Shown: piece by piece, positions 1 to 36,107 of the stretch
How positions within the stretch are numbered: the stretch's first letter is position 1
Layout: every line of letters begins with the position of its first letter
Source of the DNA: Clostridia bacterium
Lineage (GTDB): Bacteria > Bacillota > Clostridia > Christensenellales > Aristaeellaceae
Reading direction: 5' to 3'
Length of the DNA: 36,107 nt
Assembly (NCBI GenBank): GCA_030529995.1
Contig: JAUMVT010000024.1
Span: 1-36,107 of the forward strand
Program-made: the position numbers and the translations under genes
Notes under the pieces: model-generated
What the model saw: the letters and a program-made list of their open reading frames with translations, nothing else
The model's database searches: none
Told to the model about the DNA's origin: nothing

Positions 1-24
1 TTCCCTTGACTTCTCTCCGCTGCC

Positions 25-70
25 CTATGTGTAACCTATGCTTGACACTCCTACACATAGCTTTGTTTTT
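25..70 (+). terminator. Inverted repeat with T-rich 3' side
   Basis: A perfect 9-base inverted repeat (CTATGTGTA at 25-33, TACACATAG at 52-60) is followed by CTTTGTTTTT. It reads as a rho-independent terminator for a gene left of the window, although the 18-base loop is long. An operator for the promoter at 85-113 is the alternative. Confidence 0.4.
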
Positions 71-84
71 CTATCTCGTCTCCG

Positions 85-113
85 TTGACATTTTCCTCCC
101 CCGCTGGTATCAT
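85..113 (+). promoter_or_regulatory. Sigma-A type promoter
   Basis: TTGACA at 85-90, a 17-base spacer, and TATCAT at 108-113. It lies directly upstream of the ribosome site (AAAGGGGTGAGG, about 125-136) of the gene starting at 142. Confidence 0.75.
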
Positions 114-141
114 TCTTTTATTAAAAAGGGGTGAGGCATGG

Positions 142-603
142 ATGGACACGGTGATTGTGGTGCTGGTGATGCTGGTAGTTATCGTGGCCGCCTTGCTGCT
201 CCTCCGCCTCACGGCCGAAAACCGGCAGCAAAAGCAGCTGGTGCAGCGGGTTCGCTCCACCAACCTATACAGTCACCTGTACCCCATGTTTCGCCGATAC
301 GATAATGAAAATCTGGAAAGCGTGATTCTCCGGCCGGAAGGGGTTCGCATCCGCACCATATCCGGCAGCGAAACTCACTACACCTTCCGCAAGCACGGGC
401 TGGACAATCCGGCAGATGATACCCTATACGCCGTGGCATTGGCCACACTGGTGGATATGCGAATCCTGCGGAACACGCGCAATTACGTCTTCCGGAGTCA
501 CACGGAGATGCGCTCCAACGGGGACAAGCGATACTGGTACGATTACGTCATTACCCACGAGCGAAAGGACACGGTGCTTCGAGCCACGTCGAGGAGGCTA
601 TAA
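142..603 (+). CDS. Small single-pass membrane protein of unknown function
   Basis: This encodes 153 residues. I do not recognise the family. The N-terminal 20 residues or so are a strongly hydrophobic helix (MDTVIVVLVMLVVIVAALLL) with almost nothing before it. A basic and polar stretch and a charged soluble domain of about 125 residues follow, so the protein is probably a membrane-anchored cytoplasmic or extracellular domain. The frame could be read from an upstream TTG at 85, but that codon is the -35 box of the promoter. The ATG at 142 has a good ribosome site 6-10 bases upstream, so I start there. It is a single-gene unit: its own promoter lies upstream and hairpins follow. No catalytic motif is visible. 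Confidence 0.7.
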   Translation: MDTVIVVLVMLVVIVAALLLLRLTAENRQQKQLVQRVRSTNLYSHLYPMFRRYDNENLESVILRPEGVRIRTISGSETHYTFRKHGLDNPADDTLYAVALATLVDMRILRNTRNYVFRSHTEMRSNGDKRYWYDYVITHERKDTVLRATSRRL

Positions 604-612
604 CGAACGAAT

Positions 613-650
613 GCGAGAGGGCAGCTTTTGTGCCAAAAGCTTCCTCTCGC
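613..650. repeat. Hairpin without T-run
   Basis: GCGAGAGG (613-620) pairs with CCTCTCGC (643-650), and the inner AGCTTTTG/CAAAAGCT also pairs. No T-tract follows on either strand. It may stabilise the 3' end of the gene ending at 603. The left arm resembles that of the hairpin at 4248-4285. Confidence 0.5.
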
Positions 651-677
651 GCTCTCCCCGAAAAGCAGCATAAAAAT

Positions 678-715
678 ACGAGTGGAAGGCTTTGTCGTAT
701 ATGCCTTCCACTCGT
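678..715 (-). terminator. Rho-independent terminator of the aroF-aroB unit
   Basis: A 13-base stem (678-690 with 703-715) lies just past the aroB stop. On the minus strand it is followed by ATTTTTAT. It may also stop plus-strand transcription from 603, where TTGATTT follows. Confidence 0.75.
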
Positions 716-721
716 TTGATT

Positions 722-1786
722 TCATCCATGTCTGAAGAATTTAGTTGTAGTCTTATGCAGATAGCATGCGCCAATGCGCCGGAGGAGAATCACCGTCAGG
801 GTATCCCCCGCATTTTTCTTATCCTGGGTCATGGCGTGAAGCAAATCTTCTTTCGGGATTTCCGGCAGCTCCGTGGGCAGGGAAAGAGCTTGTTCCAATG
901 CAATCAGCCGCTGTGCCGTGCCGCTTTCCGTTAGTCCACGTTCCTCCGACAATCGGGTGATGGCCGCCATGCCGATGGCCACGGCTTCCCCGTGCCGGTA
1001 GCCCTCGTAGTGCTGCACCGTTTCCACCGCATGAGCAAGGGTGTGGCCGAAGTTCAGCGTCATACGCAGACCGGTATCGTGTTCATCCTGTTCCACCACG
1101 TTAGCCTTATAGCTGATGCACCGGTGAAGGATTTCATCGATGTCCTGCATGAGTCCTTCCCGACCCATGGGCGCATCCTTTTCCAGCAGGCGGAACAGAG
1201 GCTCGTCCCCGATGCAGCCGTACTTAACCACTTCTCCCAAACCATCCCGCCAATAGGCCGGAGTCAGGGTTTGCAGGGTGTCCGGGTCTGCCAGCACCAG
1301 AGAGGGCTGCCAGAAGGCACCCACCAGATTTTTTCCCTGGGGCAAATCTACAGCCACCTTGCCGCCCACAGAGGAATCCACCTGTGCCAGCAGCGTAGTG
1401 GGAATCTGCATCAGCCGAACCCCACGGAGCCAGGTAGCTGCCGCCAGCCCGGCCAGATCACCCATGACGCCGCCCCCAAGAGCGACCACCACATCTTTAC
1501 GGGTGATATGATGCTCGCTGAAGAAGGTGTACAGCTGTGTCAGGCAATCCAGGCATTTGGTTCTTTCCCCATGGGGCAAGGTGATGCTCACTGCCCGGAC
1601 GTCTGCCTGAGTGAGGGATGCCATCACCCGGTCAAGGTACAAAGGCGCCACATTGTCATCTGTCACCACGGCAGCAGCGCACTGACCGAAGACAGACAGG
1701 AAATACGCTCCCGCCTGATCCACCAGCCCCCGTTCAATATGGATGGGATAGCTTCTTGCGCCCAGATTGACTTGAATGGTGCTCAT
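722..1786 (-). CDS. aroB: 3-dehydroquinate synthase
   Basis: This cytoplasmic enzyme converts DAHP to 3-dehydroquinate, the second step of the shikimate pathway, using NAD and a divalent metal. The 354-residue length is normal for AroB. Visible family motifs are the NAD-binding stretch GGGVMGDLAG (about 104-113), then IPTTLLAQVDSSVGGK, GKNLVGAFWQP, GLGEVVKYG (metal-ligand Glu), NFGHTLAHAVE and YRHGEAVAIGM (metal-ligand His residues). The ATG at 1786 is preceded by GGAAAGAAGGG. The gene lies 33 bases downstream of aroF on the same strand, so the two form one operon. The operon is controlled by the leader in front of aroF and ends at the terminator at 678-715. Assignment is secure. Confidence 0.97.
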   Translation of the reverse strand: MSTIQVNLGARSYPIHIERGLVDQAGAYFLSVFGQCAAAVVTDDNVAPLYLDRVMASLTQADVRAVSITLPHGERTKCLDCLTQLYTFFSEHHITRKDVVVALGGGVMGDLAGLAAATWLRGVRLMQIPTTLLAQVDSSVGGKVAVDLPQGKNLVGAFWQPSLVLADPDTLQTLTPAYWRDGLGEVVKYGCIGDEPLFRLLEKDAPMGREGLMQDIDEILHRCISYKANVVEQDEHDTGLRMTLNFGHTLAHAVETVQHYEGYRHGEAVAIGMAAITRLSEERGLTESGTAQRLIALEQALSLPTELPEIPKEDLLHAMTQDKKNAGDTLTVILLRRIGACYLHKTTTKFFRHG

Positions 1787-1819
1787 GGTGTACGCCCTTC
1801 TTTCCTACTAATATGGAAC

Positions 1820-2836
1820 TTACACTTCCCGGCCCACAACCGCCGCAATCTTCCGGATGTCGTCCATCACATCGGCGAAGACTTCCGGCTTAATGGACTG
1901 CTGACCATCGCACAGGGCATGATCCGGATCATTGTGCACCTCCACCATCACGCCATCCGCCCCGACAGCAATGGCGGCACGTGCCAGAGGCTCCACCATC
2001 CACCATTTGCCGGTGCCGTGGCTGGGGTCAACGATCACAGGCAGGTGGCTCAGCTTCTTCACCGCAGGGATCGCTCCCAAGTCCACCGTATTCCGGGTGT
2101 AGGTTTCGAAAGTGCGAATGCCCCGCTCGCACAGAATCACGTTGGGGTTGCCTTCCGCCATAATATACTCGGCGCTCATGAGCCACTCCTCAATGGTAGC
2201 GGACAAGCCCCGCTTGAGCAGGATGGGCTTCCGGGTCTGACCCAGCTGCCGGAGCAGATCGAAGTTCTGCATGTTCCGCGCGCCTACCTGAATCAAATCC
2301 ACTTTTTCCACAAAGACGTCAATATCCCGGGGAGACATGATTTCGCTGACAATAGGCAGTCCGGTAGCTTCCCGAGCCTGGCAGAGCAGTTCCAGTCCTT
2401 CGTACTTCAAGCCCTGGAAGGAATAGGGGGATGTGCGGGGCTTGAAGGCGCCGCCTCGGAGAATGGCTGCACCGGCATCCTTCACCTTTTGCGCCACATA
2501 GGTGATTTGATCCCGATTTTCCACAGAGCAGGGGCCGGCCATGACAGCCAGCTTCTTGCCGCCTACCTTGACGCCTGCCACGTCCACCACGGTAGGTTCC
2601 GGATGGAACATGCGGTTTGCCTTTTTGAAGGGTTCAGCTACATGCATGATTTTATCCACACAGCGGAAGCTTTCAATCTGGGAAGGATCAATCCGGCTGG
2701 TATCGCCAATCAGTCCGAGAATGGTCAGGTCAGCGCCTACAATGGGATTCACGGTAATGCCGCCCAGGCCAGTAATCATATCCGTCAGGCGATCCATTTC
2801 CTGTTGCTCGGTACCCTTTTTCAGCACGATAATCAT
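1820..2836 (-). CDS. aroF: 3-deoxy-7-phosphoheptulonate (DAHP) synthase, AroF/B. subtilis type
   Basis: The enzyme joins phosphoenolpyruvate and erythrose-4-phosphate to make DAHP, the entry step of aromatic amino-acid synthesis. The protein has 338 residues. An N-terminal ferredoxin-like regulatory domain of about 70 residues begins MIIVLKKGT. The KDO8P/DAHP-synthase barrel follows, with [57 protein letters not shown] and [10 protein letters not shown]. This layout is that of the Thermotoga/Bacillus type, in which the N-terminal domain commonly mediates end-product inhibition. An in-frame ATG at 2845 lies directly against the Shine-Dalgarno AAAGGGGG. The ATG at 2836 is 9 bases from it and begins exactly where the family begins, so I use 2836. 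The gene is first in the aroF-aroB operon and is preceded by a Phe-rich leader peptide and terminator. Confidence 0.96.
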
Positions 2837-2867
2837 AGGTAACATCCCCCTTTAATCTTTTGGGAAC

Positions 2868-2899
2868 AAAAAAACGGGAGCCCGCAAAGAGCTCTCGCC
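2868..2899 (-). terminator. Attenuator terminator in the aroF leader
   Basis: On the minus strand a stem (2897-2889 with 2883-2875, one A.C mismatch and one G.U pair) is followed directly by seven T residues at 2874-2868. It lies between the leader peptide and aroF, so it can stop transcription before the operon. The CTCTTT in its left arm (2891-2886) is complementary to AAAGAG at 2945-2940, which overlaps the stop codon of the leader peptide. That pairing is a candidate antiterminator. Confidence 0.75.
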
Positions 2900-2944
2900 T
2901 TTCAGCATCCGCAGATTCTGCCACGGAAACACCTGACGCCTCTT

Positions 2945-3019
2945 TTACGGTACGATCAAATACCCGGTACGGTCAAAGCCGCCCGGGATCGTAAACGTAA
3001 AGGAAGCAAAGTGCAGCAT
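2945..3019 (-). CDS. Phenylalanine-rich leader peptide of the aroF-aroB operon
   Basis: This is a 24-codon open frame starting MLHFASFTF, with Phe at positions 4, 7, 9 and 15, Tyr at 20, and a TAA stop. A strong ribosome site (GGAGGATGTTT) precedes the ATG at 3019. It sits between a perfect promoter (3059-3087) and a terminator (2868-2899), upstream of the first gene of aromatic amino-acid synthesis. This is the classic arrangement of ribosome-mediated attenuation: a ribosome stalled at Phe codons would change folding of the downstream RNA and let transcription continue. The ORF, ribosome site and terminator are seen directly; the Phe response is inference. The peptide has no Trp codon, which argues against a trp-type leader. 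Confidence 0.7.
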   Translation of the reverse strand: MLHFASFTFTIPGGFDRTGYLIVP

Positions 3020-3033
3020 AAACATCCTCCTGC

Positions 3034-3049
3034 GGACGGTTCACCGTCC
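3034..3049 (-). other. 5'-end stem-loop of the aroF leader RNA
   Basis: GGACGG and CCGTCC pair around a TGAA loop, about ten bases past the -10 box at the expected 5' end of the minus-strand transcript. It probably protects the leader RNA 5' end, and it lies just upstream of the leader-peptide ribosome site. Confidence 0.5.
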
Positions 3050-3058
3050 ATGGCTGTT

Positions 3059-3087
3059 ATTATAGTCATGCCTATCTTGTATGTCAA
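3059..3087 (-). promoter_or_regulatory. Consensus promoter for the aroF leader and operon
   Basis: On the minus strand TTGACA (3087-3082), a 17-base spacer and TATAAT (3064-3059) match the sigma-A consensus at all 12 positions. Confidence 0.88.
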
Positions 3088-3095
3088 GGTTTTAT

Positions 3096-3124
3096 TTGAC
3101 GAATCCGCCGCCCTGCGCTATGAT
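3096..3124 (+). promoter_or_regulatory. Promoter for aroK
   Basis: TTGACG at 3096-3101, a 17-base spacer and TATGAT at 3119-3124. It is divergent from the aroF promoter, with only eight bases (3088-3095) between the two -35 boxes. Confidence 0.75.
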
Positions 3125-3153
3125 ACTGCTATCACACATGAGGAGGAAGCAGC

Positions 3154-3648
3154 ATGAACATTACCCTCATCGGCATGCCGGGCAGCGGCAAAAGCACCGT
3201 AGGGCAGGCACTGGCCAAGCGGCTTGGTCTGCAGTTTGTGGATGTGGATCAGGTGATCATCCGCAAAACAGGCCAAACCCTGGCAGAAATTCTGGACGAT
3301 GTAGGGGATGCCGGCTTCCGCCAGGTGGAAGAGCGCATCAACGCGGAGCTGGATGTGCAGGACAGCGTCATCGCCCCCGGCGGCAGTGTCATCTACGGTC
3401 CCCGTGCCATGGCGCACCTGCGGGACATCAGCACCGTAGTTTACCTGCAGGTGGAGCACGATGAGCTTCTGCGCCGGTTGGGTGATCTTCATGCCCGCGG
3501 AGTCAGCATTCTCCCCGGTCAGACTTTCCGTGACCTATACAACGAACGGTGCCCCTACTATGAGCGCTATGCCCACCTGATTGTGGATACCAAGGGACTG
3601 AGCCTGACACAGGTGGCTGAAAAAATTGCGGAGCAGGTACAGGGGTAA
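3154..3648 (+). CDS. aroK: Shikimate kinase
   Basis: The enzyme phosphorylates shikimate at the 3-OH using ATP. The protein has 164 residues, a usual length. It starts with the Walker A loop GMPGSGKS (residues 7-14), followed by the D-x-D of the substrate site (DVDQVI), DAGFRQVEE (the family FR..E) and APGGSVI, where most relatives have a GGG stretch. NERCPYYERYA stands where the C-terminal sugar-binding Arg region lies. The lid RP pair of Escherichia AroK is not obvious, so the lid is divergent. GAGGAGG lies before the ATG at 3154. The divergent aroF-aroB operon supports the role. A related small-molecule kinase cannot be wholly excluded on motifs alone. Confidence 0.88.
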   Translation: MNITLIGMPGSGKSTVGQALAKRLGLQFVDVDQVIIRKTGQTLAEILDDVGDAGFRQVEERINAELDVQDSVIAPGGSVIYGPRAMAHLRDISTVVYLQVEHDELLRRLGDLHARGVSILPGQTFRDLYNERCPYYERYAHLIVDTKGLSLTQVAEKIAEQVQG

Positions 3649-3662
3649 ATCCCTGCAGAGGA

Positions 3663-4217
3663 TCACGCTGCCGTCCACGTCACCGTATCAAGAATGGTGG
3701 TCATGGTGTCCTGCTGAGCAGGATCGTTATAGCTGGCGGTAAAAATGTAGGAACCGAAAGCTTCATCAGAAACCACATATTGCAGCATATACACGGCGTA
3801 GCCCTCCACCTCGTAGTAGCAATGGGCGCACAGGGCTGTCTTGCCGTTCAGCTCCGTCAGGGCTGCGGACAGGACGCTTGTGTTCTCAATGGTCACGCTT
3901 TCCCCGCTGACCTGGGTTACAATATCCTCCTGCACATTTTCCGCATACACTGCCGGGTCAACCGCCGTTAAATCCTGTACGGTTTCGCTCCATACCACGT
4001 TAATGTTGGGATGCGCCGTGGCGGATGCATCGTAATCCGGATAGAGCATGAACCACACCTGACCGTCCGTCTTATCATAGGTATTGCCGTACATGCCGGC
4101 ATCAAAGGTCATGGAAAAGTCACCGAAATTGAAGGTTTCCAAATCATCATCGGCCAAGGCCGTCATGCAGCTTACGAGCAGTATCAGCGCCATCAGGCAT
4201 GCAGCAATTCGCTTCAT
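3663..4217 (-). CDS. Secreted protein or lipoprotein of unknown function
   Basis: This encodes 184 residues. The N-terminus is a signal peptide (MKRIAACLMALILLVSC...). It contains LVSC, which fits a lipobox, and also an ALA-D site that would suit signal peptidase I, so it is either a lipoprotein or a freely secreted protein. The mature part is acidic and rich in aromatic residues (FNFGDFSMTFDAGMYG, WFMLYPDYDA). It has the feel of the PsbP/DUF1795-like fold seen in other Clostridial lipoproteins, but I cannot confirm that. TAAGGAG lies six bases before the ATG. The gene follows the InlB/CBM lipoprotein gene by 84 bases, with a hairpin between them, and probably belongs to the same GH3-led transcription unit. 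Confidence 0.7.
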   Translation of the reverse strand: MKRIAACLMALILLVSCMTALADDDLETFNFGDFSMTFDAGMYGNTYDKTDGQVWFMLYPDYDASATAHPNINVVWSETVQDLTAVDPAVYAENVQEDIVTQVSGESVTIENTSVLSAALTELNGKTALCAHCYYEVEGYAVYMLQYVVSDEAFGSYIFTASYNDPAQQDTMTTILDTVTWTAA

Positions 4218-4247
4218 CTTTTTCTCCTTATCAAACCAAGTCTTACT

Positions 4248-4285
4248 GCAAGAGGGCAGCTTTCATGATAAAGCCGCCCTCTTGC
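4248..4285. repeat. Intergenic hairpin without T-run
   Basis: GCAAGAGGGC (4248-4257) pairs with GCCCTCTTGC (4276-4285), with an inner CTTT/AAAG pairing. On the minus strand, the direction of the flanking genes, no T-tract follows. It looks more like an RNA processing or stability element between two cotranscribed genes than a terminator. Confidence 0.5.
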
Positions 4286-4301
4286 TTCATGTTGCTTTTC
4301 T

Positions 4302-5720
4302 TTACTGACCAGTGATGTCCGTGTTCTTGGGATAACCTTCACCCCAGCTCAGCTCCGTATCACTGCTGATGTGGATGCAGTCGATCATGGGTGCGGTGGC
4401 ATACATGGTGCCGGAAGAACCCATCTGCCGATCATTGTTCACCACCAGTCGAATCACGTTGTCGCCCTTCTTCAGCTTCAGGCTGTTGGTGATAAAGAAG
4501 TCGGTAAAGGGCTGCTTCTGATCATCCGAATAGCCGTTAGCGCCTTCAATAGTCAGCGGAATGCTCAAGGTACCGAAGGACAGCTTTTCCCCGTTGACCT
4601 CCACCAGGAATTCCGTATCCGTCAGCTCGATGCCCATCATTTCCGTGCTCAGGCGCAGGTCAAGAGCGGCATCGTCCACGTCCTCAGCGGCGTTAACATG
4701 GAATTCCAAGAAGGCGCCGTTGTAGAACAAGTAGGTTACATAGTAGCCGCCGGAGGCTTCCGCATTGAAGCGATCCTTCACAATCAGCATGGTATCGGAC
4801 ACCGTGCCGGAATAGCCCAAGCCGGACTTGCCTTCAAAGTCGGTGTTTTCCGCCTCGAAGGTGTAGCGGTTGTACCACCGGGCGTACAGGGTCGTATCCT
4901 CCGTAATGCGGGTGGTGGCAAACTTGAACTTCTTGGTGCACGCCGGGTCGGTATACCAGTTGGAGGAATCCAGATAGTAGTCATCTCCACGGCTGGGGGT
5001 CTGACGGCTGATCTTGCCATTCTTCTCCACCTGAATGCGGCTGTAGACGCCGTCATTGGGTGCCCCTTCATAATTCCACATGAAGGTGACGGTGAAGTAT
5101 TCCTTACCCTCTGCCTTCTGCTGCCAGCCGGCGTACACGGTGGTGTCCGCCTCCACAGCAGTGGCGAAGTCGTATGCCGTGGTTGCTTCCGCATCCGTAT
5201 ACCAGCCGGAGAACAGGTAACCTTCCCGACTGGGGGCACTGGGCTCGCCTACAGATGCGCCTACGGCAACCGTCTCCGTGGTGCTTTCGCCACCATCGTA
5301 GTTAGCATCGAAGGTCACCGTGACACCGGAAGCCTTCCACCCTGCGTAGAAGGTGGTATCCTCCGTCAGGCTGTACTCAAAGTCAGCCGCTTTGGTGCAT
5401 GCCGCATCCGTATACCAGCCAAGGAACTCATAGTTTTCCCGGCCGGGCGCAGCAGGTTCTTCCGCCACATCATCGTAGGCGACGGTCTGTGTTTCCCCGT
5501 CAGGTGCACCCTCATAGTTCAGGTCGAAGGTTGCCTGAATGGTCTTTTCCTCTGCAGCGGTTTCTGTGTTCTCCTCTGTCTGTGCCGCAGGAGCTTCCGT
5601 CGCCGTGGCAACGACAGAAGTGGATGTATTGCCGGAGGTGCTCGATCCGCAGGCGGTCAGCACAAACGCCATGACACACACGATCAGGAGCAGAAGCAGC
5701 CGTTTCGTCATCTTTTCCAT
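4302..5720 (-). CDS. Lipoprotein with three InlB-type repeats and a C-terminal carbohydrate-binding-like domain
   Basis: This encodes 472 residues. A lipoprotein signal ends in LTAC at about residue 24, followed by a Ser/Thr/Glu-rich linker. Three copies of the Listeria-Bacteroides (InlB B) repeat follow, recognisable by repeated FLGWYTDAACT, FSGWYTDAEAT and SNWYTDPACT with T(T/D)xYAxW endings (about residues 60-270). The remainder begins YTFEAEN and has the beta-rich character of CBM6/CBM35-like modules, including DNVIRLVVNN and a C-terminal PMIDCIHI strand. It would sit on the outer face of the membrane and bind glycans or protein partners. The ATG at 5726 is too close to GAGGG; the one at 5720 has six bases of spacing. 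It lies 125 bases downstream of the large GH3 gene on the same strand, which suggests a joint role. Confidence 0.8.
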   Translation of the reverse strand: MEKMTKRLLLLLIVCVMAFVLTACGSSTSGNTSTSVVATATEAPAAQTEENTETAAEEKTIQATFDLNYEGAPDGETQTVAYDDVAEEPAAPGRENYEFLGWYTDAACTKAADFEYSLTEDTTFYAGWKASGVTVTFDANYDGGESTTETVAVGASVGEPSAPSREGYLFSGWYTDAEATTAYDFATAVEADTTVYAGWQQKAEGKEYFTVTFMWNYEGAPNDGVYSRIQVEKNGKISRQTPSRGDDYYLDSSNWYTDPACTKKFKFATTRITEDTTLYARWYNRYTFEAENTDFEGKSGLGYSGTVSDTMLIVKDRFNAEASGGYYVTYLFYNGAFLEFHVNAAEDVDDAALDLRLSTEMMGIELTDTEFLVEVNGEKLSFGTLSIPLTIEGANGYSDDQKQPFTDFFITNSLKLKKGDNVIRLVVNNDRQMGSSGTMYATAPMIDCIHISSDTELSWGEGYPKNTDITGQ

Positions 5721-5800
5721 GTTCATCCCTCATTATGCGCCCTGCCGGTTCGCCTATTCTCGAACACCTTCGGCACAGACGATGTACTTTGTGGACAGTC

Positions 5801-5827
5801 GGGGGATGCCGAGAGCCGGCATCCCCC
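5801..5827. terminator. Strong hairpin between the GH3 and InlB lipoprotein genes
   Basis: GGGGGATGCC (5801-5810) and GGCATCCCCC (5818-5827) form a perfect 10-base stem. Only the plus strand has a short T-run (TTTTG) after it; the minus strand, in which the genes run, has none. Partial termination or 3'-end protection of the GH3 message is likely, with some read-through into the lipoprotein gene. Confidence 0.5.
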
Positions 5828-5845
5828 TTTTGAAAGAGGTGGTAT

Positions 5846-8800
5846 TTACTGCACGTTGATGGTCAGCATGTAGTAAGCAATGGGTTCCGTCTTGGCTGCT
5901 GCGCCTCCCATACCCGGTCCCATCATCATGTTCTGATTGCTGCTCTGGGTATTCTCAGGGGTTACAGAAATGACAGCCGTGTAGGTGCCGGCAGCAGCAG
6001 GTGCGCCGGACAGGGTACCGGTGGTTTCATCCAGGGTAATGCCTTCAGGCAGTGCGCCATCGGCGATTGCGTAGGTGTAGGCGGTTTCGTCCTCGTCGTT
6101 GTCCATGTACAGCACGCAGGGAGAACCGGCCAGTTCAACGCCCACCTGAGCGCCGGAAACAGCCTGTTCAGGATCGTCCAGAATGAACTTGGAGGCAACC
6201 TCCACCTTCACGGTGCGGGTCGTGCTCAGCCAGTTATCAATGCGGCAGGTAACGGTTGCTTCGAAGGAGCCGCTTTCGGTTGCCTTGCCGCTGATCACGC
6301 CGTCATCGGAGCAGGTGATGCCAGCAGGCAGTGCGCCCATGGACACATAGTAGGTTGCGTTGTCACCGCACTGTTCGGCGTATTCAGCCACGGCAATGTT
6401 CAGGGAGACTTCTTCGTTCTGGGCGGTTTCGATTGCGTCCTCACCGTTGAAGGTCTTCAGGTTGATGCCGTTCTGAATGGTACCGGCGGTAGACTGGGTA
6501 TACAGCACATACTGTGCGGTAATCCGAGACCAGTAATACTGGGTGGGATTGTAGACAGCATTGGCGTTGCCTGCAATATCCGTCTCGTAGGTGTAGGTGG
6601 AACCGATGGCCGAGCCGGTAGCATCCGTGCCGTCCACATAGCCGGTGTAAACGCCGGCCTTGTTGTCCGTGCCGTCAGCTGCATGCCAGGAGCCGGACAG
6701 GTAGTTCTGCACAGAGTTGTCGGTCAGTGCGTCAGCACCCAGAGGCCAAGTGGTGCAGCGGACAATCAGATCCATGGGCCAGTAGGTATCGGATCCGCCG
6801 TAGCCGTCCGTGGTGAAGTAGCCCATCCAGCCCCACTCGTCACGGACGAGGAGTTTGGCAAAGGCATAGTTGCAGTTGGGATAGATATCGCCGATGCAGG
6901 CCAGAGAGCCCATGGTCGCCTTTGCGCCGCCCTCCTGCATAGCAATCTGGAAGATCTTGAAGTAGTTTTCACGGCAGGCCTGCTCGGTGCAATAGGTGGA
7001 CATGCCGCCGCGGCTTGCTTCCTGATCGTTCAGGGCGATGTGCTTGAATACACAGGACACGCCGCGGCTCTGTGCGCCGGAGACGACAGCTGCTGCGATC
7101 ATGCCGCCATGATAGCCGTCCTGAGAGAAGTAGTCGTTGTACCGTCCGCAGAAGGGCGTTCTGTGGGTATCGCCGCCGGGGCCCCACCAGTCAGCACCTT
7201 CGTTGCCGGTCTTGAGCATGCCCAGGTTGCCGTACATGACGCCGATGGTGTAGCACAGTTCCTTGTTCCACGTTGCAGCCATGGTGGACATGCTGCCCCA
7301 GTTGTAGCCGTTCCATTCACGGGGGCTGTCGCCGCCGTTGGACTTGACCTTTTCAATCGAGGCAATGGCTGCGGTAGAGCCGCCGTTGGAGCAAACTTCC
7401 ATGACATCCCACCAGGTGAGCTGATTCATGAACTCGCTCCACTTTTCTGCACCATCAGCATCCGCCAAGTCAACGCCGAACATGTCACGATACAGCACAT
7501 TCACGGCTTGCTCATCCAGGGTTACCTGGGTAGCATCCACACCGTTGATGGTGCCGCTTTCCAGGAATTCGGCAAATTCATCCGCATAGGTGGAAGCGAA
7601 GGAGGTGCCCCACATGCCCACACCGAAGCCCTTGAAGCCGCTGATGGCCTCGCCGGTTACGGAGTCAACAATGTTGTGTGCGCCATCGCCTCCGGTCTTG
7701 GCAGAGCCGTTCTTCCACTCTTCCCAGATTTCCGCCACGGTTACGCTGTCAGCGTAGGTGGGATAGTCGGCATCGTAGCCGTCCAGATTGTTCCGCAGGG
7801 CGAAGTACTCGTCCGAGCGAATCAGGTCTTCTTTGGTGACAGGGGTGTACTTAGGATTGGTGCAGCCGCCGAAGATGTTTTCATACTCTTCGGTATAGGC
7901 ACTGCTGGCACGGGTCATGAGGGTCATGTCCGCATCGCCGGTGCTGTCCTGATCCACACGGGTAATGAAGTCTTCCACATTGTCGCCGTCGGCATTTTCC
8001 TTGGTGTAATCAAGGTCCCAACCAAGGCTGTTGTAGATGTTTGCCTGGCTCAGCACGTTTTCGGCGGCGTTGCCGGAGTAATCATCGTAGCCCATGATCA
8101 CATCGGCGGTCAGCTCGCCCAGCTTCACCACCATGTTTTCGCTCTTCACGGTGTGAGAATCGGTCTGGAAGCGGATTTCGTAGCCATTGCCGGCATCCAG
8201 TTCATAGGTGGACTTGCCGTTGCCGTTGGCATCGTTGTAGTCGAAGGAAGCGAAGTCCTGAATGTTCACAGACAGGGTCACAACCTGGGACTGACCGGGC
8301 TGCAGCAATGCAGTCTTCTCGAAGGAGACAAGAACGATGTCGCTCTTTTCCACTTCGCCGTCAATGTAGGGCGCATGGGCGTATACTTCCACCACGTCCT
8401 TGCCTGCCACGCTGCCGGTGTTGGTAACCTTCACCTTAAAGGTCATCACAGCATCCTGACATTCTTCGCTGTTCAGGTCAATAACGCCATTCTCGGCAGT
8501 CTTGGCCATGAAGGCATCCCACTTGGAGGTGTCTGCATCCACCAGCTCCCAGTCAAAGTCGGTGTAGCTCAGGCCAAAGCCGAAGGGATACACCACGGCG
8601 CTGTCATAGTCCAGCTTACCGTCCACGGCAGCAGTTTCGTAGTACTTGTAGCCCAAGTAAATGCCTTCATCATACTGAAGGTTAACACGGTACTCGTAGC
8701 CGAAGCCGTAGTTGAACATGCCGGAAAGTCCGGTGCAGGGGCCGGCAACTGCGGGCCAGGTGGTGTACTCCGTGCCTGCCTCGGCATCGCTTACACGCAC

Positions 8801-9835
8801 CAGAGCGGGATAGCGTGTTGCCTCATCCCCCACCTGTGCCTGATAATCGCTGTCCGCCGGGAAGGCATCCAGCTCCTCCAGGGTGTAACCGTAGGCCATG
8901 GTATTGACAAAGTTGCCGGAGGTGGGCAGGGTGGTGCCGGCAAAGCCGTACATCTGCCGCTGCCATGCGGTGTTATACCAGGTGGGATCAGCCGTGAAAT
9001 CGCTGTACCATATGGCTTCCGTTTTGCCGGAAGGGTTCACGGTACCGCTGAGGATTTCAGCAAAGGCTGTCGCCCCGTTTTCACCGTACTCGTTGGTCCA
9101 GACAATGCCGTCCACGCCGTCATCGTTCTGCAGCAGGGACATTTCAAAGGTGGTGGCACCTGTCCAGGCCACAATAACCACCTTGCAATGTTCCTTCACA
9201 TAGGCGATCATGCGCTCCTCATTTTCCGTCATCATGAGAGAATGCTTGTACTCCGTCACGGTGCCGTCAGCATTCGTTACGGAATAGAGGTTATCATGCT
9301 GGAAGGTGGTAGCACCTGTCGCATCACCCTGATAGGTGGTGTTCTCTTCGGCATCATAGGCGCCGCTGAGTACCTCGGGCATGTTGGGCAGCAGCGCCGT
9401 AGGAGCATCCGCGCTCTCGCCGTAGGTACGGTTCAGGGTGATGACGCCTACATCGCCGTAGATTTCCAGGCTCTGCTCCTGGCTCTTGGAGATCGCATCA
9501 GGATCATAGGAGTCTGTGGCAATTTCCGTAGGGTTCACATCGAAACCTTCAGCCGACAGGGCGGTGATGAAGTCATCCGCCTGGGAGCCGAACACGCTGA
9601 TCTTGCTCTTCTTGTTCAGAGGAAGCGCGCCGGTGTTCTTCAGCAGCACCATGCCTTCCTCGTCCTTCTGCAGGTCAACGACCTTTGCAGCCGCCACGGC
9701 CTCTGCGTGGGTGGTGAAGTCAGTCACATAGCTGACGCCGGTCTCAAAGCCGGTTGCCATGGCCGGTACAGCCAGTGTGAGCGCCGTCAGGGTGCTCATG
9801 ACTGCTGTCCATGTTTTACGAAATCCCTGTTTCAT
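5846..9835 (-). CDS. Giant secreted, circularly permuted family 3 glycoside hydrolase with C-terminal Ig-like domains
   Basis: This encodes 1329 residues. GH3 enzymes cleave beta-linked glucosides or related glycosides with retention. A signal peptide (MKQGFRK...AVPAMA) is followed by the domain that normally comes second in GH3: EEGMVLLKNTGALPL near residue 50, then SGTVNPSGKTEA. Next comes a fibronectin-III-like domain (SVAGKDVVEVYAHAPY, about 478). Only then comes the barrel domain with THRTPFCGR (about 892), KHIALNDQEASRGG (about 933) and the nucleophile in TTDGYGG (Asp 1010). Two He_PIG-like Ig domains close the protein (LPAGITCSDDGVISG about 1172, LPEGITLDETTGTLSG about 1269). The usual DGPSG substrate loop is not preserved. 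The ATG at 9835 is six bases from GGAGGA; an upstream TTG is too close. A LytTR-type site lies upstream. Confidence 0.88.
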   Translation of the reverse strand: MKQGFRKTWTAVMSTLTALTLAVPAMATGFETGVSYVTDFTTHAEAVAAAKVVDLQKDEEGMVLLKNTGALPLNKKSKISVFGSQADDFITALSAEGFDVNPTEIATDSYDPDAISKSQEQSLEIYGDVGVITLNRTYGESADAPTALLPNMPEVLSGAYDAEENTTYQGDATGATTFQHDNLYSVTNADGTVTEYKHSLMMTENEERMIAYVKEHCKVVIVAWTGATTFEMSLLQNDDGVDGIVWTNEYGENGATAFAEILSGTVNPSGKTEAIWYSDFTADPTWYNTAWQRQMYGFAGTTLPTSGNFVNTMAYGYTLEELDAFPADSDYQAQVGDEATRYPALVRVSDAEAGTEYTTWPAVAGPCTGLSGMFNYGFGYEYRVNLQYDEGIYLGYKYYETAAVDGKLDYDSAVVYPFGFGLSYTDFDWELVDADTSKWDAFMAKTAENGVIDLNSEECQDAVMTFKVKVTNTGSVAGKDVVEVYAHAPYIDGEVEKSDIVLVSFEKTALLQPGQSQVVTLSVNIQDFASFDYNDANGNGKSTYELDAGNGYEIRFQTDSHTVKSENMVVKLGELTADVIMGYDDYSGNAAENVLSQANIYNSLGWDLDYTKENADGDNVEDFITRVDQDSTGDADMTLMTRASSAYTEEYENIFGGCTNPKYTPVTKEDLIRSDEYFALRNNLDGYDADYPTYADSVTVAEIWEEWKNGSAKTGGDGAHNIVDSVTGEAISGFKGFGVGMWGTSFASTYADEFAEFLESGTINGVDATQVTLDEQAVNVLYRDMFGVDLADADGAEKWSEFMNQLTWWDVMEVCSNGGSTAAIASIEKVKSNGGDSPREWNGYNWGSMSTMAATWNKELCYTIGVMYGNLGMLKTGNEGADWWGPGGDTHRTPFCGRYNDYFSQDGYHGGMIAAAVVSGAQSRGVSCVFKHIALNDQEASRGGMSTYCTEQACRENYFKIFQIAMQEGGAKATMGSLACIGDIYPNCNYAFAKLLVRDEWGWMGYFTTDGYGGSDTYWPMDLIVRCTTWPLGADALTDNSVQNYLSGSWHAADGTDNKAGVYTGYVDGTDATGSAIGSTYTYETDIAGNANAVYNPTQYYWSRITAQYVLYTQSTAGTIQNGINLKTFNGEDAIETAQNEEVSLNIAVAEYAEQCGDNATYYVSMGALPAGITCSDDGVISGKATESGSFEATVTCRIDNWLSTTRTVKVEVASKFILDDPEQAVSGAQVGVELAGSPCVLYMDNDEDETAYTYAIADGALPEGITLDETTGTLSGAPAAAGTYTAVISVTPENTQSSNQNMMMGPGMGGAAAKTEPIAYYMLTINVQ

Positions 9836-9907
9836 TTTCAATCCTCCTTGCCGTATTCAGGGAAACCTAAAGCGTCTTTGCCTCCTTTCGCCTTTCTTGT
9901 TGCCTAC

Positions 9908-9916
9908 ACCTTATCA
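9908..9916 (-). promoter_or_regulatory. Candidate -10 region of the large GH3 gene
   Basis: On the minus strand an extended -10-like TGATAAGGT (9916-9908) lies exactly as far (75 bases) from the LytTR site as the TGCTACACT of the other GH3 promoter. No good -35 box precedes it, as expected for an activator-dependent promoter. It is a weak match on its own. Confidence 0.4.
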
Positions 9917-9987
9917 TGTTTTTCCGGGGCATGGCGCATTTTGCCCCCAAACGGACGGCAAGGGGCACAAAATCCTTCGCCGGCGGA

Positions 9988-10017
9988 ATGAACGGCGTTT
10001 CAAGCGGCATGAACGTA
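9988..10017 (-). promoter_or_regulatory. LytTR-type direct-repeat binding site A
   Basis: On the minus strand TACGTTCAT (10017-10009) and GCCGTTCAT (9996-9988) are separated by 12 bases. Nine-base repeats of this form with 12-13 base spacing are the known target of AlgR/AgrA/LytR regulators. The first half fits the consensus fully; the second differs at its first base. Over 33 bases this region is identical at 26 positions to site B at 16230-16259. Confidence 0.72.
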
Positions 10018-10036
10018 CAGATGTGCATACCGTGAG

Positions 10037-10076
10037 GCATCAAAAAAGGCGGCCTTTCGGCCGCCTTTTTTGATGC
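10037..10076. terminator. Bidirectional rho-independent terminator
   Basis: AAAAAAGGCGGCC, a TTTC loop and GGCCGCCTTTTTT form a long stem with a T6 run on either strand. It lies just past the stop of the 990-residue GH3 gene (minus strand) and insulates the next promoter, whose LytTR site begins 20 bases further on. Confidence 0.93.
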
Positions 10077-10080
10077 TGTG

Positions 10081-13053
10081 TTATGCTGCCTGTTCAGGCT
10101 TCTTTTTCTTTGCTGCCTTGACCAAAACCAGCACGCCCCATAGCAGCAGCACCGCCGGCACGGCAATATCTGCTGCCGTCAAGGCAATGCGCCAGTAAGC
10201 AGTGCTGGTCTCCACCACGGTGTCGCTGCCGATGCCGTTCAGGGCATTGCTGTTGGTCACCGTGTACAGCACGTGCTTCATGGCTTCCTGCAGCACGTAC
10301 ACATCCAGCGGATCACTGCTTTCGAAGAACTTGGTGGGGGCAATGGTATCCAGCCACAGATCACCGCCGGCATACAGCTGCTGTTCCAGATTCATGTGGC
10401 TTTGACCGGAGGCAAAGTCGCTGATGACCGTCCCCTTGAAGCCCCATTCATTCCGCAGCACTTCCGTCAGCAGGGCGTAGCTGCCGCCTGCCCAGCGGCT
10501 GCCGATCCGGTTGAAGGAGGACATGATGGCCAGCGTGCCGCCTTCCTTCACCGCATGCTCGAAGGGTTTCAGGTACAGTTCCCGCAAGGATTGCTCTGTC
10601 AGCCAAGTGCACACGCCCCCACGGTGGGTTTCCTGCTCATTGGCCACAAAGTGCTTCACATAGGTCTTCAGCCCCTTCTTGGCGGCACCTGCCACGACTT
10701 TTGCAGCCATGGTGCCGCTGAGGGTGCAGTCCTCGCTGTAATACTCAGGATTGCGGCCGCCGAAGGGCGTACGGTGGATATTCACTGCCGGCGCATACCA
10801 GCCGGTGTAAGGCGTGTTGTTGTTGGCATCGCCGATCAGAGCCTCATCGCCAATGGCTTCGCCCATGCGCTCCGCCAGATCCTGATTCCAGGTTGCCGCC
10901 AGCACGCACTCGCTGGCATAGAAGCAGGTATCATAAATGGTGGACGTGCTGCCCATGAACTTGGTAAAGCCGGAAGGGCCATCCGTTGCGATGGTGGCCG
11001 GCATACCGATGTAATCAATGGCAATGGTTTTGAAAGCTGCGTCGGACAGGGTATCCCAAATGGTATTGAGGGTAATGCGGCTGAGCATGGCGTTCCACTG
11101 TTCGTCGTCGTAGTCCTTGCCGATCATTTCGTAGAGCTGCAGCCCGTCGGCACTCTTCTTCTTGGCCGGGGTGCGGGCTGCATTGGCGGCGGTAACAGCT
11201 TCATCGGCGGCCGTCAGGGGATTGCCGGAATCCGTGCTCTTCAGTGCTGCCTGGAATCCTTCATAGTTCTCCATTTTCTTTTCATCAGCAGTACGGTTTT
11301 TCGGCCAGGTGCCTTCCCAGTTGCTCCGGGACAGGATCGTATCCAGCTGATCATCCACATCGTCAAAGCGGTTTTCCACCGTATAGCCTGTGGTTGTATC
11401 CGTATCATAGCAAACCGTGCTTACCAGAGTGGTGGTCACGCTGTCCAGCACCGTATGCGCATCGGAGCGAACAGAGAAGATATATTCACCCTCGTCCAGC
11501 TCATAGCCGCTGTGACCATTGCCGTTCTTGTCATCAGCATCATAGGAAGCAAAGTCGTAGGGCGTAAAGGAAACGGTATAATCTCCGCTTTCGCCGGGCT
11601 GGAGCAGGTCCGTCTTGACGTAGGCCACCAGCACCACTTCCGCCTTTTCAATGCCGCCGGCAATATATGGCGCATGCGCATAGACCTGCACTACATCCTT
11701 GCCAGCCACGCTGCCGGTGTTGGTCACAGTCACGGTAATGGTCATGGCTTCATCCGCCTTTGTCCAGTCGGATGCGGACTGAATGCCGGTCTCCTTGATG
11801 GTCTGGGTAAAGGTGGTGTAGGACAGGCCGTAACCGAATGGATACACCACATTTTCCTGATACCAGTCTTCATCCCCTGCGCCACGGGTTTCAAAGTAGC
11901 GGTAGCCTACGTAAATGCCTTCTTCATAGTCAATGTACCAAGCATTCTGGGCACTGCCGTTCAGGGTGTAAGCATCGCTGTTCAGCTCTCCATTGCAGCT
12001 GTAATTCTGCACCGCAGGGATCGCCATGAAATCCCGGGCGAAGGTATCCACCGTGTGGCCGGAAGGATTGACGGTACCGTTCAGCACCTCGCCCAGGGCA
12101 ATGATGTCGGACTCGCCGGGCATACCGATCCACAGTGCCCCATCCACATGGGAAGCGAAGTCGTAATCCACCATGGTGGCATCGCCCCCGTTGTTGCCGT
12201 CCAGAAAGCCCAGCTCCAAAGGCGTAGAGCTGTTAATCACCAAAATCACATGATCAAAGTTTTCGCAGGCCATTTTCAGCATGTCCTGCTCGTTTTGATC
12301 CAGCTCCAGGTAGTGATCTTCGCCAGAGGCTGCACCTGTTACGGGAGTGGTACCGTCAGATTCCCACATGGTGGTGGGCAGGTCGTAGTTCTCACCGCTG
12401 ACGCGGGTAATGACCACCAGTGCCGCATCCGAATACTCCGCAAAGGAAGCCTTCACGCTGTCATCATAGGCAGAAGCAGCGGTTTCGCCCGTGGCAAAGC
12501 CCGTGACGATGCTGCCGGACAGCATGGAAGGCGAGCTGGCACGGCCGCTGCCGGATTTGCTGCTATCATTGTAGAAAGCCTCCAAGGTGGGATTGGTGAC
12601 AAACCCGGCCTGCTGTAGACTATCATAAATGGTAGGGGCGTTATCCGAGCTGCTGCCCACGCTGCCGGAGCTGCCGTAGGCCAGGTTCACGGAATTCTTG
12701 CCGAACACGCTGACCTTTGCGCCGCTTGTCAGAGGCAGACAGTTTTCGTTTTTCAGCAGGATGATGCCTTCCTCGTTGATCTCCAGATTCAGGTCATTGG
12801 CTGCCTGAAGAGCGGATGCCTTGTCCGTCACACCATCCGCCAATGCGTAAGAGCCTGAAGCAGAGCCGCTGACCTCCGTCCGCTCACCGCCGAAGAGCAT
12901 GTCCATGAGTCCCGACAGGTACTGGGTGGCTACAATGGTCGCAACCAGCAGCACAGCCATCACTGGAACGGACACGCCCATCCACACTCGCTTGCCCTTG
13001 GTGTTCAAAAACTTTCTTTCTCTTGTCTTCTTTTCCCGTTTTTCCTTGCCCAT
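10081..13053 (-). CDS. Membrane-anchored, circularly permuted family 3 glycoside hydrolase
   Basis: This encodes 990 residues. A basic N-terminus (MGKEKREKKTRERK) is followed by a transmembrane helix (about 24-46). A second helix (AVPAVLLLWGVLVLV, about 960-980) is followed by a Lys-rich tail, so both ends are cytoplasmic and the enzyme faces outward. Domain order is permuted: EEGIILLKNENCLPL, LNGTVNPSGHT and the FN3-like SVAGKDVVQVYAHAPY (about 454) come first. The barrel then carries DGPSG (about 691), NIHRTPFGGRN (about 762), KHFVANEQETHRGG (about 801) and nucleophile Asp 879 in VISDFASG. All main active-site motifs are intact. AAAGGAAAGGA lies before the ATG at 13053; the frame is also open to 13086, but without a good ribosome site. 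It follows the GtrA-like gene by 71 bases and ends at a strong terminator. The exact sugar is unknown. Confidence 0.9.
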   Translation of the reverse strand: MGKEKREKKTRERKFLNTKGKRVWMGVSVPVMAVLLVATIVATQYLSGLMDMLFGGERTEVSGSASGSYALADGVTDKASALQAANDLNLEINEEGIILLKNENCLPLTSGAKVSVFGKNSVNLAYGSSGSVGSSSDNAPTIYDSLQQAGFVTNPTLEAFYNDSSKSGSGRASSPSMLSGSIVTGFATGETAASAYDDSVKASFAEYSDAALVVITRVSGENYDLPTTMWESDGTTPVTGAASGEDHYLELDQNEQDMLKMACENFDHVILVINSSTPLELGFLDGNNGGDATMVDYDFASHVDGALWIGMPGESDIIALGEVLNGTVNPSGHTVDTFARDFMAIPAVQNYSCNGELNSDAYTLNGSAQNAWYIDYEEGIYVGYRYFETRGAGDEDWYQENVVYPFGYGLSYTTFTQTIKETGIQSASDWTKADEAMTITVTVTNTGSVAGKDVVQVYAHAPYIAGGIEKAEVVLVAYVKTDLLQPGESGDYTVSFTPYDFASYDADDKNGNGHSGYELDEGEYIFSVRSDAHTVLDSVTTTLVSTVCYDTDTTTGYTVENRFDDVDDQLDTILSRSNWEGTWPKNRTADEKKMENYEGFQAALKSTDSGNPLTAADEAVTAANAARTPAKKKSADGLQLYEMIGKDYDDEQWNAMLSRITLNTIWDTLSDAAFKTIAIDYIGMPATIATDGPSGFTKFMGSTSTIYDTCFYASECVLAATWNQDLAERMGEAIGDEALIGDANNNTPYTGWYAPAVNIHRTPFGGRNPEYYSEDCTLSGTMAAKVVAGAAKKGLKTYVKHFVANEQETHRGGVCTWLTEQSLRELYLKPFEHAVKEGGTLAIMSSFNRIGSRWAGGSYALLTEVLRNEWGFKGTVISDFASGQSHMNLEQQLYAGGDLWLDTIAPTKFFESSDPLDVYVLQEAMKHVLYTVTNSNALNGIGSDTVVETSTAYWRIALTAADIAVPAVLLLWGVLVLVKAAKKKKPEQAA

Positions 13054-13124
13054 AACGATTCCTTTCCTTTCATGCTTCAAAGGCAATTTGATGCCTTTCT
13101 TCCAAGGGATCCGTTTCCATCAGG

Positions 13125-13688
13125 TCATACCTGCGCCGGTTTTTCTTCCTTGCCGGTGGGAAAGATGATCTTATTCGCAAAGAAGAAAATCACCATGGAC
13201 ACGCCGCCATTAAGCACCGTGGTGCCGATGTTGTACACCCAGTCCGGCACAAATTCTCCTGCCACTGCCACCCAAATGCAGTTGATGGAGTTCACAATGC
13301 AGGTGATGACGCAGAAAGCCAAGATGTACCATGCAATCTGCTTCACCGTATTCCCTTTGCTGCGGAAAACCCAGTACTTCTGAATGGGGAAATTCAGGCA
13401 CTCTCCCACGATCATGGCCACCATATAGGCACACAGGTACGGCAAACCGCCGTGCGCCACATCATAGCCGAAGATATTCCACTTGAAGGTTGCCCCCAAC
13501 AGGGTCATATCAATGCCCGGCCAGCCAAAGTCCACCATGGGCAGGCCACTGAACATGCCGGGCAGAAACTCCAGCATGAAATACTTCAGCACCGTAATGG
13601 CATTGGATACAATGACAAACAGTCCGCCTTCCCGAACCCACTCTGACAGTTTGGGATGAGCGGTTTCGAAACTTTTCCACAGCCGCAT
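13125..13688 (-). CDS. GtrA-like membrane protein
   Basis: This encodes 187 residues. About four transmembrane helices are visible: GLFVIVSNAITVLKYF, LCAYMVAMIVGECLNF, WYILAFCVITCIV and GGVSMVIFFFANKII. The FPIQKYWVFRS sequence after the second helix is the usual GtrA signature (N-F-x(3)-R/K-x-W-V-F). GtrA family proteins are proposed to move lipid-linked sugars across the membrane or to help build cell-wall or teichoic-acid decorations. The GTG at 13697 overlaps the stop of the upstream GH3 gene (GTGA) but is one base from AAGGAG. The ATG at 13688 has ten bases of spacing, so I chose it. Its place between two GH3 genes in one operon suggests that the glycosidases act on the same surface glycan. 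Confidence 0.8.
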   Translation of the reverse strand: MRLWKSFETAHPKLSEWVREGGLFVIVSNAITVLKYFMLEFLPGMFSGLPMVDFGWPGIDMTLLGATFKWNIFGYDVAHGGLPYLCAYMVAMIVGECLNFPIQKYWVFRSKGNTVKQIAWYILAFCVITCIVNSINCIWVAVAGEFVPDWVYNIGTTVLNGGVSMVIFFFANKIIFPTGKEEKPAQV

Positions 13689-13693
13689 CCTGA

Positions 13694-16102
13694 TCACACT
13701 CCTTCTCTTGTATCCAGCTTTTCCCGGTGCAGGAAGTGATGAATTAACCTTCCCAGTCCTCGAAAGCCGTGTCCGTTGGCCATCATCAGCAGATCTTCCG
13801 CCATCTTCATGGAAACCATGCCGTTCATCATTTTGCCGATGCCCCGAAAAGGAATGTTGTAGATGAACAGCAGGTTCAGATCCGGCTTGCCTGCCGCAAT
13901 GCTCTTCTCCCGCATGCGCTTAAGCTTCCTGCACAGGGCTCTGGCCAATGGATTCTTGGCATAGGCCATTTGCAGCACCGCATCATTCATCTTCAAAGGC
14001 TCGTTCCTTTGCCATAAATGGGGCGGGATGTCATGACCCAACAGAGCGGCAAACCGATCGTCCGGCACATCCTGCAGCTCGCACTTTTCATAGCAGGTCA
14101 GTTTTTTCCCTGCATAGGGATTGGGTGCATCCGTGCCCTGCACCGTCAAGGAGGTCTTCAGGCGGATATCTTCACAGCTGGCACCCACACGAATTTCGTA
14201 TCGTCCGCCTTCGATTTCCCAGGCATTTGTCTCCGTGTTCCAGTAGCGGAATGCCTTGTCATCCAGCGGAATGGTCACTTCCTTCGTTTCGCCTGCCTCC
14301 AGATACACCTTAGCAAAGCCTTTCAGCTCCTGCTTGGGGCGGAAAATCTTTGCACCGGGCAGTGCCACATAAACCTGCGCAACCTCCGCACCGGCACGCT
14401 CCCCGGTGTTGGTCAGGGTAAAGCGAACTTCCTGATCGGTAACTTTTAAGTCTTCATAGCGGAAGCCGGTATAGGAAAGGCCGTAACCAAAGGGGAACTG
14501 CACCAGTGCCTCCGCTGTCTGGTAGTATCGATAGCCCACATACACTCCTTCCCGATATTCACTGGTAGTTTCTTGCCCGGGATAGTATCGGCTCACGGCC
14601 GCCTGCTCCAGCGAAAGGGGGAAGGTTTCGGATGTTTTGCCGCTGGGGTTTACCACACCGGACAGCACCCGAAGCACGGCTCCGGCTGCCGCCTGTCCGC
14701 CAAGGCCAGCCCACACCACGGCTTTGCAGTGATGAAGCCAAGGCATCTCGATCACACTGCCGGAGGTAATCACTGCAATGATATTTCGGTTCACCTTGTA
14801 CAGACGCTCCAGCAAATCCAGCTGATTCTTCGGCAGGCGCAGGTGGGTGCGATCCAGTCCCTCTGCTTCATAGCCTTCCGTCAGCCCCAGATAAAGCACC
14901 ACATATTCCGCTTCCTTGGCCAGCTTTTCCGCCTGCTGCGCCAGTGCCTCATCCGGCTGATCCAGCCGCTGAAATCCGGGCGCAATCCCCAGCACATTCG
15001 GAAAATAATCCGGCAGCAGATCCAACGCCCGATCTTCTCTTGTGGCATTGACCATACTGCTGCCCGCTCCCTGAAAGCGAGGTGTCAGCACAAAGTCGCC
15101 AATCACGGCAATCTTTGCGCTGTGGGCAAGGGGCAAAACGCTGCCCTCGTTTTTCATCAGGATAATGGATTCTTCCGCCACGGCAGCTGCAATGCGATGA
15201 TGCTCCTCCTCATCCACCGTTGCCTGTCTGCGGCTGCCGTAGGTATCAAGAATCAGGGTCAGCAGCTCATCTACCCGCTGATTCACTGTTTCTTCCGTGA
15301 TTTTTCCTTCCTGCACGGCATGCATCAAGGCAATGGGGCCGTCATCTCCGCAGCCGGGCATTTCCAGGTCACATCCTGCACGGACGCCCTCCACAAAGTC
15401 GTTGTCCCCGCCCCAGTCGGTGATCACGGCACCGTCATAGCCCCATTCGCCCCGCAGAATCTCCTTCAGCAGATGGGGATGCTCATTGGCATAAACGCCG
15501 TTCACCAGGTTGTAGGAGGTCATGACGCACTTAGGCTTGCCCTCCTTCACGGCGATCTCAAAATTGGTCAGATAAATTTCCCGCAGGGTTCGTTCATCCA
15601 GCACGGAATCGCTGGCCATGCGATGGTCTTCCTGACTGTTCACGGCAAAATGTTTCACGCAGGCCGACACGCCGTTTGCCTGCACCCCCCGGATGTACGC
15701 CGCCGCCAGCTTGCCTGCCAGATAAGGATCCTCCGCATAATACTCAAAATTTCGGCCGCACAACGGGCTTCGCTTGATATTGATGCCCGGTCCCAGCAGC
15801 ACCTGCACATCCTGTGCCAAGGCTTCCCGGCCGATTACCTGCCCCGCCTTTTCCGCCATGTCCACATTCCAGCTGTTGGCAATGGCACTGGAGGAAGGCA
15901 TGCAGGTGGCCTTGGTGGACGCATTGAGTCCCAGATGATCCCCTGCCTCCGCCTGCTTGCGCAGACCGCTAGGTCCGTCCGACAGCGTAATGGCCGGAAT
16001 GCCTCGCTTTTCATTGTCACGTGTATGCCACACGTCATGGCCTGCCAGCAGTGCACACTTTTCCGTCAGGGTCATTTGCCGGATGAGTTCGGCGTGTTTC
16101 AT
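13694..16102 (-). CDS. Family 3 glycoside hydrolase, cytoplasmic, normal domain order
   Basis: This encodes 802 residues with no signal peptide. Domain order is classic: the barrel first, with SDGPSGLRKQ near residue 40, NIKRSPLCGRNFEYYAEDP, KHFAVNSQEDHR, MTSYNLVNG and nucleophile Asp 229 in VITDWGG. The alpha/beta sandwich domain follows (EESIILMKNEGSVLPL, SGVVNPSGKTSETFP), then an FN3-like domain (AEVAQVYVALPGAK). The last 150 residues or so are an extra helical extension (IPFRGIGKMMNGMVS, NGHGFRGLGRLI) that I have seen in other Clostridial beta-glucosidases. Beta-glucosidase or beta-xylosidase activity is likely. AAAGGA lies nine bases before the ATG at 16102; the frame stays open far upstream, but the family begins here. 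It is the first gene of the GH3-GtrA-GH3 operon, behind LytTR site B. Confidence 0.93.
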   Translation of the reverse strand: MKHAELIRQMTLTEKCALLAGHDVWHTRDNEKRGIPAITLSDGPSGLRKQAEAGDHLGLNASTKATCMPSSSAIANSWNVDMAEKAGQVIGREALAQDVQVLLGPGINIKRSPLCGRNFEYYAEDPYLAGKLAAAYIRGVQANGVSACVKHFAVNSQEDHRMASDSVLDERTLREIYLTNFEIAVKEGKPKCVMTSYNLVNGVYANEHPHLLKEILRGEWGYDGAVITDWGGDNDFVEGVRAGCDLEMPGCGDDGPIALMHAVQEGKITEETVNQRVDELLTLILDTYGSRRQATVDEEEHHRIAAAVAEESIILMKNEGSVLPLAHSAKIAVIGDFVLTPRFQGAGSSMVNATREDRALDLLPDYFPNVLGIAPGFQRLDQPDEALAQQAEKLAKEAEYVVLYLGLTEGYEAEGLDRTHLRLPKNQLDLLERLYKVNRNIIAVITSGSVIEMPWLHHCKAVVWAGLGGQAAAGAVLRVLSGVVNPSGKTSETFPLSLEQAAVSRYYPGQETTSEYREGVYVGYRYYQTAEALVQFPFGYGLSYTGFRYEDLKVTDQEVRFTLTNTGERAGAEVAQVYVALPGAKIFRPKQELKGFAKVYLEAGETKEVTIPLDDKAFRYWNTETNAWEIEGGRYEIRVGASCEDIRLKTSLTVQGTDAPNPYAGKKLTCYEKCELQDVPDDRFAALLGHDIPPHLWQRNEPLKMNDAVLQMAYAKNPLARALCRKLKRMREKSIAAGKPDLNLLFIYNIPFRGIGKMMNGMVSMKMAEDLLMMANGHGFRGLGRLIHHFLHREKLDTREGV

Positions 16103-16149
16103 ACGGTTCGTTCCTTTCCAAGTCCTGTGTATCATGTAGGCTTGATGGT

Positions 16150-16158
16150 AGTGTAGCA
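16150..16158 (-). promoter_or_regulatory. Candidate extended -10 of the GH3-GtrA-GH3 operon
   Basis: On the minus strand TGCTACACT (16158-16150) is an extended -10 element without a recognisable -35 (GTTTTT stands there). It lies 75 bases downstream of LytTR site B, the same distance as at the other GH3 promoter. Confidence 0.5.
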
Positions 16159-16229
16159 CGCCGGTTTGAAAAAAAAACTTTTTCTGCCCCAATGGCCATG
16201 CACGGGAGCAAATCGCCACCGGCAAGAGA

Positions 16230-16259
16230 ATGAACGGTATATGAAACGGCATGACCGTT
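16230..16259 (-). promoter_or_regulatory. LytTR-type direct-repeat binding site B
   Basis: On the minus strand AACGGTCAT (16259-16251) and ACCGTTCAT (16238-16230) are 12 bases apart. The second half fits the LytTR consensus fully. The site lies in the divergent region between the GH3 operon and the sensor kinase/LytTR regulator genes, so it could serve both directions, although the orientation and conserved -10 distance favour the GH3 side. Confidence 0.72.
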
Positions 16260-16333
16260 CTTTTTTTCGGATTTTCACAACCGGAGTACGAACAAAAACC
16301 GCCTGCACCGATTTTCCGGCGTGCGAGCGGCAC

Positions 16334-16363
16334 TTGCACGATGTCTTGCTTTTGTGCTATAAA
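16334..16363 (+). promoter_or_regulatory. Promoter for the sensor kinase/regulator pair
   Basis: TTGCAC at 16334-16339, an 18-base spacer and TATAAA at 16358-16363. The ribosome site AAGGAGG is about 60 bases further on. The rest of the 16103-16429 gap holds LytTR site B and the GH3 promoter. Confidence 0.6.
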
Positions 16364-16429
16364 TAAGGTGCATAGATGTGATTCGTTCATATTCATCATC
16401 CGCCGGATGCGATAAGGAGGTCGCCCATC

Positions 16430-17767
16430 ATGTCCGAATACTTTGACCTGTTCTTCGTGCAGGGCGTTCGTGGTGCGTCCTATATTCCGACTCTTTGCCT
16501 GCAGGTGCTGGCGGTCATCCTGCTGATGAATCAGCTTCCCCGCACATGGCGCGGCTGGTGTCTGAAAGCGGTGGAATGGCTGCTATGCTGTGCCGCCTTT
16601 CAGGGAATCAGTGCTGTTTGTTACACCTTGCTCGGCGGCGGGGAGCTGCTGAGTCCCGTATCCATGGCATTGTATATTCTGCTGTATGCCCTCCTCCGCA
16701 GCAAGTATCCGCTGAAGACCCGGATCGTCCGCGGCACCATGTTCATGGCCTGCGTCATGGTGACCGTGCCCATCTCCTCTCCCCTCAGTGATCTGATCAA
16801 GGATGCCAATCCCACCCTGTACTACAGCTGGGGGCAATACCTGACCCTGCTGATCATCTTCCTGCTGACAGGCTTTGTGGTGTGGTATCTGCGCCACTTC
16901 TCCATGGATGCCGACAGCGCCATCCAGTTTCAGTACGTGGTGCTGCAGGCCAGCGTTTCTCTGGTTATTGTGGCCATTGAGCTGGTACCTGCCTGGGTGG
17001 AAATTCCCCGTGTATCCAACGTACTGACCTGCATCGGCCTGTGGGGCATTGACCTGCTGACCTATTACCTGTTTTATTCCATTGCCCGGAGCACCAACGA
17101 GAACATGATGCTCCACAGCACCAAACACCGCATGGAACTGGAGCAGGAGAAGTATGAAGCCAACCGAGTCAACTTTGACGAACTCCGTGCCATGCGGCAT
17201 GAATTGAAGAACTACACCTTTTATTGCAAGGCGCTGTTGGACGCAAAAAAATATGACGAGCTCAGCGACTTCTTTGCCGAGACGCTGGAAAGCAAAAGCT
17301 CTGTGCTCACCAGTTTCGACTGCGGCAACTATATGGTGAACGTGATTATGAATCACGAAATCAACGCTGCCCGGGAGCACGGGGTGCGCATCACCACCAA
17401 TATTCTGGTGCCTGACGCCCTGCCTTACAGCAGTGAGGATCTGTGCAGCCTGCTGTCCAATCTGCTGGACAACGCCATTGAAGCCGCTTCCGTTTCCGGG
17501 GCGGAACTGCCTCAGGTTTCCTTTTCCATGTGTCCCAAGCAGGCCTATCTGTTCATTCATCAGGAAAACTCCGTCAGCAACGACATTGCGTCCGACGCCC
17601 GGCTCAGCTTGAAGACCACCAAGCAGCGCCGGGAACTGCATGGCTACGGCACCCGCATTATCCGCAGCATTGTGGATAAGTACAACGGCTCCATCAAGTA
17701 CACCATGAAGAACGGCATGTTCGTCACCGATGTAATGCTGGAGCTGCCCAAGGAGGAAGAAGCATGA
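16430..17767 (+). CDS. GHKL-type sensor histidine kinase (AgrC/HPK10 class)
   Basis: This encodes 445 residues. The first 220 residues or so are hydrophobic, with about six membrane helices and no large outside domain, as in AgrC-type receptors. A coiled linker (MELEQEKYEANRVNF) leads to the phospho-acceptor motif LRAMRHELKNY (His 257). The ATP-binding domain has LLSNLLDNAIEAA (N box) and HGYGTRIIRSI (G box). Kinases of this group sense peptides or membrane-associated ligands and pass phosphate to LytTR regulators. ATAAGGAGG lies before the ATG. The stop overlaps the regulator start (ATGA), so the two are translationally coupled. No agrB- or agrD-like gene is in the window, so the signal may be something other than a locally encoded peptide. 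Confidence 0.93.
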   Translation: MSEYFDLFFVQGVRGASYIPTLCLQVLAVILLMNQLPRTWRGWCLKAVEWLLCCAAFQGISAVCYTLLGGGELLSPVSMALYILLYALLRSKYPLKTRIVRGTMFMACVMVTVPISSPLSDLIKDANPTLYYSWGQYLTLLIIFLLTGFVVWYLRHFSMDADSAIQFQYVVLQASVSLVIVAIELVPAWVEIPRVSNVLTCIGLWGIDLLTYYLFYSIARSTNENMMLHSTKHRMELEQEKYEANRVNFDELRAMRHELKNYTFYCKALLDAKKYDELSDFFAETLESKSSVLTSFDCGNYMVNVIMNHEINAAREHGVRITTNILVPDALPYSSEDLCSLLSNLLDNAIEAASVSGAELPQVSFSMCPKQAYLFIHQENSVSNDIASDARLSLKTTKQRRELHGYGTRIIRSIVDKYNGSIKYTMKNGMFVTDVMLELPKEEEA

Positions 17768-18504
17768 TCCGCTGGAATATTGCCATCTGCGATGATGAAA
17801 TCAACGCCCTGAGCCTGCTCTCCGGCGCGCTGGTCAACGCCTTCCGCAACTATGATGTGGATGCGGCGGTGGAAACCTTTGCCCGCCCGCAGCAGCTGCT
17901 GAACCGCATGAAAACATGCACCTTTGATTTGCTCTTTCTGGATATTGAAATGCCCGGCATGAGCGGCCTGAAGCTGGCCGATCAACTGCGAAAGGACGGC
18001 AATCTGCTGGACATCATCTTCATTTCCAATCGGGAAGAGCTGATCTTCGATGCTCTGCGTTTCAATCCCAAGGGATTCATCCGCAAGAGCCGCTTCTTCA
18101 CGGATGTGGACTGTGTGATCAAAACCTACTTCACCTACCGCAAGGAGAACACCACGGTCAAAACCATTATCGTGGAGGATCGGGATCAGGTGACCTACAT
18201 TGCCATCGACACGCTGATGTACATCGAGAGCATCGGCAAAAAACAGCTTGCTCATCTTGTCGGCAAGGAAACGCCTACAGAGATGCGCAAGCAGATGCAG
18301 CAGCTGGAAACAGAGCTGACCGACTATGGTTTTCTCCGCATTCACAAAGGCTACCTGGTGAATTACCGATTTATTCAGAAAATCTGCGACACGGACGTTG
18401 TCCTCACCAACGGTCAGCGGCTTGCCATCAGCCGCAGAAGGCTGACGGAGATCAAGGAAAAATACATGGAACTGATGCAAAGCGAAGGAGCGCTTATGGT
18501 GTAA
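17764..18504 (+). CDS. LytTR-family response regulator
   Basis: This encodes 246 residues. A receiver domain (AICDDEINALS; phospho-acceptor Asp 60 in LFLDIEMPGMSG; FISNREE) is followed by a LytTR DNA-binding domain (about 140-240), recognisable by YIESIGKKQLAHL, GFLRIHKGYLVNYRFI and ISRRRLTEIKEKY. LytTR regulators bind pairs of nine-base direct repeats 12-13 bases apart. Two such pairs lie in this window, each in front of a GH3 transcription unit (16230-16259 and 9988-10017), which makes those units the probable targets. The gene overlaps the kinase gene by four bases and ends before a strong terminator. The family assignment is firm; the targets are inferred. Confidence 0.94.
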   Translation: MIRWNIAICDDEINALSLLSGALVNAFRNYDVDAAVETFARPQQLLNRMKTCTFDLLFLDIEMPGMSGLKLADQLRKDGNLLDIIFISNREELIFDALRFNPKGFIRKSRFFTDVDCVIKTYFTYRKENTTVKTIIVEDRDQVTYIAIDTLMYIESIGKKQLAHLVGKETPTEMRKQMQQLETELTDYGFLRIHKGYLVNYRFIQKICDTDVVLTNGQRLAISRRRLTEIKEKYMELMQSEGALMV

Positions 18505-18540
18505 AGCTCGGCTACGAATCAGCATGCCAATTTCGCCAAA

Positions 18541-18579
18541 AATCAAAAAGGACGACCTTGCGATCGTCCTTTTTTGATT
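18541..18579. terminator. Bidirectional rho-independent terminator
   Basis: AATCAAAAAGGACGA pairs with TCGTCCTTTTTTGATT around CCTTGCGA. It separates the convergent response-regulator and hsp20 genes and has T-runs on both strands. Confidence 0.92.
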
Positions 18580-18586
18580 GAATGTC

Positions 18587-19024
18587 TTAGCCTTCGATGG
18601 CAATGCGGGTGTTAGGCTCAACCTTGTTCTGAGTCTCCTTGGGCACCGTCAAGGTCAGCACGCCGGACTCGTACTTGCCATGCACATCCTCGGGGCGAAC
18701 CTCGCCCACGTAGAAGCTGCGGGTCATGCTGCCCACGTAACGCTCCTGACGGATGTACTTGCTCTTCTCGTCATCCTTCTTCTCCAGACTCTTGCCGGCC
18801 GTAATGGTCAGGTAGCCGTCCTTCAGGTCAACCTTCACCTCGTCCTTGGTGAAGCCGGGCAGGTCAACAGCCACCTCGTAGTGGTCGCCGTTATCCTTCA
18901 CGTCAGTCTTCATCAAGTTCTTGGCATTCTTGCCGTACAGGGTGCGGTCAATGTTCATCAGGTCATGACCGAAGTCGTTGAACAGATCATCAAACATGGT
19001 TTCATGGAAAATGCTAGGAAGCAT
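18587..19024 (-). CDS. Small heat-shock protein, Hsp20/alpha-crystallin family
   Basis: This encodes 145 residues, a usual length. It is an ATP-independent chaperone that holds unfolding proteins. The N-terminal arm has FHETMFDDLFNDF. The alpha-crystallin domain carries YEVAVDLPGFTKDEVKVDL, YLTITAGK, RQERYVGSMTRSFYVG and the closing GVLTLTVPKE, and the short tail contains the I-x-I-like motif RIAIEG needed for oligomers. AAAGGAG lies nine bases before the ATG at 19024, and the frame upstream of it has no better start. The promoter's -35 box lies inside a CIRCE operator, so the gene should be under HrcA repression. The 5' leader contains a long stable hairpin. Confidence 0.95.
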   Translation of the reverse strand: MLPSIFHETMFDDLFNDFGHDLMNIDRTLYGKNAKNLMKTDVKDNGDHYEVAVDLPGFTKDEVKVDLKDGYLTITAGKSLEKKDDEKSKYIRQERYVGSMTRSFYVGEVRPEDVHGKYESGVLTLTVPKETQNKVEPNTRIAIEG

Positions 19025-19049
19025 ACAACTCAACTCCTTTTGGAATCCT

Positions 19050-19094
19050 CGTACCGTCCTCCGGGGGACTCCTCTTTGTCCCCCTCTCGGTACG
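19050..19094 (-). other. Long 5'-leader hairpin of hsp20
   Basis: On the minus strand CGTACCG pairs with CGGTACG and, inside, GGGGGAC pairs with GTCCCCC, with purine-rich internal loops (AGA, GGAGGA). The ribosome site (AAAGGAG) lies just downstream and is not itself paired. The hairpin could stabilise the message, block scanning of an alternative GGAGGA, or respond to temperature. Confidence 0.5.
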
Positions 19095-19099
19095 ATTGT

Positions 19100-19128
19100 A
19101 TGATATCACGTTTTGTTAGCACTGTCAA
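19100..19128 (-). promoter_or_regulatory. hsp20 promoter
   Basis: On the minus strand TTGACA (19128-19123), a 17-base spacer and TATCAT (19105-19100). The -35 box lies within the CIRCE element. Confidence 0.82.
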
Positions 19129-19142
19129 TAGTCGAGTGCTAA
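19116..19142. promoter_or_regulatory. CIRCE operator (HrcA binding site)
   Basis: TTAGCACTG (19116-19124), nine bases, and GAGTGCTAA (19134-19142). This is the CIRCE consensus TTAGCACTC-N9-GAGTGCTAA with one changed base. It covers the hsp20 -35 box, so HrcA would block the promoter. It also lies about 90 bases upstream of the -10 of the divergent aldo/keto reductase gene. Confidence 0.92.
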
Positions 19143-19234
19143 TTGTTCATGATTTATTTACAATTATAATCTCATCTTTTTGTCGATAATGGGTCAACCA
19201 TCGGTTGCTTCTTTTCATTCCCCGGAAAGTTTGC

Positions 19235-19240
19235 TATACT
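19235..19240 (+). promoter_or_regulatory. Extended -10 promoter of the aldo/keto reductase operon
   Basis: TGCTATACT with TATACT at 19235-19240 and a weak -35 (TTTTCA) 17 bases upstream. The ribosome site GAGGAGG follows at about 19262-19268. Confidence 0.55.
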
Positions 19241-19275
19241 GTTACTGCATGATAAGACTTCGAGGAGGTTCCGGA

Positions 19276-20283
19276 ATGGATACCATTCGTTTGGGAAGAA
19301 CCAATCTCACCGTAAGCAAAAACGGCTTCGGCGCCTTGCCTGTTCAGCGTGTTTCCATGGAGGAAGCCGGCAAGCTGCTCCGCAAAGCCTATGACCACGG
19401 CATCAATTACTTCGACACCGCCCGTGCCTACACGGACAGCGAAGCCAAAATCGGCTATGCCCTCCACGACGTTCGGGCAAACATTGTGATTTCCACCAAA
19501 ACCACCGCTTTGAAGGCGGAGGATTTCTGGAAGGATCTCCGCACCAGCCTGGAAACCCTGCGGACGGACTATATTGACATTTACCAATTCCACAATCCTC
19601 CCTTCTGCCCCAAGCCCGGTGACGGCTCCGGCCTGTACGAAGCCATGGAGGAAGCCAAGGCCAAGGGTATGATCCGCCACATCGGCATCACCAATCACCG
19701 GCTGGCCGTGGCAGAGGAAGCCGTACGGTCCGGCCTGTACGAAACCCTGCAGTTCCCCTTCTCCTACCTGGCCAGCGACAAGGAGCTTGCCCTTGTGCGC
19801 CTATGCGAGGAAAAGGATGTGGGCTTCATCTGCATGAAGGCACTTTCCGGCGGCCTGATTACCCACTCCGATGCCGCCTACGCATTCCTGCGTCATTATC
19901 CTGTAGCGCCCATCTGGGGCATTCAGCGAGAAAAGGAACTAGATGAGTTCCTCAGCTATCAGGATAATCCTCCGGAGTTGACGGATGACCTGCAGGCCAT
20001 CATCGACCATGACCGGGGTGAGCTGGTGGGAGATTTCTGCCGTGGCTGCGGTTACTGCATGCCCTGCCCGGCCGGCATCGAAATCAACACCTGCGCCCGC
20101 ATGTCCCTGATGATCCGCCGCGCACCTACCGCTGCGCTGCTGAATGAAAAGAGCCAGGCCATGATGAAGAAGATCGAGGGCTGTCTCCACTGCGGCCGGT
20201 GCAAGACCAAGTGCCCCTACGGACTGGATACACCCACCCTGCTGGAGCGGAACTACGAAGACTACAAAACCTTCCTGAAATAA
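19276..20283 (+). CDS. 4Fe-4S aldo/keto reductase
   Basis: This encodes 335 residues. An N-terminal aldo/keto reductase barrel (GRTNLTVSKNGFGALPVQR, FDTARAYTDSE, VISTKTT, IDIYQFHNP) keeps the Asp, Tyr, Lys and His positions of the catalytic tetrad. The C-terminal 80 residues carry two cysteine clusters: CRGCGYCMPCPAGI near 255 and CLHCGRCKTKCPYG near 305. This combination is the ferredoxin-like predicted oxidoreductase group (COG1453), whose substrates are poorly known. GAGGAGG precedes the ATG at 19276; the frame upstream lacks support. The next gene begins three bases after the stop, so it leads an operon with lspA and a pseudouridine synthase. Confidence 0.9.
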   Translation: MDTIRLGRTNLTVSKNGFGALPVQRVSMEEAGKLLRKAYDHGINYFDTARAYTDSEAKIGYALHDVRANIVISTKTTALKAEDFWKDLRTSLETLRTDYIDIYQFHNPPFCPKPGDGSGLYEAMEEAKAKGMIRHIGITNHRLAVAEEAVRSGLYETLQFPFSYLASDKELALVRLCEEKDVGFICMKALSGGLITHSDAAYAFLRHYPVAPIWGIQREKELDEFLSYQDNPPELTDDLQAIIDHDRGELVGDFCRGCGYCMPCPAGIEINTCARMSLMIRRAPTAALLNEKSQAMMKKIEGCLHCGRCKTKCPYGLDTPTLLERNYEDYKTFLK

Positions 20284-20286
20284 CGG

Positions 20287-20739
20287 ATGAAGCGATATTT
20301 GTGGATCACCCCGGCGGTGATCATCCTTGACCAGGCCGCCAAATGGGCGGCACGGCGCATGACGGAACCCATTGTCCTAATAGACCGGGTTATCGGTCTG
20401 CGCTGCACCCAAAATACCGGCATGGCCTTCAGCTTTCTCAGCGATCACATCATTCTGCTGGTTCTCCTCTCCGTGGTGCTGATGGCGGCAGGATATGCGG
20501 TGCTGCGCCGCTATACGCTGGGTACAGTAAGCCGCACAGCCGCCATGCTGATGCTGGGCGGTGCTCTAAGCAACATGGGTGATCGGCTGTTTCTCGGTTA
20601 CGTAACAGACATGATCGAGCTGCTGTTCTGCTCCTTTGCCATTTTCAATGTGGCAGACATTTGCCTGACAGTGGGCTGCGGACTGATGATTTTCTCCCTG
20701 CTCTTCAGGCCTCAGGAATGGAGGGAGCGGCATGTGTGA
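20287..20739 (+). CDS. lspA: Signal peptidase II (lipoprotein signal peptidase)
   Basis: This membrane aspartic protease cuts the signal peptide from prolipoproteins after lipid attachment. The 150 residues contain four membrane helices. The family motifs are RCTQNTGMAFSF, GGALSNMGDRLF (first catalytic Asp; most relatives have GN where this has SN) and FAIFNVADICLTVG (second catalytic Asp). The start three bases after the preceding stop has no clear Shine-Dalgarno, so translation is probably coupled to the upstream gene. The last eight bases overlap the pseudouridine synthase gene. The lipoproteins at 3663-5720 are the kind of substrate it would process. Confidence 0.93.
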   Translation: MKRYLWITPAVIILDQAAKWAARRMTEPIVLIDRVIGLRCTQNTGMAFSFLSDHIILLVLLSVVLMAAGYAVLRRYTLGTVSRTAAMLMLGGALSNMGDRLFLGYVTDMIELLFCSFAIFNVADICLTVGCGLMIFSLLFRPQEWRERHV

Positions 20740-21661
20740 TGAAACCCTGTATCATCTGACGTCGGACGGTCGGCGGCTGGATGTTTTTCTTGCGGAGGCC
20801 ACCGGGCTGACTCGCTCCCGGGTCGCTTCCTTGATGGATGATGGCTGCTGCCAAGTAGATGGCAAACCAGAATCCAAGGCCGGTGCCAAGCCCAAGACCG
20901 GCTGTCAAATCGTCTTCACCCTTCCTGCCCCTAAGCCTGCCGCTCCGCAAGCGGAGAATATCCCCCTAACCTTCCTGTATGAGGACAAGGATTTAGCGGT
21001 TGTCATCAAGCCCAGCGGCATGGTGGTGCATCCCGCCGCCGGCAATGAAGACGGTACCTTGGTCAATGCCCTGCTGTACCATCTGGACAGCCTAGGGGGC
21101 ATCGGCGGCGAACTGCGACCCGGCATTGTTCACCGGCTGGACAAGGACACTTCCGGCCTGCTGCTGGTCGCCAAGAACGATGCTGCCCAGCTGGCACTCA
21201 GTCAACAGCTGGCAGACCGCGCCATGGAGAAGCACTATCGTGCCTTAGTGGAAGGAAACCTGAAGGAAGATCACGGCTTCATTGACGCACCCATTGCCCG
21301 GCACAAAACGGACAGAAAGCGGATGGCCGTGGATCCTTCCGGCCGGCCTTCTCAGACAGAATGGACGGTGCTGGCGAGGGGCAAAGGCTGCACCCTGCTG
21401 GATGTGCACATTCTTACCGGGCGTACCCATCAAATTCGTGTCCACATGAAGCACATCGGTCATCCCGTGTGCGGTGATCCGATTTACGGCGTTGCCCGTG
21501 GAGTACAGGTACCTAGGCTGATGCTCCATGCTTATTCCCTTTCCTTCACCCATCCTGCCACAGGAGAGCGGATGACCTTCACTGCTCCCCTGCCGGAAGC
21601 CTTCCTGAAGGGATTGAGAAGCGGCGGCATTGACACCAATGAAGAAGAAAGCAATACTTGA
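20732..21661 (+). CDS. RluA/RluD-family 23S rRNA pseudouridine synthase
   Basis: This encodes 309 residues. The enzyme isomerises uridine to pseudouridine in ribosomal RNA. An N-terminal S4-like RNA-binding domain (RLDVFLAEATGLTRSRVASL) is followed by the catalytic domain, with KPSGMVVHPAAGN, PGIVHRLDKDTSGLLLVAK (catalytic Asp in HRLDKDTSG), and LTGRTHQIRVHMKHIGHPVCGDPIYG. GGAGGGAG lies before the ATG at 20732, and the gene overlaps lspA by eight bases. The lspA-rluD order is common in bacteria. The exact target uridine cannot be told from the sequence. Confidence 0.94.
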   Translation: MCDETLYHLTSDGRRLDVFLAEATGLTRSRVASLMDDGCCQVDGKPESKAGAKPKTGCQIVFTLPAPKPAAPQAENIPLTFLYEDKDLAVVIKPSGMVVHPAAGNEDGTLVNALLYHLDSLGGIGGELRPGIVHRLDKDTSGLLLVAKNDAAQLALSQQLADRAMEKHYRALVEGNLKEDHGFIDAPIARHKTDRKRMAVDPSGRPSQTEWTVLARGKGCTLLDVHILTGRTHQIRVHMKHIGHPVCGDPIYGVARGVQVPRLMLHAYSLSFTHPATGERMTFTAPLPEAFLKGLRSGGIDTNEEESNT

Positions 21662-21712
21662 AAAGGGAGCTGTTGCATCCATCTGCAGCAGCTCCCTTTG
21701 ATTGTATTTTTT
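21662..21712 (+). terminator. Rho-independent terminator
   Basis: AAAGGGAGCTG (21662-21672) and CAGCTCCCTTT (21689-21699) form the stem and TATTTTTT follows at 21705-21712. It ends the aldo/keto reductase-lspA-pseudouridine synthase operon. The minus strand has CCCTTTTC after the stem, so it may also serve the convergent gene. Confidence 0.85.
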
Positions 21713-21721
21713 CTGACTTGC

Positions 21722-22399
21722 TTACGCCGCATCGTCCTCTGCGGAAAGGTTTTCCGTAGCGAACAGCTCAATGGCAGAGGTGATTTCCTCTTCCGTATAG
21801 TTTTCCGCAATGCCGGCAGCATTCCAGTAGCAGTAGTTGCCGGTGAACCAGCTTGCCAGATCCGCTTCGTCCTCCGCATAGCGGAATTCCAGGTGCCAGG
21901 TGGTAGCCATGGTATCCGGGGAGAAGGCAAACCAAGTGAACATACCGGCATCTGCGTCATCGGTCTTATAGAAAATGAAGCCATTCTCGTTTTCAATATT
22001 CTGCAGGGTATATTCATGGCTGAAGACTTCGTTGCCCTCTGCATCCACACCGCTGATGCGATTGCCTTCCACGTTCATCTTGGTCATGCCGCCCAGGAAG
22101 TAGCAATCGAAACGCGTCTCATCAGGATTGACCTCATAGGCTGCCGCAGCTTCCGGCCCGTAGGTTTCCACCATGCAGGAGCTGAGCATATAGGCAACCG
22201 TATCTTCCGCATGCTCTGCGCCCACAAAGGGCGTTACGGCGTCCACCCAGGTCTGATGATAAGCTTCCTTGGCAAGCTCCGGGAAAAGCTCCACATAGGT
22301 ACCCTGAATTGTGCTCAGGTAATCCTCGCCCTCAGCGAAAGCACTTGCTGCCGTCAGCAGCATACATACACTCATGAGCACCGCAAGAACCTTTTTCAT
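21722..22399 (-). CDS. Secreted ZinT-like protein
   Basis: This encodes 225 residues, starting with a cleavable signal peptide (MKKVLAVLMSVCMLLTAASAFA-E). The body resembles the ZinT/YodA metal-binding lipocalin fold: IQGTYVELFPELAKEAYHQ near the start, DADAGMFTWFAFSP, then TTWHLEFRYAEDEADL, and a final YCYWNAAGIAENYTEEEI. ZinT proteins bind zinc through three His residues. Here only one His remains near the equivalent position, so zinc binding is uncertain. GAGGAG lies before the ATG. A perfect GTTAGA-N4-TCTAAC hairpin (22423-22438) lies in the leader. The AraC regulator gene is 73 bases upstream on the same strand and may be cotranscribed. Confidence 0.6.
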   Translation of the reverse strand: MKKVLAVLMSVCMLLTAASAFAEGEDYLSTIQGTYVELFPELAKEAYHQTWVDAVTPFVGAEHAEDTVAYMLSSCMVETYGPEAAAAYEVNPDETRFDCYFLGGMTKMNVEGNRISGVDAEGNEVFSHEYTLQNIENENGFIFYKTDDADAGMFTWFAFSPDTMATTWHLEFRYAEDEADLASWFTGNYCYWNAAGIAENYTEEEITSAIELFATENLSAEDDAA

Positions 22400-22422
22400 G
22401 TTTGGTTTCTCCTCACTTTCCA

Positions 22423-22438
22423 GTTAGATTTCTCTAAC
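22423..22438 (-). other. Small GAAA-loop hairpin in leader
   Basis: On the minus strand GTTAGA and TCTAAC pair around a GAAA tetraloop, between the AraC gene and the ZinT-like gene and about 15 bases before the latter's ribosome site. It could be an operator half-pair or an RNA element. Confidence 0.35.
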
Positions 22439-22472
22439 CAGAGAAAAGGATACCATATGGTTCCCTTCGCAT

Positions 22473-23435
22473 CTATTCCGTTTTGTTGCTATTATCCCAT
22501 TTTGATACATGGCTTGCCGCATCCCGGTAGGCGGTTGGCGTCATGCCATAGCGCTTTTTGAAGGTTTCAGCAAACTTGCTGGCACTTTCGTATCCTGCGT
22601 CCAATGCAATATCCACAATGCGCTTATCGTCTCGGGCAAGTTCCACTGCTGCCTGCTCCAAGCGGTACTCCCGCACATACCGGTGCACGGATGTGCCGAA
22701 GACCTGCCGAAACAGCTTTTGCAGCAGGGATACGGAAATCTGATGTGCCTCCGCCAGTTCCGCCAGGGTCATGTGCCGCCCGTGGTCGCTCAGCAAATGA
22801 TCCCGCAGGTGATGCGCCAGGCGAATCTGCTCGGCAGAGTGATAACCTGTGTCAAGCTCCGGGCGAGGAATGCTCTTCAGCAGCATGAACAGTTCAATCA
22901 CCTGAACGGTCAGATACTGCCGGTCGAAATAAGGAAGATTTTCCATCAGCTCACGAAACACATGCTCACAGCGAGGTCCTGCATGCATAGCCGTAAACCA
23001 GTGGCTGCCCAGCAGATTGTCTCGCAGCTGCCGAAAATCCACAGCAAGGGCAGGCACATGCTCACCCATCCATTTTGCTGCCCGGGCACAGTCCACCGTA
23101 ACGCACAAACCTTCATAGTATCCCAAAGGCATCAGGGATTCGGAAACCGTGCCATGCATACCGTCAAAGGTGCTTACCGCCATGTCTCCGGGCGTCAGAG
23201 TGACACGGTCATGAGCAGAGAATCGGCTTTCAAACCGTCCCGATGCGCAAAAGTTGATTTCCAGTGCATCCCGGGCTTCCCGTGCTTCCTGAAAGCTGTG
23301 GGTCTCCAGGCATACCCGCATCACAGCAACACCATCGAACAGGTCATAGTAATCCATGCGTCCGGCGCCGTCTTCGCAGGGGAGTGCCATATGGACTTGC
23401 TCATTAAAACCGTTGACGATTTGTATTTCCGACAT
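22473..23435 (-). CDS. AraC-family transcriptional regulator
   Basis: This encodes 320 residues. The N-terminal sensing half (about 1-215) resembles PchR-like AraC proteins, with LEINFCASGRFESRF and LTPGDMAVSTFDGMHG, a beta-barrel ligand domain. The C-terminal part holds two helix-turn-helix motifs (LAEAHQISVSLLQKLFRQVF and IALDAGYESASKFAETFKKRYGMTP). The start is the ATG at 23435 after GGAGGGCGT; an in-frame ATG seven codons upstream has no ribosome site. PchR-type regulators often control metal or siderophore uptake, which would suit the ZinT-like neighbour, but no uptake genes are adjacent. Confidence 0.9.
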   Translation of the reverse strand: MSEIQIVNGFNEQVHMALPCEDGAGRMDYYDLFDGVAVMRVCLETHSFQEAREARDALEINFCASGRFESRFSAHDRVTLTPGDMAVSTFDGMHGTVSESLMPLGYYEGLCVTVDCARAAKWMGEHVPALAVDFRQLRDNLLGSHWFTAMHAGPRCEHVFRELMENLPYFDRQYLTVQVIELFMLLKSIPRPELDTGYHSAEQIRLAHHLRDHLLSDHGRHMTLAELAEAHQISVSLLQKLFRQVFGTSVHRYVREYRLEQAAVELARDDKRIVDIALDAGYESASKFAETFKKRYGMTPTAYRDAASHVSKWDNSNKTE

Positions 23436-23478
23436 ACGCCCTCCGTCTGCTGCCATGCTGATTGTGTTTTCCAGTGCA

Positions 23479-23507
23479 AGGATAGCACAGGACAGGCTAT
23501 CTGGCAA
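23479..23507 (-). promoter_or_regulatory. Promoter of the AraC regulator
   Basis: On the minus strand TTGCCA (23507-23502), a 17-base spacer and TATCCT (23484-23479), with an extended TGC before the -10. Confidence 0.65.
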
Positions 23508-23511
23508 TCTG

Positions 23512-23552
23512 AAAAGAGGCCACGAAAGCATACAAACTTTCGTGACCTCTTA
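23512..23552 (-). terminator. Rho-independent terminator of the ABC exporter operon
   Basis: On the minus strand AAGAGGTCACGAAAG pairs with CTTTCGTGGCCTCTT (one G.U pair) and TTTTC follows. It separates the exporter operon from the AraC promoter. Confidence 0.85.
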
Positions 23553-23563
23553 CTTGCATCATT

Positions 23564-24619
23564 TTATTCTTTCGTGTCAATGGTAGCCGTCATGCCGAGA
23601 CGTGTGTTTTCATCGGGCACAAAATCAATGTGCACGGTATAGGTGACACTGCTGGCATCCTCCGTCGCCGTGTAGGCAATGAAGGCAACCCGGCCGGTCG
23701 CTATTGCTTCCTCATTCCAGGTGAAAGTCATATCCACCGTATCCCCTACGGACAGGTACGCCAGATCCGCTTCGTTAATCTCCGCTTCCATGCATAGTTT
23801 TTCCGTTTTGCAGATGGTGGCAACAGCATCCCCTTGGGTCAGGGTACTGCCTGCGGACACGCTTACGGTTTCCACAATGCCGTCCTCTTCCGCATACAGG
23901 GTAGCGGAAGGAGCTGCGCCGCCGTCTGCCGTGCCGGTCAGGGTTTCAAAGAGGAGCTGTCCGGCTTCCACATAGTCGCCGTCCTTCACGGCTACGGATA
24001 CCACCGTGCCGCTGCCTGTTACTGCCACAGGATCGGTACGGCTGACCGAGCCCCGTCCGATGCGGCTGGTTGCCGCATGGCTTTCCTCACGGTAAATGTC
24101 ATACTTTTCGCTGGGGGTGAAGTTTCCTTCCGTCACCTCTACGGTGTAGGATGTGCCGCTGGCAGCGGTAATCACACCGGTGCCGGTCAGGGTGGAATCA
24201 GAGGTATTCACCAGATACACGCTTTCACCAATGTGCACGTACTTGGTTGCGGCAGATTTATAGGCATTGGAAGTGCTGGCGGACAGGGTGAAGCGAACAT
24301 CCCCCTCCATGTACATGACGCCGCCGTAGGTGTCCGTTGCGGCATCCGCATCATCCCCTGCCTGGGCAAACACGCCGGTAATGGTGCCGGACTGGCTGGC
24401 ATACACCTTCTCGGTTGCCACCTTCAGCAGCGGATCACCCTTGCTGACCTTCTGTCCGGCGGTGACATACACGCTTTCGATGGTTCCTCCGGCAGATGCG
24501 TAGGCAATGACTTCCTCCGCAGGCTTTACCGTGCCGCTGAGGGAAATGGTTTCGGCGTGGGCCACCGGCAGGATCATCAGCGCCAAGGCCAGCACGGCAG
24601 GCAGTATATGTTTCTTCAT
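23564..24619 (-). CDS. Second membrane-fusion (HlyD/RND-type) protein of the exporter operon
   Basis: This encodes 351 residues. The signal peptide ends at AHA-E. The mature part has paired lipoyl/barrel-sandwich halves (GTIESVYVTAGQKVSKGDPLLKV and GIVETVSVSAGSTLTQGDAVATI) around a beta-rich insert, followed by a beta-barrel (LAYLSVGDTVDMTFTWN) and a C-terminal TARLGMTATID-like strand. It is an extracytoplasmic adaptor. It has a cleavable signal rather than an N-terminal anchor, unlike the other adaptor in the operon. GAGGAGG lies before the ATG. It follows the permease gene by 35 bases and ends the operon. Two non-identical adaptors for one transporter is unusual. Confidence 0.85.
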   Translation of the reverse strand: MKKHILPAVLALALMILPVAHAETISLSGTVKPAEEVIAYASAGGTIESVYVTAGQKVSKGDPLLKVATEKVYASQSGTITGVFAQAGDDADAATDTYGGVMYMEGDVRFTLSASTSNAYKSAATKYVHIGESVYLVNTSDSTLTGTGVITAASGTSYTVEVTEGNFTPSEKYDIYREESHAATSRIGRGSVSRTDPVAVTGSGTVVSVAVKDGDYVEAGQLLFETLTGTADGGAAPSATLYAEEDGIVETVSVSAGSTLTQGDAVATICKTEKLCMEAEINEADLAYLSVGDTVDMTFTWNEEAIATGRVAFIAYTATEDASSVTYTVHIDFVPDENTRLGMTATIDTKE

Positions 24620-24654
24620 AGGATTTCCTCCTCGTCTTTTATGAAAAAGTTTGA

Positions 24655-25863
24655 TTACATCGACCGCAGAGCGTCAATAGGATTCAGCCTGCTGGCCTTC
24701 CGTGCGGGAGCCCAGCCGAAGACAATGCCCACAGCTGCCGAGAAGCCAACACCCAAGGCAATGGCTCCTGCAGAAATCACAAAGGTGGTGCCCATGACCT
24801 GACAAAGGATGTAGCTGAGGATCAGGCCGAAGGCAACGCCCACCAAGCCGCCGATGATGGACAGCAGGAAGGACTCAATCAGGAACTGAATCTGAATCTG
24901 CCACGGAATCGCACCCAAAGCCTTTTTCAGGCCGATTTCCACCGTACGCTCGGTGACCGTGGTCAGCATCATGTTCATAATGCCGATGCCGCCTACCACC
25001 AAGGCGATGGATGCAATGCCTGCCAGCAGCATGGTCATCATGGAGAGCATTTCATTCATGGTGTCCTCCACGCTGCTCATGGTGGTGATGGTAAAGCAGT
25101 CGTCCTCGTAGCTGAACATGGCGTCCATCTTGTCCTCAATCTTATCTGCCGCCGTATCAGAATCCACACCATCTGCCAAGTATACGGTGAAGCTGGTCAC
25201 TTCTCCCTCGTTGTTCATCTTCAGCGCCGTGGTATAAGGGATCAGGATATCGCTGCTGCCGGTAAAGGCACTGGCAAGGCTTTCCGTGTTTTCATCCGAG
25301 AAGATGCCTACCACATAGAAAGGGATGCCGCTGATATACAAGGTTTCACCCACAGGATCTATGCCGAAGAAGAAATCATCAATGATGTCCTGATTGATCA
25401 TGCACACGTAGGACATATTGTCTTCATCCACGATGTTCAGGGTTCTTCCCCGCAGCTTCACATCATTGGTGTAGAAGTAGTAGGCATTCTTGCCGGCCAC
25501 GGAAATGCTGCTTTGATAACTTCCGCCGTAGCTGACCCGGGCAGACAGGCTGACCGTGGGGGTAATGCCGTCAATTTCGTCCATTTCCGTCAGCTCGTTC
25601 AGGTCATCCGTGGTCATGCCGGTCTTCAGGTCGCTGCCGGTAACGGATACCATCAGCGTGCCGGCGCCCATGGAGGAAAAGGAGGAAGACAGCGCCCCGC
25701 TGACCCCGGACACCGTGGTAATCAGGGCAATGACTGCCGTAACGCCAATCATAATGCCCAGAATGGTCAGAAAGGAACGCACCCGGTTGCCCAGAATATT
25801 GCTCACCGACATGGCGACGCATTCACGAAGCATTACCAGCACGGAGCGGATTTTCTTACGCAT
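24655..25863 (-). CDS. MacB-type ABC transporter permease
   Basis: This encodes 402 residues. The first helix follows NILGNRVRSFLTILGIMIGVTAVIAL. A large outside domain of about 215 residues (MacB-periplasmic-core like) comes next, then three helices containing GGIGIMNMMLTTVTERTVEIGLKKALGA and a closing APARKASRLNPIDALR. This is the mechanotransmission-type permease that works with a LolD/MacB ATPase to expel peptides, antibiotics or lipids, or to drive envelope work. Its start overlaps the ATPase gene by eight bases (25856-25863); GGGGGAG is nine bases upstream. The cargo cannot be read from the sequence. Confidence 0.94.
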   Translation of the reverse strand: MRKKIRSVLVMLRECVAMSVSNILGNRVRSFLTILGIMIGVTAVIALITTVSGVSGALSSSFSSMGAGTLMVSVTGSDLKTGMTTDDLNELTEMDEIDGITPTVSLSARVSYGGSYQSSISVAGKNAYYFYTNDVKLRGRTLNIVDEDNMSYVCMINQDIIDDFFFGIDPVGETLYISGIPFYVVGIFSDENTESLASAFTGSSDILIPYTTALKMNNEGEVTSFTVYLADGVDSDTAADKIEDKMDAMFSYEDDCFTITTMSSVEDTMNEMLSMMTMLLAGIASIALVVGGIGIMNMMLTTVTERTVEIGLKKALGAIPWQIQIQFLIESFLLSIIGGLVGVAFGLILSYILCQVMGTTFVISAGAIALGVGFSAAVGIVFGWAPARKASRLNPIDALRSM

Positions 25864-26563
25864 CGGCTGTTTCTCCCCCTTCCGTCAGCACACCGTCAAT
25901 AATGTGCACCACTCTTTTGGCGTGGGCGGCGATGTGCATATCGTGGGTAATCATGATGATGGTGCGTCCTTCCCGGTTCAGCTCGGCAAACAGATCCATG
26001 ACCTGTGCGCCGGTCTTTTGATCCAGTGCGCCGGTAGGTTCGTCCGCCAGGAGAATTGTAGGATTTCCCACCAATGCCCGGGCAATGGCAACACGCTGCT
26101 GCTGGCCGCCGGAAAGCTGATTGGGATAGTGATCCATTCGGTCTGCCAGTCCTACCCGCTCCAGCATAGCCTGGGCACGCTTATGCCGCTCCTTGGGCGC
26201 AACACCGGCATAGATTAGGGGAAGCTCCACGTTTTTCTGGGCATTCAGCCGAGGCAGCAGCTGGGAATTCTGAAAGATGAACCCGATTTCCCTGCTGCGC
26301 AGATGAGCAAGCTCCACATCCGTCAAATCCTCAATGGGTACCCCGTGAAGAGTGTAGCTGCCTTCCGACGCTACATCCAGGCAGCCGATAATGTTCATCA
26401 GCGTAGACTTGCCGGAGCCGGAAGGTCCCAGCACGGAAAGGTACTCCCCTTCCCGCACGGTTAAGTCCACATCCTTGAGCACATGCACGTCTTCCTCTCC
26501 CATGTGATAATACTTGTTGATTTTTTTCATTTCAAAGAAGGCTTCCATGATGTTTTCGCTCAT
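25856..26563 (-). CDS. MacB/LolD-type ABC transporter ATPase
   Basis: This encodes 235 residues. It is the energy module of the exporter. All ABC motifs are intact: Walker [13 protein letters not shown] near residue 47, Q-loop [10 protein letters not shown], signature [15 protein letters not shown], Walker [13 protein letters not shown] and the switch His in [16 protein letters not shown] lies before the ATG at 26563. It is the second gene of the operon, 14 bases after the MacA-like adaptor, and overlaps the permease gene. Confidence 0.96.
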
Positions 26564-26577
26564 AAGGCGCCTCCTTG

Positions 26578-27645
26578 TCAGTTGCCGCCGGGGCCGCCGC
26601 CCATTCCGCCGCCATGGCCGCCGTTGCTGTCGCTGCTGCCGCCTCGGCCGCCGCCCATTCCACCGCCGTCCATGCTGCCGGGGTTGAAGTCACCGCCGCC
26701 GCCACCGCCCATTTCAGGCGTGAATTGATTGCCGCCGAACAGGCTGCTCAGCATGCTGGCCACGCCGCTGGTGCTGGTGGTGGTTTCCGCCACGGCATAA
26801 ACCGTATCGCCGTCACTCAGGCCGCTCTTAATTTCCACATACTTGCCGTTGCTTACGCCCACTTCCACGTCCACGGTGGTCATTTCGCCGTTGTCATCCT
26901 TCATGTATACATAAGCACTGTTGGAGGCCGTAAAGCTGAGGGCGTCCTCCTTCAGGATGACCACATTTTCCGCCGCTTCCTTGGGAATGGATACGGTCAC
27001 CTGCATGCCGGGATAGATGCCGTCCTCATTCACATCCACATAAGCCACGGCGGTATAATAAGCCACATTGCCCGTGGCAGAAGAAATATAATTGATGGAC
27101 GCAATGGTGCTGTCGAAGGTCTTTTCCGTTGCCGTTGCCGTGACCGTGCAGGCAGAGCCTACGCTCACATCCGCAATGTCGTACTCATCCACCCGCATGC
27201 TGACCTTCATGTGGGTAAAGTCCGCAATCTGGATCAGGCTCGTGCCGGAAGTGACTTCATCATCTGCGGAGACATACACCTGGTTTACCTTGCCGTCAAA
27301 GTCGGCAGTCAGGGTTTCGCCGTTGGCCAGGCGCATCAGTTTGGCGCCCTTGGTCACTGTGTCCCCTTCCGCCACATAAATGGTGCGCACGGTAGTATCC
27401 GCAGAGGCAGAATAGGTCTTGCTGTTCACCAGTGCCATGCTGCCGCTGAAGCTCAGCGCATTGGAAATGCTGCCGATGGTCGCCGTATAGGTATCATAAG
27501 TCACCGTATACTCTGCACGGAGCTTATCCACTGCATACCATCCGCCCAGTCCTAAGATTGCCAGAATCAGCACCGTTACAATGATTCTGCGCAATACACG
27601 CTTCCAACGTTTGCCCGCCTTCTTTTTCTTTGGCTGTTCGTTCAT
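26578..27645 (-). CDS. MacA-like membrane-fusion protein with Gly-rich tail
   Basis: This encodes 355 residues. An N-terminal basic segment (KKKKAGKRWKRVLRR) and one membrane helix (IIVTVLILAILGLGGWYAV) anchor it. Adaptor halves follow, with VRTIYVAEGDTVTKGAKLMRL and GKVNQVYVSADDEVTSGTSLI, and a barrel region with IYPGMQVTVSIPKE. The last 40 residues or so are almost all Gly, Asp, Ser, Asn and Met (GGGGGGDFNPGS, GGGMGGGRGG), a flexible tail. AAGGAG is 12 bases before the ATG. It leads the operon MFP-ATPase-permease-MFP. A 19-base hairpin (27677-27695) lies in its leader. Confidence 0.9.
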   Translation of the reverse strand: MNEQPKKKKAGKRWKRVLRRIIVTVLILAILGLGGWYAVDKLRAEYTVTYDTYTATIGSISNALSFSGSMALVNSKTYSASADTTVRTIYVAEGDTVTKGAKLMRLANGETLTADFDGKVNQVYVSADDEVTSGTSLIQIADFTHMKVSMRVDEYDIADVSVGSACTVTATATEKTFDSTIASINYISSATGNVAYYTAVAYVDVNEDGIYPGMQVTVSIPKEAAENVVILKEDALSFTASNSAYVYMKDDNGEMTTVDVEVGVSNGKYVEIKSGLSDGDTVYAVAETTTSTSGVASMLSSLFGGNQFTPEMGGGGGGDFNPGSMDGGGMGGGRGGSSDSNGGHGGGMGGGPGGN

Positions 27646-27676
27646 GTTGGTCGATCGCTCCTTGCCTTCTATTCAT

Positions 27677-27695
27677 CAAAGGATGTTCTCCTTTG
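27677..27695 (-). other. Leader hairpin of the exporter operon
   Basis: On the minus strand CAAAGGA and TCCTTTG pair around GAACA, hiding an AAAGGAG sequence about 30 bases upstream of the start codon. No sound promoter was seen in 27696-27800. Confidence 0.4.
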
Positions 27696-27801
27696 CATGA
27701 AACAGAATACCGGGTCAATGGGTGCATTGTGTGGTGAAAGTCCTGCACAAGGGGTGAAAGATAGATGACGGTTTTGTGAACAGCGATTTGGCAATACAAA
27801 A

Positions 27802-27828
27802 GGGACCGGATCGATCAAATCCAGTCCC
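27802..27828 (-). terminator. Rho-independent terminator of the zinc protease gene
   Basis: On the minus strand GGGACTGGAT and ATCCGGTCCC pair with one mismatch and TTTTG follows. Confidence 0.6.
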
Positions 27829-27847
27829 AAGGCAGTCAGGTCAATGT

Positions 27848-28537
27848 TCAGTCGTCCCGGCGGCGGGCAATGAGGATCAGCCGCAGCAGAGACAGCAGGC
27901 TGGTCACCGCGCTGGCCACATAGGTCAGTGCAGCGGCACGGAGTACCTTCTGCACGCCGTCCAGCTCATCCGCCGTTACATAGCCGCCGTCACGGAGCAT
28001 CTGCACAGCCCGGCGGCTGGCGTCAAACTCCACAGGCAGGGTAATCAGGGCGAACAGTACGGACAGGCTGAAGGCCACAATGCCGATGGTCAGAAGGGGC
28101 TTCCAGGAAAGGATCAGTCCCAGCACAAACAGGGGCGTAGCCAAGGTGGAGCCAATGTTCACCACCGGCACGGCCGCAGAGCGCAGGTTCAAGGGTGCAT
28201 AGTTGGTCTGCTTCTGCATGGCATGACCGGCTTCGTGGGCGGCAACCCCCAGAGCGGCAACGCTGCAGGAATCATACACGTCTTCGCTTAGGTTCAGCGT
28301 CTCGTTTCTGGGATCATAGTGATCCGTCAGGGAGCCGGATACACGCTTAATAATCACTTGCTGATTGCCGTTGCGGCGAAGCAGGTCTGCCACGGCTTCA
28401 TATGCCGGGCGGCCAAGTCGGGTAGAAACCTTGCTGTAACGTTCAAAGGTCGTCTTCACCTGTGCCTGTGCCCAAAGGCCGAGAATCAGGCCGGGAATCA
28501 GCAGCAGATAGGTCCAGTCAAAATAATAGTAACCCAT
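27848..28537 (-). CDS. YugP-type membrane zinc metallopeptidase
   Basis: This encodes 229 residues. The zinc site HEAGH lies in GVAAHEAGHAMQKQ near residue 100, after TDHYDPRNETLNLSEDVY. About four membrane helices are visible, one N-terminal (YLLLIPGLILGLWAQ) and a cluster in the second half (VLGLILSWKPLL, VAFSLSVLFALITLP, SAVTSLLSLLRLILIA). VEFDASRRA lies between them, and its Glu/Asp is the likely third metal ligand. The family (YugP, DUF2237-like naming varies) is a widespread neutral zinc peptidase of unknown substrate. AAGGAGG is seven bases before the ATG at 28537; an ATG six bases earlier is too close. Confidence 0.9.
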   Translation of the reverse strand: MGYYYFDWTYLLLIPGLILGLWAQAQVKTTFERYSKVSTRLGRPAYEAVADLLRRNGNQQVIIKRVSGSLTDHYDPRNETLNLSEDVYDSCSVAALGVAAHEAGHAMQKQTNYAPLNLRSAAVPVVNIGSTLATPLFVLGLILSWKPLLTIGIVAFSLSVLFALITLPVEFDASRRAVQMLRDGGYVTADELDGVQKVLRAAALTYVASAVTSLLSLLRLILIARRRDD

Positions 28538-28609
28538 GATCATTCCTCCTTACATTTGCAGGATACATGCCTTCTATGTGCTCAGTATGAAGAAATTGTG
28601 AAAATCTAT

Positions 28610-28807
28610 TCATTTTTGCTTTTCTTTTCGGTGTTGAAGGAAAAGCAGCACTAGCAGCACCACGGCCGCTGCCGCTCCTGCCAGAAAGCACCAACGGCCA
28701 ATGACTGCCTGATGAAAAGGAATCTTCATCAGCAGGGCAGCAAGCCACAGAACGCCCACCACGGCACACAAATACCGTGCCGCAGGCATCAGGGAATTTT
28801 TCTTCAT
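28610..28807 (-). CDS. Small two-helix membrane protein
   Basis: This encodes 65 residues starting MKKNSLMPAARYL. Two hydrophobic helices (LCAVVGVLWLAALLM, FLAGAAAAVVLLVLLFL) and a basic tail (QHRKEKQK) are visible. ACGGAGG lies before the ATG at 28807, and the start overlaps the stop of the MFS gene (ATGA), so it is translated together with it. The family is not recognised. It may assist the transporter. No clear terminator follows. Confidence 0.6.
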   Translation of the reverse strand: MKKNSLMPAARYLCAVVGVLWLAALLMKIPFHQAVIGRWCFLAGAAAAVVLLVLLFLQHRKEKQK

Positions 28808-29982
28808 GCAGCGTCCTCCGTAGCAGGATGATACCAGCGGTTCACGAGGGCTGCCGCAAGGGAGATTGCCAGGAAGACGCACAGGCTTGCCATGCCTGTC
28901 CGGAGGCCAAACCCGTCAGAGACCAGCCCTGCCACATAAGGAATAACCGAGCTGCCCAAGCCGCTCATGCCGAACAGGATGCCTGCACCGATCGGTGAAG
29001 ACGCAATGTACCGGGCGGAATTGGTCACGCAGGTGGCGTACATGCCGGACATGCTCAGCCCCGTGAACACCACGGAGGCCAGCAGCAGCGCCGTATGATT
29101 GACAAAGCACACCATGCCGATAACTCCAAGGAGGAAGCCGGCTGAAAGAAGGATCAGCAGCAGCTTGTGATTGATCTTTGCCCCGGGGCCTGCGCAAAGC
29201 AGGCGGCCGATGATCAGCGTCAGCCACAGCAGGGACACGATGGTGGCGGAAGGAATCTCCACAAAGTCGCCGTTATATTGGCTCAGATAGCTGGGCAGCC
29301 AGGAACTGGCAGCAGACTCTGCCCCCACATAGCAGAAGAACAGGATGGCGCACAGGTAAAAAGGAAACTCCCGCCAGAAGGCAAAGGATGTCTTTCTGTC
29401 ACCCTTGGCCTCGGAAGTGCTTCCTTTCATTTCAGGAATGGGCTGCAAAAGGACGAGGAGGATCAGTCCAAGCCCCAGCAAAGCCACCAAGCGGAAGCAC
29501 ATCCGCCAGGAGCCGCCCTTGGCAACAATCAGGCTGATGAGCAAAGGAACCAGCACGGCGCCCACCCCATAGCAGGCATTGCAGAAGTTCAGCTTCCCGC
29601 CGGCATGCTCATACAGCTCCGTGATGGTGGTGTTGGTAATGCTGTTCACCCCGCCCCAGTAGAACCCGGCAAAGAAGGACAGCGGATACATGAGCACCGG
29701 CGTCTTGACAAGGGACATGAGGGTATAGCACAGGAACAGCAAACCGCCGTACAGCAGCAGCACCCGTTTCCGGGAAATCGCCTTGCAGGCAACGCCGGTG
29801 AAAATGCTGGCCAGCAGATTGCCAAGGGCCAGAAAGCTAATGAACAAACCGCCCTGGCTATCCGTCCAGCCAAAGTCCGCAATCATGAACTGCAGCCCGG
29901 TATTGGCGGCCAGCACCATGCAGCCCACGGAAAAATACGCATAGAGCATGACCAGATACGCCTGAAATCGCTTATCCTGCAT
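28804..29982 (-). CDS. Major facilitator superfamily transporter
   Basis: This encodes 392 residues, a usual length for a 12-helix MFS carrier. Helix 1 contains YAYFSVGCMVLAANTGLQF. The short loop after helix 2 (CKAISRKRVLLLYG) matches the MFS A-motif region (G-x(3)-D-R/K-x-G-R/K-R/K-x-L) poorly but in place. The centre holds a polar linker (PEMKGSTSEAKGDRKTS). The general character is of fucose/sugar- or drug-type members of the superfamily; the substrate is not told by the sequence. AAGGGGG is before the ATG. It overlaps the small gene at 28610-28807. Confidence 0.88.
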   Translation of the reverse strand: MQDKRFQAYLVMLYAYFSVGCMVLAANTGLQFMIADFGWTDSQGGLFISFLALGNLLASIFTGVACKAISRKRVLLLYGGLLFLCYTLMSLVKTPVLMYPLSFFAGFYWGGVNSITNTTITELYEHAGGKLNFCNACYGVGAVLVPLLISLIVAKGGSWRMCFRLVALLGLGLILLVLLQPIPEMKGSTSEAKGDRKTSFAFWREFPFYLCAILFFCYVGAESAASSWLPSYLSQYNGDFVEIPSATIVSLLWLTLIIGRLLCAGPGAKINHKLLLILLSAGFLLGVIGMVCFVNHTALLLASVVFTGLSMSGMYATCVTNSARYIASSPIGAGILFGMSGLGSSVIPYVAGLVSDGFGLRTGMASLCVFLAISLAAALVNRWYHPATEDAA

Positions 29983-30009
29983 CGAACGTTCCCCCTTTAG
30001 CCGATAACC

Positions 30010-30038
30010 ATTATACTGTGTGCAGCCGGCTTTTGCAA
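30010..30038 (-). promoter_or_regulatory. Promoter of the MFS gene
   Basis: On the minus strand TTGCAA (30038-30033), a 17-base spacer and TATAAT (30015-30010). Confidence 0.72.
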
Positions 30039-30045
30039 GAAAAAG

Positions 30046-30076
30046 AGAAAAGGAGACCGTGCAAGACAGTCTCCTT
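30046..30076 (-). terminator. Rho-independent terminator of pyrG
   Basis: On the minus strand AAGGAGAC pairs with GTCTCCTT and a T-rich run (TTTTCTCTTTTTC) follows. Confidence 0.85.
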
Positions 30077-30090
30077 CGAAAAACACAATC

Positions 30091-31704
30091 TTACTTTTCT
30101 TCTTCCTGATGCTTCAGGGCAGCGCCTACGAAACCACGGAACAGGGGATGGGGACGATTGGGGCGGGACTTCAATTCCGGATGGAACTGAACTGCCACAT
30201 ACCAGGGATGATCGGGAATTTCCACAATCTCCACCAGATTCCGCTCAGGGTTCTTACCGGCAATGCGCATGCCGCCGTCCACAAACCGCTTCAGGTACTC
30301 GTTGTTGAACTCATACCGATGGCGGTGGCGCTCCTCAATCTCGCTTTCCCCATAGCACTTATAGCTGATGGAATCGGGCGCAAGGGAGCAGTGATACTTG
30401 CCCAGCCGCATGGTGTGACCCAGATTCTCCAGGTTCTGATCCGGCATCAGGTCGATCACGGGATAGGTGGTGTTGGGATCCATTTCCGTGGTGTTGGCAT
30501 CACGGAGATCCAGCACGTGACGAGCAAACTCGATTACGGCCATCTGCATGCCAAGGCAAATGCCGAGGAAAGGAATCTTATGCTCACGGGCATACTGGCA
30601 GGCCACCATCTTGCCTTCCAAACCGCGGGAACCGAATCCGCCGGGAACAAGCACACCGTGGCAGCCTTCCAGCGTTTCGGCAATATTCTCCTGAGTCAGC
30701 CCTTCTGCCTGAATCCACTTAATGTGCACCTTGGCAGAGTGGGCAATGCCGCCGTGGGTCAGAGCCTCCACAATGCTCAGGTAAGCATCAGGCAGCTCCA
30801 CGTACTTGCCCACCAAAGCAATGGTGGTCTCCTTCTGGGGGTTCAGCTGACGGTTCACCATGGCCGTCCACTCGGTCAGGTCGCAGGGCTTGTTCTCCAG
30901 GTGAAGCAGCTCGCAAACCTTATCGTCCAAGCCTTCCTCATGGAGCAGCAGCGGCACTTCATAGATGGAGCGGGCGTTCACATTTTCAAAGACACGATCC
31001 GCAGGCAGATTGCAGAACAGGCCGATCTTGGCACGCAGGTCAGCAGGCACTTCATGCTCGCAGCGGCACACCAGAATATCGGGGCTGATGCCGATGCCGC
31101 CCAGCTCCTTCACAGAGTGCTGGGTGGGCTTGGTCTTCAGCTCACCGGCTGCCTTCAGATAAGGCACCAAGGTTACGTGGATGTACAGGCTGTTTTCAAA
31201 GCCTACCTCGGCACGCATCTGGCGAATTGCTTCCAGGAAGGGAAGGCTCTCAATATCGCCCACCGTGCCGCCGATTTCCGTAATCACCACGTCCGGCGCA
31301 TTCTGCTGACGGGACACCAGCAGGATGTTCCGCTTAATTTCGTTGGTAATATGGGGGATTACCTGAATGGTTGCGCCCAAGTACTCGCCCCGGCGCTCCC
31401 GGTCAATCACAGTCTTGTATACCCGGCCGGAGGTTACGTTGGCCGCCTGGGTCAGGCTTTCATCAATAAAGCGCTCATAGTGACCCAGATCCAGATCCGT
31501 TTCAGCACCATCGTCCGTCACGAAAACCTCACCATGCTGGTAAGGATTCATGGTGCCCGGATCCACGTTGATGTAAGGATCAAACTTCTGGATGGAAACC
31601 TTCAAGCCCCGGCACTTCAGCAGCCGTCCGAGGGACGCAGCCGTAATGCCCTTGCCCAAAGAAGATACAACGCCGCCGGTCACGAAGATAAACTTAGTGT
31701 TCAT
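30091..31704 (-). CDS. pyrG: CTP synthase (glutamine hydrolysing)
   Basis: This encodes 537 residues, the family length. The enzyme makes CTP from UTP, ATP and glutamine in the cytoplasm. The synthase domain starts [17 protein letters not shown] (P-loop), with [41 protein letters not shown]-type motifs; short parts such as [15 protein letters not shown] are clear. The glutamine amidotransferase domain has GGFGSRG, the nucleophile Cys in FLGICLGMQ and the His/Glu in [18 protein letters not shown] lies before the ATG at 31704; the frame is open upstream to 31857 but crosses the promoter. It is a single-gene unit between promoter 31750-31778 and terminator 30046-30076. Confidence 0.98.
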
Positions 31705-31749
31705 GCAGATCAATCCCCCCTGTGATCCTAAAAAAAACATTGACGCTCT

Positions 31750-31778
31750 AGTATAGGCTTTACAACCGGATTCGTCAA
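31750..31778 (-). promoter_or_regulatory. pyrG promoter
   Basis: On the minus strand TTGACG (31778-31773), a 17-base spacer and TATACT (31755-31750). No G-run lies at the expected start site, so the slippage control known from B. subtilis pyrG is not apparent. Confidence 0.82.
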
Positions 31779-31859
31779 GTGCAAAAACAGAGAAAAACCC
31801 TGAAAAAAGCAGAAGTGAGCCGGCAGGCGGAACAGAAAGGGAAAGCCATTCCGCCAAGC

Positions 31860-31878
31860 GCCGCCTTGATCAGGCGGC
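31860..31878 (-). terminator. Hairpin after the isomerase-like gene
   Basis: GCCGCC and GGCGGC pair around TTGATCA immediately after the stop codon at 31880. On the minus strand only a loose pyrimidine stretch follows, so termination would be weak. Confidence 0.4.
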
Positions 31879-31879
31879 A

Positions 31880-32668
31880 TCAGACCCGTTCCATGGTCTC
31901 CCGCAGGAAGGTCAGGGAGCGCTTGACCGCATCTGTGTCCGTTGTTTGCGCCGCATAGGGTTCAAGGATCAAGGCACCGTCGTACCCCTGCTTCTTCAGT
32001 TCCCGGAAGAGCCGTAGAAAGTCCATGATGCCCTCCCCCGGCAGGCAAAGCTTACCGGAAGCATCCCAGTCCAGCAGGTGAACATGGCGAATCCGGCCTT
32101 CCATCTGGTGAAGCATATCGAAGGGATCCACTTTGCCCAGATATGCCTGCTTCACATCCAACACAAAATGCAGATCCGGCAGCAGCTTCAGGGCACTTTG
32201 CACACAGGCAAGATCCCGCAGGGTGCACCAGTTCACATTTTCCCACAGAATCTCCATGCTTCGGCTCTTTGCTTCAGCCTGCATGGCCGCAAAACGCTCC
32301 GGTAGGTTGGCCATCCGCTCCGGCGTCATGGGCGACCGTGCGCCGCTGGGTCCATGAAACACGTACCAGGATGCTCCCAGCACCCGCCCTGCATCCAGTA
32401 CATGGGTCAAGGTTTCCATGGCATCTCCTCTTTGCCGAGGAGAGCCGCCGAACAGATCCGGCTCGAATTGAGTCCCTTTAGGATGAACGGACACACAGGG
32501 CAAGCCATGCAGATGCTCCTTCACCACCCGGCCGAAATCTCCGCTGTACTCGCTCCTTGTCTGCAAGAAAATTTCGCACACATCCAGGTCAAACTGACGC
32601 AGGAAGGAAGCTTCCTCCTCCGTTTCCATCCGCCCGTAAAATCCGGCAGAAGACATGCCCAGTTTCAT
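31880..32668 (-). CDS. Xylose-isomerase-like TIM-barrel protein (sugar phosphate isomerase/epimerase family)
   Basis: This encodes 262 residues. The fold is the AP-endonuclease-2/xylose isomerase barrel, with MKLGMSSAGFYG, VCEIFLQTRSEY, VSVHPKG, YVFHGPSG, ILWENVNWC, HFVLDVKQA, RHVHLLDWD and ALILEPYA, including the metal-binding Glu/Asp/His residues of the family. The enzyme probably isomerises or epimerises a sugar or sugar phosphate, but related proteins also act on DNA or as sugar lactonases. The ATG at 32668 shares its A with the TGA stop of the yfbR-like gene, so the two are translationally coupled; GGGAGGG is nearby. No sugar-transport genes are linked. Confidence 0.82.
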   Translation of the reverse strand: MKLGMSSAGFYGRMETEEEASFLRQFDLDVCEIFLQTRSEYSGDFGRVVKEHLHGLPCVSVHPKGTQFEPDLFGGSPRQRGDAMETLTHVLDAGRVLGASWYVFHGPSGARSPMTPERMANLPERFAAMQAEAKSRSMEILWENVNWCTLRDLACVQSALKLLPDLHFVLDVKQAYLGKVDPFDMLHQMEGRIRHVHLLDWDASGKLCLPGEGIMDFLRLFRELKKQGYDGALILEPYAAQTTDTDAVKRSLTFLRETMERV

Positions 32669-33252
32669 CACAGCTTCCCTCCCAACGCATCCAGAGAGCA
32701 GGCGAAGGCGTCGCTGAATTCCTGCATAAACATCTGCACCTCCGGCAGATCAATGGCCTGAATGGATTGCAGAATGCTTTGCGCCGCATCTGCAAACTCC
32801 CGATCCCCCGTCCGCATTTCTTCCATACAATGGGAGTAGGCGCTGATCCGATCCGCCGCCTTCACCAGCTGCCATTCATAGGCTGTTTCATCGGGCTGCA
32901 AGTACGCATGATACGCCGGCTGCAAATCCTCCGGCAGGGTATGCAGCAGCTTTTGCAGTGCCTGCTGCTCCATGCGGCTGTAGGCCTCATGAATCACCGC
33001 ATCATGATGCTTCACCGGTGTGGGCAGATCCCCGGTGAAAATTTCGCCAACGTCATGATACATAGCCAGCGTCGCCACGTGCTCCGGAGAAACATCTTTA
33101 TGGAAGCGTTCCTTCGCCAGCACCGCCAGCCCGTGGGCAATCATGGCCGCCTGCAGGGAATGTTCCGCATCATTTTCCGGCTGGGTGGTATGCATCAGTC
33201 CCCATCGGCGAATCAGCCGCAGCCGGGACAGCCAAGCAAAGAATGAACTCAT
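32668..33252 (-). CDS. yfbR: YfbR-type HD-domain 5'-deoxynucleotidase
   Basis: This encodes 194 residues and closely matches Escherichia YfbR in motif order: FFAWLSRLRLIRRWGLM, PENDAEHSLQAAM, LAMYHDVGEIFTGDLPTPVK, VKAADRISAY. The His/Asp pair of the HD domain (H in AEHS, HD in MYHDV, D in KAADRI) is complete. YfbR removes the 5'-phosphate from deoxynucleoside monophosphates, acting in nucleotide-pool balance. AGGAGG lies before the ATG at 33252. It is the first gene of a two-gene unit with the isomerase-like gene. An inverted repeat GTATCAT/ATGATAC (33264-33289) lies between promoter and ribosome site. Confidence 0.9.
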   Translation of the reverse strand: MSSFFAWLSRLRLIRRWGLMHTTQPENDAEHSLQAAMIAHGLAVLAKERFHKDVSPEHVATLAMYHDVGEIFTGDLPTPVKHHDAVIHEAYSRMEQQALQKLLHTLPEDLQPAYHAYLQPDETAYEWQLVKAADRISAYSHCMEEMRTGDREFADAAQSILQSIQAIDLPEVQMFMQEFSDAFACSLDALGGKL

Positions 33253-33263
33253 ACGTGCCTCCT

Positions 33264-33289
33264 GTATCATCGGTATGCCTGTATGATAC
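33264..33289. repeat. Inverted repeat in the yfbR leader
   Basis: GTATCAT at one end and ATGATAC at the other, about 12 bases apart. It overlaps the -10 of the yfbR promoter and the region before its ribosome site, so it is a candidate operator or a leader stem-loop. Confidence 0.45.
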
Positions 33290-33311
33290 ACAAAAAAGCT
33301 TATGTTGACAA
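33283..33311 (-). promoter_or_regulatory. yfbR promoter
   Basis: On the minus strand TTGTCA (33311-33306), a 17-base spacer and TATCAT (33288-33283). Its -35 box covers the same bases as the -35 of the thiT promoter. Confidence 0.68.
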
Positions 33312-33333
33312 TCATCAGCTTTCCTTCTATAAT
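33305..33333 (+). promoter_or_regulatory. thiT promoter
   Basis: TTGACA (33305-33310), a 17-base spacer and TATAAT (33328-33333) match the consensus fully. The TPP riboswitch begins about 20 bases downstream. A perfect 12-base palindrome (ATTGTCGACAAT) overlaps the expected start site. Confidence 0.9.
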
Positions 33334-33354
33334 GATTGTCGACAATTGCATCCA

Positions 33355-33452
33355 CCGCTAGGGGGGCGACACGGAAGATCACATCCGTGGCTGAGAGGGC
33401 TTCGAGCCGACCCTTAGAACCTGTTGTAGATGATCCTACCGTAGGGAAGCGG
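33355..33452 (+). ncRNA. TPP (thi-box) riboswitch aptamer
   Basis: The thi-box signatures are clear: GGCTGAGAGGGC, ACCCTTAGAACCTG and CCGTAGGGAAGC. A closing P1 stem CCGCT/AGCGG (33355-33359 with 33448-33452) flanks them. Thiamine pyrophosphate binding should turn off the downstream gene. The 3' end of the aptamer (GGGAAGC) can also pair with GCTTTCCC just before the terminator stem. Confidence 0.97.
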
Positions 33453-33454
33453 AC

Positions 33455-33474
33455 GCACAGCTTTTTTGCTGTGC
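33455..33474 (+). other. Spacer hairpin between riboswitch and terminator
   Basis: GCACAGC and GCTGTGC pair around a loop of six T residues. It is part of the riboswitch expression platform or a pause site. Confidence 0.55.
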
Positions 33475-33501
33475 ATCAGGCCTTTGCGCCTAAGCTGCTT
33501 T

Positions 33502-33529
33502 CCCGCGTATAACGCGGGTTTTTCTTTTG
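33502..33529 (+). terminator. Riboswitch expression-platform terminator
   Basis: CCCGCG and CGCGGG pair around TATAA and TTTTTCTTTT follows. This stands between the TPP aptamer and thiT, so regulation is probably by transcription termination. Confidence 0.85.
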
Positions 33530-33561
33530 GGGATGCGAAAGAAAAAAGGAGGATACCCATC

Positions 33562-34299
33562 ATGTTCCAACTCATTGCAAAGGCCTTGGCCGATGAAGCC
33601 ACCGCCACCGATGCGGCAGCAGAAGTTGCTGAAACGACCCCGTCCTGGTTCCAGACCGCATTCAAGAAGTTTGCTTCCTTCCCCTTGTGGGCATGGATTC
33701 TCGTTGCTGTGCTGCTGGTGGGCGGTTTCATCGCCTATAAAGCCATCAAGGGCAGCAAGAAAACCGTGTGGAGCACCAAGATGATTTCCATGGGTGCCAT
33801 CTGCATGGCACTGAGCTGCGTACTGAGCCTGATTCGCCTGTGGAGCATGCCTCAGGGCGGTTCCGTCACCCCTGCCAGCATGATGCCCATGATGCTCTTC
33901 GCCTACGTATACGGCGTAGGTCCCGGCCTTGCACTGGGTGCGGTGTACGGCGTGCTGCAGTACATCCTCGGACCTTGGTTCGTCAGCGTGCCCCAGGTAC
34001 TGCTGGACTACCCCATCGCCTTTGCCATGACCGCCTTGGCCGGTTTGTTCCGCAATATGAAGGATGAGCGTGTGGGACTGAGCCTTGGCGTCATTGTCGC
34101 TTGCATCGGCCGGTTTGTGGCGGCAGTTGCCTCCGGTGTAATCTTCTTTGCTGAATATGCGGAAGGCACCGGCATGAGCCCCATGGTTTACTCCATTTCC
34201 TACAACGGCAGCTACATGCTGTGGGAGTGCATCATCTGCGTGGTGCTGTCCGTGCTGGTCGGCGGACGGCTGGTGCGTGAGCTGAAGAAGAACGCATAA
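33562..34299 (+). CDS. thiT: ThiT-type thiamine transporter S component with N-terminal extension
   Basis: This encodes 245 residues. The C-terminal 170 residues are the ThiT substrate-binding membrane unit: WSMPQGGSVTPASMMPM is the thiamine-site signature, followed by YVYGVGPGLALGAVYGVLQYI, VPQVLLDYPIAFAM and YNGSYMLWECI. ThiT works with the shared ECF energising module, whose genes are not here. The first 75 residues are extra compared with classic ThiT: an acidic Ala-rich head, then an additional helix (LWAWILVAVLLVGGFIAYKA). The start is the ATG at 33562, with AAGGAGG nine bases upstream, so the extension is real. Thiamine pyrophosphate controls it through the riboswitch. Confidence 0.92.
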   Translation: MFQLIAKALADEATATDAAAEVAETTPSWFQTAFKKFASFPLWAWILVAVLLVGGFIAYKAIKGSKKTVWSTKMISMGAICMALSCVLSLIRLWSMPQGGSVTPASMMPMMLFAYVYGVGPGLALGAVYGVLQYILGPWFVSVPQVLLDYPIAFAMTALAGLFRNMKDERVGLSLGVIVACIGRFVAAVASGVIFFAEYAEGTGMSPMVYSISYNGSYMLWECIICVVLSVLVGGRLVRELKKNA

Positions 34300-34311
34300 G
34301 GATTCTTTCCG

Positions 34312-34346
34312 GCAGGGTGGGCATATGCCTCCCCTGCCTTTTTTTG
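34312..34346 (+). terminator. Rho-independent terminator of thiT
   Basis: GGCAGGG and CCCTGCC flank a longer loop and TTTTTTT follows. Confidence 0.85.
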
Positions 34347-34366
34347 ATGCAATATCAAAACAAAGT

Positions 34367-34412
34367 AGGAAGTTCCGCAGGCATGTTTCTTGTATGCTTG
34401 TAGAACTTCCTA
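34367..34412 (-). terminator. Terminator of the FMN-binding protein gene
   Basis: On the minus strand TAGGAAGTTC pairs with GAACTTCCTA and CTTTGTTTTG follows. Confidence 0.65.
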
Positions 34413-34417
34413 TTATA

Positions 34418-34894
34418 TTATCGTTCCTGTACTTCCTTGCCGGTAAGATGCTCAATGGAAATTTCAAACATCTGCACAGCTGTTTCGGCTCGGCGGATTT
34501 CCGAATCCACCAATGCTTCATCCGGGTAATACTTCATGGCCATGCGCTTCAGCTGCTTCATGGCTTCTTCATGATCCGCCATGATTCGACATCTGCCGAA
34601 CACTACTGTGCTTTGCAGGTAGGGTGCCCATGCATCTGTCTTGATGGTTTCATGGCCGTACACCGTGAAGCAAACCTTATCGCAGGCCGCCAGTGCGTCC
34701 ACCTTATGACCTGCCTTGGCACCATGGAAGTAAATCTTCTGTGCCGACTCATCGTAGAAATAATTTACCGGCACGGCATAAGGATACCCATCATCCCCGT
34801 GAAGTGCCAGCACGCCCCGCCGTTCATCGTGCAAAAGCTGCTTGGCCACTTCTGCCGGGATTTCATTTTTCGTCCTGCGCACAGGTCTGAACAT
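34418..34894 (-). CDS. Pyridoxamine 5'-phosphate oxidase-like FMN-binding split-barrel protein
   Basis: This encodes 158 residues. The sequence follows NimA/PNPOx-like proteins: GVLALHGDDGYPYAVPVNYFYDESAQKIYFHGAKAGHKVDAL is the typical strand-loop series (short parts: YPYAVPVNYFY, IYFHGAKAGHK), then VCFTVYG, STVVFGRCRIM. Such proteins bind FMN or F420 and reduce small molecules; those of the Nim type can reduce nitroimidazoles. AAGGAGG lies before the ATG at 34894. Its promoter is TTGCTT-N17-TATGAT (34926-34954). No partner gene is linked. Confidence 0.88.
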   Translation of the reverse strand: MFRPVRRTKNEIPAEVAKQLLHDERRGVLALHGDDGYPYAVPVNYFYDESAQKIYFHGAKAGHKVDALAACDKVCFTVYGHETIKTDAWAPYLQSTVVFGRCRIMADHEEAMKQLKRMAMKYYPDEALVDSEIRRAETAVQMFEISIEHLTGKEVQER

Positions 34895-34925
34895 CACTGC
34901 TTCCTCCTTACCGTTGTACGGTTGC

Positions 34926-34954
34926 ATCATAGCACAGGAAAGAAGGGGAAGCAA
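34926..34954 (-). promoter_or_regulatory. Promoter of the FMN-binding protein gene
   Basis: On the minus strand TTGCTT (34954-34949), a 17-base spacer and TATGAT (34931-34926), with TGC before the -10. Confidence 0.65.
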
Positions 34955-34967
34955 GTTTTTCTCTTGT

Positions 34968-35891
34968 TCAACCGTTATTCAACCAATTGTATGCATTGTC
35001 TTTCACACGTTGTTCAATGTCAATGCGGGTTGCACGGCATTCTTTGGGATACTGCTTGCCTGCCGCAAAGGCACGGAACAGCAATCCGCTGCCCACAGGC
35101 AGCATGGTTTTCACCATGCCTTCCGGGAAAACGAAGTGGGTGCCATGGGCGTAAACATGCGATTCCACCTGGCAGGCATGTTCCTTCTGATTCAAACGCT
35201 TTTCCATGCGGCGAATGTACTTGACCGTATCCCACAGCGCATCATCCTCCGCACCGATGAGCAGCAGTTTGCCCTGAATCCGTTCAACTTTGATGAATTC
35301 ATCTTCTTGAATTGGATGACGTTTTTCCGATTCAACAAACAATTCTGATGAAGCAATCAAATTCTTTGTCCGTTTCGATTGTTCCATTACTTTTTGATAA
35401 TATTCCGGATGCCGGTAGGCGTAAGGCAAATAAGGCAGGGGCTTACCTTCCCACGTCAGGGTAGATTCACCGTCTCCCGGCCATTCCTTCATGCCGTCGC
35501 GCTTACCCTGATGAAATCCTTCCATCACAAAATCCGACGGTGTTAAAGCAATGGTCAGCGTTATTTCCGGGTAATAGGAGGCTGCCACCAAGGCAAACAT
35601 GGCTGTGGTGGATGCGCCCACAATGCCAAACTTCCGATTCCCTCGCTGCTTCAGGTAGGCAATGGCTGCGCCGATCCGTTCAACAGGAAGGTTGCAATGA
35701 CTGTAATCCTTGTGGCCGGGGCTTAATGTCAGCACATTGATATGGAAGGTTTTTTGCAGCCATTTCACCGCCGACTTGGCCATGTAATCCTCGCAATCAT
35801 CGCCAAACATGCCGATCATGGCGCAGGTGCTGCCCTCCACCGGCCAATAGCAGCCGTAAAATCCTTGGTCGGTTACTTTGATTTTCTTCAC
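34968..35891 (-). CDS. Alpha/beta hydrolase related to acyl-CoA thioesterase/BAAT C-terminal domain
   Basis: This encodes 307 residues with a GTG start at 35891, six bases after GGAGGT. The fold is alpha/beta hydrolase: the nucleophile elbow is FGIVGASTTAMFALVAA (Ser in GAST; the second Gly of G-x-S-x-G is Thr), followed by ALTPSDFVMEG, then LLLIGAEDDALWDT (Asp) and YAHGTHFVFPEG (His). The body resembles bile acid-CoA:amino acid N-acyltransferase/acyl-CoA thioester hydrolase C-domains. Substrate is unknown. There is no signal peptide. The promoter (35933-35961) overlaps two palindromic sequences, so a repressor probably controls it. The last gene ends 73 bases before the FMN-binding gene start. 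Confidence 0.78.
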   Translation of the reverse strand: MKKIKVTDQGFYGCYWPVEGSTCAMIGMFGDDCEDYMAKSAVKWLQKTFHINVLTLSPGHKDYSHCNLPVERIGAAIAYLKQRGNRKFGIVGASTTAMFALVAASYYPEITLTIALTPSDFVMEGFHQGKRDGMKEWPGDGESTLTWEGKPLPYLPYAYRHPEYYQKVMEQSKRTKNLIASSELFVESEKRHPIQEDEFIKVERIQGKLLLIGAEDDALWDTVKYIRRMEKRLNQKEHACQVESHVYAHGTHFVFPEGMVKTMLPVGSGLLFRAFAAGKQYPKECRATRIDIEQRVKDNAYNWLNNG

Positions 35892-35932
35892 AAAAACACC
35901 TCCATTAAAACATGGTTAGTCGTTTCAAACCA

Positions 35933-35961
35933 ACTATACATCATATTCTACGTTTCGTCAA
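35933..35961 (-). promoter_or_regulatory. Promoter of the alpha/beta hydrolase gene
   Basis: On the minus strand TTGACG (35961-35956), a 17-base spacer and TATAGT (35938-35933). Confidence 0.7.
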
Positions 35962-35969
35962 CTAGTTGA
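35958..35969. promoter_or_regulatory. Perfect 12-base palindrome over the -35 box
   Basis: TCAACTAGTTGA overlaps the -35 of the hydrolase promoter. A second imperfect inverted repeat (TGGTT...AACCA) lies just after the -10. Both look like repressor sites, for example of MarR or TetR type; no regulator gene is in view. Confidence 0.45.
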
Positions 35970-36107
35970 TGCGCCGCAACAGTAATTGTAAATGCAACAA
36001 TTTTATTTATGTTATATTGTCGATATTGCATATTTTTCAATTTTATTGTTGACTGTTAAGGTACAATACATAGGTAACACAAAGGTAAAGAAAAGAGAAC
36101 CCAAATG
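35970..36107 (+). promoter_or_regulatory. AT-rich upstream region of a gene beyond the window
   Basis: This is a strongly AT-rich stretch, unlike the rest. TTGACT (about 36051) and TACAAT lie near the end, followed by a weak purine-rich ribosome site and an ATG at 36105-36107 that could open the next gene. The two promoter boxes are not spaced as a pair, so the promoter is uncertain. Confidence 0.3.

Follow-up and report, generated by a model that had tools for sequence, protein, structure and literature searches.

Sites A and B, two paired direct repeats in the 36,107-nt stretch of DNA analysed here (the window), are very probably bound by the LytTR response regulator whose gene lies beside site B. 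Once phosphorylated by its kinase, this regulator is predicted to switch on two glycoside hydrolase (GH3) units through a distal pair of half-sites and a further half-site about 42 bp from the −10 element. Computation establishes that the sites exist, that they are conserved ahead of GH3 genes and that a −10-like hexamer stands at a fixed distance from them. Control of both GH3 units by the adjacent kinase–regulator pair had been proposed in a preliminary description of this DNA, and comparison across genomes supports it as a prediction.

Paired repeats and the genes they precede

LytTR half-sites follow the consensus [TA][AC][CA]GTTN[AG][TG]. The near-identical 9-12-9 repeats described earlier are confirmed: the 33-base blocks of A and B agree at 26 of 33 positions, two of the four half-sites fit the consensus fully as had been claimed, and the remaining two miss it at one position each. 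In a consensus scan each pair carries one mismatch in total. With up to three mismatches allowed, a pattern made from both blocks has two matches in the window (none in 100 shuffles) and two in the whole 2.54 Mb assembly (none for the reversed-pattern control). Since the pattern was derived from both sites, only the absence of further matches is informative. This assembly (G000) is a 92% complete draft, and just one copy of a dispersed repeat in it matches as closely as A and B. That copy (G000:C23:11052, one mismatch) was rejected as a regulatory site, since it belongs to a dispersed repeat, with variants on C21, C24 (two), C35, C65 and C97, and the two genes flanking it are not GH3 as judged by eye.

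An unbiased repeat search recovered three pairs, at G167:C301, at site A of the window and at L014 (p 0.005 to 0.015 against shuffles). It also returned an equally strong unrelated pair upstream of GH3TM in the window (p 0.01), and the remaining sites scored no better than shuffled sequence (p 0.07 to 0.44). By itself it is weak evidence for the sites. A terminator-like stem in site B on the plus strand was also rejected, because none is called at A and no plus-strand gene ends there.

Table 1. Features of the window, in two regulatory regions and the genes around them.
Feature	Position	Strand	Description
Site A pair	9988-10017	minus	TACGTTCAT-N12-GCCGTTCAT, 9-12-9 LytTR direct repeat
Site A distal half-site	10006-10017	minus	12-mer TACGTTCATGCC; start 104 bp upstream of −10
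Site A second half-site	9985-9996	minus	GCCGTTCATTCC; start 83 bp upstream of −10
Site A weak in-phase half-site, slot 62	9964-9975	minus	GGATTTTGTGCC; score 3.0
Site A weak promoter-proximal half-site, slot 42	9944-9955	minus	TCCGTTTGGGGG; score 1.5, single-unit shuffle p 0.03
Candidate −10 of GH3A unit	9908-9913	minus	TAAGGT; weak hexamer, conserved position
Site B pair	16230-16259	minus	AACGGTCAT-N12-ACCGTTCAT, 9-12-9 LytTR direct repeat
Site B distal half-site	16248-16259	minus	AACGGTCATGCC
Site B second half-site	16227-16238	minus	ACCGTTCATTCT; start 83 bp upstream of −10
Site B weak possible half-site	16205-16216	minus	GCGATTTGCTCC; 22 bp after second half-site; pair score 18.7 with it
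Site B very weak possible half-site, slot 41	16185-16196	minus	GCCATTGGGGCA; score −0.6, shuffle p 0.08, unconvincing alone
Candidate −10 of GH3B unit	16150-16155	minus	TACACT; TG one base ahead of hexamer
Small putative secreted protein	3663-4217	minus	No Pfam match; possible gene 3 of GH3A unit, membership predicted
Lipoprotein-like, Listeria-Bacteroides repeats (Flg_new)	4302-5726	minus	Probable gene 2 of GH3A unit
GH3A	5846-9835	minus	Permuted GH3_C - Fn3 - GH3_N, then Ig-like domains (Pfam); 1329 aa, probably secreted; start codon picked by ribosome-site score
GH3TM	10081-13053	minus	Permuted GH3, 990 aa; probable gene 3 of GH3B unit
GtrA-like membrane protein	13125-13697	minus	Overlaps GH3B end
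GH3B	13694-16102	minus	802 aa; ordinary GH3 domain order, without a recognised membrane segment
GHKL sensor kinase	16430-17767	plus	PF14501, 70.8 bits; membrane input region with multiple passes (five hydropathy segments)
LytTR response regulator	17764-18504	plus	Receiver PF00072 and LytTR PF04397

A GH3-led gene set follows each site, as the preliminary description stated: GH3A, the lipoprotein and the small secreted protein after A; GH3B, the GtrA-like protein and GH3TM after B. Gene order suggests that these sets are transcription units. Relatives of the lipoprotein-like protein adjoin GH3 genes in G147 and G099, and the GH3B–GtrA pair occurs twice in G147. GH3TM has one membrane segment at each end (residues 23-41 and 960-978), and its start is 3.4 kb from the kinase gene, so that a GH3 with a C-terminal membrane helix is encoded near the LytTR regulator. 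The genomes of this set carry GH3 genes in multiple copies.

Site B sits between the GH3B unit and the divergent, overlapping kinase and regulator genes, whose earlier assignment to the GHKL and LytTR families is borne out by Pfam domains. The regulator scores 58.0 bits for PF04397 (cut-off 22.6) and 54.4 bits for PF00072 (cut-off 30.2); a solved-structure search matched receiver domains alone. His257 and the N- and G-box residues are invariant in all six aligned kinases, and Asp60, presumably the phosphoacceptor, in all five aligned regulators. The regulator falls in a clade of 19 members, 18 of them GH3-linked (support 99/88). GH3 is present in 18 of 20 loci whose regulators score at least 114 bits, versus 4 of 76 loci at 110 bits or below.

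Conservation of the site in relatives

The two closest relatives of the regulator (66% and 51%) both have the site upstream of GH3 genes. Applied without any window sequence, the general consensus found one pair of at most one mismatch in the locus of each; a reversed-sequence control over the window and eight relative loci gave one such pair. Scanning with a pattern of four sites located G167:C382:22974 (two mismatches) and G147:C27:52531 (one of six three-mismatch matches in G147), both upstream of a permuted GH3. The preliminary description had asked whether the blocks are missing from close relatives with the same regulator and GH3 genes, or recur at many unrelated promoters, and had proposed a genome search. 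Neither is the case: the site is present in the two close relatives that keep both regulator and GH3, and across 15 genomes the matches of at most one mismatch are four GH3-upstream source sites and the G000 dispersed-repeat copy. A simpler pattern matched six places in seven genomes at up to two mismatches, five upstream of a GH3 unit and one of a kinase gene; all six were previously known, so the informative point is the absence of others. When up to three mismatches are allowed, site patterns and reversed controls match at about equal frequency (111 versus 104 and 25 versus 28). Twelve other genomes of the family, including two with a 35% regulator relative, gave no match at one mismatch or fewer. 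Full sites were seen only in genomes carrying a close orthologue of the regulator. Half-sites were located at G147:C27:61260-61328.

With a matrix derived from three genomes, the site was detected ahead of GH3 genes in two further families of the order. Scored against 3806 background blocks with one genome left out at a time, the units reached 24.5 and 21.8 in G000 (background blocks as high: 0 and 1), 30.9, 16.4 and 17.6 in G147 (0, 11 and 5), and 23.3 and 20.8 in G167 (0 and 0). With the full matrix, the new units at G432:C7 and G589:C33 scored 23.4 (0) and 17.9 (3). The matrix was also run on 35 GH3 rows, for which start codons were taken from a simple ribosome-site score (that of L014 is doubtful). 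Eight rows scored at least 17, namely the units of the six training pairs minus window GH3B, plus the L158 GH3A unit, G432:C7 and G589:C33. GH3B drops out owing to a misplaced start in this set; in a separate scan its score is 28.1. Middling scores were obtained for L050 (14.1), L096 (12.2), L015 (10.7) and L095 (10.4), and the remaining 23 rows scored 7.2 or less. The matrix detected no site at the two GH3B–GtrA units of G147, and most GH3 genes that adjoin a more distant regulator likewise gave none.

A fixed promoter layout

The spacing of 75 bases between pair and candidate −10 given earlier holds, with 74 intervening bases at both A and B. Neither place was called as a full promoter by a sigma-70 scanner, and the −10 at A is weak; the −10 assignment therefore rests on its conserved position in relatives. 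With −10 elements scored by E. coli sigma-70 frequencies, eight of nine units have a −10-like hexamer beginning 82-83 bp downstream of where the second half-site starts. The observed hexamer mean was not reached at any offset in 1000 shuffles or in 1000 circular shifts. At this position the hexamer is the top scorer of the region in six of the nine units, shares the top score in one and ranks second in another. The exception is the G147 GH3 unit beside a kinase gene, with its −10 at 114 bp.

A third half-site, which played no part in constructing the matrix, lies about 42 bp before the −10 (Fisher p about 2e-13, nine units versus shuffled spacers); those of the window's own units are the weakest among the nine. 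Across five genomes of three families the half-sites and the −10 distance are kept while the spacer between half-sites varies. The GH3A-like unit of G147 has a period of 20 instead of 21 and a weak first half-site. Good −35 elements are found in the G147 unit beside the kinase gene and in the G432 unit, an argument against these promoters requiring an activator. The layout of distal pair, 42-bp half-site and fixed −10 distance is new here.

Proposed mechanism and alternatives

In the mechanism we propose, an outside cue would lead the GHKL membrane kinase to phosphorylate the LytTR regulator. The regulator would occupy the two distal half-sites (83 and 104 bp upstream of the −10) and also the weaker one at about 42 bp, the bound half-sites lying roughly on one face of the helix. 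It would then recruit RNA polymerase to the window promoters, which have no good −35, and the GH3A–lipoprotein and GH3B–GtrA–GH3TM units would be switched on. Binding by the adjacent regulator, its phosphorylation, the operons and the signal are predicted from sequence; activation is a better guess than repression. The divergent kinase and regulator genes may be a further target of site B.

Site B does occupy the intergenic gap from which the kinase gene diverges, and G432 and G589 each carry a similar pair immediately ahead of the kinase gene (L172 8494; L177 8139, that is, G589:C34:53439). If A and B mainly autoregulated the kinase and regulator genes, their place before GH3 would simply follow from divergent gene order. 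This is very unlikely, since site A, G167:C382, G147:C27:52531 and the L158 site do not adjoin the kinase gene, the G167:C301 site comes after the regulator and before GH3, and in a both-strand scan the GH3-upstream pairs read toward GH3 with the −10-like hexamer on that side. Site A, without an adjoining two-component gene, and the G167:C301 site together indicate that such sites serve GH3 units.

LytTR half-sites are alike throughout the family, and two further proteins of G000 match the LytTR part, on C40 and C85, the former also near GH3 genes. Binding of A and B by one or both of these is nevertheless highly improbable: full sites accompany the close orthologue and are missing from the twelve other family genomes, and the stretches examined on C40 and C85 hold no pair scoring 16 or more. 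A reading of the repeats as leftovers of GH3-unit duplication, devoid of regulatory meaning, would suit genomes in which these genes are multiplied. It is barely conceivable, however, given that the flanks of A and B are unalike outside the site, with no alignable sequence seen, that GH3A and GH3B differ in domain order, and that the spacer varies where half-sites and −10 distance do not.

Beyond control of the two units by the adjacent regulator, a wider reading is put forward tentatively. The LytTR clade might be dedicated to permuted, often membrane-anchored GH3 enzymes and have its own promoter class, with three (sometimes four) half-sites at 42, (62), 83 and 104 bp, where distal and proximal regulators would cooperate along one helix face. 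The clade concerned spans three families of the window's order, plus records named Lachnospiraceae and Coriobacteriaceae. If true, Gram-positive bacteria would have here a counterpart to the sensor systems running polysaccharide utilisation loci.

Relation to known systems

Most of what is known of LytTR systems concerns toxins, bacteriocins and competence, and ComE is a LytTR two-component system of the AgrA and VirR type. AgrA and VirR act through paired direct repeats upstream of target promoters, with activation (PMC4227749, PMC2838878). The window system resembles AgrA, VirR and ComE in its receiver–LytTR regulator, sensor kinase, paired direct repeats and predicted activation; it differs in that its targets are glycoside hydrolases. 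VirR boxes lie directly upstream of the −35 (PMC4227749, PMC2838878), whereas the main pair here is 83 and 104 bp from the −10. AgrB (PF04647) was found in none of five genomes, in a search of uncertain sensitivity: the control set was matched in only one of 14 genomes and never above cut-off.

In LytTR Regulatory Systems (LRS), which are kept apart from two-component systems, a LytTR regulator is paired with a membrane protein and 9-12-9 repeats usually stand 10 bp before the −35 (PMC6193735). The repeats are shared, and the usual LRS position equals the 42-bp slot by arithmetic (9+10+6+17). The window regulator, in contrast, has a receiver domain and an adjacent GHKL kinase, where in LRS a membrane inhibitor replaces the kinase.

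In Butyrivibrio proteoclasticus B316, LytTR response regulators adjoin secreted GH3 enzymes with a C-terminal membrane helix, Listeria/Bacteroides-repeat surface proteins are present too, and a carbohydrate-sensing role was proposed (PMC2914790). LytTR regulators beside membrane-anchored GH3 are common to both; a cis-site, a regulon map, permuted domain order and cross-family conservation are given for the window system, and the words 'binding site' and 'promoter' are absent from the available text of that paper. Searches of open-licence papers turned up neither the site nor the regulon map nor the layout. Control of fibre-degrading enzymes in gut bacteria of the Clostridia type is little studied, as noted for Firmicutes (PMC5320581). 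A site code tied to one regulator clade makes it feasible to predict the GH3 units under that clade, and the fixed geometry offers a direct test of LytTR regulator action from a distance. Two relatives of about 2 Mb carry 46 and 57 GH3_C matches, for which sorting by regulator would be useful.

Candidate sites in the window

Contig C75 of the draft genome G000, a 2.54 Mb assembly, makes up the window in full, and two GH3-led gene rows lie on its minus strand. The order of domains is permuted in GH3A and GH3TM, with GH3_C ahead of GH3_N; GH3TM also carries one membrane segment at either end. The lipoprotein-like gene after GH3A is also found beside GH3A-like genes in two further genomes (L158 3267-3785 and L096 8146-8832); the Listeria-Bacteroides repeats were noted in the window copy. 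A perfect TTGACA-17-TATAAT match lies about 0.6 kb beyond the end of the GH3A row.

Features of the two GH3 rows and their surroundings (window coordinates)
Feature	Position	Strand	Remark
TTGACA-17-TATAAT match	3059-3087	minus	beyond row 1
Small putative secreted protein		minus	row 1, after lipoprotein-like gene
Lipoprotein-like protein, Listeria-Bacteroides repeats	4302-5726	minus	row 1, after GH3A
GH3A	5846-9835	minus	row 1, first gene
Candidate -10	9908-9913		GH3A unit
Site A	9988-10017	minus	before GH3A
GH3TM	10081-13053	minus	row 2
GtrA-like membrane protein	13125-13697	minus	row 2
GH3B	13694-16102	minus	row 2, first gene
Candidate -10	16150-16155		GH3B unit
Site B	16230-16259	minus	before GH3B
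GHKL kinase	16430-17767		divergent from GH3B
LytTR response regulator	17764-18504		divergent from GH3B, with kinase

The preliminary description had read sites A and B as nine-base repeats with a 12-base gap that share 26 of 33 bases, two of the four half-sites matching the LytTR consensus in full, and this reading holds. It had also placed a candidate -10 at a like distance from each pair, which agrees with the 74 bases measured between pair and -10. The sequences flanking the two sites are dissimilar. In the whole assembly the combined A+B pattern (up to 3 mismatches) matched sites A and B alone.

Half-site pairs in related genomes

When the window and eight relative loci were scanned with the general LytTR consensus (at most one mismatch), sites A and B were recovered together with one pair each in the loci of the relatives G147 and G167, both upstream of a GH3 gene; the other six loci gave no pair at this threshold, and the reversed-sequence control gave one, inside the window. 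A pattern built from these four pairs was scanned over 15 genomes. Its zero-mismatch matches are the source sites themselves, and the 12 other genomes, including G099 and G287 with their 35% regulator relatives, had none at up to one mismatch. Another permuted GH3 gene follows G167:C382:22974 (2 mismatches), and another follows G147:C27:52531, one of six three-mismatch matches in G147. At up to three mismatches the pooled genomes gave 111 matches versus 104 with the reversed pattern, so the pattern discriminates only when the match is nearly complete. A simpler pattern in seven genomes gave 25 matches versus 28 for its reversed control. Six had at most two mismatches, all at previously known places, five upstream of GH3 units and one upstream of a kinase gene. 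Four of the 19 with three mismatches fall in loci of these kinds, namely window site B, one at the G432 kinase gene and two in GH3 loci of G589; the other 15 are elsewhere, with GH3, kinase or regulator matches absent within 1.5 kb. A dispersed repeat at G000:C23:11052, with variants on C21, C24, C35, C65 and C97, has an end that mimics the second half-site.

Twelve half-sites of G000, G147 and G167 were combined into a matrix, which was tested against 3806 background blocks. With one genome left out at a time, the left-out units outscored nearly all of the background, 11 of 3806 blocks scoring as high in the worst case. The three-genome matrix found pairs upstream of GH3 genes in G432:C7 (regulator 41% identical; 0/3806 background) and G589:C33 (36%; 3/3806), from two families of the window's order other than its own. 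Of 35 GH3 rows, 8 scored at least 17; the G147 GH3B-GtrA units scored below this, as did most GH3 genes whose neighbouring regulator has less than about 37% identity. In G432 another pair (L172 10701) immediately follows the regulator gene and precedes a small lipoprotein-like gene.

Promoter layout

Nine units, picked by their half-site pair, were used to examine the layout. In eight, the distance from the start of the second half-site, the one nearer the -10, to the first base of a -10-like hexamer is 82 or 83 bp; this hexamer has the top score of its region in six units, is tied in another and ranks second in the last. At this position -10 scores average 5.1, against an average of -1.9 (sd 1.4) over all offsets 20-109; none of 1000 shuffles and none of 1000 circular shifts attained that mean at any offset. 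The best -10 of the ninth unit stands some three helix turns farther on, at 114 bp. At the Coriobacteriaceae locus L014, where the pair is weaker with the same core and the GH3 start is doubtful, the best -10 is also at 82 bp.

A third half-site, outside the matrix training set, is placed 42 bp (within 1 bp) before the -10. Anchored on the -10 at 82-83 bp (114 for the ninth unit), its scores are 1.5, -0.6, 8.9, 7.2, 11.2, 11.7, 11.7, 4.1 and 7.3 (Fisher p ~2e-13 against shuffled spacers, nine units), and it is weakest in the window's own two units. At a further slot, 62 bp, the signal is weak (p 0.004). LytTR repeats usually lie 10 bp before the -35, according to PMC6193735. By arithmetic from this placement, a proximal half-site in its usual position would begin 42 bp ahead of the -10; the third half-site would then sit where the known kind places it, with the main pair as the extra element.

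Regulator clade and proposed mechanism

The regulator search of 300 family genomes (E 1e-40 or better) returned five including the window's own, with relatives in G147 (66%; second copy 32%), G167 (51%), and G287 and G099 (both 35%). Among 396 genomes of the order, seven reached 1e-32, own genome included; on named contigs, the top of the best 80 of 355 regulator loci is 34% identical. Among 96 regulator loci, a GH3 match accompanies 18 of the 20 at 114 bits or more (weak in L095; exceptions L016 and L176) and 4 of the 76 at 110 bits or less (L036, L044, L050, partial in L056), with uneven locus lengths (3 to 21 kb, and 36 kb for the window). In part this contrast reflects taxonomy: six genomes supply ten of the 20 high-scoring loci, and 16 of the 20 are from the window's own order. 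On a tree of 97 regulators the GH3 label needs 3 changes (shuffled mean 20.1; 0/500 as low). One clade (99/88) holds 18 GH3-linked regulators and L176; a second group (94/70) holds four more and the G000 C40 paralogue. The latter (L212, G000:C40:36321-36992) is a distant second LytTR regulator with 22% identity; a kinase and two GH3 genes lie no more than about 10 kb away, and the regulator groups with Gemmiger and Bifidobacterium regulators whose loci also carry a GH3 match.

The pairing of LytTR regulators with glycoside hydrolase genes is previously known. The papers cited describe three such regulators in B. proteoclasticus, each near a secreted GH3 whose C terminus carries a membrane helix (PMC2914790), one Roseburia locus that includes a LytTR regulator (PMC5320581), and a LytTR gene beside cellulase genes with a rise on filter paper and xylan (PMC5733062). 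The cis-site, its link to the regulator clade and the promoter layout were not found in the open-licence literature searched.

The best reading is that the two-component system would sense an outside cue, probably, as a guess, tied to the enzymes' substrate or product, and would activate the GH3 units from the distal pair plus the proximal half-site. Activation fits the poor -35 elements of the window's two promoters, but good -35 elements are present in the G432 unit and in the G147 unit that neighbours the kinase gene. An Agr-type peptide as the cue is argued against by the failure to find AgrB in five genomes, a search for which the control set is a poor test of sensitivity. The kinase gene, too, is preceded by a half-site pair in G432 and G589, so some members of the clade are likely to be autoregulated.

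G432, a small genome, has four paralogous LytTR regulators (C6, C7, C8 and C9), each near a permuted GH3. Counted over whole genomes, G000 has 8 GH3_C matches, compared with 46 in G432 (~1.8 Mb) and 57 in G589 (~2.0 Mb); GH3 is greatly expanded in these two, with many of the matches in open frames of 900-1400 aa.
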